A stretch of DNA of 64,000 nt from NCBI GenBank assembly GCA_009886625.1, contig QXZA01000011.1:124001-188000 (forward strand), written 5' to 3'. The notes beneath the pieces are model-generated. The model was given only the letters and a program-made list of their open reading frames with translations. It was not told where the DNA came from and ran no database searches. Position numbers and translations under genes: made by a program. This document shows positions 1-64,000 of this stretch, piece by piece; position 1 is the stretch's first letter; each line of letters begins with the position of its first letter. This DNA is from Flavobacteriaceae bacterium (GTDB lineage: Bacteria > Bacteroidota > Bacteroidia > Flavobacteriales > Flavobacteriaceae).

Positions 1-12
1 TTGGTGCGTTTA

Positions 13-28
13 CAGAAAATACTTTCTG
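13..28. promoter_or_regulatory. Small palindrome upstream of aroB
   Basis: A perfect inverted repeat with 6-bp arms CAGAAA and TTTCTG around the loop ATAC. It lies about 60 bases before aroB. It could be a protein-binding palindrome or the tail of a terminator for a gene left of the window. No T-run follows directly, so a terminator is the weaker reading. A possible -7 box (TATTTTTG) for aroB is at 69-76, without a good -33 partner. Confidence 0.25.
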
Positions 29-90
29 CATTGTGATTTTTAAAGAGATCTACTTTTTTTTAAATCCGTATTTTTGAATTTTAAATCAAT

Positions 91-1146
91 ATGCAAAACC
101 AAATTAATATTTCATACGCTTCAGAAGGGTTGACAGCACTAGTTCAACAACTTAATAAACATGAATACACAAGTCTTTTCGTTTTAGTTGATGAGAATAC
201 GGAACAGTATTGTTTAACTCGTTTCTTAGCGCAAACTGATCTGAATCCAACCTCTGTATTAGTTATGCAAGCTGGGGAGGAAAATAAACATTTGTCTACT
301 TGCGAAAAACTTTGGAACCAATTGTCTTCTCTTGGTGCAGATCGAAATAGTGCTTTGATTAATCTGGGAGGTGGCGTAGTTACCGATCTTGGTGGATTTG
401 TTGCCTGTACATTTAAGCGTGGAATTGATTTTTATAATATTCCTACTACGTTACTTTCTATGGTAGATGCATCAGTAGGTGGTAAAACAGGTATTGATTT
501 AGGTGCATTAAAAAATCAGATTGGTGTCATACAAGAACCCCAACAGGTTGTGATTGATAGTCAATGGCTTTCGACTTTACCTTTGGAAGAAGTACGAAGT
601 GGTTTTGCAGAAATGTTAAAACATGGGCTAATTGCAGATCCAAATTATTGGGGAAAATTGAAGGGCTTAATGGATTTAACTCCAGAGGTTCTTTCCCCTC
701 ACATCAAACCTTCAGTTACCGTTAAAAGTGAAGTAGTTAAAAAAGATCCCTACGAGAAGGGATTACGTAAAATATTAAACTTTGGACATACGCTAGGACA
801 TGCGATTGAATCCTATTTTTTAGTCACACCTAGCAAACAGAGGCTCCTTCATGGAGAGGCTATAGCAATTGGAATGGTATTAGAAGCTTACCTGTCAATA
901 GAGTGTTGTGGTCTTAGACCAGAAGAAGCAAAGGAGATTAAAATAGCATTTCAACAATTTTATCCTCAAGTAGAGATAAAAAAAGAAGATGTAGACGCTA
1001 TTTTAGCACTACTACGACACGACAAAAAGAACAAAGCAGGAAGAATCAATTTTGTATTATTAACTAAAATTGGAATTCCTGCTATTGATGTTCAAGTTCC
1101 TCAAGTTCTTTTTCAAAAAGCCTTTAATTTTTACGCCTCTGCTTAA
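91..1146 (+). CDS. aroB: 3-dehydroquinate synthase AroB
   Basis: Converts DAHP to 3-dehydroquinate, the second step of the shikimate pathway to aromatic amino acids, in the cytoplasm using NAD+ and a divalent metal. The 351-residue length is normal for the family. The NAD-binding segment NLGGGVVTDLGGF is at about 91-103, the substrate/phosphate segment with DASVGGKTGID at 126-136, and likely metal ligands are Glu174, His237 (in FGHTLGHAIE) and His254. The ATG at 91 gives a standard N-terminus, and a TATTTTTG box lies 15 bases upstream. The stop codon shares the four bases TTAA with the stop of the convergent ppc gene, so neither gene has its own terminator. No other shikimate gene is adjacent, as is usual in this phylum. 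Confidence 0.95.
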   Translation: MQNQINISYASEGLTALVQQLNKHEYTSLFVLVDENTEQYCLTRFLAQTDLNPTSVLVMQAGEENKHLSTCEKLWNQLSSLGADRNSALINLGGGVVTDLGGFVACTFKRGIDFYNIPTTLLSMVDASVGGKTGIDLGALKNQIGVIQEPQQVVIDSQWLSTLPLEEVRSGFAEMLKHGLIADPNYWGKLKGLMDLTPEVLSPHIKPSVTVKSEVVKKDPYEKGLRKILNFGHTLGHAIESYFLVTPSKQRLLHGEAIAIGMVLEAYLSIECCGLRPEEAKEIKIAFQQFYPQVEIKKEDVDAILALLRHDKKNKAGRINFVLLTKIGIPAIDVQVPQVLFQKAFNFYASA

Positions 1147-3731
1147 GCAGAATTTCTGCTCGCATTAATATTTCCAAACAAAGAGCGGGTGACCATTGCT
1201 TCTAGAATTTGAATTTTCTCGGCATCAACTTTTTTTGATTTACGAAGTATTTGCAATTGCATAAGGGCAAACTGCTGTATCGTCAATAATGGTTGTACAA
1301 TTTCCTCTCTTGCACGAATGGAAGCTTTTCCAGCGGGTTCATTTTCCATTAACGATTTAAAATCACTAACCTCTAGTAACAGTGCTCTGGTAAGTTTATA
1401 TTCTTCAAATATCAGTTCCCAAAAAGTACCAAACTCTTTATCTTCTTTCATGTAAGCGGTTAGCTTAAAGAAAGACTTTGTCAAGCTCATCATACTGTTG
1501 AAGAGTAATGTTCTAAAGAAGCGTGAGTTTTTATACAACTGCTTTACATCTTCAATTTTTCCTTCATTAATAAAATGTTGAATTGAAGTTCCAACACCGA
1601 AGAATCCCGGAACATTTTGTTTTAATTGACTCCAGCTACCTACAAAGGGAATCGCTCTTAAGTCTTCAAATTGCAAGCCTTTTGATTTTCCTCTTTTGGA
1701 AGGTCTACTCCCGATATTTGTTTTAGCATAGAAAGGCAAGGTGGACATACGTTCCAAATAAGGAATAAACATTGGATGTGCTTTGAAGTTTTGATAAGCT
1801 TTATAACTATGTATCGCAATGTTTTCCATTGTTTTTCTGTTGGCATCAGAAAGATTATTTTTGCCTGGATTTAAAATACGACTAGCAATACCAGAACTCA
1901 ACAACTGCTCTAAGTTGTATTGTGAAGAATCTAAGGTTCCAAAATTTGAACTAATGGTTTGACCCTGGATAGTAAGCTGGATGTCATCGCTTTGAATTGT
2001 ATCTCCCATAGAAGCATAAAACTCATGAGTGTTTCCACCTCCACGAGCTGGGGGTCCTCCTCTACCATCAAAAAACGCCATCGAAATACCGTATTTGGTT
2101 GCCAACCCACTCAATGCCTCTTTGGCTTTGTAAATACTCCAGTTTGCCATAAAGTACCCGCCATCTTTCGTACCATCGGAAAACCCAAGCATTACTGTTT
2201 GCTTATTTTTACGACTTTCCAAGTGTGCTTTATAGATAGGGTTATTGAATAATCCTTCCATTACTGCTTCTGCAGACTCTAGATCAGGTATCGTTTCGAA
2301 TAATGGAATAAAATCAACAGTTGGGTTTTCCCAGTTACTTAAACGACACATTGCAAATAGCTCTAAAATATTCTCTAAAGTTTGACAATTACTTATTATA
2401 TATCGATTAGAGCCTCTCTCTCCATTTGTTTTTTGAATGCTTTGCATTGCACGTATACTTTCCAGAGTCTGCTGTGTTATCTCATCTCCATAGATGGTAG
2501 GTGAAACATTTCCTTTCATGGTAGAAAGTGCCTCTAATCTTTTTTCTGCAGTCAAGTCAAGATAATTTTCAGGAAGTCCTGCAACGTAAGACTGTATGTC
2601 TGGATGTGAAACAATTTCAGTAAATACCCCGTGATGCACTCTTGAATCCTGACGAATATCTAAACTTGCAAAATGCAGTCCAAACAATTTCATTTTATGA
2701 ATTATATTCCTAACATCTTCTTGATATAAGCCACTGTGTTCATTGACAAGGATATCTAAAACAGTATTCATTTCATTCAATAGAATATCTAATGAAAATT
2801 TAGTGTTGCGATCAGGGTAAAACAATTCATTGAAAACTAATTGTTCAAGATTTGCTACGCGATGTTCTGCGCCCGGAAAAGTTATCTTTCTTTTTAATTT
2901 CCTAAGATCTCGGTAATAATTTCTGAGAACAGAAAACTGTAAACGTTTCGCTGTCTTTAAGGTGATCTCAGCAGTAACAAATGGATTGCCATCTCGGTCT
3001 CCTCCTGGCCAAAAACCAAAATCAAAGATTGAATTATCTAATTCATCGGAATCAATGATGTGTTCTGCTATATAGTCATAGATGGTGCTTGCAGAGTGAT
3101 AAAATACATTTTCCAAAAACCAAATTAAACTCACAGCTTCATCAAAAGGAGTAGGCTTCTCTTTTTTATAAAAAGGTGTTTTTCCTAATTGAACCAATAG
3201 CTTTTTAATGCTGTCTAGATCATCTTTAGCAATTGCATTTGAAAGCTCATTTATAATTACAAGCACATTGTCTGGATAAAACTGTGTAGGATGAGCAGTC
3301 AATACTATCCGAACGTTAAAGCGTTTAATGTATTCCGATAAAGTTTCGGAAAGTTGTTTGTTTGCAGCTTCTTCTTTAATGTTTCGGAGCGTTCCTCTTC
3401 CGTGCATATTGTTTACATAAGAAAAACCAGCATCTTCAATGGCGTCAAAAAGAACCACTTGGCGCTCAATATATTGGATAAAATTAAAAAGCAGGTCTTT
3501 TTGTTTTTCTTCATCAAAATCAGGTGCATAGCGGTCAAAAAATGAAGTTACAATATCAATAGGCTTGTTGTTGTCTTCATATCCCTTCTTACACGTTTCC
3601 GCAAAAAGAGGTAGGAACAGTGAGGTTTCTTTTATATTTTCAAAAGGAAGGGTAAGGAAAAGACTATTATAGACTTGGAATTTTGAAAGCACTTTCTCAT
3701 TAAAGCGTTCAATTTTAGGTTTACGAGCCAT
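1143..3731 (-). CDS. ppc: Phosphoenolpyruvate carboxylase
   Basis: Carboxylates PEP with bicarbonate to oxaloacetate, refilling the TCA cycle. At 862 residues it is of normal family size. The catalytic-His motif LTAHPTQ is at 144-150, the GGDRDGNPFVT motif at 243-253, and GFSDGTKDGG at 516-525. The glycine-rich loop reads FDGRGGPPARGGGN (554-567), where E. coli has FHGRGG; the His-to-Asp change is, to my knowledge, common in Bacteroidota homologues. The protein ends in NASRNSA, equivalent to the family's conserved C-terminal active-site tail. It begins 14 bases after the stop of the upstream Lrp-type regulator, so the two probably share a transcript. Confidence 0.95.
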   Translation of the reverse strand: MARKPKIERFNEKVLSKFQVYNSLFLTLPFENIKETSLFLPLFAETCKKGYEDNNKPIDIVTSFFDRYAPDFDEEKQKDLLFNFIQYIERQVVLFDAIEDAGFSYVNNMHGRGTLRNIKEEAANKQLSETLSEYIKRFNVRIVLTAHPTQFYPDNVLVIINELSNAIAKDDLDSIKKLLVQLGKTPFYKKEKPTPFDEAVSLIWFLENVFYHSASTIYDYIAEHIIDSDELDNSIFDFGFWPGGDRDGNPFVTAEITLKTAKRLQFSVLRNYYRDLRKLKRKITFPGAEHRVANLEQLVFNELFYPDRNTKFSLDILLNEMNTVLDILVNEHSGLYQEDVRNIIHKMKLFGLHFASLDIRQDSRVHHGVFTEIVSHPDIQSYVAGLPENYLDLTAEKRLEALSTMKGNVSPTIYGDEITQQTLESIRAMQSIQKTNGERGSNRYIISNCQTLENILELFAMCRLSNWENPTVDFIPLFETIPDLESAEAVMEGLFNNPIYKAHLESRKNKQTVMLGFSDGTKDGGYFMANWSIYKAKEALSGLATKYGISMAFFDGRGGPPARGGGNTHEFYASMGDTIQSDDIQLTIQGQTISSNFGTLDSSQYNLEQLLSSGIASRILNPGKNNLSDANRKTMENIAIHSYKAYQNFKAHPMFIPYLERMSTLPFYAKTNIGSRPSKRGKSKGLQFEDLRAIPFVGSWSQLKQNVPGFFGVGTSIQHFINEGKIEDVKQLYKNSRFFRTLLFNSMMSLTKSFFKLTAYMKEDKEFGTFWELIFEEYKLTRALLLEVSDFKSLMENEPAGKASIRAREEIVQPLLTIQQFALMQLQILRKSKKVDAEKIQILEAMVTRSLFGNINASRNSA

Positions 3732-3745
3732 TAAAGTTTATTTTT

Positions 3746-4225
3746 TTATAATTCAGTGAAAATGTGATGCATTAAACGCTTTTTGTCATTGATACTCTCC
3801 TCCATGGAAATCATGGTCTCGGTTCTTGAAACCCCTTCAACATCATCAATTCTAAAGATGATGTCTTTTGCGTGATGTGTATCACGAGCACGAACCTTAC
3901 AAAAAACATTGAATTTACCAGTGGTAATATGCGCTACTGTAATGAAAGGAATCTTTGTTAGCGCTTCTAAAACTTCATTAATTGTATTGGTTTTTTCTAA
4001 AAAAACACCCACATAAGCGATAAATGAATAGCCTAATTTAACATAATCAAGGTTTAATGAAGACCCTTTTATGATTCCTGCCTCTTCCATTTTTTTTACA
4101 CGAACATGAACAGTACCTGCTGAAATCAACAAGCGTTTAGAAATGTCAGTAAAAGGAATTCGCGTATTATCAATTAATATATCTAGAATTTGATGATCAA
4201 TTTCATCCAATGCAACTTTACTCAT
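3746..4225 (-). CDS. Lrp/AsnC-family transcriptional regulator
   Basis: A feast/famine regulator of 159 residues. The N-terminal winged helix-turn-helix spans about residues 5-55 (DHQILDILIDNTRIPFTDIS, then the recognition segment around SAGTVHVRVKKM). The C-terminal RAM/AsnC ligand-binding ab domain follows at about 65-145, with the expected GKFNVFCKVRARD stretch. A Bacteroidota -7 box, TATATTTG on the minus strand (4239-4246), lies just before the ATG. It is followed after 14 bases by ppc and probably co-transcribed with it; control of ppc or of amino-acid genes elsewhere is inference. The effector cannot be read from the sequence. Confidence 0.9.
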   Translation of the reverse strand: MSKVALDEIDHQILDILIDNTRIPFTDISKRLLISAGTVHVRVKKMEEAGIIKGSSLNLDYVKLGYSFIAYVGVFLEKTNTINEVLEALTKIPFITVAHITTGKFNVFCKVRARDTHHAKDIIFRIDDVEGVSRTETMISMEESINDKKRLMHHIFTEL

Positions 4226-4332
4226 GCTATTTTTTTAGCAAATATACTGGGTTTCAATCAATTTGCTGAGGATTTTATAACATTTTTCTTAATTAATAAA
4301 GAATAATTCACCCAAACAGTTAAAATCGATGA

Positions 4333-5418
4333 TTATATTGAACAAAAACTATAAAAATCTTCATTTTGAATGGTTTTTCCCTTTTCAAACAGTAGTGTTT
4401 TTTCTATTTTATTTTTTGGAAAAACAAGTCTCTTATGAGCGTTTAATGGTAATTTAAGTCCATACTCCTCCATTACAGGTATAAATTGTACTTCTCCTCC
4501 TTTTGGTTGTTCTCTGTACTGAATAGCCACTTCTTGATTCAAATAGATCGATCCTTTTACTTCAATGGTTACTCCAGAGATAATAATATCGACAAAGTCT
4601 TTTGCATTTTCTGGAATTTCAAAGTACTCTTTTGTGGTATGGTCAAAATTATTTGATGAAATACTATTTAAAAGAGTTTTAAAGCATTTAAAAAGGTATT
4701 TCCTTGTCTTTTCACGCTGGTAGTCGTTTGGAACGTGTCCTGCTTCAAAAAGGATGGTTGGGGTGCCTAATTGAATAAACCTATCTCCCACACAATTAGG
4801 GTTAAAGGCATCATCATAGCGACCAATTTGTCCAGGAAGCTCTTGTTCCAGTTGTCTCTTTATGGCTACAATTAATTGCATTGCCTTCTTTCTGGATGGT
4901 GTAACTGAGCGTTCTGGATCTGCAGAAGGAGCTAGGAATGAAAGACTTGCTGTTTTTCCCATTTTCCCAGCAGAAAAAAGTGTTCGTTGACCGTGGAGAT
5001 TTAAGCAGTAATCAGGCTTGATTTCGTTATATACACTGTGTAGTATTTGACTTTCAGGTTGAGTGAGATTTATTGCATCTCTATTCAAATCAACACCAGC
5101 TGCGTTTAATCGAGTGTAGGCATTTGCTCCATCTGGATTTAACTGAAGTATAATGCTTAATGTAAAGGTATTTTGATGTTGTTTTTGAGATGTAGACAAA
5201 AACCATGGAATAAAATCAAGTAACGCTCTAGTAGTAGTACTTTCATTACCATGCATCTGGGACCACATTAGAATTTTGCAAGACCCTTCACCAACAGTTA
5301 AAAGTTGTATAGGCAAAGCATTAACGGATTTCCCTAGGTTTCGCTTTGAAACAGTATCTGGTAAGCTGTCTAGAAATGGATGCAATGCACTAGGCGGTAA
5401 ATAACGTTTTGTGGTCAT
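4333..5418 (-). CDS. M14-family zinc carboxypeptidase-like protein
   Basis: A metallopeptidase or deacylase of the M14 (carboxypeptidase A/succinylglutamate desuccinylase) fold. With the ATG at 5418 it has 361 residues. Zinc ligands are visible: His56 and Glu59 (MHGNEST) and His142 (NLHGQ). The substrate-binding stretch NPDGANAYTRLNAAGVDLNR is at 94-113, and the likely catalytic Glu225 is in ILFEAGH. There is no signal peptide, so a cytoplasmic amino-acid or peptide substrate is likely. A TTG start at 5436 is possible, but it lies inside an operator palindrome, so I prefer 5418. The gene is divergent from an XRE-type regulator, and the region between them carries five copies of one palindrome, implying direct control by that regulator. 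Confidence 0.85.
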   Translation of the reverse strand: MTTKRYLPPSALHPFLDSLPDTVSKRNLGKSVNALPIQLLTVGEGSCKILMWSQMHGNESTTTRALLDFIPWFLSTSQKQHQNTFTLSIILQLNPDGANAYTRLNAAGVDLNRDAINLTQPESQILHSVYNEIKPDYCLNLHGQRTLFSAGKMGKTASLSFLAPSADPERSVTPSRKKAMQLIVAIKRQLEQELPGQIGRYDDAFNPNCVGDRFIQLGTPTILFEAGHVPNDYQREKTRKYLFKCFKTLLNSISSNNFDHTTKEYFEIPENAKDFVDIIISGVTIEVKGSIYLNQEVAIQYREQPKGGEVQFIPVMEEYGLKLPLNAHKRLVFPKNKIEKTLLFEKGKTIQNEDFYSFCSI

Positions 5419-5430
5419 GTTTAAAATAAT

Positions 5431-5643
5431 ATACAAATGTAAACATCTGTTTGTTTACAAATGTATTTCACAAAAGTAAACATGTTTGCGTGTATTTGGT
5501 TTCTTTAACTGCATCAAAAGTTACAAATGTAAACTATTTAATGATTATTGAATCTAAAATACTTATTATGAGAGTTTTATGATTAATGTTTAAAGTGTTT
5601 ATTTGATAAAATTTGTGTTTGATTTATATGGTTTACAATTGTA
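5431..5643. promoter_or_regulatory. Array of five palindromic operator sites
   Basis: The core decamer TACAAATGTA occurs exactly at 5432-5441, 5456-5465 and 5522-5531, as TACAATTGTA at 5634-5643, and as the two-mismatch form CACAAAAGTA at 5469-5478. Most copies extend to a GTTTACAWWTGTAAAC-like palindrome. The array fills the space between the divergent peptidase and XRE genes. The site at 5634-5643 overlaps the -7 box of the XRE promoter. The minus-strand half-site reads TACATTTG, which itself fits a Bacteroidota -7 box, so binding would block the promoter. The obvious candidate ligand is the XRE protein encoded at 5673 (inference). Confidence 0.75.
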
Positions 5644-5649
5644 TATTTG
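5618..5649 (+). promoter_or_regulatory. Promoter of the XRE regulator gene
   Basis: TTTG at 5618-5621, a 20-base spacer, and TATATTTG at 5642-5649 match the Bacteroidota sigma-A promoter pattern (TTTG, about 19-20 bases, TAnnTTTG). The predicted start of transcription is near 5656, giving a leader of about 17 bases. An operator palindrome (5631-5643) covers the spacer and the first two bases of the -7 box, consistent with autorepression. Confidence 0.75.
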
Positions 5650-5672
5650 TAAAATACTTTTGAATATTCACA

Positions 5673-6077
5673 ATGTTAAACACTGAACGCTTTTTAGAAC
5701 GACTAGAATTTTTAATGGAAAACTATCAATTAAACGCGACTGCTTTTGCTGAAAAAATAGGAGTCCAACGCTCTTCTGTTTCTCATATTCTCTCAAAACG
5801 GAATAAACCTAGTTTGGAGTTTATGCTTAAAATTCATGAGCATTTTAAAGAAGTAAATTTGGAGTGGTTGATTTTAGGAAATCAAAATATTCCCCTCCCT
5901 ACTCCTCCAAAAGATACAAATGAAACTTTGGAGTTGGATTTAATCCAAGAAGATCAAAAAAAGGAAACAGTACAAAATGTGCTACCCTTTGACGGAGTTC
6001 AAAAGAATGAAGAAGTGTCACAAATAATTCAATTATATAAGGACGGTAGTTTTCGCACTTATTTTCCTAAATCTTAG
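5673..6077 (+). CDS. XRE-family helix-turn-helix regulator
   Basis: A 134-residue protein. The N-terminal Cro/C1-type helix-turn-helix spans about residues 5-60, with the recognition region FAEKIGVQRSSVSHILSKRN at 24-43. The rest is acidic and low in complexity (about 75-110) and ends in a short conserved-looking tail (VSQIIQLYKDGSFRTYFPKS). There is no sensory domain of a known family. It sits behind a repressible promoter with its own operator and is divergent from the M14 peptidase, so it is probably a local autorepressor. Such single-domain XRE proteins with an acidic linker are common in flavobacteria. The inducer is unknown. Confidence 0.85.
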   Translation: MLNTERFLERLEFLMENYQLNATAFAEKIGVQRSSVSHILSKRNKPSLEFMLKIHEHFKEVNLEWLILGNQNIPLPTPPKDTNETLELDLIQEDQKKETVQNVLPFDGVQKNEEVSQIIQLYKDGSFRTYFPKS

Positions 6078-6091
6078 TATTTTTGTGCCTC

Positions 6092-6463
6092 ATGAAAAAC
6101 TGCTTATGTCTTTTTAGTTTTCTTTTGTTCTCTTGTTACTCGGTTGAACGAAATTGTATGCCTTTCCACGAAGGAACTTTTGAGTTTTCTCAAATAATTA
6201 ATGGGGAGTTATCACGTTCCGTTTTTGAACGTACTCCTGAATACGAAATTGAGCGTTATAAAGGAGTTGTAGATACTGCCACCATTCGTTGGGTAAATGA
6301 TTGTGAATGTATTTTAACCAAACTTAATCCAACATCAAACCAAGACAAAAGGCCTATTCAAATCAAAATACTAAGCACCACAGACCAATCTTATACTTTT
6401 GAATATTCGCTTGTCGGAGATAATGGTAATACACAACGTGGAACGATTCAAAAAATCAATTAA
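6092..6463 (+). CDS. Small lipoprotein of unknown function
   Basis: The best start is the ATG at 6092 (an in-frame TTG is at 6083). The 123-residue product begins MKNCLCLFSFLLFSC, a type II signal sequence with a lipobox Cys at 15. The mature part is a single small domain, probably beta-rich, with no motif I can name. Homologues in flavobacteria are, as I recall, sometimes mislabelled as topoisomerase IV because of the nearby parC; nothing here supports that. It lies 14 bases after the XRE gene and 3 bases before the TerC gene, so the three may be co-transcribed. Confidence 0.75.
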   Translation: MKNCLCLFSFLLFSCYSVERNCMPFHEGTFEFSQIINGELSRSVFERTPEYEIERYKGVVDTATIRWVNDCECILTKLNPTSNQDKRPIQIKILSTTDQSYTFEYSLVGDNGNTQRGTIQKIN

Positions 6464-6466
6464 CCT

Positions 6467-7231
6467 ATGATCACCCCAGATCTAATAGTGGCCTTTCTAA
6501 CTCTCACTTTTTTAGAGGTTGTTTTGGGGGTAGATAACATAATTTTTATTTCGATTTTATCAGGGCGTTTTCCTTTAGAGCAACGTAAGAAACTGATGCA
6601 AATTGGATTGTTTTTGGCCATGATGATGAGAGTGTTATTACTAATTGGTGTGAATTGGTTAACAAGGATGCAAAACACCTTGATCCATTTTGATTCAAAA
6701 TATTTTTCATCTAATATTTCTATCCAAACCCTTATTTTAATTGCTGGAGGTTTGTTTTTAATTTATAAAAGCACACATGAGATATTTGAAAAAGTCGAAC
6801 TGGAGTTAGAAGAGGACACTACAGATAAAAAGCCCGCCTTCTCCTTTTCAAGAGCTTTGTTTCAAATTGTTTTAATTGATATTGTTTTTTCATTTGACTC
6901 TATCCTAACTGCTGTAGGGATGACAAATGGTATTCCTTATGCTTTGTGGATCATGATTGCAGCAGTGGTTATTTCAATAACCATAATGATTGGATTTGCT
7001 GATCCCGTAAGTCGTTTTGTAAATAAGCATCCTTCTCTACAGATATTGGGCTTATCCTTTCTTTTGTTAATTGGATTTATGTTGATTACAGAAGCGGCAA
7101 GTCTATCTGAAACAGTAATCATGGGCTCAACTATATCTACTATCCCCAAAGGATATTTGTATTTTGCAATCGCATTCTCTTTGGGTGTGGAAATACTAAA
7201 TATGCGGATTAGAAAAGTAAAAAGGAATTAA
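6467..7231 (+). CDS. TerC-family integral membrane protein
   Basis: A 254-residue protein with about seven membrane segments. The hallmark acidic TM motif LEVVLGVDNIIFISIL is at about 16-31, and the second acidic motif DIVFSFDSILTAVGM is in the middle, separated by a short charged cytosolic loop (about 105-125). TerC/YgdQ/YkoY-type proteins are linked to metal-ion export (notably Mn2+) and tellurite tolerance. Only the membrane domain is present; there is no CBS or CorC domain. The stop overlaps the stop of convergent parC by the four bases TTAA. Confidence 0.9.
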   Translation: MITPDLIVAFLTLTFLEVVLGVDNIIFISILSGRFPLEQRKKLMQIGLFLAMMMRVLLLIGVNWLTRMQNTLIHFDSKYFSSNISIQTLILIAGGLFLIYKSTHEIFEKVELELEEDTTDKKPAFSFSRALFQIVLIDIVFSFDSILTAVGMTNGIPYALWIMIAAVVISITIMIGFADPVSRFVNKHPSLQILGLSFLLLIGFMLITEAASLSETVIMGSTISTIPKGYLYFAIAFSLGVEILNMRIRKVKRN

Positions 7232-9825
7232 AAATCTAAAGTAATTTGCGTATCATCATCCTTTTTTGATTCGGAACTCATTCCTTCTTCTACATCAACT
7301 TCTATTTCGTGAATATTCTCCTCTTCTGGTAGCTCGTATGCTAAGGCTTCTTTGAGAGAAACCGATTTAACTTTCTTATTTGTCAATTGATTCCCTTGCG
7401 CTTTATAACCTTTAACAGAGATAAATTCATCTGCATTAACAATCATACTTTCTGGCTGTTCTTTTCCTCGAGGTTTTTCAAAATGAACTTCTAGTATAGG
7501 TAGCCAATCAAATCCAATGTAGATAAGACGACCTCCATCTTTAATAAAATCGTCTTCCTTGTCAATACTTTCTATTAAGAAACGTTTGATGAAATAGCGT
7601 TCTTTTTCGTTGTCAAAATATACAGCAGTAATAGGTTTTTTTGGAATCCATTTTTCAAGATGAATAACATTTTCATCAAAATGAAGACTCAATTCTGGAG
7701 CGACAGCTTTTAAGGTTCCCTTTTGAGTTGCTATCAAAAGTTTGTCCTCACCCTTAAAAGCACCCAATAGTTCTCCTCTACCTTCTAAATTCAACCTTCT
7801 AATAGTATCGTCAAACCATATTTTTCGTGGCTTTAATGTGGAAATACCTTTTTCTTTTAGCTCTACTTTTCGGATTGTATATTTAGTTACAGTATTCCCT
7901 CTTGAGGCTCGACCTTTGATTTGTAAATCGGCAAAATCTAGATCCCATTTAAGTTTCTTAATACTCCCAGTATTTCTTAATAAAACACCAATAATTTCTG
8001 CCTCTCCGTTTGAATTTGCAGAAAAATAGAGGACATCTGAATTAGGTTTTCCTTGGGTTAAGTCATATTCTTTGTCTCGAGTTACTCCTGTAACGGCAAA
8101 ACGTTTGATAAAAGAAGTTCCTGCTTTCCCATCACGATAAAGCATATTGTAGATCGTTCTGGAATCTTTCTTTTTAAATACAGCAGCATGGATAATATTT
8201 TTACCAATAAACACTTTACTATCCACCTTTACAACTTGCATTTTACCTTCTTTAGTAAACACAATAATGTCATCGATATCCGAACAATCACAGACAAATT
8301 CATTTTTCTTTAAAGAAGTACCAATAAACCCTTCATCACGATTCACATAGAGCTTTTGATTGCGAACGACTACCTTTTTGGCGTCTACATCATCAAAAAT
8401 TCGGATTTCTGATTTTCGTTCTTTATCCCCTCCGAAGGTTTTCTTTAAATGGGTGAAATAACGAATTGCATAATCAATAAGGTGGGCTAAGTTGTTTTTG
8501 ACTTCAGTGATATCCCCCTCTAAAGCTTCAATTTTCTGTTGGGCTTTATCTAAATCAAATTTTGAAATTCTTTTAATTCGAATTTCTGTAAGTCGAACAA
8601 TATCTTCTTCCACAACGGGTCTTTTTAAATGACCGATATGAGGCTTTAAACCTTTGTCTATATATGCAATCACCTCTTCCCAAGTGGAGGCCTCTTCTAT
8701 GTCTCTATAGATTTTGTTTTCAATAAAGACTCGCTCCAAAGAGGCGTAATGCCATTGATTTTCAAGCTCTAACAATTGTACTTCAAGCTCAAGTTTTAAA
8801 AGTTGAACGGTGTGGTCTGTTGAGATTTTCAACATCTCACTTACGCCCATAAAATGAGGTTTATTATCAATGATTAAACAACCTAAGGGTGAGATGGAAG
8901 TTTCACATGCAGTAAAGGCATACAATGCATCGATAGTCTTATCAGGCGAAATATCATTGGGTAAATGAACTAAAATCTCAACTTCTGAAGAGGTGTTGTC
9001 TTCGATTTTTTTAATCTTGATTTTCCCCTTTTCATTAGCCTTCAATATACTATCAATCAAGCTTGATGTATTGGTACTAAAGGGAATTTCATTGATGACT
9101 AAGGTGTTTTTATCTAACTGAGAGATTTTCGCACGAACACGAACTTTTCCCCCTCTTAGTCCGTCATTATAATTTTGAATATCAATAATTCCCCCGGTTT
9201 GAAAATCAGGATAGACCGCTACTTTTTTTCCTTTCAAATGTTGAATACTGGCTAGCAGTAATTCATTGAAGTTGTGAGGTAATATTTTTGTAGAGAGACC
9301 CACTGCGATTCCTTCGGCTCCTTGTGCTAGAAGTAATGGAAATTTAACGGGTAAGTGAATGGGTTCCTTTTTTCTACCATCATAAGACAACTGCCATTCA
9401 GTGACTTTGGGACTAAAGACAACTTCAAGTGCAAATTTGGACAAACGTGCTTCTATATATCGAGAGGCAGCAGCACTATCTCCAGTGAGGATATTTCCCC
9501 AGTTTCCTTGCATGTCAATGAGCAACTCTTTTTGCCCCACTTGAACCATGGCATCTGCAATACTGGCATCACCGTGAGGATGATACTGCATAGTATGCCC
9601 AACTATATTAGCAACTTTGTTATAGCGTCCATCGTCCAAATCCTTCATTGAGTGAAGAATACGTCGTTGAACTGGTTTCAAACCATCTTCTATTGCAGGG
9701 ACAGCGCGTTCTAGGATTACATAAGAGGCGTAATCCAAGAACCAATCCTTGTACATACCAGTGACCTTGATCAACGAATCGTTGGAAGAGTCCCCGGGAA
9801 TTGTTTGGTCAATGATTTCGTCCAT
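7228..9825 (-). CDS. parC: DNA topoisomerase IV subunit A
   Basis: The breakage-reunion subunit of a type IIA topoisomerase, which decatenates daughter chromosomes together with the ParE encoded just upstream. The 865-residue protein has the DNA-gate region with HPHGDASIADAM (82-93; Ser88 sits at the usual quinolone-target position) and the catalytic Tyr123 preceded by Arg122 (AAASRYIEARL). The tower and coiled-coil region follows to about 460. A C-terminal beta-propeller-like region contains weak repeats, and the tail is very acidic. Pairing with parE rather than gyrB, and the divergent GyrA-box, favour ParC. The parE-parC gap is 108 bases. Confidence 0.92.
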   Translation of the reverse strand: MDEIIDQTIPGDSSNDSLIKVTGMYKDWFLDYASYVILERAVPAIEDGLKPVQRRILHSMKDLDDGRYNKVANIVGHTMQYHPHGDASIADAMVQVGQKELLIDMQGNWGNILTGDSAAASRYIEARLSKFALEVVFSPKVTEWQLSYDGRKKEPIHLPVKFPLLLAQGAEGIAVGLSTKILPHNFNELLLASIQHLKGKKVAVYPDFQTGGIIDIQNYNDGLRGGKVRVRAKISQLDKNTLVINEIPFSTNTSSLIDSILKANEKGKIKIKKIEDNTSSEVEILVHLPNDISPDKTIDALYAFTACETSISPLGCLIIDNKPHFMGVSEMLKISTDHTVQLLKLELEVQLLELENQWHYASLERVFIENKIYRDIEEASTWEEVIAYIDKGLKPHIGHLKRPVVEEDIVRLTEIRIKRISKFDLDKAQQKIEALEGDITEVKNNLAHLIDYAIRYFTHLKKTFGGDKERKSEIRIFDDVDAKKVVVRNQKLYVNRDEGFIGTSLKKNEFVCDCSDIDDIIVFTKEGKMQVVKVDSKVFIGKNIIHAAVFKKKDSRTIYNMLYRDGKAGTSFIKRFAVTGVTRDKEYDLTQGKPNSDVLYFSANSNGEAEIIGVLLRNTGSIKKLKWDLDFADLQIKGRASRGNTVTKYTIRKVELKEKGISTLKPRKIWFDDTIRRLNLEGRGELLGAFKGEDKLLIATQKGTLKAVAPELSLHFDENVIHLEKWIPKKPITAVYFDNEKERYFIKRFLIESIDKEDDFIKDGGRLIYIGFDWLPILEVHFEKPRGKEQPESMIVNADEFISVKGYKAQGNQLTNKKVKSVSLKEALAYELPEEENIHEIEVDVEEGMSSESKKDDDTQITLDF

Positions 9826-9933
9826 AGATTTGCTAAAATACTATATCAACATAAGAATACAGGCGTTTTGGTCTTGAAGAAATTAACAAATTTTCGTTGA
9901 GAAATAAAATGTAGCACTAAGCTTAGTTTTTGT

Positions 9934-11793
9934 TTAAGTACCCGCTTCAACAAAGTCTAATTCCACTTTAAGGTTTTCAATGATGAATTTCTGGCGGTCG
10001 GGAGTATTTTTCCCCATGTAAAATTCAAGTAATTGTTCGGTAGTAATCGCTCTATCAATCATCACAGGATCTAAACGAATATCTTCTCCTATAAAAAACT
10101 TAAATTCATCTGGTGAAATCTCTCCCAATCCTTTAAAACGGGTGATTTCTGGTTTTCCACTTAATTTTTCAATAGACTCTCTTCGTTCCTGTTCGCTGTA
10201 GCAATAAAAAGTTTGTTTTTTATCCCGAACTCTAAACAAGGGAGTTTGCAAGATGTATAAATGGCCTTCTTTTATCAACTCGGGAAAGAATTGCAAGAAA
10301 AACGTAATCAAAAGCAATCGAATGTGCATTCCATCTACATCGGCATCGGTGGCAATTACTATATTATTATAACGAAGGTTTTCTAGACTGTCTTCAATAT
10401 TTAAAGCCGCTTGCAATAAATTGAATTCTTCATTTTCATAAACAATTTTCTTGGACATCCCAAAGCTATTCAAAGGCTTCCCTCTAAGACTAAATACAGC
10501 TTGGGTATTGACATCACGAGATTTAGTAATGGATCCTGAAGCCGAGTCCCCTTCAGTGATGAATAATGTAGAATCTAAACGTCGGTCTTTTTTAAGATCA
10601 GGCAAATGTACTCGACAATCCCTTAATTTTTTATTATGCAAACTGGCCTTTTTAGCTCTTTCGCGGGCTAACTTCCTTATCCCTGATAAATCTTTGCGTT
10701 CGCGCTCAGCCTGGATGATTTTACTCTGAATAGCATCAGCAACATCAGTGTTCTTATGTAGGAAATTATCTAAATGTGTACTTAAGAAATCAACAATATA
10801 ACTCCGTACAGAAGGCATTTTTTCTCCCATTTCTGTAGAACCCAACTTTGTTTTAGTTTGAGATTCAAAAACGGGTTCCATCACTTTAATGCTAATTGCT
10901 GATATGATTGACTTTCTGATGTCAGAAGCATCATAGTTTTTGCCAAAATGATCTCTAATGGTTTTTACTAAACCCTCACGAAATGCGGCTTGATGTGTTC
11001 CTCCTTGGGTAGTATGTTGTCCATTGACAAAAGAATGGTATTCTTCGCTATATTGAGTTTTACTGTGTGTCAAAGCTACTTCTATATCTTCACCTTTTAA
11101 ATGAACAATAGGATATGAAAGATCACTTTCATTAGTCTGATCATTCAATAAATCACGTAATCCATTTTCTGAAAAAAACTTATCTCCATTAAGATCTATG
11201 ATCAATCCAGGATTGAGATACACATAATATTTAATCATGCGTTCCACGTACTCTAAACGGTATTTATAATTTTTGAATATGGTAACATCAGGAATAAAAA
11301 CAACCTTGGTTCCTCTTCGTCTAGAACTTTCCTCTACGGAACCTTCAAGGCTCAATTCTCCTAACTCAAATGAAGCTGTTTTAGATTGTTTGTCTCTATT
11401 TGATTGAACAACAAAAGAAGAGGAAAGTGCATTTACGGCTTTCGTTCCTACACCATTAAGTCCAACAGATTTCTTAAAGGCTCTAGAGTCATATTTCCCT
11501 CCTGTATTCATTTTGGAAACAACATCTACTACTTTACCTAGAGGGATTCCTCTTCCGTAATCACGAACCGTAACCTGATTTTCTTTAATCGTGATTTCAA
11601 TTGTCTTACCGGCACCCATGACAAATTCATCAATACAGTTGTCTAAAACTTCTTTTAACAAAATATAGATTCCGTCATCTGGGGAAGATCCATCCCCTAG
11701 TTTTCCAATGTACATTCCGGGACGCATACGAATATGCTCTTTCCAATCTAGGGAACGTATGTTATCTTCGGTATATGCTGTTTGATTTTCCAT
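9934..11793 (-). CDS. parE: DNA topoisomerase IV subunit B
   Basis: The ATPase subunit of topoisomerase IV. The 619-residue protein has a GHKL ATPase domain: EVLDNCIDE (48-56), DYGRGIP (78-84) and the ATP-lid motif [11 protein letters not shown] (111-121). The transducer domain follows, and then the TOPRIM domain with EGDSASGS and the acidic triad [10 protein letters not shown], and the closing [13 protein letters not shown] motif. The length fits ParE, which is shorter than GyrB. It is the first gene of a parE-parC pair. The gene upstream is divergent, with 183 bases between the two starts. Confidence 0.94.
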
Positions 11794-11976
11794 TGAATTG
11801 GTAGCTAATATAAGTATTGATCTGTGAACCTTATACCCATTAACAACTAAGAAATCAACAATTCTATATTTATTTTTGTTAAAAAGTTATTTTGCTACTC
11901 AAAGGACTTATTCAGTTAATTTTGGCTTAAATTTCTACCTATATTTAATCTTTAGAAAATTACTTTTTAAATAATT
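11794..11976. promoter_or_regulatory. Divergent promoter region parE / Dabb gene
   Basis: Noncoding, strongly A+T-rich. TATTTTTG at 11871-11878 is a candidate -7 box for the plus-strand Dabb gene, leaving a leader of roughly 90 bases. I found no convincing promoter box for parE here and no stable hairpin. Confidence 0.35.
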
Positions 11977-12324
11977 ATGACAAAATCTACAATAGAAAAC
12001 ACAACGGGACCATTTGTCCATAGTGTATATTTTTGGTTAAAAAATCCTGAAAGTCACGAAGATAAGAATGCTTTTGAAACGGCCATCAAAAAGCTGATAA
12101 ATACCAATCCTCAAGCAATTTCAAATCATTTAGGTTGTCCAGCAGCATCTGAAGAAAGGGAGGTTGTTGACAATTCCTTCAGTTATTTTTACATGATGAT
12201 CTTCCCTGATTTAGAAGCTCAAAACGCATATCAAACTGACCCTACACATTTATTGTTTATTGAAGAAGCGGCTCATTTATGGAAACGAGTTCTTGTTTAT
12301 GACTCTATAGCTAAAACGGAATAA
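11977..12324 (+). CDS. Dabb-domain (stress-responsive barrel) protein
   Basis: A 115-residue single-domain protein of the dimeric alpha/beta-barrel (Dabb) family. The typical start is visible: VHSVYFWLKNP at about 14-24, where the family has a His-Val-Val-hydrophobic-Phe/Trp-Lys strand, and the terminal HLLFIEEAAHLWKRVLVYD follows. Family members are small cytoplasmic proteins linked to stress responses; some bind or convert small ligands, but no substrate can be deduced here. It is a single gene that ends 4 bases before the convergent SulP gene's stop, with no terminator visible. Confidence 0.85.
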   Translation: MTKSTIENTTGPFVHSVYFWLKNPESHEDKNAFETAIKKLINTNPQAISNHLGCPAASEEREVVDNSFSYFYMMIFPDLEAQNAYQTDPTHLLFIEEAAHLWKRVLVYDSIAKTE

Positions 12325-12328
12325 AAGT

Positions 12329-13924
12329 TTATTTATCGACTAAAGCATTTTGTGCTTGTCGGAAGTTGTCTATGGCGACAAAGTAATCTGGATCTTCTAG
12401 CACATTGACTTCATAAATCTTTTCTGCACGCTTGATTAATTTAACGCAATCAGATGACAAATGCCTGAGGTGGATGTTTTTACCATTTTTGAGATAGCGT
12501 TCTGTCAATTTATTTACGCATTCGATTGCAGATTGATCTACAATTCGAGACTCTTTAAAATCAATAATAACTTCATCTGGATCATTTTTTACATCAAACT
12601 TACTATTGAATAGCTCTATACAACCAAAGAACAAGGGACCGTAGATTTCATAATGTTTTACACTATGTTCATCGACATATTTTCTCGCACGAATACGTTT
12701 GGCATTTTCCCATGCAAAAACTAAAGATGAAACAATAACTCCAGACAAAACAGCAATTGCAAGATCAAAGAATACAGTTATTACTGTAACTAAAATAATA
12801 ACGATCATATCCGCATTTGGCACCTTGTTCCATACTTTGAAGGTACTCCAAGCAAAAGTGCCTAATACTACCATAAACATAACACCAACAAGAGCAGCGA
12901 TGGGTACTTGTTCAATATAATTAGAACCAAACAATATGAAAAACAATAAAGCTAAGGCCGCAGTTATACCAGAAAGCCTCCCTCTACCGCCTGATTTTAC
13001 ATTGATAATACTTTGACCAATCATTGCGCAACCTCCCATTCCTCCAAAAAATCCGTTAAGAATATTTCCTGTTCCTTGAGCAATACATTCTCTATTTCCG
13101 CTCCCATGTGTATCTGTGAGCTCATCTATTAAATTTAAGGTCATTAAAGACTCAATTAAACCAATAGCTGCAAGAATAAATGCGTAAGGGGCAATAAAAA
13201 ATAAAGTTTCTAATGAAAATGAAATCATTGGAATCTGAAAACTAGGCAATCCTGCTTTGATTCCCCCTCCCCCATTGGCAACTATAAATGACCTTACTGT
13301 TTCGGTTTCTAAATCTCCCAAAATAACAACCAGAGAAACTATAACGATACCTGTTAATGCTGCCGGCACCTTTTTAGTAAGCATAGGCAATAAAGCCATA
13401 ATTAACATTGTAATAGCAACTAAGGCCAGCATTACAAGTAGTGCATTTCCTGCTAACCATTCTCCGTTCTTTTTAAACATTCCTAATTGAGAAATGAAAA
13501 TAACAATGGCTAATCCATTAACAAATCCCATCATTACAGAGTGAGGAATCATTCGCACAAATTTTCCAAGTCGCAAAACTCCAGCAGAGACTTGAATCAA
13601 TCCTGCTAACAACAAAGTGGCAAATAGGTATTGTAAACCTGCACTTTCCGTTCCTGCTAGATCATTCCCTTGGCTGACCAAACTTACCATAACTACTGCC
13701 ATAGCGCCTGTAGCACCTGAAATCATTCCAGGGCGCCCCCCAAAAACTGCGGTAACAAAGCCCATCATAAAAGCACCATATAGCCCCACTATGGGTGAAA
13801 TCCCTGCTACAAAAGCAAATGCAACAGCTTCAGGCACCAAAGCTAATGCAACTGTAATTCCAGATAAAAGATCATTTTTTATGCTTCCGCCATTGGAACG
13901 GTCTATAAGTTGAAAAGGTTTCAA
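12329..13924 (-). CDS. SulP-family anion transporter with STAS domain
   Basis: A 531-residue inner-membrane transporter of the SLC26/SulP family. The membrane domain (about 1-400, twelve or more helices) opens with the family signature ALALVPEAVAFAFVAGISP and contains a GxxNxxxGFFGGMGGCAMIGQS segment at about 290. A C-terminal STAS domain (about 415-515) contains DFKESRIVDQSAIECVNKL. Substrates in the family are sulfate, bicarbonate, chloride or dicarboxylates. In marine bacteria a bicarbonate or sulfate role is plausible, but the sequence does not decide. A TATTTTTG box on the minus strand lies at 13950-13957. The gene is monocistronic. Confidence 0.92.
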   Translation of the reverse strand: MKPFQLIDRSNGGSIKNDLLSGITVALALVPEAVAFAFVAGISPIVGLYGAFMMGFVTAVFGGRPGMISGATGAMAVVMVSLVSQGNDLAGTESAGLQYLFATLLLAGLIQVSAGVLRLGKFVRMIPHSVMMGFVNGLAIVIFISQLGMFKKNGEWLAGNALLVMLALVAITMLIMALLPMLTKKVPAALTGIVIVSLVVILGDLETETVRSFIVANGGGGIKAGLPSFQIPMISFSLETLFFIAPYAFILAAIGLIESLMTLNLIDELTDTHGSGNRECIAQGTGNILNGFFGGMGGCAMIGQSIINVKSGGRGRLSGITAALALLFFILFGSNYIEQVPIAALVGVMFMVVLGTFAWSTFKVWNKVPNADMIVIILVTVITVFFDLAIAVLSGVIVSSLVFAWENAKRIRARKYVDEHSVKHYEIYGPLFFGCIELFNSKFDVKNDPDEVIIDFKESRIVDQSAIECVNKLTERYLKNGKNIHLRHLSSDCVKLIKRAEKIYEVNVLEDPDYFVAIDNFRQAQNALVDK

Positions 13925-13997
13925 AAGAGTATTGTTTTTAAATAAGGGGCAAAAATAGACTTATTTTAGACATTAGCCCTTGGAGATTGAATTGTAT

Positions 13998-14645
13998 TTA
14001 GATTTCCTCTCGATTTGTTGCAGACTTTGCTATTAGAAAAATAGCCATCCAATAGGTTGTTAAGATTATTACACCTGAGAATGAAATTGGAGCATAAAAT
14101 TTATTAAGCGCTATAAATGCATCAGAAAAAAGAAAAAGAGAAACCGCTAAACCCACTCTCTTGAACGTGATTTTAGTTGAATTTCTAGTAAATGCGATTC
14201 CTTGCCAACTCATGACAACAACAACTGTCATATAGACTGCTACTGGTAGAAATAGCTTTCCCAAATTAGGATAGATGAGACCATACAGAATACTGCCAAA
14301 TACTGTTAATGGAATTCCTGTTTTATGAGGGAATTTCCAACCATTCTCTTTCACAAAAGCTGCAATAAACCACAAGTGACCAATTAAAAAGGAACCTAAA
14401 CCAAACACGAAGAAGTCAGGGATTAATAAAAAAGTGTCTCCTCCCAAACAAAACAATAATCCAATAATAATTAGATTAGAATACACTTTAGCAGCAGTAT
14501 CAAGATGCTTTAGCAAGAACAAAATAATTAGAGAAGTTGTAAGCGGTTTTAAGAAATAAAAAAGGAGGTTTATTTCAAAAAAGTCAGCAATAATTGCTAG
14601 TAAAGCTGAAATGAAAATAAAACTCTTAAATGCAGTCTGATTCAT
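13998..14645 (-). CDS. Lysoplasmalogenase-like (YhhN/TMEM86) membrane protein
   Basis: A 215-residue integral membrane protein with about eight hydrophobic helices. It has the YhhN-family landmarks: a KPLTTSLIIL helix near residue 33, an LLFCLGGDTFLL segment (acidic residue in a helix) near 62, and the FGLGSFLIGHLWFIAAF helix with a conserved His near 85. The family includes vertebrate TMEM86 lysoplasmalogenases, which cleave vinyl-ether lysolipids; in flavobacteria the activity is untested. It lies 17 bases downstream of ychF on the same strand and may be co-transcribed. Confidence 0.8.
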   Translation of the reverse strand: MNQTAFKSFIFISALLAIIADFFEINLLFYFLKPLTTSLIILFLLKHLDTAAKVYSNLIIIGLLFCLGGDTFLLIPDFFVFGLGSFLIGHLWFIAAFVKENGWKFPHKTGIPLTVFGSILYGLIYPNLGKLFLPVAVYMTVVVVMSWQGIAFTRNSTKITFKRVGLAVSLFLFSDAFIALNKFYAPISFSGVIILTTYWMAIFLIAKSATNREEI

Positions 14646-14662
14646 CCTTTCTTAATGTGTCT

Positions 14663-15757
14663 TTACACGTTAAATCTAAAGTGCATTACATCACCGTCTT
14701 TCACTATGTATTCTTTTCCTTCTACGCGCATTTTTCCAGCTTCTTTAACTTTCGTTTCAGATCCGTAGTGCTCATAATCACTATAACTAATCACTTCAGC
14801 ACGAATGAAACCTTTTTCAAAGTCAGTATGAATCACTCCTGCAGCTTGAGGTGCTGTTGCACCAATAGGGATAGTCCATGCACGTACTTCTTTTTCTCCT
14901 GCAGTAAAGTAGGTTTGTTGGTTCAGAAGTGCATAAGCACTTCTGATCAGTTTTGCAGCACCAGCTTCTTCAAGGCCTAAATCTTCTAGAAATAATTGAC
15001 GCTCCTCAAAGGTTTCCAATTCATTGATATCTGCCTCTACACTTACTGCAAGAATTAATAAGCCTGCTTTTTCATCTTTCACAAATTCTTTGACACGATC
15101 CACATGAGCATTTCCTGATTTAGCAGCGCTTTCATCTACATTACATACATAAAGTACGGGCTTGTCTGTAATTAACTGGAGGGGCTTTACAAAAACTTCT
15201 CGCTCCTCCTCTTTAATTTCAATACTTCGAATATTTTTAGAGGCTTCCAATTCTATTTTTAAGAAATCTAAAATCGCTTTTTCTTTAGCAGCCTCCTTAT
15301 TTCCAGTACGAGCTGCACGGTTTACTTTTTCTAACTTTTTTTCAACGGTCTCTAAATCCTTTAACTGTAGCTCAATGTCAATTGTTTCTTTATCTCGAAC
15401 CGGATCTACAGTGGCATCTACATGAATAATATTGTCGTTGTCAAAACAGCGTAGTACATGGAGGATAGCATCTGTCTCTCTAATATTCGCTAAAAACTGG
15501 TTTCCTAAGCCTTCTCCTTTACTTGCTCCTTTAACTAATCCTGCGATATCAACAATCTCTACGGTTGCAGGTAAAACACCTTCTGGATTTACTAAGCTTT
15601 CTAACTTTTCAAGACGTGCATCGGGAACGTTTACAATACCTATATTGGGCTCTATAGTACAAAAAGGAAAGTTTGCACTTTGTGCTTTTGCATTGGACAA
15701 ACAATTAAAAAGAGTTGATTTTCCAACATTGGGTAAACCTACAATACCTGCTTTCAT
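14663..15757 (-). CDS. ychF: Redox-regulated ATPase/GTPase YchF
   Basis: The universally conserved Obg-family P-loop ATPase that binds ribosomes and responds to oxidative stress. Starting at the ATG at 15757 gives the standard 364 residues beginning MKAGIVGLPNVGKST. The P-loop GLPNVGKST is at 7-15, the DIAGLVKGASKGEGLGNQFL switch region at about 68-87, and the coiled-coil insertion at about 130-190. The C-terminal TGS domain contains the family's typical GEKEVRAWTI and HTDFEKGFIRAEV stretches. A TATTTTTG box for this gene lies at 15773-15780 (minus strand), close to the divergent deacetylase promoter. Confidence 0.96.
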   Translation of the reverse strand: MKAGIVGLPNVGKSTLFNCLSNAKAQSANFPFCTIEPNIGIVNVPDARLEKLESLVNPEGVLPATVEIVDIAGLVKGASKGEGLGNQFLANIRETDAILHVLRCFDNDNIIHVDATVDPVRDKETIDIELQLKDLETVEKKLEKVNRAARTGNKEAAKEKAILDFLKIELEASKNIRSIEIKEEEREVFVKPLQLITDKPVLYVCNVDESAAKSGNAHVDRVKEFVKDEKAGLLILAVSVEADINELETFEERQLFLEDLGLEEAGAAKLIRSAYALLNQQTYFTAGEKEVRAWTIPIGATAPQAAGVIHTDFEKGFIRAEVISYSDYEHYGSETKVKEAGKMRVEGKEYIVKDGDVMHFRFNV

Positions 15758-15772
15758 GAAATATATTTTCGG

Positions 15773-15805
15773 CAAAAATAAACTTTCTTTTGGCTTTTAC
15801 ATTTG
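15773..15805. promoter_or_regulatory. Divergent -7 boxes, ychF / deacetylase
   Basis: TATTTTTG on the minus strand (15773-15780) faces ychF, and TACATTTG on the plus strand (15798-15805) faces the deacetylase gene. Neither has a perfect TTTG partner at 19-20 bases, so the calls rest on the -7 boxes and their positions. Confidence 0.45.
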
Positions 15806-15846
15806 CTTTCCTTAATTATGATAAAGAATATTTAACTCGATTTACA

Positions 15847-16692
15847 ATGAAAGCAAAAAAATACTTAATGATTCATGCAGATGACGCTGGCTTGGCTTGG
15901 TCTGAAAATCTAGCAACTCAGCAAGGAATGTTAACGGGTAGCATTAACTCCACTAGCCTGATGGTTCCCTGTCCTTGGTTTTATGAAATGGCTCAATTTG
16001 CCGTTAAATATCCTTCCTTGGATTTCGGGATTCATCTTACCCTTACTGGAGAATGGAAAACCTATCCTTTTCGCCCCATCACCCCTGTGAATCAAATCCC
16101 TTCTTTGGTAGACAAAAACGGATATTTTCTGCCTAAAAGAGAATACATTCGTGACTATGCGGTTTTGGAGGAAGTACGCTTGGAACTTAAAAATCAAATT
16201 GAATTTGCGATTTCCTTGGGAATGAAACCGAGCCATTTGGATTCTCATATGTACACTTTGGGCGTGCGTCAAGACTTGTTAGATTTATACCAAGAATTAG
16301 GCGAAACCTATAAGCTTCCAATTATACTCAGTAAAACCTTAATTTCTTACACTGGAGAATCTTCAACAAAATTCAACCTTCCTCATGAAAAATGTTTTGA
16401 ATCCTTGTTTATGGCCTCAATGAAGGAATTTGAAAAGGTTGGAAATACTGCATTTTATGACAATACATTAAGTAATTTACCTGATGGCCTTTCAATTATA
16501 TTAATTCATCCTGCTTTGGAAAGTGAAGAGATGAATCAAATTACTATTGATCATCCAAATTTTGGAGCTAAGTGGCGTTCTCAAGATGCAGCCTACTTTA
16601 GTAGTGAGGCTTGTAAATTAAAACTAAAAGAAAATAATATTGAATTAATCAACTTTAAAAGCCCAATTATGCTCATTCTTCTGGGTGCATAA
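15847..16692 (+). CDS. ChbG/HpnK/YdjC-family carbohydrate deacetylase
   Basis: With the ATG at 15847 the product has 281 residues and starts at the fold's first strand: [13 protein letters not shown]. Metal-binding candidates are Asp12/Asp13, His63 ([10 protein letters not shown]) and His134 ([11 protein letters not shown]), the expected pattern for YdjC-type deacetylases. These act on N-acetylated di- or oligosaccharides such as diacetylchitobiose. An upstream in-frame start (15790) would place the promoter box inside the gene and add a tail unlike the family, so I reject it. There is no signal peptide: a cytoplasmic, salvage-type role is likely. The 3'-end overlaps the convergent ferredoxin gene by 20 bases. 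Confidence 0.88.
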
Positions 16693-17026
16693 AGCGTTGT
16701 TTGCCTAAGAGTGTTTCTTCAGATTCAACATGATTGTCATCAGGAACACAACAATCAACCGGACAAACGGCAGCACATTGTGGCTCGTCATGAAATCCTT
16801 TGCATTCAGTACATTTATCGGGAACTATGTAGTAATATTCATCAGAAATCGGTTCTTGAAAGACAGCAGCATTAACTTCACTTCCATTAGTGAGCACAAC
16901 CTGACCCTTTAGGGAGGTACCGTCTTGATATCTCCAATCTTCAGCTCCTTCATAAATTGCTGTATTTGGGCATTCTGGTTCACAAGCCCCACAATTTATA
17001 CACTCATCTGTAATGATAATAGCCAT
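16673..17026 (-). CDS. 2[4Fe-4S] ferredoxin
   Basis: A 117-residue low-potential electron carrier. The first cluster motif has Cys9, 12, 15 and 19 ([12 protein letters not shown]). The second has Cys72, 75, 84 and 88 in the longer CxxC-x8-CxxxC arrangement, with extra cysteines at 92 and 93. This is an Alvin/Chromatium-type ferredoxin, with an insertion of about 45 residues between the motifs that is normal in flavobacterial homologues. It is divergent from the acyl-CoA reductase gene, with overlapping promoter boxes between them. The C-terminus overlaps the convergent deacetylase gene by 20 bases. The redox partner is not identifiable here. Confidence 0.92.
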
Positions 17027-17041
17027 AGTAATTTCTTTCCT

Positions 17042-17059
17042 TACATTTGCGCAAAAATA
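17042..17059. promoter_or_regulatory. Head-to-head -7 boxes, ferredoxin / acyl-CoA reductase
   Basis: TACATTTG (plus, 17042-17049) and TATTTTTG (minus, 17052-17059) are only two bases apart. Predicted transcription from each would start inside or beside the other's box. The minus-strand box has a TTG element (17080-17082) at a spacing of 20. The two promoters probably cannot be occupied together. Confidence 0.55.
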
Positions 17060-17086
17060 AGACCTTAAAAGTTCCTAAACAAGTAA

Positions 17087-18112
17087 ATGAAAGCAAACTC
17101 AAAATACCTTGATGCCCTTATCAAACTTGGGATTCATTTGTCAAACTTTAATTATGAAAAAGAACACTATGCTTCCTTACAGGAAAAGGTAAAACTTGCT
17201 AAAATGAATAATGGTTGGTTTACTCAAGAATCCATTCAAGCTACTTTTTTAAATTGGGGAAAAGCGCTATGCGAGGAAAACATCAACCAATGGCTTGCTC
17301 CCTACAACTTCAAATCAATATCCTCACCTAAGACCATAGCATTAATTCTTGCAGGTAACATTCCACTGGTTGGATTTCATGATCTAATCTGTGTTTGGTT
17401 AAGCGGTCATTATGGATTAATCAAATGTGCATCCAAAGATCTTTACCTCCTGCCCTATATGACAGCATTTTTGGAGAATGAGGTCAATGAAAAGAAATTC
17501 ATATTCACAGATAAAAAATTAGAAAATTTTGATGCGGTAATTGCAACAGGTTCTAATAATGCTGCGCGATATTTTGACTATTATTTCTCTGAATATCCGA
17601 ACATCATTAGAAAAAATAGAAATGGAGTTGCTATCTTAGATGGTACAGAATCTGAGGAAGAATTAATTGGACTGGGAAATGATATGCTTCAATATTACGG
17701 TTTGGGGTGTCGTAATGTATCCAAACTCTATCTACCCAGAGGGTTTGATTTGAATTTGATTTTTGGAGGCCTCTATCGCTTTGCGGATGTAATCAACCAT
17801 GCGAAATATGGGAATAATTATGATTATAACAAGGCAGTATGGTTGATGAGTGAATTTGATTTTTTGGAAAACGGTTTTTTTATGTTAAAAGAAGATGCCG
17901 GCTTTAGTGCCCCTATTTCGAGTGCTTATTACTCTTATTACGACACGATCCAAGAGGTAATGGAAGAAATTGAAAGTCAAAAAGAAGCCATTCAATGCAT
18001 AACCTCCAAACTGGACATCGGAAACTCAATTCCCTTGGGTGAAGCTCAGCAACCCAATTTATGGGACTATGCCGATGGATTAGATACACTTGAATTTTTA
18101 AACAACTTGTAG
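17087..18112 (+). CDS. Acyl-CoA reductase (LuxC-like family)
   Basis: A 341-residue protein of the LuxC/acyl-CoA reductase family, an aldehyde-dehydrogenase-fold enzyme that reduces acyl-CoA to aldehyde with NAD(P)H. The nucleotide-binding region has ILAGNIPLVGFHDLI (87-101), the ATGSNNAARYF segment is at 153-163, and the putative nucleophile is Cys208 in YYGLGCRNVS. No other lux or wax-ester gene is near, so its role in central or lipid metabolism is open. It is commonly found beside serC-serA in flavobacteria, and that order is seen here. A 161-base gap separates it from serC. Confidence 0.85.
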   Translation: MKANSKYLDALIKLGIHLSNFNYEKEHYASLQEKVKLAKMNNGWFTQESIQATFLNWGKALCEENINQWLAPYNFKSISSPKTIALILAGNIPLVGFHDLICVWLSGHYGLIKCASKDLYLLPYMTAFLENEVNEKKFIFTDKKLENFDAVIATGSNNAARYFDYYFSEYPNIIRKNRNGVAILDGTESEEELIGLGNDMLQYYGLGCRNVSKLYLPRGFDLNLIFGGLYRFADVINHAKYGNNYDYNKAVWLMSEFDFLENGFFMLKEDAGFSAPISSAYYSYYDTIQEVMEEIESQKEAIQCITSKLDIGNSIPLGEAQQPNLWDYADGLDTLEFLNNL

Positions 18113-18273
18113 CTGTACATCCTTGCGTATGTTAACAACTCTAAAAAAAAATAAACAAGGATATGCCATGAATTAGTGTGGGAATCACAATATTTGCATT
18201 TTAAAAAAATCATATTCAAGGGAATCAAATTATAGAATTGATTTCATAAAACATTTTAAAACTCTTTGAATCT

Positions 18274-19338
18274 ATGAAAGTTCATAATTTTAGTGCTGGA
18301 CCCTCCATTCTTCCAAAAGAAGTAATGCATCAAGCTGCAGAAGCAGTTAAAGAACTTGATGGATCTGGATTGTCATTGATCGAAATTTCACATAGAAGTA
18401 AAGCCTTTATTGATATTATGAAAGAAGCTTGCGCTTTGGCTCTAGAGCTTACAGGCTTGAAAGATAAAGGATACAAAGCTATTTTTCTTCAAGGGGGAGC
18501 CAGTCAACAGTTTCTAATGGCCGCTTATAATTTACTTGAAAATAAAGCAGGTTACGTAAATACAGGTACTTGGTCTAACAAAGCTATTAAAGAAGCAAAA
18601 CTTTTTGGAGAAGTTATAGAATTGGCAAGCTCTAAAGAGGAAAATTTCAATTATATACCAAAAGGATATTCTATCCCATCGGATCTTGATTATGTTCACC
18701 TCACAACCAACAACACTATTTTTGGGACACAATTAAAAGAGACTCCTACTACGGAGGTTCCTCTTGCTGCGGACATGAGTTCGGATATTTTTTCTCGAGA
18801 ATTTGATTATTCAAAGTTTGATCTTTTCTACGCAGGTGCTCAAAAAAACATGGGTCCTGCAGGAGCAACACTTGTTTTGATCAAAGAAGATTTATTTGGA
18901 AAAGTTAGTAGAGCTATTCCTTCTATGTTAAATTATAAAACCCATGCGGATGCTGGGAGTATGTTTAATACTCCACCTGTTTTTGCTGTGTACACTTCAA
19001 TGTTGAACATGCAATGGATCAAATCTCAAGGAGGTGTTAAAGCTTTAGGAGAAAAAAATATGGTAAAAGCCACACTGTTGTATGGAGAAATTGACCGAAA
19101 CTCAAAATTTGTGGGCTTTGCAGCCAAAGAAGATCGTAGCGAAATGAATGCTACCTTTAATTTAGTTAATCCCAATGATGCTGAGGCGTTTGATGGACTC
19201 TGTCAAGCTGCAGGAATTAGTGGATTAAAAGGTCATCGTTCTGTAGGAGGATACAGAGCCTCTATGTACAATGCCATGCCAATAAATAGTGTAGAAATAT
19301 TGGTTGACTGCATGCAAACGCTTGAAGAAAAATATTAA
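18274..19338 (+). CDS. serC: Phosphoserine aminotransferase
   Basis: A PLP enzyme that converts 3-phosphohydroxypyruvate and glutamate to O-phosphoserine, the second step of serine synthesis; it may also act in pyridoxal phosphate synthesis. The 354 residues show the N-terminal HNFSAGPSILP motif (4-14), the phosphate-site FLQGGASQQF (71-80), and the Schiff-base Lys191 in YAGAQKNMGPAG. It is followed after 13 bases by serA, giving an operon of consecutive pathway steps. The final enzyme SerB is not in the window. Confidence 0.96.
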   Translation: MKVHNFSAGPSILPKEVMHQAAEAVKELDGSGLSLIEISHRSKAFIDIMKEACALALELTGLKDKGYKAIFLQGGASQQFLMAAYNLLENKAGYVNTGTWSNKAIKEAKLFGEVIELASSKEENFNYIPKGYSIPSDLDYVHLTTNNTIFGTQLKETPTTEVPLAADMSSDIFSREFDYSKFDLFYAGAQKNMGPAGATLVLIKEDLFGKVSRAIPSMLNYKTHADAGSMFNTPPVFAVYTSMLNMQWIKSQGGVKALGEKNMVKATLLYGEIDRNSKFVGFAAKEDRSEMNATFNLVNPNDAEAFDGLCQAAGISGLKGHRSVGGYRASMYNAMPINSVEILVDCMQTLEEKY

Positions 19339-19351
19339 AAAAAAATAGATT

Positions 19352-20302
19352 ATGAAAATTTTAGCCAACGATGGTATTTCTCAAAGTGCGATTGATGCTT
19401 TAACCGAAAACGGTTTTGAGGTAATTACTGTCAACGTAGCCCAAGAACAATTGGTAGAATATATCAATACAAATGATGTTAAAGCGCTTTTAGTTAGAAG
19501 TGCAACTACTGCCCGTAAAGAATTAATTAATGCTTGTCCCGGACTACAGTTGATTGGACGTGGTGGTGTGGGTATGGATAATATTGATGTTGATTATGCT
19601 AAGTCCAAAGGATTGCATGTAATTAACACACCTGCTTCTTCATCTGCATCTGTGGCCGAATTAGTTTTTGCTCACTTATATGGTGGTGTACGTTTTCTAT
19701 ATGACTCTAACCGAAGTATGCCTTTGGAAGGAGAAACCAATTTTAAAGGACTCAAAAAAGCCTATGCTAAAGGAGTGGAATTACGTGGTAAAACGTTAGG
19801 AATTATCGGATTTGGTCGTATTGGGCAAGAAGTTGCTAAAATAGGACTTGGCGTTGGAATGAATGTCATTGCTGCCGATACCTACACTGATGAAGCAACA
19901 GTAACGGTTTCCCTTTTTAATGGAGAATCTATTCCCGTTGTAATTAAAACACAATCCATGGAGGACGTTATAGCAAAAGCAGATTTTATAAGCTTACACG
20001 TTCCTGCGCAAAAAGACTATGTAATTGACGCAACTGCTTTCTCAAAAATGAAAAAAGGTGCTGCCATAGTTAATGCTGCACGTGGAGGAGTAATTGATGA
20101 AGTAGCTTTGGTGGAGGCATTAGATAGTGGACAACTCTCATTTGCAGCTCTAGACACCTTTGAAAACGAGCCTAAGCCTGAGATTAAATTACTCATGCAT
20201 GACAAAATTTCTTTAACTCCGCATATTGGTGCTGCTACCTTAGAGGCACAAGATCGTATTGGGGAAGAACTTGCCTCGCAAATAAGTAGTCTCCTAAAAT
20301 AA
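19352..20302 (+). CDS. serA: D-3-phosphoglycerate dehydrogenase, short form
   Basis: NAD-dependent oxidation of 3-phosphoglycerate, the first committed step of serine synthesis. It has 316 residues and lacks the C-terminal ACT domain, so serine feedback through that domain is not expected. The Rossmann motif GFGRIG is at 153-158. The catalytic set is Arg244 (NAARGGVIDE), Glu273 (FENEP) and His291 (TPHIGAAT). It directly follows serC. The downstream DUF6787-like gene starts 6 bases after the stop. Confidence 0.94.
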   Translation: MKILANDGISQSAIDALTENGFEVITVNVAQEQLVEYINTNDVKALLVRSATTARKELINACPGLQLIGRGGVGMDNIDVDYAKSKGLHVINTPASSSASVAELVFAHLYGGVRFLYDSNRSMPLEGETNFKGLKKAYAKGVELRGKTLGIIGFGRIGQEVAKIGLGVGMNVIAADTYTDEATVTVSLFNGESIPVVIKTQSMEDVIAKADFISLHVPAQKDYVIDATAFSKMKKGAAIVNAARGGVIDEVALVEALDSGQLSFAALDTFENEPKPEIKLLMHDKISLTPHIGAATLEAQDRIGEELASQISSLLK

Positions 20303-20308
20303 CCGGGT

Positions 20309-20638
20309 TTGTATTTTGACCGTTTAAAAGTAAAATGGGGTATTGAATCCAATAAACAGTTGGTGATTATCTTTGTAGTCTTTGGGCTTACTGGATCATT
20401 AAGTGTTCGTCTGGCAAAACCAGCTTTAGATTTTTTTAATATTCAAATTGAAAATTTTAAACCTTTTTTTTGGGGTGATCTTTGGTATTGGATTCTTCGA
20501 ATTCTAATTGTTTTTCCAGTATACCAACTATTACTAATTTTAATAGGGAGCCTTTTCTTTCAATTTAAGTTCTTTTGGAATTTTGAAAAAAAAATATTGA
20601 GTCGAATGGGTTTTAAACGGTTTTTTAAAGAAGATTAA
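20309..20638 (+). CDS. DUF6787-like small membrane protein
   Basis: A 109-residue protein with two predicted membrane helices (about 16-40 and 57-86), a basic C-terminus, and a conserved-looking start RLKVKWGIESNKQL. It matches what I remember of the flavobacterial DUF6787 family, whose function is unknown. No ATG is available; the start is taken as the TTG at 20309, six bases after serA, so translation may be coupled to serA. A bidirectional hairpin terminator follows. Confidence 0.7.
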   Translation: MYFDRLKVKWGIESNKQLVIIFVVFGLTGSLSVRLAKPALDFFNIQIENFKPFFWGDLWYWILRILIVFPVYQLLLILIGSLFFQFKFFWNFEKKILSRMGFKRFFKED

Positions 20639-20662
20639 ATCTATCACTTTAGTAAAAAAAAT

Positions 20663-20703
20663 AGCTCGAATTTGCAAAAAGCAATTACTCGAGCTGTTTT
20701 TTT
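20663..20703. terminator. Bidirectional intrinsic terminator
   Basis: Arms AGCTCGA (20663-20669) and TCGAGCT (20689-20695) enclose a smaller TTTGC/GCAA pairing. An A-run precedes and a T-run follows, so it can end transcripts from both the serine operon and the convergent msrA-folE pair. It is the only clear terminator at a convergent junction in the window. Confidence 0.85.
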
Positions 20704-20722
20704 TGTAGTTTAAATTAGTGTT

Positions 20723-21316
20723 TTACGATAGTCTAAAACTAATCAATTTCAAAAATTCATTTCGAGTGTCAGTATCTTTAAATGCTCCTCTAAATCCAGA
20801 AGTGGTGGTCATAGAATTCTGTTTTTGAACCCCCCGCATCATCATGCACATGTGCGAAGCCTCTATCACAACCGCTACTCCCTTGGGTTGTAAGGTGTTA
20901 TTGATACAGTCTAAAATCTGTTCTGTTAAACGCTCTTGAACTTGCAGTCTGCGAGCAAAAACATCAACTACTCTAGGAATTTTACTAAGCCCTACAATAT
21001 GACCATTGGGTATATAAGCGATATGTGCTTTTCCAAAGAAAGGTAACATATGGTGTTCACACAAGGAATACAATTCAATTTCTTTCACAATGACCATTTC
21101 ATCATAACTCTCCTCAAACATCGCACTCTGAAGGATTTGCTTTGGATCTTGTTCATAGCCTTCTGTCAAAAACTTTATGGCTTTTGCTGCACGTTCTGGA
21201 GTTTTTAATAAGCCTTCACGTTCTTTATTCTCTCCTAAGAGTTGAAGAATATCTTCGTAGTTCGTTTTGATTTGTTCAGTAACCGGAAAGCTTTCAAGGT
21301 TAAAGTTATCATTCAT
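20723..21316 (-). CDS. folE: GTP cyclohydrolase I
   Basis: Makes 7,8-dihydroneopterin triphosphate from GTP, the entry to folate and pterin synthesis. The 197-residue protein has the zinc ligands Cys86 and His89 (LCEHHMLPF) and Cys157 (SHMCMMMRG), spaced 71 residues apart as in E. coli FolE. The substrate loop [11 protein letters not shown] and the terminal [10 protein letters not shown] are also present. The start overlaps the end of msrA by 8 bases, implying translational coupling. A pterin carbinolamine dehydratase gene lies elsewhere in the window (47098). Confidence 0.96.
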
Positions 21317-21875
21317 TTGTTGTCGTGATATAATTAGTAAAATAGTTTTTTAATTTCTCGATTTTGGGATCAATAATATAGGTACAATAAGGTTGAGTCT
21401 TGTTCAAATTGTAGTAGGATACATGATCTTCTTCTGCTTTATAAAAGGGAGTTGCCATTTTAACTTCAGTAACAATAGGAGAATCAAAAACACCTTCAAT
21501 TTCAAGTTGTTTAATTATAGTTTCTGCAATATTTTTTTGATCAATTTCAGTGAAATAAATTCCTGAACGGTATTGAGTCCCTAAATCATTCCCCTGTCTA
21601 TTTAGCGTAGTAGGATCATGGGTATTAAAGAAAATCAACAGCAGCTCCTCTAAACGAATCACCTTATCGTCATATTGAATGGATATGGCTTCTGTATGTC
21701 GAGTTCTTCCCGTGCAAACCTCTCGATAAGCAGGATTTTTAATCGTACCATCAATATATCCCGGTACAACCTCAGACACTCCAATAACTCGTTGAAAAAC
21801 AGCTTCAGTACACCAAAAGCAGCCCCCAGCTAAAAATATAGTTTTGATCAATTTTTTCAATAACTTGTTAAACAA
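21309..21875 (-). CDS. msrA: Peptide methionine sulfoxide reductase A
   Basis: Reduces methionine-S-sulfoxide in proteins and free methionine. The 188-residue cytoplasmic protein has the catalytic GCFWC motif (Cys19, Cys22) close to the N-terminus, then the expected [22 protein letters not shown] and [11 protein letters not shown] blocks. A further cysteine near the C-terminus (PYCTY) may be a resolving residue. There is no MsrB fusion. It is the first gene of a two-gene unit with folE. The next gene upstream is divergent. Confidence 0.95.
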
Positions 21876-22022
21876 AGATACAAAGTGATAGATGATTCAA
21901 ACAAGTTTTGTCTGAAAAAAGGGGGTAAAACTTAATTAATTGCAAAATCTATTAAACAAATGCTTCATAATTCAAATCTAATTCTTGAGGAAAGACAAAA
22001 AAGAAGTAATTTAGAGTTGTCT

Positions 22023-22694
22023 ATGGAACATTTACTAACGGTCAAACATATTTCAAAAAATTATGGTGAATTAAACGTTTTAACCGATGTAAGTTTATCG
22101 GTGGATACAAATGAAATCATCACCATCGTAGGTCCTTCAGGTGCAGGAAAAACAACTCTTTTGCACATCTTAGGAACCTTAGACCGACCCAATAAAAATT
22201 CTCAAACTAAGGTTACAATCAATGAAACAGATACAACTCAACTCTCAGATAAAAACTTAGCTCAATTTAGGAATCAAAATATGGGATTCATTTTTCAATT
22301 TCATGAATTACTTCCTGAATTTACTGCATTGGAAAATGTATGTATTCCTTGTTGGCTAGGGGGGTCTTTTTCAAAGGAATCGCAAGATAAAGCACTAAAA
22401 CTATTAAAGCGATTGGGTATTGCAGATCGTGCTTCTCATAAACCTGGTGCCTTGTCTGGTGGAGAACAGCAACGTGTAGCCGTAGCAAGAGCGCTTATTA
22501 ATAATCCGAAAATTATTTTTGCAGATGAACCTAGTGGAAACCTAGATTCTGAAAATGCAGATCGTTTACATGATCTATTTTTTGAATTAAGAGACGAACT
22601 AGGCTGTAGTTTTGTCATAGTTACGCATAATAAAGATCTTGCGAAACGAGCCGACAGAACGATAAGTCTAAAAGATGGGAGAATTGAAGCGTGA
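22023..22694 (+). CDS. LolD-like ABC transporter ATP-binding protein
   Basis: An ATPase of the lipoprotein-release / MacB-FtsE type. From the ATG at 22023 it has 223 residues; the in-frame start at 21960 adds 21 residues not typical of the family. The Walker A motif GPSGAGKTT, Q-loop FIFQFHELLPEFTALENV, signature LSGGEQQRVAVARAL and Walker B IIFADEPSGNLD are all intact. The region ELLPEFTALENV fits LolD. No LolC/LolE permease is adjacent, which is usual for Bacteroidota; the partner must be encoded elsewhere. The stop overlaps the next gene's GTG start. Confidence 0.88.
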   Translation: MEHLLTVKHISKNYGELNVLTDVSLSVDTNEIITIVGPSGAGKTTLLHILGTLDRPNKNSQTKVTINETDTTQLSDKNLAQFRNQNMGFIFQFHELLPEFTALENVCIPCWLGGSFSKESQDKALKLLKRLGIADRASHKPGALSGGEQQRVAVARALINNPKIIFADEPSGNLDSENADRLHDLFFELRDELGCSFVIVTHNKDLAKRADRTISLKDGRIEA

Positions 22695-23458
22695 ATAAAA
22701 AAGAATTAAAATCCTTTTTGGATGATAAGGCAAGAGCTTTTGAATATCCTCAGTTTTTAAAGCAAGATCCCATCCAAATTCCACATCGCTTTAATAAAAA
22801 AGAAGACATTGAAATTGCAGGATTTTTAATAGCTACTATTGCTTGGGGAAATCGTGTAAGTATAATTAAAAGTGGAAATTGCATGATGGATTTAATGGAT
22901 AATGATCCTCACCACTTTGTAATGGAACATAATGAAGCTGATTTAAAGCCCCTAAAAAAGTTTGTTCACAGAACCTTTAATGGAATTGATTTTATTTATT
23001 TTATAAAAGCGTTACGAAACATTTACAGTTTTCATAAAGGATTAGAAGCTGTCTTTTATCAAAAGGGCAACACTGCTACTATGTACGAAAACATTCATTT
23101 ATTTAAAAAAACATTTTTCGAATTGGAACATGAAAAACGAACAGAAAAGCATGTCTCAGACCCTCTCAATGGATCAGCCGCCAAAAGACTAAACATGTAC
23201 CTACGCTGGATGGTTCGTCCAGCAACTATGGGAGTAGATTTTGGGATTTGGAAGCAACTATCAACCGCTCAACTCTCCTGCCCTCTTGATGTTCATAGTG
23301 GAAACGTAGCACGAAGTTTGGGGATATTAAAACGAAAACAAAATGATCAAAAAGCACTGATAGAGTTGGATACCGCTTTGCGAAAATTTGATCCATTAGA
23401 CCCCGTAAAATACGATTTTGCTCTATTCGGCTTGGGTGTTTATGAAGGCTTCAAATAG
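22691..23458 (+). CDS. TIGR02757-family conserved protein
   Basis: A 255-residue cytoplasmic protein of unknown function. It has the family's features: an IAGFLIATIAWGNR segment (about 43-56), HRTFNGIDFIYFIKALRNIY (77-96), and LNMYLRWMVRP with a downstream LDVHSGNVARSLG. The fold resembles helical DNA-glycosylase-type proteins, but I see no lysine/aspartate pair in the right context, so I do not assign activity. It starts with GTG inside the sequence GTGA, overlapping the ATPase stop by 4 bases, so the two are translationally coupled. Confidence 0.8.
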   Translation: MNKKELKSFLDDKARAFEYPQFLKQDPIQIPHRFNKKEDIEIAGFLIATIAWGNRVSIIKSGNCMMDLMDNDPHHFVMEHNEADLKPLKKFVHRTFNGIDFIYFIKALRNIYSFHKGLEAVFYQKGNTATMYENIHLFKKTFFELEHEKRTEKHVSDPLNGSAAKRLNMYLRWMVRPATMGVDFGIWKQLSTAQLSCPLDVHSGNVARSLGILKRKQNDQKALIELDTALRKFDPLDPVKYDFALFGLGVYEGFK

Positions 23459-23510
23459 ATTTCATTCATTTTTTTTATATTGTTAATTTGATTACAACTC
23501 TTCAACTTAA

Positions 23511-24737
23511 ATGTTTAAAAAAATTCTAACTCAAACAGGTCCAGGGCCTTTAATTGCCGCTGCTTTCATCGGTCCAGGCACCATTACTCTATGTACCCTT
23601 GTTGGTGCACAATATGGATTGGAATTAATTTGGGCCATCTTGGTGGCTATAATTGCAGCTATAGTACTTCAAGGTATGGCTGTTCGATTAGGAATCATTG
23701 GTCAGAAGAGTATCACGCAAGCCATCGAAGAGGAAATCAAAACTCCATGGCTAAAAACTGGCTTACTTGTTTTAATATTTTTAGCCATTATGATTGGTAA
23801 TACAGCATATGAAGCTGGAAATATTAGTGGATCTGTCTTAGGCCTAGAAACTTTATTTGGAAAAAAATCACTAAATGCATTGGGTTTCAAAATAAATTTA
23901 TTCTCCATGGGAATTGGGGTGATTTCTGCGAGTTTACTATGGATAGGAAAATACAAAATCATAGAGCGAAGTTTGATAGTATTGGTGATTCTAATGAGCA
24001 TTTCATTTTTAATCACTGCTATTGCAACCGGCCCTCCCATCATTGAAATTCTTAAAGGTCTTTTTAGTTTCTCCACTCCTCAGGGAAGTATTCTCAGTAT
24101 CATTGGTTTGGTTGGAACAACAATTGTTCCTTATAACCTGTTTCTTCATGCAGAATTGGTTAAAGAAAAATGGTCCAACACATCAGACCTTCCATATGCA
24201 ATGAAAGATATGGTCATCGCACTTGTTTTGGGTGGAGTTATTTCAATGAGTGTGATCATTGCAGCGGCCTCCACTAAAGTTTTACATTTAGAAAGTGCCG
24301 CAGATCTTGCGATTGGTTTAAAGCCTTTATTTGGCTCTTTTGCAAAATATTTTCTCTCCTTTGGACTTTTTGCAGCAGGGATAACGAGTACAATCACTGC
24401 ACCACTTGCAGCCGCATACGTAGTTTGTGGATGTATGGGATGGAAAGCTGAGTTAAAAAGCTCAAAATTTAAACGTGTATGGGGAATCGTTATTCTTTTT
24501 GGAGTTATATTTTCGGCTACAGGACTGAAGTTGATTTTTATTATACAATTTGCGCAAATCACCAATGGAATATTACTTCCTATTATTGCTGGAATTTTAC
24601 TTTGGATCATGAATAATGGCTCTCTATTAGGTACGTCTAGAAACACATTACGTCAAAATATTTTAGGTGTTTTAATTGTTCTTATTTCTGTGTTCCTTAG
24701 CTTACGTAGTTTATGGTCAGTGTATCAAAGTTTTTAA
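23511..24737 (+). CDS. Nramp-fold transporter with altered metal site
   Basis: A 408-residue, roughly eleven-helix inner-membrane protein related to MntH/Nramp. It starts the 5-oxoprolinase operon, one base before pxpA. The metal-coordinating motif DPGN of helix 1 is replaced by GPGT (21-24: Asp to Gly, Asn to Thr). The helix-6 Met-Pro-His motif reads VPY (206-208). Both ligand sets for Mn2+/Fe2+ are therefore missing. B. subtilis YcsG, a similar protein, is also encoded beside the pxpA-type gene ycsF. A role in taking up 5-oxoproline or another organic substrate is my inference; metal transport is unlikely from the residues. Confidence 0.85.
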   Translation: MFKKILTQTGPGPLIAAAFIGPGTITLCTLVGAQYGLELIWAILVAIIAAIVLQGMAVRLGIIGQKSITQAIEEEIKTPWLKTGLLVLIFLAIMIGNTAYEAGNISGSVLGLETLFGKKSLNALGFKINLFSMGIGVISASLLWIGKYKIIERSLIVLVILMSISFLITAIATGPPIIEILKGLFSFSTPQGSILSIIGLVGTTIVPYNLFLHAELVKEKWSNTSDLPYAMKDMVIALVLGGVISMSVIIAAASTKVLHLESAADLAIGLKPLFGSFAKYFLSFGLFAAGITSTITAPLAAAYVVCGCMGWKAELKSSKFKRVWGIVILFGVIFSATGLKLIFIIQFAQITNGILLPIIAGILLWIMNNGSLLGTSRNTLRQNILGVLIVLISVFLSLRSLWSVYQSF

Positions 24738-24738
24738 G

Positions 24739-25473
24739 ATGTATAAAGAAGTGTACAATATTAACGCAGATTTAGGCGAAGGATATGGAATAGAAAAAGC
24801 CATAATGCCTTATTTAAATTCTTGCAATATCGCATGTGGTGGCCATAGTGGCGATTCGGATTCAATTAAAGAAGTTGTTGCGCTTGCAAAACAATATCAT
24901 GTAAATATTGGTGCACATCCTTCTTATCCTGACAAAGAAAATTTTGGCAGAAAAACCATGGAATTGAGTAAAGATGAACTATCACAAAGCATACGGGATC
25001 AAATTCATCTACTCCTCTCTGTAGTCCAGAAAAGTGACTTGCATCATATCAAACCTCATGGAGCATTATATCATCGCTGTTCAAATGATAAAGAATTTGC
25101 AACAATCTTACTTGAAATAATGCATGACCTTTGCCCTCAAGCAAAAGTTTTTACATTACCCAACAGTCAAATGGACAAAATCGCGAAAGAATACGGAATA
25201 AAAGTATGGCGTGAAGCTTTCCTAGACAGAGCATATCAAAAAAATGGACAACTCCTGCCTCGATCTCATGGAAACGCTATATTAAAAGACATCAACTCCA
25301 TATACTATCAGTTTTATTCTTTGGTAAGGAATCAGAAAGTAAAGGCAATAGACAACTCCTTGATCGGGTTACAATCAGACACCTTATGTATTCATGGAGA
25401 TCACCCTAATGCCGTAGAGAATTTAAAAACCATCCTCAATTTTTTTGAATTAAAAAAAGAACCTCTTGAATAA
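24739..25473 (+). CDS. pxpA: 5-oxoprolinase subunit A (LamB/YcsF family)
   Basis: One subunit of the ATP-dependent 5-oxoprolinase PxpABC, which opens 5-oxoproline (pyroglutamate) to glutamate. Using the ATG at 24739, the protein has 244 residues. The deacetylase-like fold shows INADLGEG (8-15), CGGHSGD (33-39), GAHPSYPD (58-65) and KPHGALYH (105-112), the family's expected acidic and histidine residues. It is the second gene of a tight operon: the Nramp-like gene, pxpA, pxpB and pxpC, with gaps or overlaps of a few bases. An upstream start at 24676 would overlap the transporter gene deeply and is rejected. Confidence 0.92.
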   Translation: MYKEVYNINADLGEGYGIEKAIMPYLNSCNIACGGHSGDSDSIKEVVALAKQYHVNIGAHPSYPDKENFGRKTMELSKDELSQSIRDQIHLLLSVVQKSDLHHIKPHGALYHRCSNDKEFATILLEIMHDLCPQAKVFTLPNSQMDKIAKEYGIKVWREAFLDRAYQKNGQLLPRSHGNAILKDINSIYYQFYSLVRNQKVKAIDNSLIGLQSDTLCIHGDHPNAVENLKTILNFFELKKEPLE

Positions 25474-26191
25474 CAAATTACCATTTACTTTCTTTCGTAT
25501 GCATCCTAAGGTAATTCTTTTGGAATGGGAACAAGACCCTAGTACTGAGACACTGAAAGAGCTGACCCATTTTAAGGCAAATATTTTAAAATATTCTATG
25601 GGAGTTTCACAAATTACTCTAGGATACTGTTCGCTTTTAGTTCAATGGAAAGAAGATATTATAAATTATAGTGATGCTAAAAAGAACCTTATAGCATTAT
25701 ATAGCAATCTAAGCATTAATTCAACTCCAGCAAAAACAAAGCATTGGACTTTACCCGTATGTTATGAGGGAGAATTCGCCTTAGACCTAGCACATTTATC
25801 ATCCGAATTAAAATTAAGCAAAGACACTATCATCGAATTGCACAGTAAAACGATCTATACTGTTTACTTTATTGGGTTTTTACCAGGTTTTCTTTATTTA
25901 GATGGACTTGATTCTAAATTGTTTTTTCCTAGAAAGAAAAATCCACGATTAGTCATTCCTAAAGGTGCAGTTGCGATCGGCGGAAAACAAACTGGAATTT
26001 ATCCAAATGAAAGTCCTGGGGGTTGGCACATTATTGGAAATACTCCTATTTCATTATTCAACACTAAAAACGAAACGCCCTGTTTTGCCAAATCGGGAGA
26101 TACGCTCTCTTTTTATGCTGTTGATGAAGCAGAATATCAAAAAATACAGTGTGTTAACAATCCTAAGGCCTATTTAACTAAAGTCAAATGA
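25466..26191 (+). CDS. pxpB: 5-oxoprolinase subunit B (KipI family)
   Basis: The KipI-type subunit of 5-oxoprolinase. The 241-residue protein carries the carboxyltransferase-like cyclophilin fold, with IGFLPGFLYLDGLD at about 136-149 and a conserved region PKGAVAIGGKQTGIYP and ESPGGWHIIG at about 166-193. The start is a TTG (25466) overlapping the pxpA stop by 8 bases; an ATG at 25502 would delete the first strand of the domain. In B. subtilis the orthologue KipI also inhibits the kinase KinA, but no such kinase context exists here. It overlaps pxpC by 4 bases (ATGA). Confidence 0.9.
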   Translation: MNNKLPFTFFRMHPKVILLEWEQDPSTETLKELTHFKANILKYSMGVSQITLGYCSLLVQWKEDIINYSDAKKNLIALYSNLSINSTPAKTKHWTLPVCYEGEFALDLAHLSSELKLSKDTIIELHSKTIYTVYFIGFLPGFLYLDGLDSKLFFPRKKNPRLVIPKGAVAIGGKQTGIYPNESPGGWHIIGNTPISLFNTKNETPCFAKSGDTLSFYAVDEAEYQKIQCVNNPKAYLTKVK

Positions 26192-27033
26192 TAGAGATTC
26201 TTAAGCAAGGGTGGCATACTACAATTCAAGATTTAGGCCGTTTAGGTTCTCAGTCTTTTGGAGTCCCTATTTCCGGAGCAATGGACTTGAATGCTTTTCA
26301 ATGGGCAAACAAATTATTGAACAACAACTCTAGTGCTGCTTGCCTAGAAATGACTAGTAAAGGTCCTGAATTAAAATTTCATGAACCTAGCTTTATTGCT
26401 TTTACTGGCGCCATAATGCAAGCTTTTCTCAATTCAAAACCAGTAAAAATGTATAAACCTATTGAAGTGAAGAAAGGAGATGTTTTAAAATTTTCGTCTG
26501 TGACTTTAGGATGCAGAACCTACATGGCAATACTTGGTGGATTTCAGTCCGAAAAAGTATTGGGATGCAGGAGTCAATATAAAGGAGTAACCCTAGAGGA
26601 TCGTATTGTAAAAGAAAATTTACTTCTTTTTAATAGGAATGCATTTACTCAAAAAGGTGCTAGAGTAAAAACAAAAACTACTGATTATAAAGATGTGAAT
26701 TTAAAAGTTTATCAAGGACCAGAATATCATCTTTTGAATTCTCATTCTCAAAATGAATTTAAAACAAAACAGTTTACTATAAGTCCAAGTAATAATAGAA
26801 TGGGGTATCGTCTAAACGAAAAAATATTGCAACAACTTCCTGAAATTTGGACTGCACCCACCCTTCCAGGTACAGTACAGCTCACTCCAGATGGGACTTT
26901 AATTATCCTAATGCGAGATGCACAAGTTACTGGTGGATATTCAAGGATTCTTCAATTAAGTGACAATGCTCTAAATTTATTAGCTCAAAAATCCACCAAG
27001 GATGTTATTAAGTTTGAGCTAATAACACTTTAA
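26188..27033 (+). CDS. pxpC: 5-oxoprolinase subunit C (KipA family)
   Basis: The biotin-dependent-carboxyltransferase-like (KipA/AHS2) subunit of 5-oxoprolinase. The 281-residue protein has the family start TTIQDLGRLGSQSFGVPISG (10-29), the AFTGA strand near 71, and the late block NRMGYRLNEKIL with LTPDGTLIILMRDAQVTGGY. The ATG overlaps the pxpB TGA as ATGA. It ends the pxp operon proper; a -7 box (TATTTTTG, 27080-27087) precedes the next gene, which may be transcribed separately. Confidence 0.92.
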   Translation: MIEILKQGWHTTIQDLGRLGSQSFGVPISGAMDLNAFQWANKLLNNNSSAACLEMTSKGPELKFHEPSFIAFTGAIMQAFLNSKPVKMYKPIEVKKGDVLKFSSVTLGCRTYMAILGGFQSEKVLGCRSQYKGVTLEDRIVKENLLLFNRNAFTQKGARVKTKTTDYKDVNLKVYQGPEYHLLNSHSQNEFKTKQFTISPSNNRMGYRLNEKILQQLPEIWTAPTLPGTVQLTPDGTLIILMRDAQVTGGYSRILQLSDNALNLLAQKSTKDVIKFELITL

Positions 27034-27103
27034 GAGTAAGTCTTTCATTAAGGGACTCTCTTTATACAAAATTCTTTCTTATTTTTGTTTGGATTTACAG
27101 CAA

Positions 27104-28357
27104 ATGAAGATACTTCTTAAAAATGCTACTCTGCTTCACGAAAAGAGTCCTTTTCACAACCAAAAAAAGGACATTTTAATAGTTGAAGGGATACTTACTC
27201 AAATTGAGGATTCTATTGAAATTAATGTTGATAAAGTCGTTGACTTGAAAAACCTGCATGTCTCATCTGGTTGGTTTGATCCAAATATCTCTTTTGGTGA
27301 ACCAGGTTTTGAAGAACGTGAGACTCTGGAAAACGGATTGCAAACAGCAGCAAAAAGTGGATTCACACATATTGTTTTAAACCCTGACACAGATCCAATA
27401 ATAGATAGTCATGCTGATGTAAGTCACCTAAAAAAGAGTGCTTCTCATTACACGACAGCATTACACATAAGTAGTGTGCTTTCTCATGGAGGTGAAGGGA
27501 AACAAATGGCATCACTCTATGACCTTCAAAAAGCTGGTGCAGTAGTCTTTGGGGATTATAAAAAAGCGTATGTCAATCCTAATTTATTGCGAATTGCTTT
27601 AGATTATTCTCAGAGTTTTGATGGATTAATTCAAGCTTACCCTATGGATGATTCCCTTGGTAATAAGGGACATATGAATGAAGGATTAATAAGTACTAAT
27701 CTGGGTTTAAAAGGAATTCCTAATGTTGCAGAGACGGCCACATTAGCACGAGATTTACAATTACTTGAATACACTAAAGGAAAAATGCATATCCCATTTA
27801 TTTCTTGTGCTACGAGTGTTGAATTAATTAGAGCCGCAAAAAAGAAAGGCTTAAACCTAAGTTGTGGTGTTGGAATTCCACATTTGATCTATACAGAAGA
27901 GAATTTATTGGAGTTCAATTCCGATTTCAAAATAGTTCCACCATTAAGAACCTCTATTGACCAACGTGCATTAAGAGAAGGGCTACTTGATGGAACTATC
28001 GATATGGTGAGTAGTATGCACCAACCTGTGAATCCTGAACTCAAAAACTTAGAATTCGTCAATGCACAGGATGGTAGCATTGGACTAGAAGCGGCCTTTG
28101 TAGTGTTGCAAAATTATTTTCCTTTAGAAAAGGTTATTTCTTTTTTGACTCGGGGAAAGGCACGATTTAACATTGTTAATACCCCATTCGAATTGGGTTC
28201 AAAAGTAGACTTCAGTCTCTTTAATCCTGGTGGTTTTTCCGAGTTTTCAAAAGAGCATATTCATTCAACCTCCAAAAACTGCATGTATATAGGAACTTCT
28301 ATAAAAGGAAGCGTTTACGGATGTATTCGTGGTTCACATTTTCAATTGAATTCTTAA
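27104..28357 (+). CDS. Dihydroorotase-like protein, likely non-catalytic
   Basis: A 417-residue amidohydrolase-fold protein closest to type I dihydroorotase (PyrC). The metal and substrate signature, normally DxHxHxRxPG, reads DPNISFGEPG (59-68): both His ligands and the substrate Arg are replaced. The catalytic-Asp motif (normally near DHAPH) reads SMHQPV. It therefore cannot work as a normal zinc dihydroorotase. In other bacteria inactive PyrC homologues support aspartate carbamoyltransferase assembly; a similar scaffold role is possible, but no pyrB is here. The start is the ATG at 27104 rather than a TTG at 27089 that lies next to the -7 box. It is followed after 8 bases by the esterase. 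Confidence 0.85.
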   Translation: MKILLKNATLLHEKSPFHNQKKDILIVEGILTQIEDSIEINVDKVVDLKNLHVSSGWFDPNISFGEPGFEERETLENGLQTAAKSGFTHIVLNPDTDPIIDSHADVSHLKKSASHYTTALHISSVLSHGGEGKQMASLYDLQKAGAVVFGDYKKAYVNPNLLRIALDYSQSFDGLIQAYPMDDSLGNKGHMNEGLISTNLGLKGIPNVAETATLARDLQLLEYTKGKMHIPFISCATSVELIRAAKKKGLNLSCGVGIPHLIYTEENLLEFNSDFKIVPPLRTSIDQRALREGLLDGTIDMVSSMHQPVNPELKNLEFVNAQDGSIGLEAAFVVLQNYFPLEKVISFLTRGKARFNIVNTPFELGSKVDFSLFNPGGFSEFSKEHIHSTSKNCMYIGTSIKGSVYGCIRGSHFQLNS

Positions 28358-28365
28358 AAAAAATT

Positions 28366-28995
28366 ATGCTAGACTACCAAATTCGATCTGCTCAAGGAAA
28401 AGCAGAAAAAAATCCTACAATTATTTTAATTCATGGATATGGAAGTAATGCCGAAGATCTTTTTTCATTTGCACCTTACTTACCAAAATCACATACAATA
28501 ATTGCACTTCAAGCACCCCTTTCTATGGGTTACAGAAGTTATGCCTGGTACCCATTGGGAATGAATCAAACAGGTACTGTAACTTCAGATGTAGATCAGG
28601 CTTGGAAGGTAGTTGATCTCTTGCTTGAAAATATTGAAGCCCTATCAGAAGAGCATGCATTAGATCCAGACGATATTAGTTTGTTTGGATTTAGTCAAGG
28701 GGCCATTTTGAGTTGGGCTCTAGCCTTTAAATATCCAGAAAAAGTTAGACGTATTATTGCGCTAAGTGGTTTAATTCACGAAAGTGTGCCCATGGAGAAG
28801 AAACCGGAATTTCTAGCTTATGCAGCTCATGGAATAGAAGATACAGTCATCAGAATTGATCAGGCAAGAGAATATATACTTCCCTTAAGTCAGAAATATG
28901 AGGAAATTGAATATCACGAATTCAATGATGGTCATACGGTTTCTCATGAAAACTTTACCGCTTTGATGGAATGGATTATCAAAACAAATTTATGA
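28366..28995 (+). CDS. Alpha/beta hydrolase, carboxylesterase/phospholipase family
   Basis: From the ATG at 28366 the product has 209 residues and is a cytoplasmic serine hydrolase of the YpfH/acyl-protein thioesterase type. The oxyanion-hole motif LIHGYGSN is at about 20-27, the nucleophile elbow GFSQG near 105, and the acid and His follow (GIEDTVIR, then DGHTVSHENF). Substrates in this family are short acyl esters or acyl-thioesters. It is co-directional with the dihydroorotase-like gene. Its stop overlaps the convergent gene by 6 bases. Confidence 0.88.
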   Translation: MLDYQIRSAQGKAEKNPTIILIHGYGSNAEDLFSFAPYLPKSHTIIALQAPLSMGYRSYAWYPLGMNQTGTVTSDVDQAWKVVDLLLENIEALSEEHALDPDDISLFGFSQGAILSWALAFKYPEKVRRIIALSGLIHESVPMEKKPEFLAYAAHGIEDTVIRIDQAREYILPLSQKYEEIEYHEFNDGHTVSHENFTALMEWIIKTNL

Positions 28996-29478
28996 TGGAC
29001 TTAAAAAGTGCGTAATATTTTTAAACTGAATGAAATTGTCTGACTTTACAATGTATTCAAGCAAAGCTTGCCCTTCCATTTCATTACTTTTAAAGCCTAT
29101 CAAGATCCATTGTTGATTTATAACTTTTATTTGGTCAATAAGGAATACGCCTTTTTTAGAGACTTCAGGAATTATTTTTTCCAATCCCCCGTTTGTATTC
29201 AACACCCTTATTGTATTCTTAAGTTGCTTCTCCAGATCTAGCAAATTATCAGCAGTTTGGCCTTCCATCTTGTTGGATTCTTTAACTAATGAAAAATAAG
29301 CATTAGTCGCTCTGTATTCATTTAAGACTTTAATAGAATCCTTTAATTTGATATAAGTCTGGTTTTGCTTTTGAATCAAATCATCTTGATAATTCAACAC
29401 CTTATTTGTGTTGAATATTTGAAAAAATAGTATGATACAAACAAAGAGAAAGAGGTAAAAAACAATTTTAAATTTCAT
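28990..29478 (-). CDS. Membrane-anchored conserved hypothetical protein
   Basis: A 162-residue protein that begins with one hydrophobic helix (about 4-22), then a charged heptad-rich stretch likely to form a coiled coil (about 27-90), and a small C-terminal region. This suggests a single-pass inner-membrane protein with a periplasmic domain, or an uncleaved signal anchor. I do not recognise a family. It lies 7 bases downstream of the metallo-beta-lactamase-fold gene and is probably co-transcribed with it; its end overlaps the convergent esterase by 6 bases. Confidence 0.7.
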   Translation of the reverse strand: MKFKIVFYLFLFVCIILFFQIFNTNKVLNYQDDLIQKQNQTYIKLKDSIKVLNEYRATNAYFSLVKESNKMEGQTADNLLDLEKQLKNTIRVLNTNGGLEKIIPEVSKKGVFLIDQIKVINQQWILIGFKSNEMEGQALLEYIVKSDNFIQFKNITHFLSPS

Positions 29479-29485
29479 AAACTGG

Positions 29486-30250
29486 TTATTCAGAAGTTAT
29501 GGTTAAAGTATCATAGGCTAAAAAAATATTTGATGGAAGCACTTTACTTACCTCATCGTGAAAGCCCATTAGATGGCTTATATGGGTTAGGTAGCAGCGT
29601 TTAGGTGCAATCTTTTGAATCATAGTAATTGCTTCTTCTAAATTGAGGTGACTGGGATGAGATTCAATTCGAAGTGCACTTAAAATCAAAACATCTAAAT
29701 CCTTCAGTTTTATAAGTTCAGATTCAAAAATTGTTTTGACATCTGTCAAATAGGCGAAATTATCAATACGATATCCTAGTACGGGCAATTGATTATGCAA
29801 AACTTCGATAGGGGTTATTATTTTTGAGTTAAATGTAAATGGTGCCTTGATTTCGTTAATTGAAACAGAGGGAGCACCAGGATACTTATTTTTATTTGAA
29901 AACACATAGTCAAAACGTTTAGCAAGATTATCTAAAACGCGTTTACTCGCATATACTGGAATATCTCCTTGTTTGAAGAAAAAGGGCCGGATATCATCAA
30001 TTCCAGCAGTGTGATCTGCATGTTCATGTGTAAACAATATGGCGTCTAAAGTTTTACAATTGACCCTCAACATTTGTTGCCTGAAATCAGGACCACAATC
30101 AACTACTAAATTCAAATCATTCCATTGAATCAAAATGGACACTCGTAAACGTTTATCTTTAGGATTTGAACTTAGACAAACAGGGTGTTTACTCCCAATT
30201 ACTGGAATCCCCTGAGAGGTACCTGTTCCTAAAAAATGAATTTTGAGCAT
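29486..30250 (-). CDS. MBL-fold hydrolase, PhnP-like
   Basis: A 254-residue metallo-beta-lactamase-fold protein of the PhnP/RNase Z-like branch. The start MLKIHFLGTGTSQGIPVIG is typical, and the metal motif HEHADH (75-80: His75, His77, Asp79, His80) is intact, followed by TAGIDDIRPF. Later histidines (LTHISHLMGFH) complete the site. Phosphodiesterase activity on cyclic phosphates is known for PhnP; there is no phosphonate gene here, so the substrate is open. A TACCTTTG -7 box on the minus strand is at 30259-30266. Confidence 0.88.
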   Translation of the reverse strand: MLKIHFLGTGTSQGIPVIGSKHPVCLSSNPKDKRLRVSILIQWNDLNLVVDCGPDFRQQMLRVNCKTLDAILFTHEHADHTAGIDDIRPFFFKQGDIPVYASKRVLDNLAKRFDYVFSNKNKYPGAPSVSINEIKAPFTFNSKIITPIEVLHNQLPVLGYRIDNFAYLTDVKTIFESELIKLKDLDVLILSALRIESHPSHLNLEEAITMIQKIAPKRCYLTHISHLMGFHDEVSKVLPSNIFLAYDTLTITSE

Positions 30251-30326
30251 AGTGAAAACAAAGGTAGATATTTGCTTTTATATAGAGAGGAACTTTGTAT
30301 TTTTGAAGGAATGAATTCTATATCTT

Positions 30327-31757
30327 ATGTCTGAAATATTAGGCGACACTGGTTTTGACAATAAACCTTCGATTGAAGCCAAAGCACTTCGAATCAATTT
30401 AAACAAATACATTTACGGAACCTTTGCAGAAATAGGTGCGGGACAAGAGGTTGCTCGACATTTTTTTAGAGTAGGTGGTGCTTCAGGAACCATTGCTAAG
30501 ACCATTAGTGCCTATGATAAAAACTTTAGCGACACCATTTATGGTGAAGAAGAAGACAGCCGATATGTAACAGAGACACGTCTGGACAAAATGCTTACGC
30601 ATGAAATGCGATTGCTTAAGAATAGAATCCCTAAAGAAGACCATCCCAACAAGATGTTTTTCACCTTTGCAGATACAGTGACAACTATTGATTTTGCTAA
30701 AAAATTTATGGGTCATGGTTGGATGGGAATTCGTTTTCAAACTTCTCCAGAAGAACCTTATAATGAAATAACTTTACACATTCGTTTTCACCAAAGCGAA
30801 GCCCGTTTGCAACAAGAAGCATTAGGTTTTATGGGTGTTAATTTAGTTTATGGTGCTTTTTACAAGAGTCATAATCCAAAAAAGTTATTGCGTTATCTCT
30901 ATGATCATATAGATCATGATGCAATTGAAATTGATACCATAAACTTTTCAGGACCAAAATTCAAAAATGTAGACAATCGTTTAATGAGTTTGCAGCTTAT
31001 AAAGAACGGGATGACAGATGCAGTAATGTTTGATCCTAACGGAAATAATATTCTTCCAGCTCGTATTCTTTACAAGAAAAATATTTTAGCCCTGAGAGGT
31101 AGTTTTCGTCCTGTAACCAAGGTTAATATTGACATGTTTGATAAATCCTTTGATATTTTTTCGAAAGAAGTAAATGTGAATGCTGATAAAACTGAAGTGA
31201 TTTTTGAAATTACACTTTCAAACCTAAGAGCAGAAGGTGAAATTGATGAAAATGATTTTATGGATCGTGCAAAGTTACTGTGTTCACTTGGGCACACAGT
31301 AATGATCTCCAATTTCAAGGAATACTATCGTTTAGTTGACTATTTCTCTAAATACACCAAAAAACAAGTCGGTTTGGCCATGGGAGTCAATAATTTTGTG
31401 GAAATCTTTGATGAACAGTACTATCAAGACCTAAGTGGTGGAATTCTTGAAGCTTTTGGGAAAATGTTTTACAACAATCTTAAGGTATACCTTTACCCGA
31501 TGCGGGATGAGAAATCAGAAAAAATTGTTACCAGTAACAACCTGAAATTACACCCACGCATGAAAGACTTCTATAAATTCTTTAAATACAATGACAAAAT
31601 CATTGATATTTTTGATTTTGACGAGAGCCATCTTTCCATTTTTTCTAGAGAAATATTAAGAATGATTAAAAACAAAGAAGAAGGTTGGGAAAATGAGCTG
31701 CCCAATGGGATAGCAGAAATGATTCGTGCCGAAAAAATGTTTGGTTTTAAGGAATAA
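30327..31757 (+). CDS. Conserved Bacteroidota protein of unknown function
   Basis: A 476-residue soluble protein without signal peptide or membrane helix. Landmarks are YIYGTFAEIGAGQEVARHFF at 29-48 (a mixed glycine-rich segment), GHGWMGIRFQ near 130, and an alpha/beta C-terminal half (GGILEAFGKMFYNNLKVYLYP). I recognise it as a protein that recurs in Bacteroidota genomes and is sometimes mislabelled as a TonB-dependent receptor or a nucleotidyltransferase; neither fits, since it has no export signal, barrel or HxGH motif. A candidate -7 box TATTTTTG is at 30298-30305. It ends 1 base before the convergent bcp stop. Confidence 0.7.
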   Translation: MSEILGDTGFDNKPSIEAKALRINLNKYIYGTFAEIGAGQEVARHFFRVGGASGTIAKTISAYDKNFSDTIYGEEEDSRYVTETRLDKMLTHEMRLLKNRIPKEDHPNKMFFTFADTVTTIDFAKKFMGHGWMGIRFQTSPEEPYNEITLHIRFHQSEARLQQEALGFMGVNLVYGAFYKSHNPKKLLRYLYDHIDHDAIEIDTINFSGPKFKNVDNRLMSLQLIKNGMTDAVMFDPNGNNILPARILYKKNILALRGSFRPVTKVNIDMFDKSFDIFSKEVNVNADKTEVIFEITLSNLRAEGEIDENDFMDRAKLLCSLGHTVMISNFKEYYRLVDYFSKYTKKQVGLAMGVNNFVEIFDEQYYQDLSGGILEAFGKMFYNNLKVYLYPMRDEKSEKIVTSNNLKLHPRMKDFYKFFKYNDKIIDIFDFDESHLSIFSREILRMIKNKEEGWENELPNGIAEMIRAEKMFGFKE

Positions 31758-31758
31758 T

Positions 31759-32214
31759 TTATTCCTCTAAAATCTGAGAAGCGTGTTCTTTGGTTTTTAC
31801 CTTATCTATTACACGTTCTACAATTCCATTTTCATCAAGAATAAATGTCATTCTGTGTATTCCGTCGTATTCCTTACCCATGAATTTTTTGGGACCCCAC
31901 ACTCCAAAAGCATCGATTATTGCTTTTTCAGTATCGGCTAAAAGAGGAAAAGGGAAATCAAATTTGTCCACAAAGGCTTTTTGTTTTTTTTCTGTATCGG
32001 CACTTACTCCCAATAATACATAGCCTGCATCTTTCAACTCTTTGAAGTGATCCCTTAAATCACAAGCCTCTGTCGTGCATCCTGGTGTACTGGCTTTAGG
32101 ATAAAAAAAGACAACAACCTTTGATCCTTGATATTGCTCTAAAGTATGTGGATTGCCTAAATGGTCGTTTACAGTAAAGGAAGAAACTTTTTCTCCTACT
32201 TTTAATGGTTTCAT
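31759..32214 (-). CDS. bcp: Thioredoxin-dependent peroxiredoxin (Bcp/PrxQ)
   Basis: Reduces hydrogen peroxide and organic peroxides using thioredoxin. From the ATG at 32214 it has 151 residues; an ATG two codons earlier (32220) is equally usable. The peroxidatic Cys46 and resolving Cys51 are in the segment STPGCTTEACDLRD, the 2-Cys PrxQ arrangement with a five-residue spacing. FFYPK precedes it as expected. It is divergent from the nth gene, with about 35 bases between the starts, so the two must share a promoter region. Confidence 0.95.
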   Translation of the reverse strand: MKPLKVGEKVSSFTVNDHLGNPHTLEQYQGSKVVVFFYPKASTPGCTTEACDLRDHFKELKDAGYVLLGVSADTEKKQKAFVDKFDFPFPLLADTEKAIIDAFGVWGPKKFMGKEYDGIHRMTFILDENGIVERVIDKVKTKEHASQILEE

Positions 32215-32254
32215 AATCATAGTGTTTTAGTATTTTCGAATATAAAAAGAATTG

Positions 32255-32902
32255 ATGACAAAAAAAGAAAAAGTTGCCTTTGCTATTGAAACTCTAGAGT
32301 CACTATATCCCAGGATACCAATTCCTTTGGACCACACAGATCCTTACACTTTATTAATTGCTGTTTTACTCTCTGCACAAAGCACTGATGTTCGTGTCAA
32401 TAAGATTACTCCCCTTTTATTTGAAAAGGCTTCTACTCCAGCCGAAATGATAAAATTGAGTATTGAGAAGATTAGAAGTATTATTAGACCTGTAGGTTTA
32501 TCTCCCATGAAATCAAAAGGAATTTATGAATTGTCTCATATACTACTTGACAAGTATGAAGGACAAGTTCCTCAAGACTTGGAAGCTTTAGAAGCACTTC
32601 CATCTGTAGGCCATAAAACCGCTAGTGTTGTTATGGCTCAAGCCTTTGGGGTCCCCTCTTTTCCAGTTGACACTCACATTCATCGTTTGATGTACCGATG
32701 GGGATTTACCAATGGGAAAAATGTAGTTCAAACAGAAAAGGATGCTAAACGTTTGTTTCCAATGGAAAAATGGAATGATTTACATTTGCAAATTATTTGG
32801 TATGGAAGAGAATATTCTCCAGCAAGAGGTTGGAAAATTGAAAAGGATATAATTACAAAAACAATAGGGAGACAGTCGGTATTGAAAAAGCTGAAAAACT
32901 AA
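32255..32902 (+). CDS. nth: Endonuclease III lacking the iron-sulfur cluster
   Basis: A DNA glycosylase/AP lyase for oxidised pyrimidines. The 215-residue protein keeps the helix-hairpin-helix LPSVGHKTASVV with the catalytic Lys121, and the catalytic Asp139 in FPVDTHIHR. The C-terminal cluster motif C-x6-C-x2-C-x5-C is absent: the corresponding region reads EYSPARGWKIEKDIITKTIG, and the whole protein has no cysteine. It should still be active, as cluster-free family members exist. The start is the ATG at 32255 (a TTG precedes it at 32252). The stop overlaps the stop of the convergent 48-residue gene by 4 bases. Confidence 0.92.
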   Translation: MTKKEKVAFAIETLESLYPRIPIPLDHTDPYTLLIAVLLSAQSTDVRVNKITPLLFEKASTPAEMIKLSIEKIRSIIRPVGLSPMKSKGIYELSHILLDKYEGQVPQDLEALEALPSVGHKTASVVMAQAFGVPSFPVDTHIHRLMYRWGFTNGKNVVQTEKDAKRLFPMEKWNDLHLQIIWYGREYSPARGWKIEKDIITKTIGRQSVLKKLKN

Positions 32903-33045
32903 TTTTTCAATATGTCCAATGCTTTATTTTGTTCTTTATCTTTAGAATAGGACTCAGAAAATGCTAATATACGCTTAATGACAATTTCGCGGGGACGGGT
33001 AATAACTGAATGAGAGGCTTTTGCTTTCGGGTAGTTTTTTTCCAT
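32899..33045 (-). CDS. 48-residue protein downstream of ECF sigma gene
   Basis: An ATG-started frame of 48 residues, MEKNYPKAKA through to LDILKN, very rich in Lys/Arg and Ser in the first half (motif VITRPREIVIKRILAFSESY) with a likely amphipathic helix in the second. It lies 47 bases after the sigma factor stop on the same strand. It ends exactly at nth with a 4-base stop overlap. There is no membrane helix, so it is not a classical membrane anti-sigma factor. I think it is a real gene because its position and charge pattern look like small proteins seen near this sigma gene in flavobacteria; the function is unknown. Confidence 0.6.
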   Translation of the reverse strand: MEKNYPKAKASHSVITRPREIVIKRILAFSESYSKDKEQNKALDILKN

Positions 33046-33092
33046 AAAATACGTTATATACTAATAACGTATTAAACAGTTAGAAATTGTGT

Positions 33093-33683
33093 TTATTCTA
33101 AAACAATTTCGTTTTCTTCCACTAATTTTCTGAGATTTATAATGGCATATCGCATTCTTCCCAAGGCAGTATTAATACTCACATTTGTATTTTCTGCAAT
33201 TTCTTTAAAACTCATGTCTCTATAAAGGCGCATCATAAGGACCTCTTTTTGATCCTCAGGAAGTTCTTGCACAAGCTTTTGTATATCTTTTACAATTTGA
33301 TCTTGATATAGCGTTGCTTCAATATTTGGAGAATTATCGGATATAAATTTAAACACATCATATTCATCCGTGTTTTCGATGGTAGGAATTCGATTGTTTT
33401 TTCTAAAAAAATCAATCACTAAGTTATGGGCAATTCTCATTACCCAAGGCAAAAACTTTCCCTCTTCATTGTACACGCCATTCTTAAGCGTTTTAATCAC
33501 TTTAATAAAGGTGTCTTGAAAAATATCCTCAGCGGTATCTCGGTCTAAAACTTTAGATTTAATGAAATTAAAAATTCGAAGTTTGTGACGATTAATTAAT
33601 TGTTCTAATGCAAGTTCCGAACCTGAAATATATTCATTTACTAAAAAGGCGTCGGTAGGTTGTGAATGAGTATTAGTTTCCAT
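33093..33683 (-). CDS. ECF-type RNA polymerase sigma factor
   Basis: A 196-residue sigma-70-family factor. Region 2 (about 20-90) has AEDIFQDTFIKVIKTL and FLPWVMRIAHNLVIDFFRK. Region 4 (about 135-185) has LPEDQKEVLMMRLYRDMSFK and a helix-turn-helix SINTALGRMRYAIINLR. There is no anti-sigma gene next to it, unlike the FecI/FecR systems of this phylum; a 48-residue basic protein follows instead. A 14-bp perfect inverted repeat abuts the start codon, and a TATATTTG box lies at 33768-33775 (minus), so the hairpin falls inside the predicted leader. Confidence 0.9.
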   Translation of the reverse strand: METNTHSQPTDAFLVNEYISGSELALEQLINRHKLRIFNFIKSKVLDRDTAEDIFQDTFIKVIKTLKNGVYNEEGKFLPWVMRIAHNLVIDFFRKNNRIPTIENTDEYDVFKFISDNSPNIEATLYQDQIVKDIQKLVQELPEDQKEVLMMRLYRDMSFKEIAENTNVSINTALGRMRYAIINLRKLVEENEIVLE

Positions 33684-33743
33684 AAAAAATTACTTTAGGC
33701 AAGAATGCCGTTAAAAATCCGTGATGTTTTAAAGTAATTTTTT
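33684..33743 (-). repeat. Perfect 14-bp inverted repeat in sigma-gene leader
   Basis: Left arm AAAAAATTACTTTA (33684-33697) and right arm TAAAGTAATTTTTT (33730-33743) are perfectly complementary, with a 32-base loop. The loop itself holds the small hairpin GGCA-AGAA-TGCC (33698-33709). The left arm ends directly at the ATG of the sigma gene (33683). In the messenger the whole 5'-leader could fold into one stem whose last base is next to the start codon. It could be a translational switch, an RNA thermometer-like element, or a DNA operator. Confidence 0.7.
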
Positions 33744-33767
33744 CGCTATAGGCTAACTAATTTTAAA

Positions 33768-33800
33768 CAAATATACACTTTTTTTTAAAGTTATTAACAA
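33768..33800 (-). promoter_or_regulatory. Candidate promoter of ECF sigma gene
   Basis: A minus-strand TATATTTG (33768-33775) fits the -7 box. A TTG element (33798-33800) is 22 bases further upstream, slightly longer than ideal. It would give a leader of about 75-80 bases that contains the whole inverted repeat. Confidence 0.5.
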
Positions 33801-33852
33801 GTTAGCCCCTTTTATTACTCCATTTTGAAGTATGAGAAGCGATTTAAAATTG

Positions 33853-33860
33853 TAAATTTG
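33853..33860 (+). promoter_or_regulatory. Candidate -7 box of uvrA
   Basis: TAAATTTG sits 17 bases before the uvrA ATG. The nearest TTTG (33824-33827) is 25 bases upstream, outside the normal spacing, so only the -7 box is proposed. No LexA-type palindrome is visible. Confidence 0.4.
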
Positions 33861-33877
33861 GCGCCATTATAAAGGCT

Positions 33878-36658
33878 ATGAAAAATATTTTGGATTACAA
33901 TCCGAAAAAACACATTATCATTAAAGGGGCTCATCTTCACAATCTCAAACATGTTGATTTGGCCATTCAACGGAACAAATTGACCGTGATCACTGGACTT
34001 TCAGGATCAGGAAAATCTTCCCTTGCCTTTGATACACTTTACGCTGAGGGGCAGAGACGTTATGTGGAAAGCCTTTCCTCCTATGCACGACAATTCATGG
34101 GGCGACTCAACAAACCCAAAGTAGATTTTATAAAAGGATTGGCTCCTGCGATTGCAGTAGAACAGAAAGTGAACACCTCTAACCCACGATCAACGGTGGG
34201 GACTAAAACAGAAATTTATGATTACCTAAAGCTACTTTTTGCTAGAATTGGTAAAACCTATTCTCCAATTTCAAATCAAGAAGTTAAAAAAGACAATGTT
34301 GAAAATGTGATACACCACATTAAGTCATTCAAGGAAGGAGAAAAACTGCTATTACTCGCTCCTATAGTTGCAGAACCTAATCGTACACTTGAGGATAAAG
34401 TGAAAATTTTCATTCAACAAGGTTTTGCAAGGATTTTTCATAAAGAAGAAACCCTTAACATTGATAGTCTAAAACAAATTCCAAGAAAAGGATTTGATTT
34501 AGTAATTGATCGATTGATTGTAAAGCATGAAGAAGACTTTTACAATAGAGTGGCAGATGCCATAGAAATGGCATTCTATGAAGGCAAAGGAAATTGTTCT
34601 TTGTATATTCTAAAGGAAAAAAAGCGTTTTGAATTTTCAAATAAATTTGATTTGGATGGAATGAGTTTTTCTATTCCCAATGTTCATCTATTTAGCTTTA
34701 ATAATCCCTTAGGCGCCTGTCCAACATGTGAAGGATTTGGAGATATAATTGGAATTGATCCAGAATTAGTAGTGCCAGATACCAGTCTCTCTATTTATGA
34801 TAATGCAATAGTACCCTGGAAGGGAACTGGGATGCGAAAGTTTTATAACGACTTAGTTAATAATGCTTATCGTTTTGATTTCCCAATACACAAGTCCTAT
34901 TTTGAACTGAGTCAGTCACAAAAAGATCTCATATGGAAAGGAAATTCCTATTTTAAAGGAATTGATAATTTCTTTAAAAAAATTGAGGCAAAAAACTACA
35001 AGATTCAAAACCGAGTGTTGCTTTCTCGCTATCGTGGAAAGACAAAATGCACTTCTTGTAAAGGCTCTCGCCTTAAAAAGGAAGTCACTTATGTGAAAAT
35101 TGGTGGTAAGAGCTTACCTGATTTGCTTCAGATTTCGATTGCTAATCTTACTCTCTTTTTTAAAGATTTAAAGCTTAACAAACATGATCAAGAAATTGCG
35201 AGTCGTTTACTCAAAGAAATCAATAGTAGACTAGAATTTGTTCAAGAAGTAGGCCTAGGGTATTTAAGTCTAAATAGACGGTCTAATTCTCTTTCTGGTG
35301 GAGAGTCACAACGTATTCAATTGGCAACTTCTCTTGGTAGTAGTCTTGTAGGCTCTATGTATATATTAGATGAGCCATCCATTGGTCTTCACAGCAGAGA
35401 TAATGAAAAACTAATTGAGGTATTGAAAACCTTGCGAGATCTTGGAAATACCGTCATCGTGGTGGAACATGATGAAGAAATTATGCATGCTGCAGACGAA
35501 GTAGTTGATATTGGTCCCGAGGCAGGTAGTTTTGGTGGAGAATTGGTTGCACAGGGTACGTTTAATCATATTTTAAAAAGTAAAGGATTAACTGCTGCCT
35601 ATCTAAATGGAAGTAAGAAAATAGAAGTCCCCAAAAAGAGAAAAAAATCAGCTTACAAAATTCAACTTGAAGGGTGTAGAGAACACAACCTCAAGAATAT
35701 TGATATAGAAATACCATTGGGATGCATGACTGTGGTCAGTGGTGTATCAGGGAGTGGAAAAACTAGTCTAGTTAAACGAATCCTCTACCCTGCTCTTTTG
35801 CGTAATTTTGATATCTACTCAGAAAAACCAGGATCATATTCAGAATTAAAAGGGGATTTACATACACTTAAAAGTGTTGAATTTATTGATCAAAATCCAA
35901 TTGGAAGATCTTCACGTTCTAACCCAGTGACATACATCAAAGCCTATGATGAGATTAGAGCATTATTTTCCAATTTAAAACTTTCAAAATTACGAAATTA
36001 TAAACCAAAGCATTTCTCTTTTAATGTAGATGGTGGCCGCTGTGACAGCTGTAAAGGAGAAGGAACGATTACTATTGAAATGCAATTCATGGCCGATGTG
36101 GTACTTGAATGCGAACATTGTAAAGGAAAGCGTTTCAAAAAAGAAATTCAAGAAGTGAAATTTCATGAAATATCCATTGACCAGTTACTTAACATGACGG
36201 TTGATGATGCCATTACTTTTTTCAAAAAACACGAATCTAAAAGGATCATTCAAAAATTACAACCTTTACAAGATGTTGGTTTAGGGTATGTTACTCTGGG
36301 GCAATCTTCTGCTACGCTCTCTGGTGGAGAAGCACAACGGATTAAACTTGCCTCATTTATTAGCCAAGGGACAAGTAAGGAAAAGGTACTCTTTATTTTT
36401 GACGAACCTACTACCGGTTTACATTTTCATGACATCCAAAAACTTCTTACTTCGTTTGAGGCCCTTATTCAAAATGGACATAGCATTGTAGTGGTAGAGC
36501 ATAATCTGGATCTCATCAAATGCGCAGACCATCTCATAGATTTAGGCCCTGAGGCTGGTGATGAAGGAGGATATTTAGTTGGACAAGGAACACCTAAAGA
36601 GATTGTGAAAATAAAAAAATCTCATACTGGAAGATATCTGGCCGAAAAATTAAAATAG
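33878..36658 (+). CDS. uvrA: Excinuclease ABC subunit A
   Basis: The damage-recognition ATPase of nucleotide excision repair. The 926-residue protein has two ABC ATPase modules. Module 1: Walker A GLSGSGKSSLAFDTLY (about 39-54) and signature LSGGESQRIQLA. Module 2: Walker A GVSGSGKTSLVKRIL and signature LSGGEAQRIKLA. Zinc modules are visible: CPTCEGFG with CTSCKGSRL, and CDSCKGEG with CEHCKGKRF. The length is close to E. coli UvrA (940). The stop region overlaps the convergent flippase gene by 9 bases. Confidence 0.95.
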   Translation: MKNILDYNPKKHIIIKGAHLHNLKHVDLAIQRNKLTVITGLSGSGKSSLAFDTLYAEGQRRYVESLSSYARQFMGRLNKPKVDFIKGLAPAIAVEQKVNTSNPRSTVGTKTEIYDYLKLLFARIGKTYSPISNQEVKKDNVENVIHHIKSFKEGEKLLLLAPIVAEPNRTLEDKVKIFIQQGFARIFHKEETLNIDSLKQIPRKGFDLVIDRLIVKHEEDFYNRVADAIEMAFYEGKGNCSLYILKEKKRFEFSNKFDLDGMSFSIPNVHLFSFNNPLGACPTCEGFGDIIGIDPELVVPDTSLSIYDNAIVPWKGTGMRKFYNDLVNNAYRFDFPIHKSYFELSQSQKDLIWKGNSYFKGIDNFFKKIEAKNYKIQNRVLLSRYRGKTKCTSCKGSRLKKEVTYVKIGGKSLPDLLQISIANLTLFFKDLKLNKHDQEIASRLLKEINSRLEFVQEVGLGYLSLNRRSNSLSGGESQRIQLATSLGSSLVGSMYILDEPSIGLHSRDNEKLIEVLKTLRDLGNTVIVVEHDEEIMHAADEVVDIGPEAGSFGGELVAQGTFNHILKSKGLTAAYLNGSKKIEVPKKRKKSAYKIQLEGCREHNLKNIDIEIPLGCMTVVSGVSGSGKTSLVKRILYPALLRNFDIYSEKPGSYSELKGDLHTLKSVEFIDQNPIGRSSRSNPVTYIKAYDEIRALFSNLKLSKLRNYKPKHFSFNVDGGRCDSCKGEGTITIEMQFMADVVLECEHCKGKRFKKEIQEVKFHEISIDQLLNMTVDDAITFFKKHESKRIIQKLQPLQDVGLGYVTLGQSSATLSGGEAQRIKLASFISQGTSKEKVLFIFDEPTTGLHFHDIQKLLTSFEALIQNGHSIVVVEHNLDLIKCADHLIDLGPEAGDEGGYLVGQGTPKEIVKIKKSHTGRYLAEKLK

Positions 36659-38113
36659 TTTAGCGCTCACACTTTTTAAAAAACTTTCGATATCACTGGA
36701 CCATCGGAACATTAGCATGGGAATAGTAAACAACCCTAAGATCAATGCACTTCGAGCTGCTATTGATACGATTGGATGCACTAAAGTAGGAATCCAATAA
36801 ACAAGTCCATAAATTAATAAGACACTAATAAATATCCCTATAGACTTTTTAGAATAGGGATGAATCTTGAACAGTACACCCACCAATACAATCTTACATA
36901 GATTGATAAAGACAATCACAATTAAAGTTGCAAAAGCAGCTCCAATTATCCCATGCGATTGAATAAAAATATAGTTTAAAGCAACTGCTAATATGGCTGA
37001 ACTTATTGAAAACCAAAATACATAAGAGTAGTATTTCGAATTGGATATTATATTATTCAAACATCCCATGGACATACTGAAAAATTTTCCAATTGACACA
37101 ATAATGACTACACTTGCGGCAGAGGCATACCCTTCTTGATCAATGATTAAATAAAAATCATTTAGATTTAAATTGATCAATAAAAAAACAATACCACAAA
37201 CGATCATTAGATTCAGACTACTCTTTTTTAGTAAAATAAGCAACCGTTCCTCATTATTATCATTTAATGCTCTTGCAACCAAAGGACTGGTGATTTGAAA
37301 CATAGCTCGACCAGGAGCTTCTATAACTGCGGCAATGTATAATGCGACGGCATAAAACGCAACATTTTCATTTGTTGAAAGTGAAAAAATCATGGATTTA
37401 TCGATGTCCAAAATAACACTTGCTGCTGCTCCAGACAGAAAAATCAAAGTGCTGTAGCGTAACATTTTCTGCCAACCTATAGGAAGTTTAAATTGAAAAG
37501 AAGGAGTATGTACCTTCAAACAATACATTCCAATGACTACTAACCTTAGGTAATACCCTACTATCAAATAGATAATAAAGTTATCCAAATCAAGAGTGCC
37601 AAACATATAAAGCAATAACAATACTAGGGTAAGTAAACGGGGATACACTTCTTTAAGGAAATTTCCAAAGACAGACTGTAAATGTACGCGTAGCCAACTA
37701 AAGAAAATCTCAAAATAGGCAGTAGCAATTGCTATAGAAAGAATTAAAACAGGGAAACGCAGTACTGTTTTATTACTGTTAGATAAGAAATCTAATATCT
37801 GATTACTGTAACTATTGTAGAGAGGAAAAATGAGTGCCAAAATAAGCAAAGGAAAGAGAATGGCAAACCATAATAAACGGTCTTGTTCTTCTTCTGATTC
37901 ACTATTACTGAAATATTTAATCAATGTATGTTGAACACCAAAAGAAATAAAGGGTTGAATCAAATTAGAATTGGCAAGCAAAGCCACAATTAGTCCCTGA
38001 AATTCTTTTCCTGGGTATTTGGGGTATAAAAAAAGCATATTGGCAGCTCCAATACCAAAAGCGAGTGCAATACTAAGGATATTATAAACAGATTGTTTTG
38101 CAATGATCCCCAT
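36650..38113 (-). CDS. Polysaccharide/lipid-linked sugar flippase (Wzx-like)
   Basis: A 487-residue integral membrane protein with about 12-14 helices, of the polysaccharide-biosynthesis (Wzx/MATE-like MOP) family. It starts with the typical GIIAKQSVYNILSIALAFGI helix and contains a middle APGRAMFQITSPLVARALND segment that resembles the family's conserved loop. It would flip lipid-linked glycans across the inner membrane. It follows the YfhO gene by 2 bases. The convergent uvrA gene overlaps its end by 9 bases. Confidence 0.85.
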   Translation of the reverse strand: MGIIAKQSVYNILSIALAFGIGAANMLFLYPKYPGKEFQGLIVALLANSNLIQPFISFGVQHTLIKYFSNSESEEEQDRLLWFAILFPLLILALIFPLYNSYSNQILDFLSNSNKTVLRFPVLILSIAIATAYFEIFFSWLRVHLQSVFGNFLKEVYPRLLTLVLLLLYMFGTLDLDNFIIYLIVGYYLRLVVIGMYCLKVHTPSFQFKLPIGWQKMLRYSTLIFLSGAAASVILDIDKSMIFSLSTNENVAFYAVALYIAAVIEAPGRAMFQITSPLVARALNDNNEERLLILLKKSSLNLMIVCGIVFLLINLNLNDFYLIIDQEGYASAASVVIIVSIGKFFSMSMGCLNNIISNSKYYSYVFWFSISSAILAVALNYIFIQSHGIIGAAFATLIVIVFINLCKIVLVGVLFKIHPYSKKSIGIFISVLLIYGLVYWIPTLVHPIVSIAARSALILGLFTIPMLMFRWSSDIESFLKSVSAKLF

Positions 38114-38115
38114 GT

Positions 38116-40554
38116 CTATGTAGTCTTTTGTTTTTGATAGTCAAAGTATACAATACTAGATACCATTCCAAGAAAAAGAAAAGCACTAATCCACCGAAGT
38201 AAAGTCCCTAAAGCTACAACAGGGGGACTAAATACAAATTCAATTTGATTTGTTCCAGCTGGGAGTAGTAAACCACGTAAAACATAATTTACATTATATA
38301 TAGAAGCAGGAACTCCATTAATTTTTGCTGTCCACCCTTTGGGGTAATACATTTCAGAAAAAACAGCAAATTGTTCACTTGAAGATTGGGAATTGTAAAT
38401 TAATTGGTTTGTTTTTTTTGATGTTAAAACAATCCAAGCCAATGAATCCTTTTTAAAAGACAGTGGCAACGTATTTGGAAGGTCTTGTTCGATGAAAAGG
38501 GCCTCCTTATCAAAATCAGCGATTTTTAAACGTTCTAATAATGCATCTGGATCTGGTGTGGAAAATAAGTCTTCAACAAACCATGATGAACCCAAAGCAT
38601 TGGGATTTCTCAAAGGTTTCAGAGTAGCGGTCTCTTCCTCTTGAAAAAGTATGTACTTCACATTTAAGAAATCTAAAACACCTGCAATTTGATGGGTATT
38701 ATAGTATTCAAATAATTCTTCAAATCTTCTGGGCTTCGCTCCGTGATACCCACCTAGGGTTTTGTGAAAATATGCTGTCCTTGCACCTGTTAATCCAAGC
38801 TGTGGTTCGTAAACTCTAAAGTCTGACGTATCTATTAAAATCGCACGATCGGCTTCTGTTATTTGAAAAGCATTTTTTGCAAAACGTTCAGAAACAAAAC
38901 CTTCATGTTCAATATAACGATTAGAAATACCCAAAAGGTCAAATAGCAAAACAGCAATTAACAAAGGATGAACAGCATTTCGCTTTATTTTATCATATTT
39001 AAATGCAATAAGAAAGAGGATGAGTAAGCTACAAATAACAATTCCTCTTAAGAGATCAGCTTGATAAATGGATTTTCTTGCTTCAACAATTTGACTTACT
39101 AATTCAGCTCCATACATCTCTTTAAAATATCCGTCATTTGGGCCGGAAAAACTCATAACTCCTTGTGAAAAAATGAGAATAACAAGAAGAGCAATAGGGA
39201 ACATGGAAACTTTCAAAAAGCGTTTTATATCAATAGATTTTATGTTCTTTAATGCAAAATGAATTCCTAAAGCTGCCAAAATAGGAAAACAACATTCTAA
39301 AATCACTTGAATAGAAGAAACGGCTCTGAATTTGTTATAAAAAGGAATATAATCAATAAAAAATTGAGTTAAAAAAGCAAAGTTTTTACCCCAAGACAGA
39401 ACTAAGGAAAACAAAATTCCAATTCCCAAAGCATTTCGAATGGGTCCCTTAACAAAGGCTAAAGCGATGATTGCAAAAAAGAAAACACTAACCCCAATAT
39501 AAGCAGGTGCTTCTAAAATGGGCTGAGAGCCCCAATAAGTTGGAACATTTTCTGAAAACTGTTTTGCCTGTGTTGGTCCTATCCCACGGGTTCTCAAAAA
39601 GTTGTATACTCCATGGTCTTTCCCTAAATTTTCACTTGATCCTCCCCCTTGAATTCTAGGAGCAATTAGATTAAGACTTTCAAAAATCCCATAACTATAT
39701 TCTGTAATATAATCATAATCAAGTCCTGATGATTGTTCCTTTGGGGTACCGTCTGCTTGAAGTTTTAATTCGCTAGATCCTCTTGTGCTGAAGCTTGTGT
39801 ATTCTGCAGTTGCTAAAAGTGGTGTTGCGTTTAATCCTAGGGAAAGGATTCCTGAAATAAAAAGTACACCTAGCGATCCTAAAAACGATTTTCCCTTTTT
39901 TTCTCTCCACGCTTGAATCCCAAAAACAATCACAAAAACCCCCATTAATAACAAAAGATAATAGGTCATTTGATAGTGGTTTGCACGGATCTGCATTCCA
40001 AGGGCAAGTGTTATTAATATAAATCCAAGTAGTTTCTTCCTTTCAAAAACCAATAAAAGTCCCGCTAAAACAAAAGGAATGAAACTGACGGCTAGTGCCT
40101 TTGTGTTATGACCCACCTGAAGAATGATTAATAAATAGGTGGAAAAGCCGAAAGCTAACGATCCAAAAAGTGCTGTATGCCACGGTATTTGTAATACTAA
40201 AAGTAAAATATAGGCGCCTAGCAAATACAAGAAAAGAATATGAGCTGGCCTAGGTAAGACACGAAAAAAGGAATAAATCGGACTTAAGAAATCAGCAGGA
40301 TATTGAGCTCCCAATTGGTATGTAGGCATACCTCCAAAGGCATTATTTACCCAATAAGTTTCTTCCCCTGTTTCCAGTCGGTGTTCTTTCAATTCCCTTG
40401 ACATCCCTTCATATTGGCGTATGTCAGATTGTAATAAGGTTTTTCCGTTAAGCAAAGGGTAATAAAATAACAAAGAAATAAATACCAAGCCTAAGACTAC
40501 CAATCCATGAGGCATTAAAATGGAACGTATTGATGCTTTATTCAACTTCTTCAT
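38116..40554 (-). CDS. YfhO-family membrane protein, GT-C-like
   Basis: An 812-residue protein with about 12-14 N-terminal membrane helices and a C-terminal extracytoplasmic domain of about 200 residues, then a last helix (about 785-805). The first periplasmic loop carries an SDIRQYEGMSRELK segment and a GGMPTYQLGAQYP motif, the acidic loop expected for lipid-phosphate-dependent GT-C glycosyltransferases. YfhO in Gram-positives glycosylates cell-envelope polymers; the acceptor in this organism is unknown. The start overlaps the DUF4834 gene by 17 bases, and the flippase follows after 2 bases, so the three form one operon. Confidence 0.88.
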   Translation of the reverse strand: MKKLNKASIRSILMPHGLVVLGLVFISLLFYYPLLNGKTLLQSDIRQYEGMSRELKEHRLETGEETYWVNNAFGGMPTYQLGAQYPADFLSPIYSFFRVLPRPAHILFLYLLGAYILLLVLQIPWHTALFGSLAFGFSTYLLIILQVGHNTKALAVSFIPFVLAGLLLVFERKKLLGFILITLALGMQIRANHYQMTYYLLLLMGVFVIVFGIQAWREKKGKSFLGSLGVLFISGILSLGLNATPLLATAEYTSFSTRGSSELKLQADGTPKEQSSGLDYDYITEYSYGIFESLNLIAPRIQGGGSSENLGKDHGVYNFLRTRGIGPTQAKQFSENVPTYWGSQPILEAPAYIGVSVFFFAIIALAFVKGPIRNALGIGILFSLVLSWGKNFAFLTQFFIDYIPFYNKFRAVSSIQVILECCFPILAALGIHFALKNIKSIDIKRFLKVSMFPIALLVILIFSQGVMSFSGPNDGYFKEMYGAELVSQIVEARKSIYQADLLRGIVICSLLILFLIAFKYDKIKRNAVHPLLIAVLLFDLLGISNRYIEHEGFVSERFAKNAFQITEADRAILIDTSDFRVYEPQLGLTGARTAYFHKTLGGYHGAKPRRFEELFEYYNTHQIAGVLDFLNVKYILFQEEETATLKPLRNPNALGSSWFVEDLFSTPDPDALLERLKIADFDKEALFIEQDLPNTLPLSFKKDSLAWIVLTSKKTNQLIYNSQSSSEQFAVFSEMYYPKGWTAKINGVPASIYNVNYVLRGLLLPAGTNQIEFVFSPPVVALGTLLRWISAFLFLGMVSSIVYFDYQKQKTT

Positions 40555-40750
40555 AGTCTATATACTCTCCAATAGAATCCGAGGATGTCTTGTTTTGTTT
40601 TGTTTTTTGATAGGATTGAGGTTGTTGTGGTTCTCTTTGTGTAGCTGCTTTTTTAACTAAACTAGAAAAAAGTAGTTTGAATAAAAAGGGAGAGAGTAAT
40701 CGTAGTAGATAAACTACACACAAAAAGATAATTATGATTTTAAAAAGCAC
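40538..40750 (-). CDS. DUF4834-like small membrane protein
   Basis: A 70-residue protein. An N-terminal helix (about 3-30, MLFKIIIIFLCVVYLLRLL) anchors it in the membrane; the rest is Gln/Lys/Ser-rich and ends in an acidic tail (IGEYIDYEEVE). This organisation matches DUF4834, a Bacteroidota family of unknown function. It is the first gene of the DUF4834-YfhO-flippase operon and overlaps yfhO by 17 bases. The acidic tail would lie in the cytoplasm if the N-terminus is outside. Confidence 0.75.
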   Translation of the reverse strand: MLFKIIIIFLCVVYLLRLLSPFLFKLLFSSLVKKAATQREPQQPQSYQKTKQNKTSSDSIGEYIDYEEVE

Positions 40751-40865
40751 AGCAATAATTTAATTATACAAAAGTAACTAATTCCAATGGAACCTTTGAA
40801 AATTCACAAATCATTAACAGTCCGTATTGAATCTAAATAACATATAGTTATTCTATATTTGCATC

Positions 40866-41909
40866 ATGTTAAGGAATAGAATTCTACTTGTTTTTTTTCT
40901 CACCACAATTGCGATAAAAGCACAATATACAGACCAAATCAATTCCAATAGACCAGGTTTATCTATTGGTGCCTTTTCGGTAGGTAAAGATGTCATTCAA
41001 GCTGAGGTTGGATTTGCTTACCGGCATTATTCTCATTCTGGCTATAACAATTCTACTTTTGACGGAGGAATTGGATTTCTATCCTTACGTTGGGGATTTT
41101 TACGCGAAACTTTGGAATTGACTTATGAAGGAAAGTATCTTCTTGGTGCATTGAATTCTAAAATAAATAGTGTTCCTATTGTCAGCACGCGAAAAGGGTT
41201 TTTACAGAATTTCATCGGAATCAAATATCTCATTTACGATCCCTTTAAAAAAGAGAAAAGCACCAATGTCTATAGTTGGAAAGCCAATAATGGATTTAAA
41301 CTACGCGAGCTCATTCCAGCCGTTTCTTTAACCCTAGGGAGCAATATCAATTTTGAAAAGAACAATCCATTTCCTAACAACAATATCTTTGGGAATCTTT
41401 ACCGTCCGATATTCTTCCAAAACTTAAATACCTCTCCCGACAAAGAGCCCTTTTTTAACCTAAGAGGAACGCTGGCCACTCAATCACATTTTCTGGGCAC
41501 CTGGGTGTTTGTTACCAACTTTACTTACGACCGATATTTCTCAAATTTTCCAGAAATGAGTTATATCCTCACACTAACCCATACATTAGATCCTTTATGG
41601 TCCGTATATTTAGAACATCAAGGACGAAAAAGCAATTTGTTTAATGATTACTTATTTAGATTAGGAGCTGCTTATTTATATTCTGATGATATCCAAATAG
41701 AAGTAACCCTGGGTTCTAATACAAAGACAACTCCAAATCAATTGTTAGTAAACCTAGGGGTTTCCTATCGATTGGATTTTCATCAAGACTTCGTATCCTC
41801 TGCTGAATTAGAATACAAGAAATTAAAAAAGGAAGAACGCCAATTGAAAAAAACTTTGAGAAAAAACACTAAAGGCGAACGTAAAAAAAATCGTAAAGCA
41901 AGAAATTAA
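40866..41909 (+). CDS. Outer-membrane beta-barrel 'transporter' family protein
   Basis: A 347-residue exported protein. Signal peptide LLVFFLTTIAIKA is cut before QYTDQ. The mature part is a series of beta strands with alternating hydrophobic and aromatic residues (ending in an RLGAAYLYSDDIQIEVTL type stretch) and looks like the MetA-pathway phenol-degradation/putative transporter barrel family. A long basic tail (KKLKKEERQLKKTLRK, about 320-347) follows the last strand and is unusual. A TATATTTG box ends only 4 bases before the ATG, so the message would be almost leaderless if that is the promoter. The next gene begins 5 bases after the stop. Confidence 0.78.
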   Translation: MLRNRILLVFFLTTIAIKAQYTDQINSNRPGLSIGAFSVGKDVIQAEVGFAYRHYSHSGYNNSTFDGGIGFLSLRWGFLRETLELTYEGKYLLGALNSKINSVPIVSTRKGFLQNFIGIKYLIYDPFKKEKSTNVYSWKANNGFKLRELIPAVSLTLGSNINFEKNNPFPNNNIFGNLYRPIFFQNLNTSPDKEPFFNLRGTLATQSHFLGTWVFVTNFTYDRYFSNFPEMSYILTLTHTLDPLWSVYLEHQGRKSNLFNDYLFRLGAAYLYSDDIQIEVTLGSNTKTTPNQLLVNLGVSYRLDFHQDFVSSAELEYKKLKKEERQLKKTLRKNTKGERKKNRKARN

Positions 41910-41914
41910 ATTTC

Positions 41915-43048
41915 ATGAGTCAAGAAGTTATCATCAAAGAAATAAACACCAAAGAGGACTATCGTGCATTTGTGATGTTTCCTTTTGCGCTTTATAAAAA
42001 TAATCCAAATTGGGTCCCTCCTATTATTCAAGAGGAGATGGATACAATTGATCCTAATATTAATCCTGTTTATCATAATGCAAGCGCACGTTTTTTTCTT
42101 GCATATAAGGGGGGTGCTATTGTTGGACGCATCGCTGCAATGGTAAATTGGATCGAAGTAAAAGAATTGAAAAAGTCAAAAGTTAGATTTGGTTGGTTTG
42201 ATGCAATAGATGATCAAAATGTTACCAAACTCCTCATTGATAGGGTGATTGCCTTTGGAAACGAACATCAACTAAGCTTTATTGAGGGGCCAGTAGGTTT
42301 TTCAAACTTGGATAAAGCAGGATTATTGATTGAAGGTTTTGAAGAAAAAAACACCATGATTACTTTGTATAATGAACCCTACTATGAAAGGCATTTTGAA
42401 GCCTTAGGATTTACTATTCAAGCCAAATGGGTAGAGTATGAAATTAAAATTTCTGACTTTGAAACTTCACCTGAAAAAGTGAAACGTTTTTCAAGTGTTA
42501 TCATGGAACGCTACCAATTAAAATTACTGGATTTTAAAATGCGTGGAGACATTTTACCCTATGTGGATCAAATGTTTACTCTATTAGGAAAAACATATAA
42601 TAACCTTCAAACGTTTGTTCCCATTCAAGAATACCAAGTACAACATTACAAGGACAAGTATTTAAAATTTATCAATCCAGACTTTATTAAGTGTATTGTT
42701 GATCAAAACGAACGTCTCATTGCTTTTGCCATCACCATGCCATCATTTGCTTCTGCTCTTCAAAAAATTAATGGGAAAATTAATTTTTTCAATTCGTTTC
42801 ATTTGTTAAAAGCTATGTGGTTTAATAATAAAGCTTCTTTTTATCTTATCGGAGTTCATCCTGATTTTCAGAATAAAGGAATCACCGCCATCATATTCAA
42901 TGAAATGCAAAAACTCTTCAATAAGAGAAAGATTACTATCGTTGAAACCAACCCAGAATTAGAGGAAAATGCTGCGATTCAAAAATTATGGAAAAATTAC
43001 GAGAATCGTCAACATAAAAAGAGGGCTACTTTTACAAAAAAACTATAA
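41915..43048 (+). CDS. GNAT-like acyltransferase of unknown substrate
   Basis: A 377-residue cytoplasmic protein. The C-terminal half (about 230-350) has a GNAT-like acetyl-CoA region, with FYLIGVHPDFQNKGITAIIF as the strand-turn-helix characteristic of motif A. The N-terminal half (about 1-170) contains a further degenerate GNAT-like region (FFLAYKGGAIVGRIAAMVN). Homologues in Bacteroidota carry the misleading label GTP cyclohydrolase; nothing here supports that. Lies 5 bases after the outer-membrane gene and 3 bases before mnmE, so it is probably in one transcription unit with both. Confidence 0.75.
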   Translation: MSQEVIIKEINTKEDYRAFVMFPFALYKNNPNWVPPIIQEEMDTIDPNINPVYHNASARFFLAYKGGAIVGRIAAMVNWIEVKELKKSKVRFGWFDAIDDQNVTKLLIDRVIAFGNEHQLSFIEGPVGFSNLDKAGLLIEGFEEKNTMITLYNEPYYERHFEALGFTIQAKWVEYEIKISDFETSPEKVKRFSSVIMERYQLKLLDFKMRGDILPYVDQMFTLLGKTYNNLQTFVPIQEYQVQHYKDKYLKFINPDFIKCIVDQNERLIAFAITMPSFASALQKINGKINFFNSFHLLKAMWFNNKASFYLIGVHPDFQNKGITAIIFNEMQKLFNKRKITIVETNPELEENAAIQKLWKNYENRQHKKRATFTKKL

Positions 43049-43051
43049 ACT

Positions 43052-44452
43052 ATGCTCAGTGAAGGAACCATAATCGCGCTTTCAACCCCTCAAGGAAGTG
43101 GAGCTATAGGAGTCATAAGACTTTCGGGTTCATCTGCAATAGAAAAAGGAGCCCATTTCATTAGCCCAAGATCCAAAAAAGAATGGAATCAAATAGCACC
43201 CAATACTGCTTTTTTAGCTGATTTTAATGACAGAAACATACTTATCGATGAAGTATTGGTTACTTTTTTTGAAGGACCAAATTCATATACTGGTGAAGAT
43301 GTAGTTGAAATTTCTTGTCACGGCTCTTCTTATATACAACAGAAAATCATCAGTTGTTTCTTAGGCAAAGGGGTCCAACCCGCACATGCTGGAGAATTTA
43401 CATTAAGAGCGTATTTGAATAAGAAAATGGACTTGAGCCAAGCCGAAGCCGTTGCTGATATTATTGCTTCAGAAAGTGAAGCGGCTCATGATATGGCAAT
43501 GAAACAGATGCGTGGTGGATTTTCTGAAAATATGGAAGCCTTACGGCAGCAACTCATCCAATTTAAAGCGTTAATAGAGCTTGAATTAGACTTTGGTGAA
43601 GAAGAAGTTGACTTTGCAAATAAAGATCAATTAAAAAAGCTATTACATACATTACACAAAGACATTAGTTCACTAAAACAATCCTTTGCTTATGGTAATG
43701 TAATTAAAAAAGGAGTGCCTGTTGCTATTGCAGGAAAACCCAATGCTGGAAAATCTTCTTTACTCAATGCTCTATTTAAAGAAGAAAAGGCTATCGTTTC
43801 GAATATCCCAGGAACTACGAGAGATTTAATTGAAGATACTCTAATAATTGAAGGAATAAGTTTTCGATTTGTTGACACTGCAGGATTAAGAGAAACCGAA
43901 GATGTTGTTGAAGCCATTGGTGTTAAAAAAGCGAAAGATAAAATTACTCAAGCTACACTTCTACTCTATCTGTATGAAAGAACCACAGCTTTTGAAGCAA
44001 TTATAAATGAAATAAGATCACTTCTGCACGAAAACTTAAATCTGGTTTTGATTGAAAATAAAATTGATCAAAATCCAAGTGGCTTTGATAAAGATTTTAA
44101 TCAAAAACTCATTGACGCTATTACACATTCGTCCACTCCCTTTGGGATGGGAGTTTCTACCCTAGAAGAACACAGTCTAAAACCTCTAAAAGATCATTTA
44201 GTAAAAACAATTCATTCCTTGGGAAATAATTCCTCAGTTATCGTTAATAACACGAGACATTTTCATGCTTTGACTTTGGCGCTAGAAACACTTGAATTGG
44301 TTATGGAAGGGCTTGAAAATGATATTCCAGGGGATTTATTAAGCGTAGAACTCAAAGAAGTAATATATCATATTGGTAGTATAACGGGTAAAATTGATGT
44401 AGATGAGGATATTCTTGGAACAATATTTGGGAAGTTCTGTATCGGAAAGTAG
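43052..44452 (+). CDS. mnmE: tRNA modification GTPase MnmE
   Basis: With MnmG it makes the xm5s2U wobble modification at tRNA position 34. The 466-residue protein has the N-terminal tetrahydrofolate-binding domain (GTIIALSTPQGSGAIGVIRL, and GPNSYTGEDVVEISCHG), the helical domain, the Ras-like G domain (GKPNAGKSSLLNALF, DTAGLRET) and the C-terminal FCIGK tail containing the catalytic Cys463. The GTPase insertion at about 215-375 is normal. It is the last gene of the run that begins with the barrel protein at 40866. Confidence 0.96.
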   Translation: MLSEGTIIALSTPQGSGAIGVIRLSGSSAIEKGAHFISPRSKKEWNQIAPNTAFLADFNDRNILIDEVLVTFFEGPNSYTGEDVVEISCHGSSYIQQKIISCFLGKGVQPAHAGEFTLRAYLNKKMDLSQAEAVADIIASESEAAHDMAMKQMRGGFSENMEALRQQLIQFKALIELELDFGEEEVDFANKDQLKKLLHTLHKDISSLKQSFAYGNVIKKGVPVAIAGKPNAGKSSLLNALFKEEKAIVSNIPGTTRDLIEDTLIIEGISFRFVDTAGLRETEDVVEAIGVKKAKDKITQATLLLYLYERTTAFEAIINEIRSLLHENLNLVLIENKIDQNPSGFDKDFNQKLIDAITHSSTPFGMGVSTLEEHSLKPLKDHLVKTIHSLGNNSSVIVNNTRHFHALTLALETLELVMEGLENDIPGDLLSVELKEVIYHIGSITGKIDVDEDILGTIFGKFCIGK

Positions 44453-44587
44453 ATTTCACTAGGTCAGAATTTATTGGAGAAGCTTCCCTCAAAAAAATCA
44501 GTCTTTTATTCATAAGCTTTTAATTTTAGAATAAAGAAGGAATAAAAGTTACCCTCTAAGCAGCCCTTTAAATAATTTAGTAAGGAT

Positions 44588-44635
44588 TAATCATTAATCA
44601 ATTTGAAGTGAAAAGAATGAGATTCATTATATTTG
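44588..44635 (+). promoter_or_regulatory. Candidate promoter of the tandem-repeat gene
   Basis: TATATTTG (44628-44635) fits the -7 box, with TTTG (44602-44605) 22 bases upstream, a little longer than ideal. The segment ATTAATCATTAAT (about 44588-44600) beside the -33 box is a near-perfect palindrome and also two direct ATTAAT copies; it could be a binding site. Confidence 0.45.
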
Positions 44636-44660
44636 AATTATAATTTACAATGTCTTTGAT

Positions 44661-45527
44661 ATGAATTTTCGATTTATCACATGCCTTTTATTTTTAACTA
44701 TATTTAATTCTAGAGTCCAGGGGCAAATTGTCACTGTAAAAATTGATGATTTCATCACCCAGCACAATGGGTTTGAAGAAAATGATGAGGGAGAGATTAA
44801 TCCCATCAATCTAAAAGAAATCAATAAACGAATTCGCTTTTTCGTAGAAGAGAAATACCCTAAAATCGTAGAATTTACACGTAATATCATTTGGGACTCT
44901 TATGGTACTTTTTTGAGTCCATCGGATAGATATCATTCGCACACCTTCATAGTTCAGGTAAAAGTTGCTGGACTTGACCGTCTTAAGTATCTTGAAGTTC
45001 ACTATGATCCCTATGAAAAGAAGGTAACTGGTGATTTTGAATGGATAGCAGAAGATGAAGAGTTTTATTTGATCAATGAAGATATCAGTAATCAAAAATT
45101 ACTTCCCAATCTAATTGAATTGGAAATTTCAAACCAAGAGCAAACTCCGGTTTTAAATGACTTCATCAACGAACACCAGGGTTTTATTAATGAAATTCAG
45201 CGATTAGATTTAAGTGACAATGAGATTGTTCCTGTAAATGTTAGCAAGATTAATAAACTGATTAGATCTTTCAACGAAACTAATTATCCTAACGTTGAAT
45301 ATACAAGAAACATTATATGGGATTCATACACGACTTTCTTAAGTCCATTTGACAAATATAATTTCCATGTATTTATTGCTCAAGTTAAGGTTCAAGGAAT
45401 CAATCGTTTAAAATATCTTGAGGTTTTATATAATCCAGTTACAGAGAAAATAACCACTGATTTTGAATGGATTACAGAAGATGAAGAGTTTTTCAGGGTT
45501 GTAAAGACTGATGAAGAAGATTCTTAG
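44661..45527 (+). CDS. Secreted protein of two tandem repeats
   Basis: A 288-residue exported protein with a signal peptide (about 1-21, cut after RVQG or so). The mature part consists of two copies of one domain of about 115 residues: copy A at about 26-138, copy B at about 163-281. The copies share TRNIIWDSY-TFLSP (A 73-87; B 205-219), a KVAGLDRLKYLEV versus KVQGINRLKYLEV strand, and the close DFEWI-EDEEF. I do not recognise the domain family. Each copy ends with an acidic tail. It is a single gene with its own promoter-like boxes; it probably sits in the periplasm or outside. Confidence 0.78.
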   Translation: MNFRFITCLLFLTIFNSRVQGQIVTVKIDDFITQHNGFEENDEGEINPINLKEINKRIRFFVEEKYPKIVEFTRNIIWDSYGTFLSPSDRYHSHTFIVQVKVAGLDRLKYLEVHYDPYEKKVTGDFEWIAEDEEFYLINEDISNQKLLPNLIELEISNQEQTPVLNDFINEHQGFINEIQRLDLSDNEIVPVNVSKINKLIRSFNETNYPNVEYTRNIIWDSYTTFLSPFDKYNFHVFIAQVKVQGINRLKYLEVLYNPVTEKITTDFEWITEDEEFFRVVKTDEEDS

Positions 45528-45622
45528 TTTTAGTCTAAGGATTATGCAAAAAATATAAAACCAATAAAAGCTTAGTATAATTTTCTTAAATTAAATTCAC
45601 TATTAACCATAAATCAATCAAA

Positions 45623-46453
45623 ATGAAAAAAACAATTATCCTTTTAACCGTTTCAGTTATTATTACTGCATGTTCAAACGGTAAACATGCTGAGTATGAA
45701 AAGAATACTGAGATCGCAAAAAATTACTTAAAGCTCCACGAGAGTGAAGATGCCGAGAGCATGTTTACATATTTGCATGAAGATATAGAATGGCATATGC
45801 CTGTCTATGGGATGGACATGGGTGGCATAGAAGAAGTAAAAGCAGCTATACTTGGATATCAGTCTGAATTTGATAACATGAAATTCAATGCAGACTATTG
45901 GTTGCCTGGTGTTGATACTGAAACCGGTAAGGCAGACGGAAGTACTCGTGTATATGGAACTTGGACCTCCACTCATGTGAAATCTGGAAAAGAAACAAGA
46001 TTAACTAGTTATCATTCTTTTGAATTTAAAGAGGGTAAAATTATAACTGGAGGAGATTGGTTCGATTTGGGTGGAATGATGAATTCAATAACTCCACAAT
46101 CATTAAATAAAGGAAGTCTACTAGGAATTCATACATTAAATGTAAAACTAAAAAGAGGAGTAACCTTAGAGCAGTTTAAAGCTTATTATACAAACACCCT
46201 AATCCCAGCATATGAAAATGCATTTAAAGGAGCTTCGCTAAGCTTAGCTGATGGATTAAGAGGTGCAGACAAGGGGCGTCTTGGGATGTTATGGATTTTT
46301 GATTCAAGTGATGTTCGAGACTTATATTTTGACAAGAATGGAATGTCTACAGAATTGAATCAAGAACTCACAGCAAGCTTAAAGAATGTTGATGATGGCT
46401 TGGCTGAGCTTGGCACATGGACTTCAAAGTATACAGATTGGTCTATACAATAA
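45623..46453 (+). CDS. Lipoprotein with NTF2-like and ABM-like domains
   Basis: A 276-residue predicted lipoprotein: signal MKKTIILLTVSVIITACS with the lipobox Cys at 17. The first domain (about 25-150) is a SnoaL/NTF2-like fold (YLKLHESEDAESMFTYLHED, then TSYHSFEFKEGKIITGGDW). The second (about 160-265) looks like a dimeric alpha/beta-barrel related to antibiotic-biosynthesis monooxygenase domains (TLEQFKAYYTNTLIPAYENAF). No catalytic residue can be named. It is followed by a clear hairpin terminator, so it is a single-gene unit or the last gene of one. Confidence 0.72.
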   Translation: MKKTIILLTVSVIITACSNGKHAEYEKNTEIAKNYLKLHESEDAESMFTYLHEDIEWHMPVYGMDMGGIEEVKAAILGYQSEFDNMKFNADYWLPGVDTETGKADGSTRVYGTWTSTHVKSGKETRLTSYHSFEFKEGKIITGGDWFDLGGMMNSITPQSLNKGSLLGIHTLNVKLKRGVTLEQFKAYYTNTLIPAYENAFKGASLSLADGLRGADKGRLGMLWIFDSSDVRDLYFDKNGMSTELNQELTASLKNVDDGLAELGTWTSKYTDWSIQ

Positions 46454-46472
46454 TAACATTGAACTAAAAATC

Positions 46473-46502
46473 AAAAAAACCCTCCATAATGGAGGGTTTT
46501 TT
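46473..46502 (+). terminator. Intrinsic terminator of the NTF2-like lipoprotein gene
   Basis: Arms ACCCTCC and GGAGGGT (46479-46485 and 46491-46497) around loop ATAAT; an A-run precedes and a T-run follows, which extends the stem and makes it usable in both directions. Confidence 0.9.
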
Positions 46503-46763
46503 ATTTCATAGCTAGAGGTAATTATATGGTTTTAAACCTTTTACTATAAATTTTGTGGTTTTTTATTCAACTTATTATTTTGAAAAAAGATTCGAAAAAA
46601 ATAAAAACACCAGGGCTATTGATTATGTATATGTTAGGGTATCAAATTACACCTAATGCATTTACAACAACAAAAGAACTTATTCTTTTTACTCTTACAA
46701 TGTAATACATTGCTAATGCTTAATTATAGTATGAGATTGTTAATTTTTTATTACTTTAAATCC
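46503..46763. other. Gene-poor interval between terminator and Kazal gene
   Basis: About 260 bases without a convincing gene. It is A+T-rich, with no -7 box that I trust and no stem of note. A frame of 26 codons starting at 46625 is too short and unsupported. Confidence 0.5.
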
Positions 46764-46991
46764 ATGAAAAATTTAATCCCTTTAATGTTTTTCTTTTGTT
46801 TAGGTTGTTTGAAAAACACTCCAGTAGAAGAGCCTTGTATAGATGAAAGTTTGATTAATGAACTTGCTGCTTGCTATTTAATTTATGCTCCTGTTTGTGG
46901 ATGTAACAACATCACCTATTCAAATGATTGTGTTGCAGAAAACAATGGTGTATTAACCTACTCGGAGGGATCTTGTGAAGAAATTAATTAA
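46764..46991 (+). CDS. Kazal-type protease-inhibitor lipoprotein
   Basis: A 75-residue protein starting at the ATG at 46764 with the lipoprotein signal MKNLIPLMFFFCLGC (lipobox Cys15). The mature part has the Kazal-like spacing of cysteines: Cys25, Cys37, then PVCGCNNITYSNDC (Cys45, 47, 56) and the final Cys71. The motif VCGxxxxTYxNxC is the core of Kazal inhibitors of serine proteases. A role in blocking proteases at the cell surface is inference from the fold. A longer frame from 46656 adds a non-signal tail and is rejected. Confidence 0.75.
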   Translation: MKNLIPLMFFFCLGCLKNTPVEEPCIDESLINELAACYLIYAPVCGCNNITYSNDCVAENNGVLTYSEGSCEEIN

Positions 46992-47002
46992 AAAATAAGA
47001 AT

Positions 47003-47095
47003 ATGGAATGGTACATGAAAAACAGATGGTGGGTTTGGTCTGTAACTGGAATATATTTAGCCTATAGAATTTTTACGAGTATTTACTATTCTTGA
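47003..47095 (+). CDS. Possible 30-residue membrane peptide
   Basis: An ATG-started frame encoding MEWYMKNRWWVWSVTGIYLA plus ten more residues: a short basic/aromatic head and one hydrophobic helix. It lies 11 bases after the Kazal gene and overlaps the start of the pterin dehydratase gene region by a few bases. The Trp/Tyr-rich interface pattern is typical of small membrane peptides, but the length gives little statistical support. Confidence 0.4.
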   Translation: MEWYMKNRWWVWSVTGIYLAYRIFTSIYYS

Positions 47096-47097
47096 TA

Positions 47098-47379
47098 ATG
47101 CAGATTTTATCATGTTTAGAAATAAAAAAGGAATTAAGTCTTTTAATAAACTGGGAATTAAAAGAGAGCAATTTGTACAGAAAAGTTTGCTTTGACAACT
47201 ACCTTCAAGCAATCGATTTTGTTAATAAAGTAGCTCAGTTAGCCGAAGAACAAAATCATCATCCATTATTATTAATAGACTATACTACTGTCAAAATTAA
47301 ACTCTCAACCCATGATGCCGGTGGGATCACTACAAAAGATTTTCAATTAGCTTTGACCATTAACAAGATCAAATTATAG
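47098..47379 (+). CDS. Pterin-4a-carbinolamine dehydratase
   Basis: A 93-residue protein from the ATG at 47098 (an in-frame TTG at 47092 is possible). The family signature is clear: EEQNHHPLLLIDYTTVKIKL with the two histidines, then STHDAGGITTKDFQLA. It dehydrates 4a-hydroxytetrahydrobiopterin, serving aromatic amino-acid hydroxylases or related pterin chemistry. It may relate to phenylalanine hydroxylase encoded elsewhere. The 3'-end overlaps the convergent DUF1080 gene by 6 bases. Confidence 0.92.
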   Translation: MQILSCLEIKKELSLLINWELKESNLYRKVCFDNYLQAIDFVNKVAQLAEEQNHHPLLLIDYTTVKIKLSTHDAGGITTKDFQLALTINKIKL

Positions 47380-47964
47380 CGTTTTAATTTTTAAGTTTCT
47401 CCAACATACTTTAATTCCACCTCCATCATGAATCTGAAGTGCAATTGATCCTTTTCCTTCACCAATTTTTTCGTCTTTCAAAGAAACCATTGACGTACCA
47501 TTAAGCCATGTGTCTATCTGATCTCCAACTACACGAATCTTCATTTGGTTCCATTCCCCCATTTTGAGGGCTTTATCCTTCTCTTTTGAGGGCTTAATTA
47601 ACCAACCTCTCCCATAGGACTCGTAAATTCCTCCCGTATCACTTCCAGGGGGAGCAACTTCAACTTGCCATCCACTCACTTTTGTTCCTTCAACAGTAGA
47701 TCGAATAAAAACACCGCTATTACCATTCGCTTCTTGTTTAAATTCTAAAGTAAGTTCAAAATCATCATAGTATTGTTTGGTAGACAAGTAACCATAGGCT
47801 TCATCTGGGCCACTTTCGCATATCAAAAGACCCTCTTGAATATACCATAATTCTGTACCATGAATAGTCCATCCTTCAAGGTCCTTTCCGTTGAATAAAT
47901 ATTCTTGTGCTCCAACAGATTGAAAAAAAGAAACAGTAATAATAAGTAGAATGATTTTTTTCAT
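47374..47964 (-). CDS. Secreted DUF1080 (3-keto-disaccharide hydrolase-like)
   Basis: A 196-residue exported protein: signal peptide MKKIILLIITVSFFQSVGA cut before QEYLFNGKDL. The mature part is one DUF1080 jelly-roll domain: YLFNGKDLEGWTIHG, the FELTLEFK-type strand, then NGNSGVFIRS and WNQMKIRVVGDQIDTWLNGT. The family binds or cleaves glycans and includes 3-keto-disaccharide hydrolases. There is no lipobox, so it is periplasmic or secreted. Its end overlaps the pterin dehydratase gene by 6 bases. Confidence 0.88.
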   Translation of the reverse strand: MKKIILLIITVSFFQSVGAQEYLFNGKDLEGWTIHGTELWYIQEGLLICESGPDEAYGYLSTKQYYDDFELTLEFKQEANGNSGVFIRSTVEGTKVSGWQVEVAPPGSDTGGIYESYGRGWLIKPSKEKDKALKMGEWNQMKIRVVGDQIDTWLNGTSMVSLKDEKIGEGKGSIALQIHDGGGIKVCWRNLKIKTL

Positions 47965-48064
47965 GTATAAAATTTTGAATTATGAATATAGCTAATTTCA
48001 ATTGATGTTAATCAATTTTATGGTCTTAAAGTTTATGAAGTTTAATATCTTCATAAAAAAAAGA

Positions 48065-50122
48065 ATGAAAAAGTATATTTTGATGATAGTGCTATGTATC
48101 ACACAAAGAGCGCTTTCTCAAATTGATCCCAAAAACATCGATATTGTTAGAGACTCTTTTGGAGTGCCACACATTTTTGCCCCTACGGATGCAGAGGTTG
48201 CTTATGGACTTGCTTGGGCACATTCGGAAGATGATTTTAAAACTATTCAGCAAGGGTATCTTGCTGGAAATAACCAATTATCAAAGAGCATTGGGAATGC
48301 AGGACTAGGAGCTGATTTCATTGCTCAGTTCATTGGTTCCGAAGCCCTATATGAGGAATATTACGAGAAAAAAATTAGCTCAGAGTACAAAAGAGTTTTG
48401 GAGGGATATAAAGAAGGAATTAATCGCTATGTATTAACACATCCTGAGGAAGTTTTGGTTGAGAATTTCTTCCCTATCACCACTAAAGAAATGATTCGCT
48501 ATGCACAACTTCAACTCTTTATTTCTTCTAAGGGAGACCAATGGGTTCAACGAATTGTAAATAATAGCTTAAAGTATGAATTCAAAGAAGAGGAAACTCC
48601 AAAAGGATCTAACACTTTTGCTTTTAATAGTTCCAAAACTGAGGACGGGAGTACTTTTTTGGCCATCAATACTCATCAACCTTTAGACGGACCTGTTTCA
48701 TGGTACGAAGCGCATTTATGTAGCGAAGAAGGAACTAATATTTTAGGAGCCTTGTTTGCAGGAAGTCCAAATATATTGATAGGAGCTAATGAAAATTTAG
48801 CTTGGGCGCATACAGTTAATCAACCCGATAAAACTGATGTTTTTGCTCTTGAAATGCATCCAAAAGAAAAACTGAAGTACAAAGTTGATGATTCCTATTT
48901 GACTCTTGAACTGAAGAAAGCAAAATTACAAGTTCGTGTTTTGGGGATTCCAATTCAAATCAAAAAGAAATTCTACCATAGTATCTATGGACCCGCTTTA
49001 AAGAATAAATCTGGCATATATGCGGTTAGAACTCCAGCATTATTTGAGATCCGAGCCCTAGAACAGTGGTGGAGAATGAATAAAGCAACTAATTTTACGG
49101 AATTTTATAATACATTAAAAATGAAAGCATTGCCAGGCTATAATATTGGCTATGCTGATAAAAATGACACTATTTTTTATATTTCAAATGGATTAATTCC
49201 TAAAAGAGCAGAGGGCTACAATTGGTCGGGTGTTGTCCCAGGTAACACAACAAAAACACTCTGGGAAGAAACCTATGACATTGAAGAATTACCTCAAGTG
49301 ATACAACCAAAGTCAGGGTATGTGTACAATGCTAATCACACCCCTTTTAGATCAAGTGCTGAGAATGACAATCCCAATCAAGAACTCTTTGACCCCTCAA
49401 TGGGTTTTGAAACCTTTGACAATAATAGGTCTACAAGACTTAAAGCCTTAATTGATCAACATAATACGGTAAATTATGAGGAATTTAAAAAGATCAAATA
49501 TGATCATCAATATCCCATCCCTTATGCTTTTAGCTGGATGAACATCAATCATCTTGATCAATTGAATTCTAATAAATATCCTGAAATTAAATTGCTAATA
49601 GATCGCTTGCAAGCCTGGGATCGTAGGGCAGAAGCTAACTCTTTGGGAGCTGGTACTTTTGCAATTTTTTATAATCAATTACGTCCATTTTATCGAAGTT
49701 TACCCCCACCCAAAATATTCTCTCCCTCAACACTAGTTCAAGCACTTCGAAACACTAAAGAGTATATGCTAAAATATTTCAATACTCTTGATGTTCGCTT
49801 GGGTGATTATCAAAAATTAGTCCGAGGGGATAAAGAACTTCCCGTTTTCGGCCTACCAGATGTGATTACTGCTATGGCTTCAATTCCTTATAAAGAAGGA
49901 AAGGTTAAGGTTGTTAGTGGAGAATCGTATATTGAATTGGTTCACTTTACTGAAGAAGGACCTGAAATTGAATCTGTTATCTCTTACGGTAGTTCAGATC
50001 ATCCTAATTCTGAACATTATAATGATCAAATGGAGATTTATGCTTCATTTAAAACAAAGAAAATGACATTGAATAAGGAAAAAATTTATGCTAATGCTAA
50101 GAAGATTTATAATCCAAAATAA
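48065..50122 (+). CDS. Penicillin-acylase-family (Ntn) amidohydrolase
   Basis: From the ATG at 48065 the 685-residue product has a signal peptide (MKKYILMIVLCITQRALSQ). The N-terminal-nucleophile Ser182 follows Gly181 in KGSNTFAF, the autoprocessing site between small and large subunits. The alpha subunit begins with VRDSFGVPHIFA, and the beta-subunit asparagine is likely in HTVNQPDKTD. Members of this family cleave acyl-amide bonds such as penicillin G, acyl-homoserine lactones or aculeacin; here the substrate is unknown. A quorum-quenching role is only one option. It is monocistronic and ends 14 bases before the convergent bshA stop. Confidence 0.9.
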   Translation: MKKYILMIVLCITQRALSQIDPKNIDIVRDSFGVPHIFAPTDAEVAYGLAWAHSEDDFKTIQQGYLAGNNQLSKSIGNAGLGADFIAQFIGSEALYEEYYEKKISSEYKRVLEGYKEGINRYVLTHPEEVLVENFFPITTKEMIRYAQLQLFISSKGDQWVQRIVNNSLKYEFKEEETPKGSNTFAFNSSKTEDGSTFLAINTHQPLDGPVSWYEAHLCSEEGTNILGALFAGSPNILIGANENLAWAHTVNQPDKTDVFALEMHPKEKLKYKVDDSYLTLELKKAKLQVRVLGIPIQIKKKFYHSIYGPALKNKSGIYAVRTPALFEIRALEQWWRMNKATNFTEFYNTLKMKALPGYNIGYADKNDTIFYISNGLIPKRAEGYNWSGVVPGNTTKTLWEETYDIEELPQVIQPKSGYVYNANHTPFRSSAENDNPNQELFDPSMGFETFDNNRSTRLKALIDQHNTVNYEEFKKIKYDHQYPIPYAFSWMNINHLDQLNSNKYPEIKLLIDRLQAWDRRAEANSLGAGTFAIFYNQLRPFYRSLPPPKIFSPSTLVQALRNTKEYMLKYFNTLDVRLGDYQKLVRGDKELPVFGLPDVITAMASIPYKEGKVKVVSGESYIELVHFTEEGPEIESVISYGSSDHPNSEHYNDQMEIYASFKTKKMTLNKEKIYANAKKIYNPK

Positions 50123-50136
50123 ATCAATTTGTTAAA

Positions 50137-51264
50137 CTAATTTTCAAGCGCCTTTTGGTAAATCGCTTCATACTGCTTAACAACAATATCAATATCAAAT
50201 AACTGGGCTTGTTCTTTGGCTTGTTTTTTAAATTGTTTCAATTTATCGTCATCTAGAAGTAATTTTAAAGCATTTTCTGCCATAGATGTTACATCACCAA
50301 TCTCAGAGAGAAATCCTGTAACACCATGTCTATTGACTTCGCTTAAACCTCCTGCATTTGATGAAATCACAGGAACTCCATTAGCCATAGCTTCGAGTGC
50401 TACTAAACCAAAACTTTCCATTTCAGAGGGCAATAAAAACAAATCAGAATAACATAAAATTTTGTCGATTTCGTTACTATTTCCTAGAAATAAAACCTTT
50501 TCATTTAATCCATTTTTATTGACATAAGCCATAATCTCTGCCTTTTCTGGTCCTTCCCCAACCATCAAAAGACGGCTTGAGACTTGGGAGGAAATTTTTT
50601 CAAATACAGTAATGACATCTTTAATTCTTTTTAAGGGTCTAAAATTACTTATATGGGTAAGAATTTTATCATTAGTTGGGGCCAGTAAAGAACGTTCACA
50701 GGGTTTCTCTTTTAGATCTAATTTTTTAACATCAATAAAATTGGGAATCACATTTATCTCAGTTTTAATATCAAATAAACGAAGAGTATCTTGTTTTAAA
50801 CTTTCAGAAACAGCAGTAACACTATCAGAATGATTAATGCTAAAAGTAACTGCAGTTTTGTAAAAGGGATGGTTTCCAACTAAGGTAATATCCGTTCCAT
50901 GCAATGTGGTCACTATAGGAATTGAAATGCCCTCATCTGCAAGCATTTTCTTTGCCATATAAGCAGCGTATGCATGAGGTATGGCATAATGAACATGCAA
51001 TACGTCAATTTTATTTGATTTTACTACATCCACCAAGCGACTTGATAATGCCAACTCATAGGGCTGATATTTAAACAAAGGATAATCTGGGACATATACC
51101 TCATGAAAATTGAGATTCTGAGTGTTAATAGTTTCCAAACGAACGGGTTGGTGATAGGTCACAAAATGAATATTATGTCCCATTTTAGAGAGTGCTATTC
51201 CTAATTCTGTTGCAACAACCCCACTACCTCCGAAGGTTGGATAACATACAATTGCTATATTCAA
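50137..51264 (-). CDS. bshA: N-acetyl-glucosaminyl-malate synthase BshA
   Basis: Family-4 glycosyltransferase for the first step of bacillithiol: transfer of GlcNAc from UDP-GlcNAc to L-malate. The 375-residue protein starts with the diagnostic CYPTFGGSGVVATELGIAL and VTYHQPVRL, and has the EX7E motif in SEMESFGLVALEAM (about 275-288). Bacillithiol is the main thiol in many Bacteroidota, so this is expected. bshB and bshC are not in the window. It is the last gene of a long minus-strand run and starts 11 bases after the GH3 fusion's stop. Confidence 0.93.
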   Translation of the reverse strand: MNIAIVCYPTFGGSGVVATELGIALSKMGHNIHFVTYHQPVRLETINTQNLNFHEVYVPDYPLFKYQPYELALSSRLVDVVKSNKIDVLHVHYAIPHAYAAYMAKKMLADEGISIPIVTTLHGTDITLVGNHPFYKTAVTFSINHSDSVTAVSESLKQDTLRLFDIKTEINVIPNFIDVKKLDLKEKPCERSLLAPTNDKILTHISNFRPLKRIKDVITVFEKISSQVSSRLLMVGEGPEKAEIMAYVNKNGLNEKVLFLGNSNEIDKILCYSDLFLLPSEMESFGLVALEAMANGVPVISSNAGGLSEVNRHGVTGFLSEIGDVTSMAENALKLLLDDDKLKQFKKQAKEQAQLFDIDIVVKQYEAIYQKALEN

Positions 51265-51275
51265 AAGGTTTTATT

Positions 51276-54185
51276 TTAATCAATTAAAGCCTTATAAACT
51301 GAGGCTTGCATTCGGGTTCTAATATTACTTTTACTAAAAGTAAAATCATTATTTGGATATGTTCTATTTGCTAAAATAACCAATATAATTTCTTTCTCTG
51401 GATCTGCCCATGCATAAGTTCCAGTATAGCCAGAATGTCCAAAACTTCTTTTTGAAACACAGCCACAAGTTGAACCATTAATTCCTTCCAATTGTGGTTT
51501 ATCAAATCCAATTCCTCTTCGGTTTCCTTCTTTACAATAATAACAAGTATTGAAATCTCTAATTGTTTCGGGTTTTATTAATTGAATTCCATTAAAGTAT
51601 CCTTCTTGTAAATACATTTGCATAATAGATGCTACCTCATAAGCAGTACCAAACAAACCTGCATGTCCCCCTACTCCATTTTGCATTGCAGCCCCCATGT
51701 CATGAACATAGCCGTCCAATTCACTATGTCTAAAATAACTGTCAATTTCACTAGGCACTATTTGAGCACTCTCAAAGCGATCTAAAGGTTTAAATCCTAT
51801 CGTTTTTAACCCTAGAGGATCAAATACTTTTTGTTTTACCAAACGTTCATAGGGAATTTGAGAAGTGTTTTCAAAATACCTTTTGAGGATATAATAGGGT
51901 AAATCAGAATATTTATAGGCCAAAGAATCAATTAATACACTTTCTTCAATTTGACTATACATATCCTCTTCAAAATCAGAGCTTAAAAATAACTCTTTGG
52001 AAACAGTCAAGTTATATTTTTCAGATTCCTTTTTTTTATACATTGATTTCTTGGGATACCCTTTTTTATTGAGAGTTTCTCTATAAAAGGGAATCCAAGG
52101 CCAAAGCTGGGCATAATGGGACAGCATTTGCTTGAGGTTCAGATTAGCTTTATTACTGTCTTTCCAGTCTGATATAAGATCAGTAACAGTTGTCGAAAAT
52201 GATAGTGTTCCCTCATCAAAAGCGTTCATTACCAAAGGGAGTGTTCCTAGTATTTTTGTTAAGGATGCTAAATCATACAGATCAGAATTTTTGACCAATT
52301 GTTCTTTTTTGTAGGTGTGGAATCCAAAGTTTTTTTGATATACAAGCTTCCCTTTTCTGGCAACTAAAACTTGCATCCCTGGGGTCATCATAGAATCTAT
52401 AGAGACTTGTGCTAAAGCATCCAGCTCCTTAAGTTTGGTTATGTTAAAGCCCAATGAAGAAGCAGATCCATAACCCAAACGAATGCCTCCTTTTAAGTCA
52501 ATCCCATCACCTTCTTTAAACATAGATGAAACATCAACTGGAAGACGACCTGATAAGGCTTGTACTCCAAAAATAGCATCCACACTTAGTTGTTGTGACT
52601 CTTGACTGTTTTGATAACTCAATACCACAGCATCTATTCCATTAATATTTACTATGGGTTTAAGTGCATAAGGTTTCACAAAAACATCAAGAATTACCGT
52701 TTTGTTTTTGGCAAGCTTGGCCAGGATTTGCAACTCTTCTTTTTTAAATCTAGAAGCTTTCCAAGGTGTGGCATTCGATCTATGAAAGCTCACAATAATA
52801 GTATCATGGGCTTTTGTCTTATAGAGTAGGTTTTGAATATTTACATCCTTAATTAAGTCAACTGAAGCATACTTTTGTAGATGCTTTTCAAATTCAGTTG
52901 ATTCAGCATCTCCCATAGCAATATGTGCTATAGATTCGTCAGAAGATAATGGAAGAATTGAATTTTCATTTCTTAATAAAGTAATCGCTTTACCAACAGC
53001 TTCGCTGTAAAGTTTTTGATCCTCTATGGTATTTAAATCTTCATAAAGGTTTTCAGTATCAATAGGCTTATACTGAGACAATCCCACCTTATATTTTGCA
53101 CTAAGAATCTTTTTTACTGAGTGAGCCAATCGATTTTCAGTAACTTTACCTTTTTGAAAAGCACGTTTTATTGCATTAATTCCTTTTTGTATATCATTAG
53201 AAATGACTAGTAAATCGTGTCCTGCTAAAAAAGCCGTCAAATCAATATTTTCAACTTTGGAGTATTCAGAAACTCCTTTCATGTTGAGCGCATCGGTCAC
53301 TATCAAGCCTTTAAATCCTAATTTCTTTTTTAGTAAGCCTTGTATAACGTCATTGGATAGTGAAGTTGGCAAACCTCTTTTTGTAATGCTAGGCACATTC
53401 AAATGTGCAACCATCACAGAAGACAATCCATTATCTATCAAAGTTTTATAGGGTGCTAGTTCTACTGAGTCAATTCGATCAGCAGAAAAATAGACGGTAG
53501 GTAAGGTTTTGTGTGAATCTTGAGAAGTATCACCATGTCCTGGAAAATGTTTTCCCGAAGTCAGTACACCTGCATCATGGTGACCCTTCATTATTGCTAA
53601 AGCTTGACGTGAAACACGTTCTTTTGACGATCCATATGAACGGTTTCCAATAATAGGATTTTTAGGATTTGTATTAATATCCAGCACAGGGCTGAAACTA
53701 TAATGAATTCCAAGTCGTCTTTCTTGCTCTCCCATTCTTTTTCCAATCGCTCTGAGCAAAAGGGAATCTTTTACTGCTCCTAATGTCATCGGCCAAGGAA
53801 ATGCTTTAACTGAGTCTAATCGCATGGCCACCCCCCATTCTGCATCCATAGCAACGAGTAAAGGGACTTTAGAATGTTCTTGAAAACTGTTTAACCATTG
53901 TGATTGCAAAACAGGACCTCCTAGAGAAAAAACAAGTCCACCCACCTTTTGATTCTTTACTAATGCTAAAGTTTCATTGTAATGTGTACTATCCCGTTCA
54001 GTAAAAACCATTGGCATAAATAACTGCCCTATTTTTTCTTCCAAACTTAAAGATTGATAAACGCTATCTACCCACTTTTCCTGAAGTATTAAATTTTCTT
54101 GTGAGACAGCAAGAGGACTTACTGTTTGACCAAAGACTTTAGTTGTGATAACAAAATAGAAAAGAATTCTAAGTATGGATTTCAT
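51276..54185 (-). CDS. GH3 beta-N-acetylhexosaminidase fused to beta-lactamase domain
   Basis: An exported 969-residue fusion (start ATG at 54185, signal MKSILRILFYFVITTKVFGQ). The N-terminal glycoside-hydrolase family-3 module resembles NagZ: KHFPGHGDTSQDSH (about 212-225) with the His/Asp dyad and the catalytic Asp298 in VTDALNMKGV. A C-terminal GH3 region leads to a serine beta-lactamase/DD-peptidase-like domain from about 590: the SxxK motif is in LASLTKI, then YSD and the HSG of GHSGYTGTY. Such fusions occur in Bacteroidota and suggest periplasmic peptidoglycan turnover. An alternative start at 54209 adds eight residues in front of the signal peptide. Confidence 0.92.
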   Translation of the reverse strand: MKSILRILFYFVITTKVFGQTVSPLAVSQENLILQEKWVDSVYQSLSLEEKIGQLFMPMVFTERDSTHYNETLALVKNQKVGGLVFSLGGPVLQSQWLNSFQEHSKVPLLVAMDAEWGVAMRLDSVKAFPWPMTLGAVKDSLLLRAIGKRMGEQERRLGIHYSFSPVLDINTNPKNPIIGNRSYGSSKERVSRQALAIMKGHHDAGVLTSGKHFPGHGDTSQDSHKTLPTVYFSADRIDSVELAPYKTLIDNGLSSVMVAHLNVPSITKRGLPTSLSNDVIQGLLKKKLGFKGLIVTDALNMKGVSEYSKVENIDLTAFLAGHDLLVISNDIQKGINAIKRAFQKGKVTENRLAHSVKKILSAKYKVGLSQYKPIDTENLYEDLNTIEDQKLYSEAVGKAITLLRNENSILPLSSDESIAHIAMGDAESTEFEKHLQKYASVDLIKDVNIQNLLYKTKAHDTIIVSFHRSNATPWKASRFKKEELQILAKLAKNKTVILDVFVKPYALKPIVNINGIDAVVLSYQNSQESQQLSVDAIFGVQALSGRLPVDVSSMFKEGDGIDLKGGIRLGYGSASSLGFNITKLKELDALAQVSIDSMMTPGMQVLVARKGKLVYQKNFGFHTYKKEQLVKNSDLYDLASLTKILGTLPLVMNAFDEGTLSFSTTVTDLISDWKDSNKANLNLKQMLSHYAQLWPWIPFYRETLNKKGYPKKSMYKKKESEKYNLTVSKELFLSSDFEEDMYSQIEESVLIDSLAYKYSDLPYYILKRYFENTSQIPYERLVKQKVFDPLGLKTIGFKPLDRFESAQIVPSEIDSYFRHSELDGYVHDMGAAMQNGVGGHAGLFGTAYEVASIMQMYLQEGYFNGIQLIKPETIRDFNTCYYCKEGNRRGIGFDKPQLEGINGSTCGCVSKRSFGHSGYTGTYAWADPEKEIILVILANRTYPNNDFTFSKSNIRTRMQASVYKALID

Positions 54186-54229
54186 ATAAATGAATTTATT
54201 GAGGTGCAAAACTATTAGCTTTGTTTGAT

Positions 54230-54715
54230 TTAGCTCATAAATCGGCTATGCCAACTTTGTGCTGCTGGAATCTCCCAATGCTTTAAATATTCTTGCTTGT
54301 TATCTACTAGATTATTAAAAACAATAGTTTTTTTGGTAACCGCTCTAGTCTTCGCCATTTTTCGAAAATCACTCAATTGTTTATAAACAAAATACTCTCC
54401 TTGCTTAAAGGTAACATTCATTTTATCTAGTAATACAATGTCAAATTCTTTTTCCAAGTGTTGAATAAACCTTACGGAACTGTCTATGGAGCAGCCACTT
54501 GCTTGAGCTGTTTCTTGATTAATTCCAATGACAATAAAACGATCATATGGCAATACAAATCCAGCCTCAAGCGATTGACTATGCGCTGTCCACTGGTCAA
54601 GAAAACGAGTTAATGCCTCGCTTACTTTTGGAATTTCATCTTCTTTGAACTTACGATTAGATGGATAGATCCAAATTCGTGATTGGTCAGGTAATTGATC
54701 AAAAGGGACTATCAT
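54230..54715 (-). CDS. Conserved cytoplasmic protein (mislabelled ABC ATPase)
   Basis: A 161-residue soluble protein. It has an IWIYPSNRKFKEDEIPKV start, a central SGCSIDSSVRFIQHLEKEF segment and a terminal NNLVDNKQEYLKHWEIP. Flavobacterial homologues are often called ABC transporter ATPase, but no Walker A, Walker B or signature motif is present. The function is unknown. It lies between the HdrB-like gene (3 bases) and the GH3 fusion gene on the same strand, so it is part of the long operon. Confidence 0.7.
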   Translation of the reverse strand: MIVPFDQLPDQSRIWIYPSNRKFKEDEIPKVSEALTRFLDQWTAHSQSLEAGFVLPYDRFIVIGINQETAQASGCSIDSSVRFIQHLEKEFDIVLLDKMNVTFKQGEYFVYKQLSDFRKMAKTRAVTKKTIVFNNLVDNKQEYLKHWEIPAAQSWHSRFMS

Positions 54716-54718
54716 TTA

Positions 54719-55501
54719 TTACAAATCATTAGCATTAGCAATCAATTCGGCAATATCCATTACTTGAATATTCCCTTCTTGTTCTTTGTTTTTAATTCCA
54801 TCGGTCATCATTGTATTACAAAACGGACATGCTGCAGCTACGATGTCAGGTTGCACTTCCAATAATTGCTCTGTTCGTTCAATATTTACCTCTTTAACAC
54901 CTGCTTCAGCATCTTTAAACATCTGTGCTCCCCCAGCACCACAACATAAACCTTTGGATCTACAAGACTTCATTTCCACTAATTCGGCATCTAATTTTTG
55001 AATCAAATCTCTTGGGGCTTCATATACTTGATTTGCACGTCCCAAATAACAAGGATCATGATAGGTAATTCGTTTTCCTTTGAATTTTCCACCTTGGATA
55101 CTTAATTTCTCTTCTTTTAGCAACTGTTTCAACAACTGAGTGTGATGAATGACTTCAAAATTACCTCCCAATTCAGGGTATTCATTTTTTAAAGTATTAA
55201 AACAATGTGGACAGGTCGTAACAATTTTAGTTACTTCATAAGCATTTAAAGTGGCGATATTTTGAAGTGCTTGCATTTGAAATAAAAATTCATTTCCTGC
55301 TCGCTTTGCTGGATCTCCAGTGCAGCTCTCTTCTGTTCCCAAAACAGCAAAGGAGGTTTCAGTTTTATTAAGTAGCTTAACAAAAGCTTTGGTGATTTTC
55401 TTTGCTCTGTCATCAAAACTTCCTGCACAGCCAACCCAAAAAACAATTTCTGCTTTCTTTCCTTCTGCTTGTAGTTGCGCTAAAGTAGGCACATTCAACA
55501 T
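54719..55501 (-). CDS. HdrB-like CCG-domain iron-sulfur protein
   Basis: A 260-residue cytoplasmic protein with two cysteine-rich CCG domains. Domain 1: Cys25 (VGCAG), Cys60, and Cys97/Cys100 (TTCPHCFN). Domain 2: Cys151 (HDPCYLGR), Cys196/Cys197 (GLCCGAGG), and Cys235/Cys238 (ACPFCN). This layout matches HdrB and the lactate/glycolate-oxidase-type CCG proteins that bind an unusual iron-sulfur cluster. The partner is the membrane HdrC-like protein encoded upstream at 55974. The acceptor or donor is unknown. Confidence 0.88.
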   Translation of the reverse strand: MLNVPTLAQLQAEGKKAEIVFWVGCAGSFDDRAKKITKAFVKLLNKTETSFAVLGTEESCTGDPAKRAGNEFLFQMQALQNIATLNAYEVTKIVTTCPHCFNTLKNEYPELGGNFEVIHHTQLLKQLLKEEKLSIQGGKFKGKRITYHDPCYLGRANQVYEAPRDLIQKLDAELVEMKSCRSKGLCCGAGGAQMFKDAEAGVKEVNIERTEQLLEVQPDIVAAACPFCNTMMTDGIKNKEQEGNIQVMDIAELIANANDL

Positions 55502-55507
55502 ATAATA

Positions 55508-55957
55508 CTATGCTTTATTCTGACCGTCATCAAACACTTCAATGGTCATTTCTTTTTCAATTAAATCAGTAAACTTTCCATTGTAGCGTGTTGCTTTTAC
55601 TAAGTGGTTATCAATCCAATGGTAATTCCCACCTCTTGGTTTACCCATTAAAAGACTGTGGTATTTAAAACCATTCTGTTTTAGCCATTTTTCCGTGACG
55701 CCTCTATGAGACTCTACTCTTGATGTGAAAAAACATATTAAATGTCCTTCATCAAACCATTTGTTTAGTGTTTCAAGGGCATCAGGATATACATTAGCAG
55801 TTGCCATACGCTCTGGTTCTTCATTTGGAATGTCATCACAAACAGTACCGTCTATATCAATCAAATAATTTTTAATTCCCTCTGGGAGAACAGGGCTTAC
55901 TACTTCGCCTGCTTCTACTTTTTGATGTAAATAATTTTCTGCTTCTTCCCGTTGCAT
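55508..55957 (-). CDS. HAD-superfamily phosphatase-like protein
   Basis: A 149-residue HAD-fold protein. Motif I DIDGTVCDD (about 33-41) is intact, with motif II in FFTSRVESHRGVT and the later lysine in MGKPRGGNYHWIDNH. Homologues are sometimes called phosphoheptose isomerase, which is not supported. It is probably a small phosphohydrolase. It sits between the HdrC-like and HdrB-like genes, with 16- and 6-base gaps, so its product may act with that electron-transfer pair or just be co-expressed. Confidence 0.82.
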   Translation of the reverse strand: MQREEAENYLHQKVEAGEVVSPVLPEGIKNYLIDIDGTVCDDIPNEEPERMATANVYPDALETLNKWFDEGHLICFFTSRVESHRGVTEKWLKQNGFKYHSLLMGKPRGGNYHWIDNHLVKATRYNGKFTDLIEKEMTIEVFDDGQNKA

Positions 55958-55973
55958 TGTTAATTGGTTTTAA

Positions 55974-57290
55974 TTACTCGTTTGCCCATTGCAAACGATC
56001 TTGATTACTAAAAGGCCATGGAGCACCATTATTTTCTATATTACCCATCATTGCATTTAACTCCTGTGGCGCAGCGGATTGTTCCATAACAAGATACTGA
56101 CGCATATCCATAATAATAGATAAAGGATCAATTTCTATGGGACAAGCATCTACACATGCATTACACGATGTACAAGCCCATAATTCTTCAGGTGTAATAT
56201 AATCGTTTAAAAGTTGTTTTGAATCTTTTTCAAAAACCCCTTTGTTTATATTTAGACTTTTTCCTACCTCTTCAAGTCGATCTCGCGTATCCATCATGAT
56301 TTTTCTTGGAGATAGTTTTTTACCTGTAAGATTTGCAGGACATACACTGCTACAACGACCACATTCGGTGCAGCTGTAAGCATTCATTAATTGAACCCAA
56401 TTTAAATCGAAGACATCACTAGCTCCAAATTTTTCAGGAGGAGCCTCATTAGTGTCTGGAATTGCAAAATTGGGATCCATCATCAGTTGGACTTCATTCT
56501 TAATATTGGAATCTACTGGAAACTTCCCTTTTGAATTCAAGTTTGCAAAATAGGTGTTTGGAAATGCAAGTAGTATATGTAAATGTTTAGAATAGTATAA
56601 ATAATTTAGAAAAATAAAAATTCCAATAATGTGTAGCCACCAAAAACTCCGTTCCATTATGTGAAGCGTTTCTACAGAAAATCCGTCAAAAAGCGGAACC
56701 ATAAAAGTTGATACAGGAAAACTTCCTGCCTTAATATAATCATGAGGATTTAGTTCTTGTAAAATACTATCGGTTGCATTCATTGAAAGAAACAAAACCA
56801 TTAAAACTACTTCAAAATAGAGTATGATGTCAGCATCTAACTTGGGCCAACCCTTCATTTCAGCCATCCAAAAACGTTTAATCTTGCTGATGTTTCTTCG
56901 TGACCAAAAGAAAATTACTGCAATTAAAACAAGGAGGGCTAGAACTTCAAATATCGCTGTTAAAACGTCATAAAAAGACCCTAAAATTGGAGCGAAAATC
57001 CGGTGTGCTCCCGTAAGCCCATCAAGAATAATTTCCAATAATTCAATATTGATCAAAACAAAGCCAACGTATACAACAACATGAAGAAAACCAGCTATTG
57101 GTCGGCTCACCATTTTAGACTGTCCTAGAGCTACACGAAACATGTTTTTCCATCGTAATCCACTTTGATCCTTACGATCAATAGATTTTCCAAGAGAAAT
57201 GTTTCTAATGATTCTTTTAATATTCCTTGTAAAAACACCAATACTCAAAAGGAGAACCGTTAGGAAGATGATATTAGGAATATAATTCAT
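55974..57290 (-). CDS. Membrane HdrC/DsrM-like iron-sulfur protein
   Basis: A 438-residue protein: five or six helices in the first 240 residues with histidines suited to heme b (for example His70, His95, His220), then a soluble part with two [4Fe-4S] motifs, Cys297-300-303-307 (CTECGRCSSVCP) and Cys363-366-369-373 (CTSCNACVDACP). This is the HdrE/HdrC or DsrM/DsrK type arrangement that passes electrons between the quinone pool and a cytoplasmic CCG protein. The cognate CCG protein is encoded two genes on (54719). It starts 3 bases after the MCE gene ends, in the same run. Confidence 0.87.
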   Translation of the reverse strand: MNYIPNIIFLTVLLLSIGVFTRNIKRIIRNISLGKSIDRKDQSGLRWKNMFRVALGQSKMVSRPIAGFLHVVVYVGFVLINIELLEIILDGLTGAHRIFAPILGSFYDVLTAIFEVLALLVLIAVIFFWSRRNISKIKRFWMAEMKGWPKLDADIILYFEVVLMVLFLSMNATDSILQELNPHDYIKAGSFPVSTFMVPLFDGFSVETLHIMERSFWWLHIIGIFIFLNYLYYSKHLHILLAFPNTYFANLNSKGKFPVDSNIKNEVQLMMDPNFAIPDTNEAPPEKFGASDVFDLNWVQLMNAYSCTECGRCSSVCPANLTGKKLSPRKIMMDTRDRLEEVGKSLNINKGVFEKDSKQLLNDYITPEELWACTSCNACVDACPIEIDPLSIIMDMRQYLVMEQSAAPQELNAMMGNIENNGAPWPFSNQDRLQWANE

Positions 57291-57293
57291 GTC

Positions 57294-58229
57294 TTATTTT
57301 TTCGATGTACTTTTCTCTTTTCGACCGAAGAGTGAAAAGTGAACATATTTTTTTGGATGCTCCTTGAGGTCTGTCAAAAGAGCTTCCAAAGCTTCTGAAG
57401 AATGAAGTAATTCATTATATAATGCATCATCATTTAGAAGTTTACCCGCAGAGCCTTTTCCTTCCTCTAAATTCATAAGGATTGATTTTAACTGTGAAGA
57501 GGAAACCTCCATATTTCTCATTGTAATACTTAATTCAATTTTAGATAGTGAATCCGTAAGTTGAGATAAGTTTTTTGAAGTCGTTTCTATATTATCCATC
57601 GTTGAATTAAACACCTTTTCATTTGCATTGACTATTCTCCCCATGCTTTCTGAAAGTTCATTGATGTTAGAAATACTTTCTGTTAACCCTCTCAAGGCCA
57701 ATTTTAGATTGTTTTGAGATTCGTAATTCAGAACATTACTCACCCCAGCGAAAAGTGAATCAGCGGAAGTTAATAAGCCTTCAATTTTATTTTGCAAAGG
57801 TGCAATTTGTTGGTTTACCAACTCGGTTAAACCTGGTTTAACCTCAGAGGGAAGGATATCCCCACTTTTAATTGGTTCTCCTGCAACATCACTAGGAATG
57901 ATTGCAATAGCTTTACCTCCTATTAATCCCGCTTCATACAACTGAGCAAGGCTTTGATTTGAAAAATTCAAATCATTTCTTAAGCTAAAGGTTACTTTAA
58001 TGTTTTTATAATTTTCATCAAAGTCAATATTTTTAACCTTTCCCACAGAATATCCATTGATGGTAATTTTGGCTCCCACCATCAACCCCTCTACATCTTC
58101 GTAGATTGCATACAATTCTTTCTCGTTGTCAAACAAAGAAGTTCCTTTGAGATAACTAAATCCAAAAATAAAAGTACCGATACAACCTAAGACTAATAGG
58201 GCTGTTTTAACTTCACGTGAAAGATTCAA
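57294..58229 (-). CDS. MCE/MlaD-family lipid-transport protein
   Basis: A 311-residue protein with an N-terminal membrane helix (about 8-25) and one MCE domain (about 35-115), containing DVEGLMVGAKITINGYSVGKV. The C-terminal 190 residues are helical and low in aromatic residues, the coiled-coil periplasmic part. MlaD-type proteins move lipids between the membranes in a complex with MlaE/MlaF, which are not in the window. It lies 54 bases after the amidase gene and 3 bases before the HdrC-like gene. Confidence 0.9.
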   Translation of the reverse strand: MNLSREVKTALLVLGCIGTFIFGFSYLKGTSLFDNEKELYAIYEDVEGLMVGAKITINGYSVGKVKNIDFDENYKNIKVTFSLRNDLNFSNQSLAQLYEAGLIGGKAIAIIPSDVAGEPIKSGDILPSEVKPGLTELVNQQIAPLQNKIEGLLTSADSLFAGVSNVLNYESQNNLKLALRGLTESISNINELSESMGRIVNANEKVFNSTMDNIETTSKNLSQLTDSLSKIELSITMRNMEVSSSQLKSILMNLEEGKGSAGKLLNDDALYNELLHSSEALEALLTDLKEHPKKYVHFSLFGRKEKSTSKK

Positions 58230-58283
58230 AATAATATGTGATTTATATGCTTAACAAAATTAATAATAATTTTCAGATCCACC

Positions 58284-59432
58284 TCATTTTAAAAGGCGTA
58301 GTGCTTCACTGATTGTGATTTTTTTATCCCCATTAAATACAACTATGAAAGCATTGTTAAACCCCTTTGATATAGCGGTTTTTAAGTATTGCTGTGCTTG
58401 TTCATAATCAGAACTTTGTTGATAAAAATAACGATACAATTTTCCTTTTTTCTGTTTGGTAACGGATTTCAAACCCCTAAAATTATAGGGCTTTGTTTCA
58501 ATATTTTTTTTGCTCGCAGAAATCTGAATTTTAAATACTAAATCGGATTCCGTTTGGGAACTAAAATTATTAGCAGAGGTATCTGAATATGTGACTTGCT
58601 TTTGCACACTCGCCTCGCGTTGATTTTTATAATTCAAAATAGCCTTTGCAATTGCATCTGCCATATTACTTTGACCCTTGGTAGAATTCAAATAAGCTCC
58701 TTCTTTTGAATTGGTCAAAAACCCCGTTTCAACTAGAACGCTTGGCATATAGGTATATTTCAAGACTACAAAACCTGCTTGCTTTACAGTTCGATCTTTA
58801 CGTCTCAAGTTATTTACAAAACTTTTTTGAATTGTACTTGCAGCTTCAATACTTTGATCCAAATAAGTTTCTTGCATCAAAATTAAACTAATAACAGATT
58901 CTGGATCGTTAGGATCAAATCCATCATAATTTTGCTCATAATCATCTTCTAAGAAAATTACTGCATTTTCCTTTTTTGCTACTTGAAAGTTCCTGTCGTT
59001 GGCATGCAAACCCAGAACAAAGGTTCCCGCTCCAAATGCCTTTGATGAAGTAAAAGCATCACAATGCACTGATATAAATAAATCAGCGTCAGCCTTATTG
59101 GCAATATTAGCACGTTGAATTAGTTCTACAAAAACATCTGTTTTTCTTGTGTAAATAACTTTGAGTCCAGGGATTTTTTCTAATTTCTTTCCAATTTTAA
59201 GAACAATATTTAGTGCTATTTTTTTTTCCAAATAACCATTCCCTGTATTCCCTTTGTCATGTCCCCCATGACCAGCATCTAAAACAACAACAAAAGGCTT
59301 TGTTCCCTTAGATTGAGAAAAACCATGATGAGGACAAACAACAAAGAATAATAACAATAAAAACAAACGAACACATTTCTTAAATATGTTCTTGTTAATT
59401 CTATGAGAATAAGCTAAAAAATCCTGATACAT
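58284..59432 (-). CDS. N-acetylmuramoyl-L-alanine amidase with SPOR-like domain
   Basis: A 382-residue exported cell-wall amidase (ATG at 59432; another ATG is at 59447). The signal peptide region is about 22-43 (FLLLLFFVVCPHHGFS). The Amidase_3 domain shows LDAGHGGHDKG, ISVHCDAF and the catalytic Glu in SVLVETGFLTN. The C-terminal 85 residues (FKIQISASKKNI to the end) resemble a SPOR domain that binds denuded glycan strands, as expected for septal amidases. It is the first gene of the long minus-strand run ending at bshA. Its promoter lies inside the divergent lptD-like frame. Confidence 0.92.
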   Translation of the reverse strand: MYQDFLAYSHRINKNIFKKCVRLFLLLLFFVVCPHHGFSQSKGTKPFVVVLDAGHGGHDKGNTGNGYLEKKIALNIVLKIGKKLEKIPGLKVIYTRKTDVFVELIQRANIANKADADLFISVHCDAFTSSKAFGAGTFVLGLHANDRNFQVAKKENAVIFLEDDYEQNYDGFDPNDPESVISLILMQETYLDQSIEAASTIQKSFVNNLRRKDRTVKQAGFVVLKYTYMPSVLVETGFLTNSKEGAYLNSTKGQSNMADAIAKAILNYKNQREASVQKQVTYSDTSANNFSSQTESDLVFKIQISASKKNIETKPYNFRGLKSVTKQKKGKLYRYFYQQSSDYEQAQQYLKTAISKGFNNAFIVVFNGDKKITISEALRLLK

Positions 59433-59452
59433 CCTTAAAATTATCATTAATT

Positions 59453-62113
59453 TTGGTGTTTAAACCAAATACAACAAATTTAGGGTTTATCGCTTTGCAA
59501 TCAAAGTTTTATTATATCGCTTATTTCATCTTTTTCTTCGGAGGTCTGGCGCTTCATGCTCAAGATGTTTCTCCTGAAACTCAAGATAAGGTGCTCTTGG
59601 ATAGCATTAATAAGCCTGCTAAAAAACCTCTTTTATTAGCGAAAGTTAAATATACTGCCAAGGATTGTGTTCGAATAAATCGCAGACAAAACAAACTTAT
59701 TTTATATAATGAAGCTGAACTCTACTATCAAGATATCGAGTTAAGGGCTGGTATTATTATATTAGACTATGAAACCAATGAAGTAAATGCTGGACGAATT
59801 GAAATTGATTCAACTTTGGTTCAATATCCTTTTTTTAAACAAGGAATTAACGAAGTTAATCCAGATTCTATTCGTTTCAATTTTGATACTCAGAAAGCAT
59901 TGATTTGGAATTCAAAATCAGGTCAAAATGGAATGGATATTTTTGCCGCTCTGACCAAAAAAGAAAACGATTCTGTTTATTATATCAAAGATGCTCGAGT
60001 GAGTACAGCTGGTAAGCTTGTGGGCGGAGATGATGAAGAAGGAATTGATTATTACTTTAAAGTTAGAAAAGGGAAGATCATTCCAGGGGGTAAAATCATA
60101 ACAGGGCCAACCAATATGTTTATTGCTAATGTTCCCACACCCGTTGGAGTTCCTTTTGCTTACTTTCCCTCTTCACAGACAAAAGAGTCTGGCTTCATTA
60201 TTCCTTCCATTGGAGAAAGTAATCTCAGAGGCTATTATATTCAAAATGGAGGTTATTATTTTGCCTTATCAGACTACTTTGATTTTACGGCAATTGCTGA
60301 CTATTACACCAATGGGAGTTATGGTTTTAGGGGAGACTCTCAATACAACAAGCGTTATAAGTTTAAAGGAAATTTTAGCTTTCGTTACGAAAACTTAATC
60401 AACGAATCCCGAGGCTTACCAGATTATTCAAAATCAACAGTATTCAATGTTCGTTGGTCTCATTCCAAGGATGCTAAATCAAGTCCAAATTCAACATTCT
60501 CAGCCTCTGTTAACTTTGGAAGTAGTGATTACTATCGACAATCTGTAAATCAATTAAACTCACCCAACTTCTTAAATAATAATCTAAGCTCTTCAATCTC
60601 TTATTCAAAATCTTTTCCAGCCTACCCTAGAGTCAATATATCATTGACAACTGCAATGTCTCAAAATTCACAATCGAAAGCTGTTAATTTAACCTTACCT
60701 ACATTCCAAGCCACAATGGAACGAATTTATCCTTTTGCGCCAAAAATTGGAGCAAAAAAAGGATTTTTTCAAAACATCAATTTCCAGTACACAGGTCGTG
60801 CCGAAAATAGAATTATTACCACAGAAGACGCACTTTTTGGACCCACTATGTTTGATAATGCCAAAACAGGAATGAAACATTCCATTCCTTTAAGTACAAA
60901 CTTTAAAATAATTAAATATTTGAGTTTAAGTACTAGCGTTAATTATGAAGAAGTTTGGACCCAAAATATGGTAAAGTTCAATGATTACTCTGCTGAAACA
61001 CAAACAGTAGTCAAAGATACCATTAACAAAATAGGTACTTTTCGTCAATACAGTCTCAGTGCCTCGTTGGGAACTACTCTCTACGGAACTGTAAATTTAG
61101 GAGAAGGAAAAAAAATAGAATCCATCCGACACACATTTCGTCCTTCTATTAGTTATTCTAATCGTCCCAGCTTTGAACAATATTACGACACCTATATTGT
61201 AGATGCAGATGGAAATACAGCGGAATATACTCGTTATCAAAACAGTTTATTTGGAGTTCCAGGAAGAGCCCTATCCAACAATATGGGGATAACTTTAGGG
61301 AATAATTTTGAGGCCAAAGTAAGAGATAAAGACTCTACTGCAACAGGACCTAAAAAAGTAGTTTTATTAAATAATTTAAATATTGCAACAGCACATAATT
61401 TTGCAGCAGATTCCCTACGGTGGAGTCCCCTAAGAATGAGTACAGGGCTCTCATTATTTAAAAATAAAATGAGTATTAACTTAGGTGGAACTTTTGATCC
61501 CTATGCGTTGAATGAAAATAATGTAAAAGTAAACACCTATAATATTGCTGCTGGAGGCGGTCTATTGAGACTTACTAGTGCAAATGTGAATTTAAATTAT
61601 TCCTTTTCTAGTACTCAATTTGAAAACCCAGATAACGAAGTAGAAGACCGAAACCAAAGAGAATCCACCTCAAGTGGAGGGAGGGATGATGATCTATTTG
61701 GTAAGGCTGAAGACTTTACAGACCGGAGAATGACTGAAGGCAACGGAGAACCACCACCCAAATATCCCAGTTACAGGAGCAAAATACCTTGGGACTTAAA
61801 GTTGGCTTATTCCCTAACCTACAACAACTCTAGGAATCAACGGGACTTTTCAAATAATTCAGTCATGTTTTCAGGAAATGTAGAACTTACCCCAATGTGG
61901 AATGTAGGACTTTCCTCAGGATACGATTTTAAAGGGAAAGGGTTTACCTATACTCAATTACGTTTTGATCGGGACCTTAAAAGCTGGAGATTAAACTTTA
62001 GTTGGGTTCCCTTTAGTGATAGGGCTTCGTGGAACTTTTTTATAGGAATTAAATCAGGCTTGTTGAGTGATATCAAATACGAAAAGCAAAGCGAACCAAA
62101 TCGCTCCTATTGA
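59453..62113 (+). CDS. OstA/LptD-like outer-membrane LPS assembly protein
   Basis: An 886-residue exported protein that inserts lipopolysaccharide in the outer leaflet. Signal sequence IAYFIFFFGGLALHA is cut before QDVSPE. An OstA/LptA-like beta region (about 50-200: RINRRQNKLILYNEAELYYQ) precedes a long barrel region of alternating strands. A low-complexity, acidic patch (ENPDNEVEDRNQRESTSSGG, about 720-740) breaks the barrel near its C-terminus and may be an external loop. The start is uncertain: TTG at 59453 or GTG at 59456, with a TTG at 59495 as another option, since a TAATTTTG -7 box (59448-59455) overlaps the first codon. Confidence 0.85.
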   Translation: MVFKPNTTNLGFIALQSKFYYIAYFIFFFGGLALHAQDVSPETQDKVLLDSINKPAKKPLLLAKVKYTAKDCVRINRRQNKLILYNEAELYYQDIELRAGIIILDYETNEVNAGRIEIDSTLVQYPFFKQGINEVNPDSIRFNFDTQKALIWNSKSGQNGMDIFAALTKKENDSVYYIKDARVSTAGKLVGGDDEEGIDYYFKVRKGKIIPGGKIITGPTNMFIANVPTPVGVPFAYFPSSQTKESGFIIPSIGESNLRGYYIQNGGYYFALSDYFDFTAIADYYTNGSYGFRGDSQYNKRYKFKGNFSFRYENLINESRGLPDYSKSTVFNVRWSHSKDAKSSPNSTFSASVNFGSSDYYRQSVNQLNSPNFLNNNLSSSISYSKSFPAYPRVNISLTTAMSQNSQSKAVNLTLPTFQATMERIYPFAPKIGAKKGFFQNINFQYTGRAENRIITTEDALFGPTMFDNAKTGMKHSIPLSTNFKIIKYLSLSTSVNYEEVWTQNMVKFNDYSAETQTVVKDTINKIGTFRQYSLSASLGTTLYGTVNLGEGKKIESIRHTFRPSISYSNRPSFEQYYDTYIVDADGNTAEYTRYQNSLFGVPGRALSNNMGITLGNNFEAKVRDKDSTATGPKKVVLLNNLNIATAHNFAADSLRWSPLRMSTGLSLFKNKMSINLGGTFDPYALNENNVKVNTYNIAAGGGLLRLTSANVNLNYSFSSTQFENPDNEVEDRNQRESTSSGGRDDDLFGKAEDFTDRRMTEGNGEPPPKYPSYRSKIPWDLKLAYSLTYNNSRNQRDFSNNSVMFSGNVELTPMWNVGLSSGYDFKGKGFTYTQLRFDRDLKSWRLNFSWVPFSDRASWNFFIGIKSGLLSDIKYEKQSEPNRSY
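59475..59505 (-). promoter_or_regulatory. Promoter of the amidase operon inside lptD-like frame
   Basis: On the minus strand TTTG (59502-59505), exactly 19 bases, then TAAATTTG (59475-59482) is a perfect Bacteroidota promoter match. Its start would be near 59469. It lies within the first codons of the divergent LptD-like gene. Confidence 0.7.
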
Positions 62114-62150
62114 TTCTGATATTTAGTATATTTAACTAAAGTACTTCATC

Positions 62151-62534
62151 ATGAAAAAAGAAATAATTACAACATTAAATGCTCCTGCCCCCTTGGGGCC
62201 TTACAATCAAGCTGTTAAGTCGGGTAATACGCTTTATATCTCAGGACAGATTCCTATAATTGCTGAAACAATGGAACTCTTTAGCGGAACCATTGAAGAG
62301 GAGACTACCCTAGTGATGAATCATTTAGGTGAAATCCTTGAGACAGCTGAAATGAATTTTAATCATGTTGTTAAAACATCAATCTTTCTTGATGATATGG
62401 GAAATTTTGGAAAAGTAAATGGAGTTTATGGTCGTTTTTTTGACAATGATACTGCACCCGCAAGAGAAACAGTTGCGGTAAAAACTTTACCTAAGAATGT
62501 ACGTATTGAAATCTCAATGATTGCCGTAAAATAA
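62151..62534 (+). CDS. RidA-family enamine/imine deaminase
   Basis: A 127-residue member of the YjgF/YER057c/UK114 family that hydrolyses reactive enamine and imine intermediates from PLP enzymes. It has the entry APAPLGPYNQAV, the YISGQIP strand, and the active-site Arg105 in APARETVAV, with the family-typical terminal EISMIAV. It lies 37 bases downstream of the LptD-like gene and ends 2 bases before the convergent BadF-like gene. Confidence 0.95.
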   Translation: MKKEIITTLNAPAPLGPYNQAVKSGNTLYISGQIPIIAETMELFSGTIEEETTLVMNHLGEILETAEMNFNHVVKTSIFLDDMGNFGKVNGVYGRFFDNDTAPARETVAVKTLPKNVRIEISMIAVK

Positions 62535-62536
62535 GG

Positions 62537-63400
62537 CTATACCTTAGCGTCTAAAAGTACTTTGTGATACTTTACTAATTCATCAATAGGTCGTTGTACA
62601 ATTCTTCCCATTGTTAAGCCTTTTCGTTTTAATGCGGTTTCAATTTCGTCTTTAAGAAAGTGAGAAATAGATCCTATAAAATGAATTGGAACTTCCTTAG
62701 CATTATCAAATTGTAAAATTTGATGATTAATAAAACGCTTTAATCCTTTCGCAATAATGTCTTGAAAAAGGGGGATATCCTTGTGTTTTATGAGAAACCT
62801 TGAAAAGGTAGCCAAATATGTGTTTGGGTTTTCTCTTCTGTAAATATTCTCCTTGATAGCGTCTGGGGATAAGTCATATTCTTTTTCAAATTCAAGTGCC
62901 AATTGTTTGGGCATGGTATTAAAATAATAACTTCGTATCAATTGTTTTCCAAAGAAATTACCACTTGCTTCGTCCATTAATATATAGCCTAGAGAAGTAA
63001 CGCGTTGTTCAATATTTGAACCGTTGTAATAAGTACAATTTGATCCAGTTCCTAGAATACAAACTATAGCTTGCTCCTCAGGTTGAACAGTTGCATAGAC
63101 AGCAGCGTAGGTATCTTCTTTGATGATTATTTCTGCATGAACAAAAATTTCATCAAAAACTTTATTGATACGTTGTTGTGGTGAGTCAACACCACAACCT
63201 GCACCATAAAAATATAAATGGGTTACTTGTTCCCTGTTTTGATATAAATCAAAATTATTAATGATTCGTTCCTTTAAGATTGCACTTGAAAGTACTTGTG
63301 GGTTTAAACCTAAGGTTTGTGTTGCAAACATGGTATCACCGGATATATCCACGGCAATCCAATCAGTTTTTGTAGAACCGCTGTCAACTACTAGAATCAT
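62537..63400 (-). CDS. N-acetylglucosamine-kinase-like BadF/BadG ATPase
   Basis: A 287-residue ASKHA-fold ATPase. The phosphate-1 motif DSGSTKTDWIAVD is at about 6-18, the phosphate-2 region CILGTGSNCTYYNG at about 114-127, followed by LGYILMDEASGNFFGKQLI (137-155). Bacteroidota homologues are taken as N-acetylglucosamine kinases; a role in recycling GlcNAc from peptidoglycan fits the window's amidase and GH3 genes. It starts 9 bases after the gap gene ends on the same strand, so the two may be co-transcribed. Confidence 0.85.
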   Translation of the reverse strand: MILVVDSGSTKTDWIAVDISGDTMFATQTLGLNPQVLSSAILKERIINNFDLYQNREQVTHLYFYGAGCGVDSPQQRINKVFDEIFVHAEIIIKEDTYAAVYATVQPEEQAIVCILGTGSNCTYYNGSNIEQRVTSLGYILMDEASGNFFGKQLIRSYYFNTMPKQLALEFEKEYDLSPDAIKENIYRRENPNTYLATFSRFLIKHKDIPLFQDIIAKGLKRFINHQILQFDNAKEVPIHFIGSISHFLKDEIETALKRKGLTMGRIVQRPIDELVKYHKVLLDAKV

Positions 63401-63409
63401 TGGTATTCT

Positions 63410-64000
<591 letters not shown>

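Follow-up and report, generated by a model that had tools for sequence, protein, structure and literature searches.

A 5-oxoprolinase operon headed by an Nramp-fold gene

The window analysed here, a stretch of 64,000 nucleotides from a Flavobacteriaceae bacterium (contig QXZA01000011.1), contains an operon with the order pxpT-A-B-C, in which the gene for an Nramp-fold protein comes first. This pxpT-like gene (23511..24737, + strand) encodes a transporter of 408 aa that belongs to family PF01566 and to a clade characterized by GPGT and VPYN motifs. It is followed on the same strand by the genes for the three 5-oxoprolinase subunits, pxpA (LamB/YcsF; 24739..25473, +), pxpB (25466..26191, +) and pxpC (26188..27033, +), whose identities were confirmed by profile matches in Pfam and NCBIfam. 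A single base separates the stop codon TAA of the transporter gene, ending at 24737, from the ATG of pxpA at 24739, in agreement with a preliminary description of this locus, which had also reported a chain of overlaps among the pxp genes. The pxpC ATG at 26188 and the pxpB stop indeed have 4 bases in common (ATGA), and the 8-base overlap of pxpA and pxpB holds if pxpB starts at the TTG assumed here (25466), the alternative ATG at 25499 leaving a small gap instead.

The transporter scored 256 bits against Pfam PF01566 (cut-off 29.8). Among the NCBIfam models, the broad Nramp_1 alone passed, with the MntH and Nramp subfamily models far under their cut-offs. An AlphaFold2 model (pLDDT 82, pTM 0.82) has the Nramp fold, and profile and Nramp/LeuT fold together place the protein within the PF01566 superfamily.

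Loss of the metal ligands

In metal-transporting Nramps, Mn2+ or Fe2+ is held by Asp, Asn and Met where helices 1 and 6 are unwound. The window protein has the sequence FIGPGTIT in helix 1 and GTTIVPYNLF in helix 6, with GPGT (residues 21-24; 23571..23582, +) at the position of DPGN and VPY (residues 206-208; 24126..24134, +) at that of MPH. Both substitutions had been proposed from the sequence, and both were borne out by profile alignments to the solved structures DraNramp and BfraNramp, which are gap-free in TM1 and TM6 and set G21 on Asp56, T24 on Asn59, V206 on Met230 and Y208 on His232 (DraNramp numbering from the literature). The canonical Slc11/Nramp signature, DPGN in TM1 and MPH in TM6, is therefore absent. 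We also considered that the metal ligands might reappear at shifted positions, which the gap-free profile and model alignments ruled out: the model superimposed on DraNramp with a VIA Z of 47 and start residues offset by 35, again placing G21 on Asp56, so that the ligands are not restored elsewhere.

The replacements are fixed throughout the clade. Across 162 members, Gly occupies the Asp site, Val the Met site and Tyr the His site without exception, and at the Asn site 159 have Thr and 3 have Ser; no member retains any of the ligands Asp, Asn and Met, a point that the preliminary description had put forward as a check. The TM10 Gln is kept in all 162. Such uniformity is not expected by chance and, as far as sequences can tell, points to another conserved substrate and not to decay. 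In helix 3, the motif GNTAYEAGN (residues 96-104; 23796..23822, +) has conserved positions G96, Y/F100, E/Q101, G103 and N104, residue 101 being Glu in 152 of the 162 members and Gln in the remainder.

Comparison with known groups sets the protein apart. Canonical Nramp/MntH proteins (DraNramp, BfraNramp) share with it the full-length fold (VIA Z up to 47) and the TM10 Gln but are only about 22% identical and differ in having the DPGN and MPH ligands. The Mg2+ transporter EleNRMT is its best PDB sequence match and also has Thr at the TM6 position; however, NRMTs retain the TM1 Asp (DxxG-TxxA/T), where the window protein has Gly, and its clade is separate from the DAGG rows. Even the Mg2+ branch depends on the TM1 Asp for transport (PMC8806188). 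A 2026 preprint points out the lack of DPGN and MPH in Nramp-related proteins (PMC12873925), and an 'orphan outgroup' of Slc11 has been defined within PF01566 (Cellier 2022, 2023; PMC10606218). By the published description, the window protein carries the marks of the latter: the helix-3 Tyr-Asn pair, four invariant glycines and the helix-6 Val/Tyr, together with the lack of DPGN and MPH. The outgroup was published only as the root of Slc11, with no substrate, whereas the window clade is tied to 5-oxoprolinase; no functional report on the window clade was found in the literature searched.

Association with two unrelated 5-oxoprolinases

Among flavobacterial loci in GTDB genomes, 73 of 80 have the T-A-B-C order, and several of the 7 others end at contig borders. 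In 395 Bacteroidota genomes, 78 members of the window clade were recovered with a profile at 298-560 bits, clearly separated from other Nramps (218 bits or less). Within 5 kb, PxpABC genes accompany 37 of these 78, HyuA/HyuB or fused OPLAH-type genes 18 and a gamma-glutamyltranspeptidase gene 2; the remaining 21 have none of these. An identical check of 14 other Nramp-like loci, with the second clade described below kept apart, found no such enzyme neighbours. Where no oxoprolinase gene is adjacent (23 genomes), the enzyme is encoded elsewhere in the genome, as PxpA in 12 and HyuB in 11 (both in 0, neither in 0). Neighbour counts and distant genes together thus give a 5-oxoprolinase-type enzyme in 78 of 78 transporter-bearing genomes, spanning 38 genera, vs 16 of 150 sampled genomes that lack the transporter (10 HyuB, 6 PxpA; Fisher p 2e-45, a nominal value that ignores kinship among genomes). 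Counted the other way, PxpA occurs in 73 of the 395 genomes, 49 of them together with the window clade where 14.4 would be expected.

PxpABC and HyuAB/OPLAH are unrelated enzymes of different Pfam families. In a maximum-likelihood tree, the window clade had support of 98/97, and at least 7 switches of enzyme type are needed on the transporter tree. Relatives outside Bacteroidota were drawn from plasmid records; among them, haloarchaeal plasmid proteins with 41-45% identity are encoded directly before HyuA and HyuB in both loci read. As the companion enzyme alternates between unrelated kinds, the pairing of the transporter with either is best explained by a substrate common to both. Co-occurrence and enzyme swaps strongly support the earlier proposal that a clade of Nramp-like proteins is linked to 5-oxoproline.

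Two further observations concern members without an adjacent oxoprolinase gene. A VTYN/VAYN subclade (L062, L204, L207-L210, L212-L215 and L217) never adjoins such a gene, yet its genomes encode one. Two members without adjacent pxp genes (L046:6284-8026 and L174:8550-10295) lie near a gamma-glutamyltranspeptidase gene, a hint that their 5-oxoproline may derive from gamma-glutamyl compounds.

A second clade with YcsG, PxpT and MumT

A second clade (clade 2) consists of Nramp-like proteins that carry GPGF and GGTVGGY motifs and whose genes also adjoin pxp genes; its support in the maximum-likelihood tree is 100/100, with the window protein outside it. We found clade 2 in some Bacteroidota, in Lactiplantibacillus, Deinococcus and Bacillus badius, on Klebsiella and Rhizobium plasmids and in the mum locus of A. 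baumannii. In B. badius, the order pxpA-transporter-hydrolyase corresponds to the ycsF-ycsG-ycsI order of B. subtilis. YcsG, compared through the integrative model 9a52 in a fold search, is 57% identical to a Bacteroidota clade 2 member (read from a three-row clade 2 model with pLDDT 50, used solely for this identity) and 22% to the window protein. On these identities YcsG is assigned to clade 2, as is C. glutamicum PxpT by its published identity of 50%. The preliminary description, which had presented ycsG as a relative of the window gene, conflated two clades. Experiments on YcsG and PxpT consequently apply to the window protein by analogy, not by orthology.

The proteins YcsG, PxpT, PxpG and MumT (from B. 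subtilis, C. glutamicum, C. difficile and A. baumannii) resemble the window protein in having the Nramp fold without metal ligands and in their clade adjoining pxp genes, with 5-oxoproline import proposed. They differ in forming a separate, long branch with GPGF...GGTVGGY, and their operons often carry D-glutamate cyclase and biotin carboxylase genes. The window clade shares with clade 2 the genomic link to 5-oxoprolinase genes but lacks its motifs. An AU test of a common origin of both clades gave p 0.37 and did not reject a single clade, for which reason we do not claim that they were recruited independently. The two clades shared 0 genomes (78 and 16 of the 395 Bacteroidota, nominal p 0.027 uncorrected for kinship), as if they were redundant; given the missing correction, we place no weight on this exclusion.

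Published functions for clade 2 proteins diverge. Deletion of pxpT in C. glutamicum abolishes growth on 5-oxoproline and is complemented (PMC13274462), and according to the same source YcsG was required for use of 5-oxoproline as nitrogen source. Under its alias MntG, YcsG has also been named a Mn2+ importer; its overexpression raises cell Mn and its operon is MntR-regulated (PMC10448178). For MumT, too, Mn import has been reported (PMC5050338).

A gene annotated as 'putative hydro-lyase' is a frequent part of clade 2 operons, and a scan of the A. baumannii locus identified it there as a PF07286 D-glutamate cyclase; the annotation is alike in three other loci (L165, L166 and L163). The D-glutamate cyclase family yields 5-oxo-D-proline, and these genes suggest use of D-glutamate or 5-oxo-D-proline. 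The mum locus itself (L161:5944-12148) holds pxpA, a fused pxpBC, a biotin carboxylase gene, a D-glutamate cyclase family gene and a gene for a ligand-less Nramp-like protein. Judged by this content, what has been called the 'manganese and urea metabolism' operon seems to be one for 5-oxoproline and not for urea carboxylase. Scans of viral contigs gave no matches for either clade; clade 2 genes do occur in three phage-labelled records (CAKLQH020000001.1, CAKLQF020000001.1 and OR850336.1), which may be bacterial sequence.

Discussion

The loss of the metal ligands, together with co-occurrence with enzymes that degrade 5-oxoproline, makes 5-oxoproline, rather than Mn or Fe, the substrate most likely imported. 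We consider it probable that the product of the window gene, a protein with the LeuT/Nramp fold, imports 5-oxoproline (pyroglutamate) across the inner membrane. The substrate proposed in the preliminary description is thus favoured by co-occurrence and enzyme swaps, and its link to ycsG needs correcting, as that gene belongs to a separate clade. Gly-x-Gly turns bind carboxylates in amino-acid transporters of the APC superfamily. With Gly-Pro-Gly-Thr in helix 1 and Thr-Thr-x-Val-x-Tyr-Asn in helix 6, the metal ligands are gone, and the Gly-x-Gly turn left in helix 1, apparently similar to those turns, is a candidate carboxylate binder. Uptake may be coupled to a cation, perhaps to H+ by way of Glu101, which is conserved in helix 3; since this residue could align with either Asp131 or Glu134 of DraNramp, three residues apart, we offer proton coupling as a suggestion. 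Imported 5-oxoproline would then undergo ATP-dependent opening to glutamate by PxpABC from the same operon. Import followed by this opening is the most economical reading, against which we counted that about a quarter of the window-clade genes do not adjoin an oxoprolinase gene.

A small but tangible probability falls to a divalent-metal importer, for Mn2+ or another ion, with an unusual site and a link to 5-oxoprolinase through co-regulation or a metal need of the enzyme or of its glutamate product. In its favour are the overexpression and MntR data on YcsG and the report on MumT, two distant proteins called Mn importers (PMC10448178, PMC5050338) that likewise lack the ligands; they belong, however, to a different clade. 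None of the three Nramp-like genes in the window genome is a canonical MntH, and MntH shares 4 genomes with the window clade where 29 are expected among the 395 Bacteroidota (genus level, 4 vs 12.4, p 5e-4). A role in replacing Mn uptake would also predict this anticorrelation, which is why we keep a metal role in consideration; but lineage and habitat could be its causes, 4 genomes do have both, and more than 170 have neither. Moreover, the Asp, Asn and Met of the metal site are missing from all 162 members, the TM1 Asp being needed in the branches tested (PMC8806188), and metal supply does not predict a transporter found with two unrelated kinds of 5-oxoprolinase in 78 of 78 genomes. The two additional Nramp-like proteins of the window genome (G000:C26:6965-8104, L054, and G000:C2:5437-6447, L053) are also ligand-less, with GTGS and GVSH at the DPGN site.

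Unlikely as well, and ranked just behind, is transport of a related compound in place of 5-oxo-L-proline, such as 5-oxo-D-proline, hydantoin, another lactam or a gamma-glutamyl compound. Enzymes of the HyuAB/OPLAH family range over hydantoinases and lactamases, and the nearest solved structure to the fused OPLAH-type enzyme is named N-methylhydantoinase, so that other lactams stay among the candidates. The two window-clade members near gamma-glutamyltranspeptidase and the cyclase genes in operons of the other clade could be read in the same way. Against this, 5-oxoproline is the sole substrate that both PxpABC and OPLAH-type enzymes are known to open. An exporter or exchanger, for instance one releasing excess 5-oxoproline or glutamate, is very improbable: genome context alone leaves direction unfixed and 5-oxoproline also forms inside cells (PMC13274462), but growth on external 5-oxoproline depends on the analogous proteins YcsG and PxpT.

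Import of 5-oxoproline by the window clade would have consequences beyond this locus. Databases label such proteins 'divalent metal transporters', and the literature on ligand-less Nramp-like proteins is in conflict, two papers presenting them as Mn importers and others as needed on 5-oxoproline; the window clade makes this conflict directly testable. In Bacteroidota, most exported proteins have an N-terminal pyroglutamate (PMC10653852), and our results suggest a route for pyroglutamate recovery in this phylum. They also supply a likely substrate for a group used as the root of the Nramp tree, which bears on the origin of metal transport. We give an even chance to the broader proposition that the entire orphan outgroup consists of 5-oxoproline importers, which would have kept to this substrate in bacteria and archaea while their partner enzyme was exchanged repeatedly, as a line separate from YcsG/PxpT. 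If so, metal transport by Nramps would be a specialised activity in a group to which carriers of small organic acids also belong.
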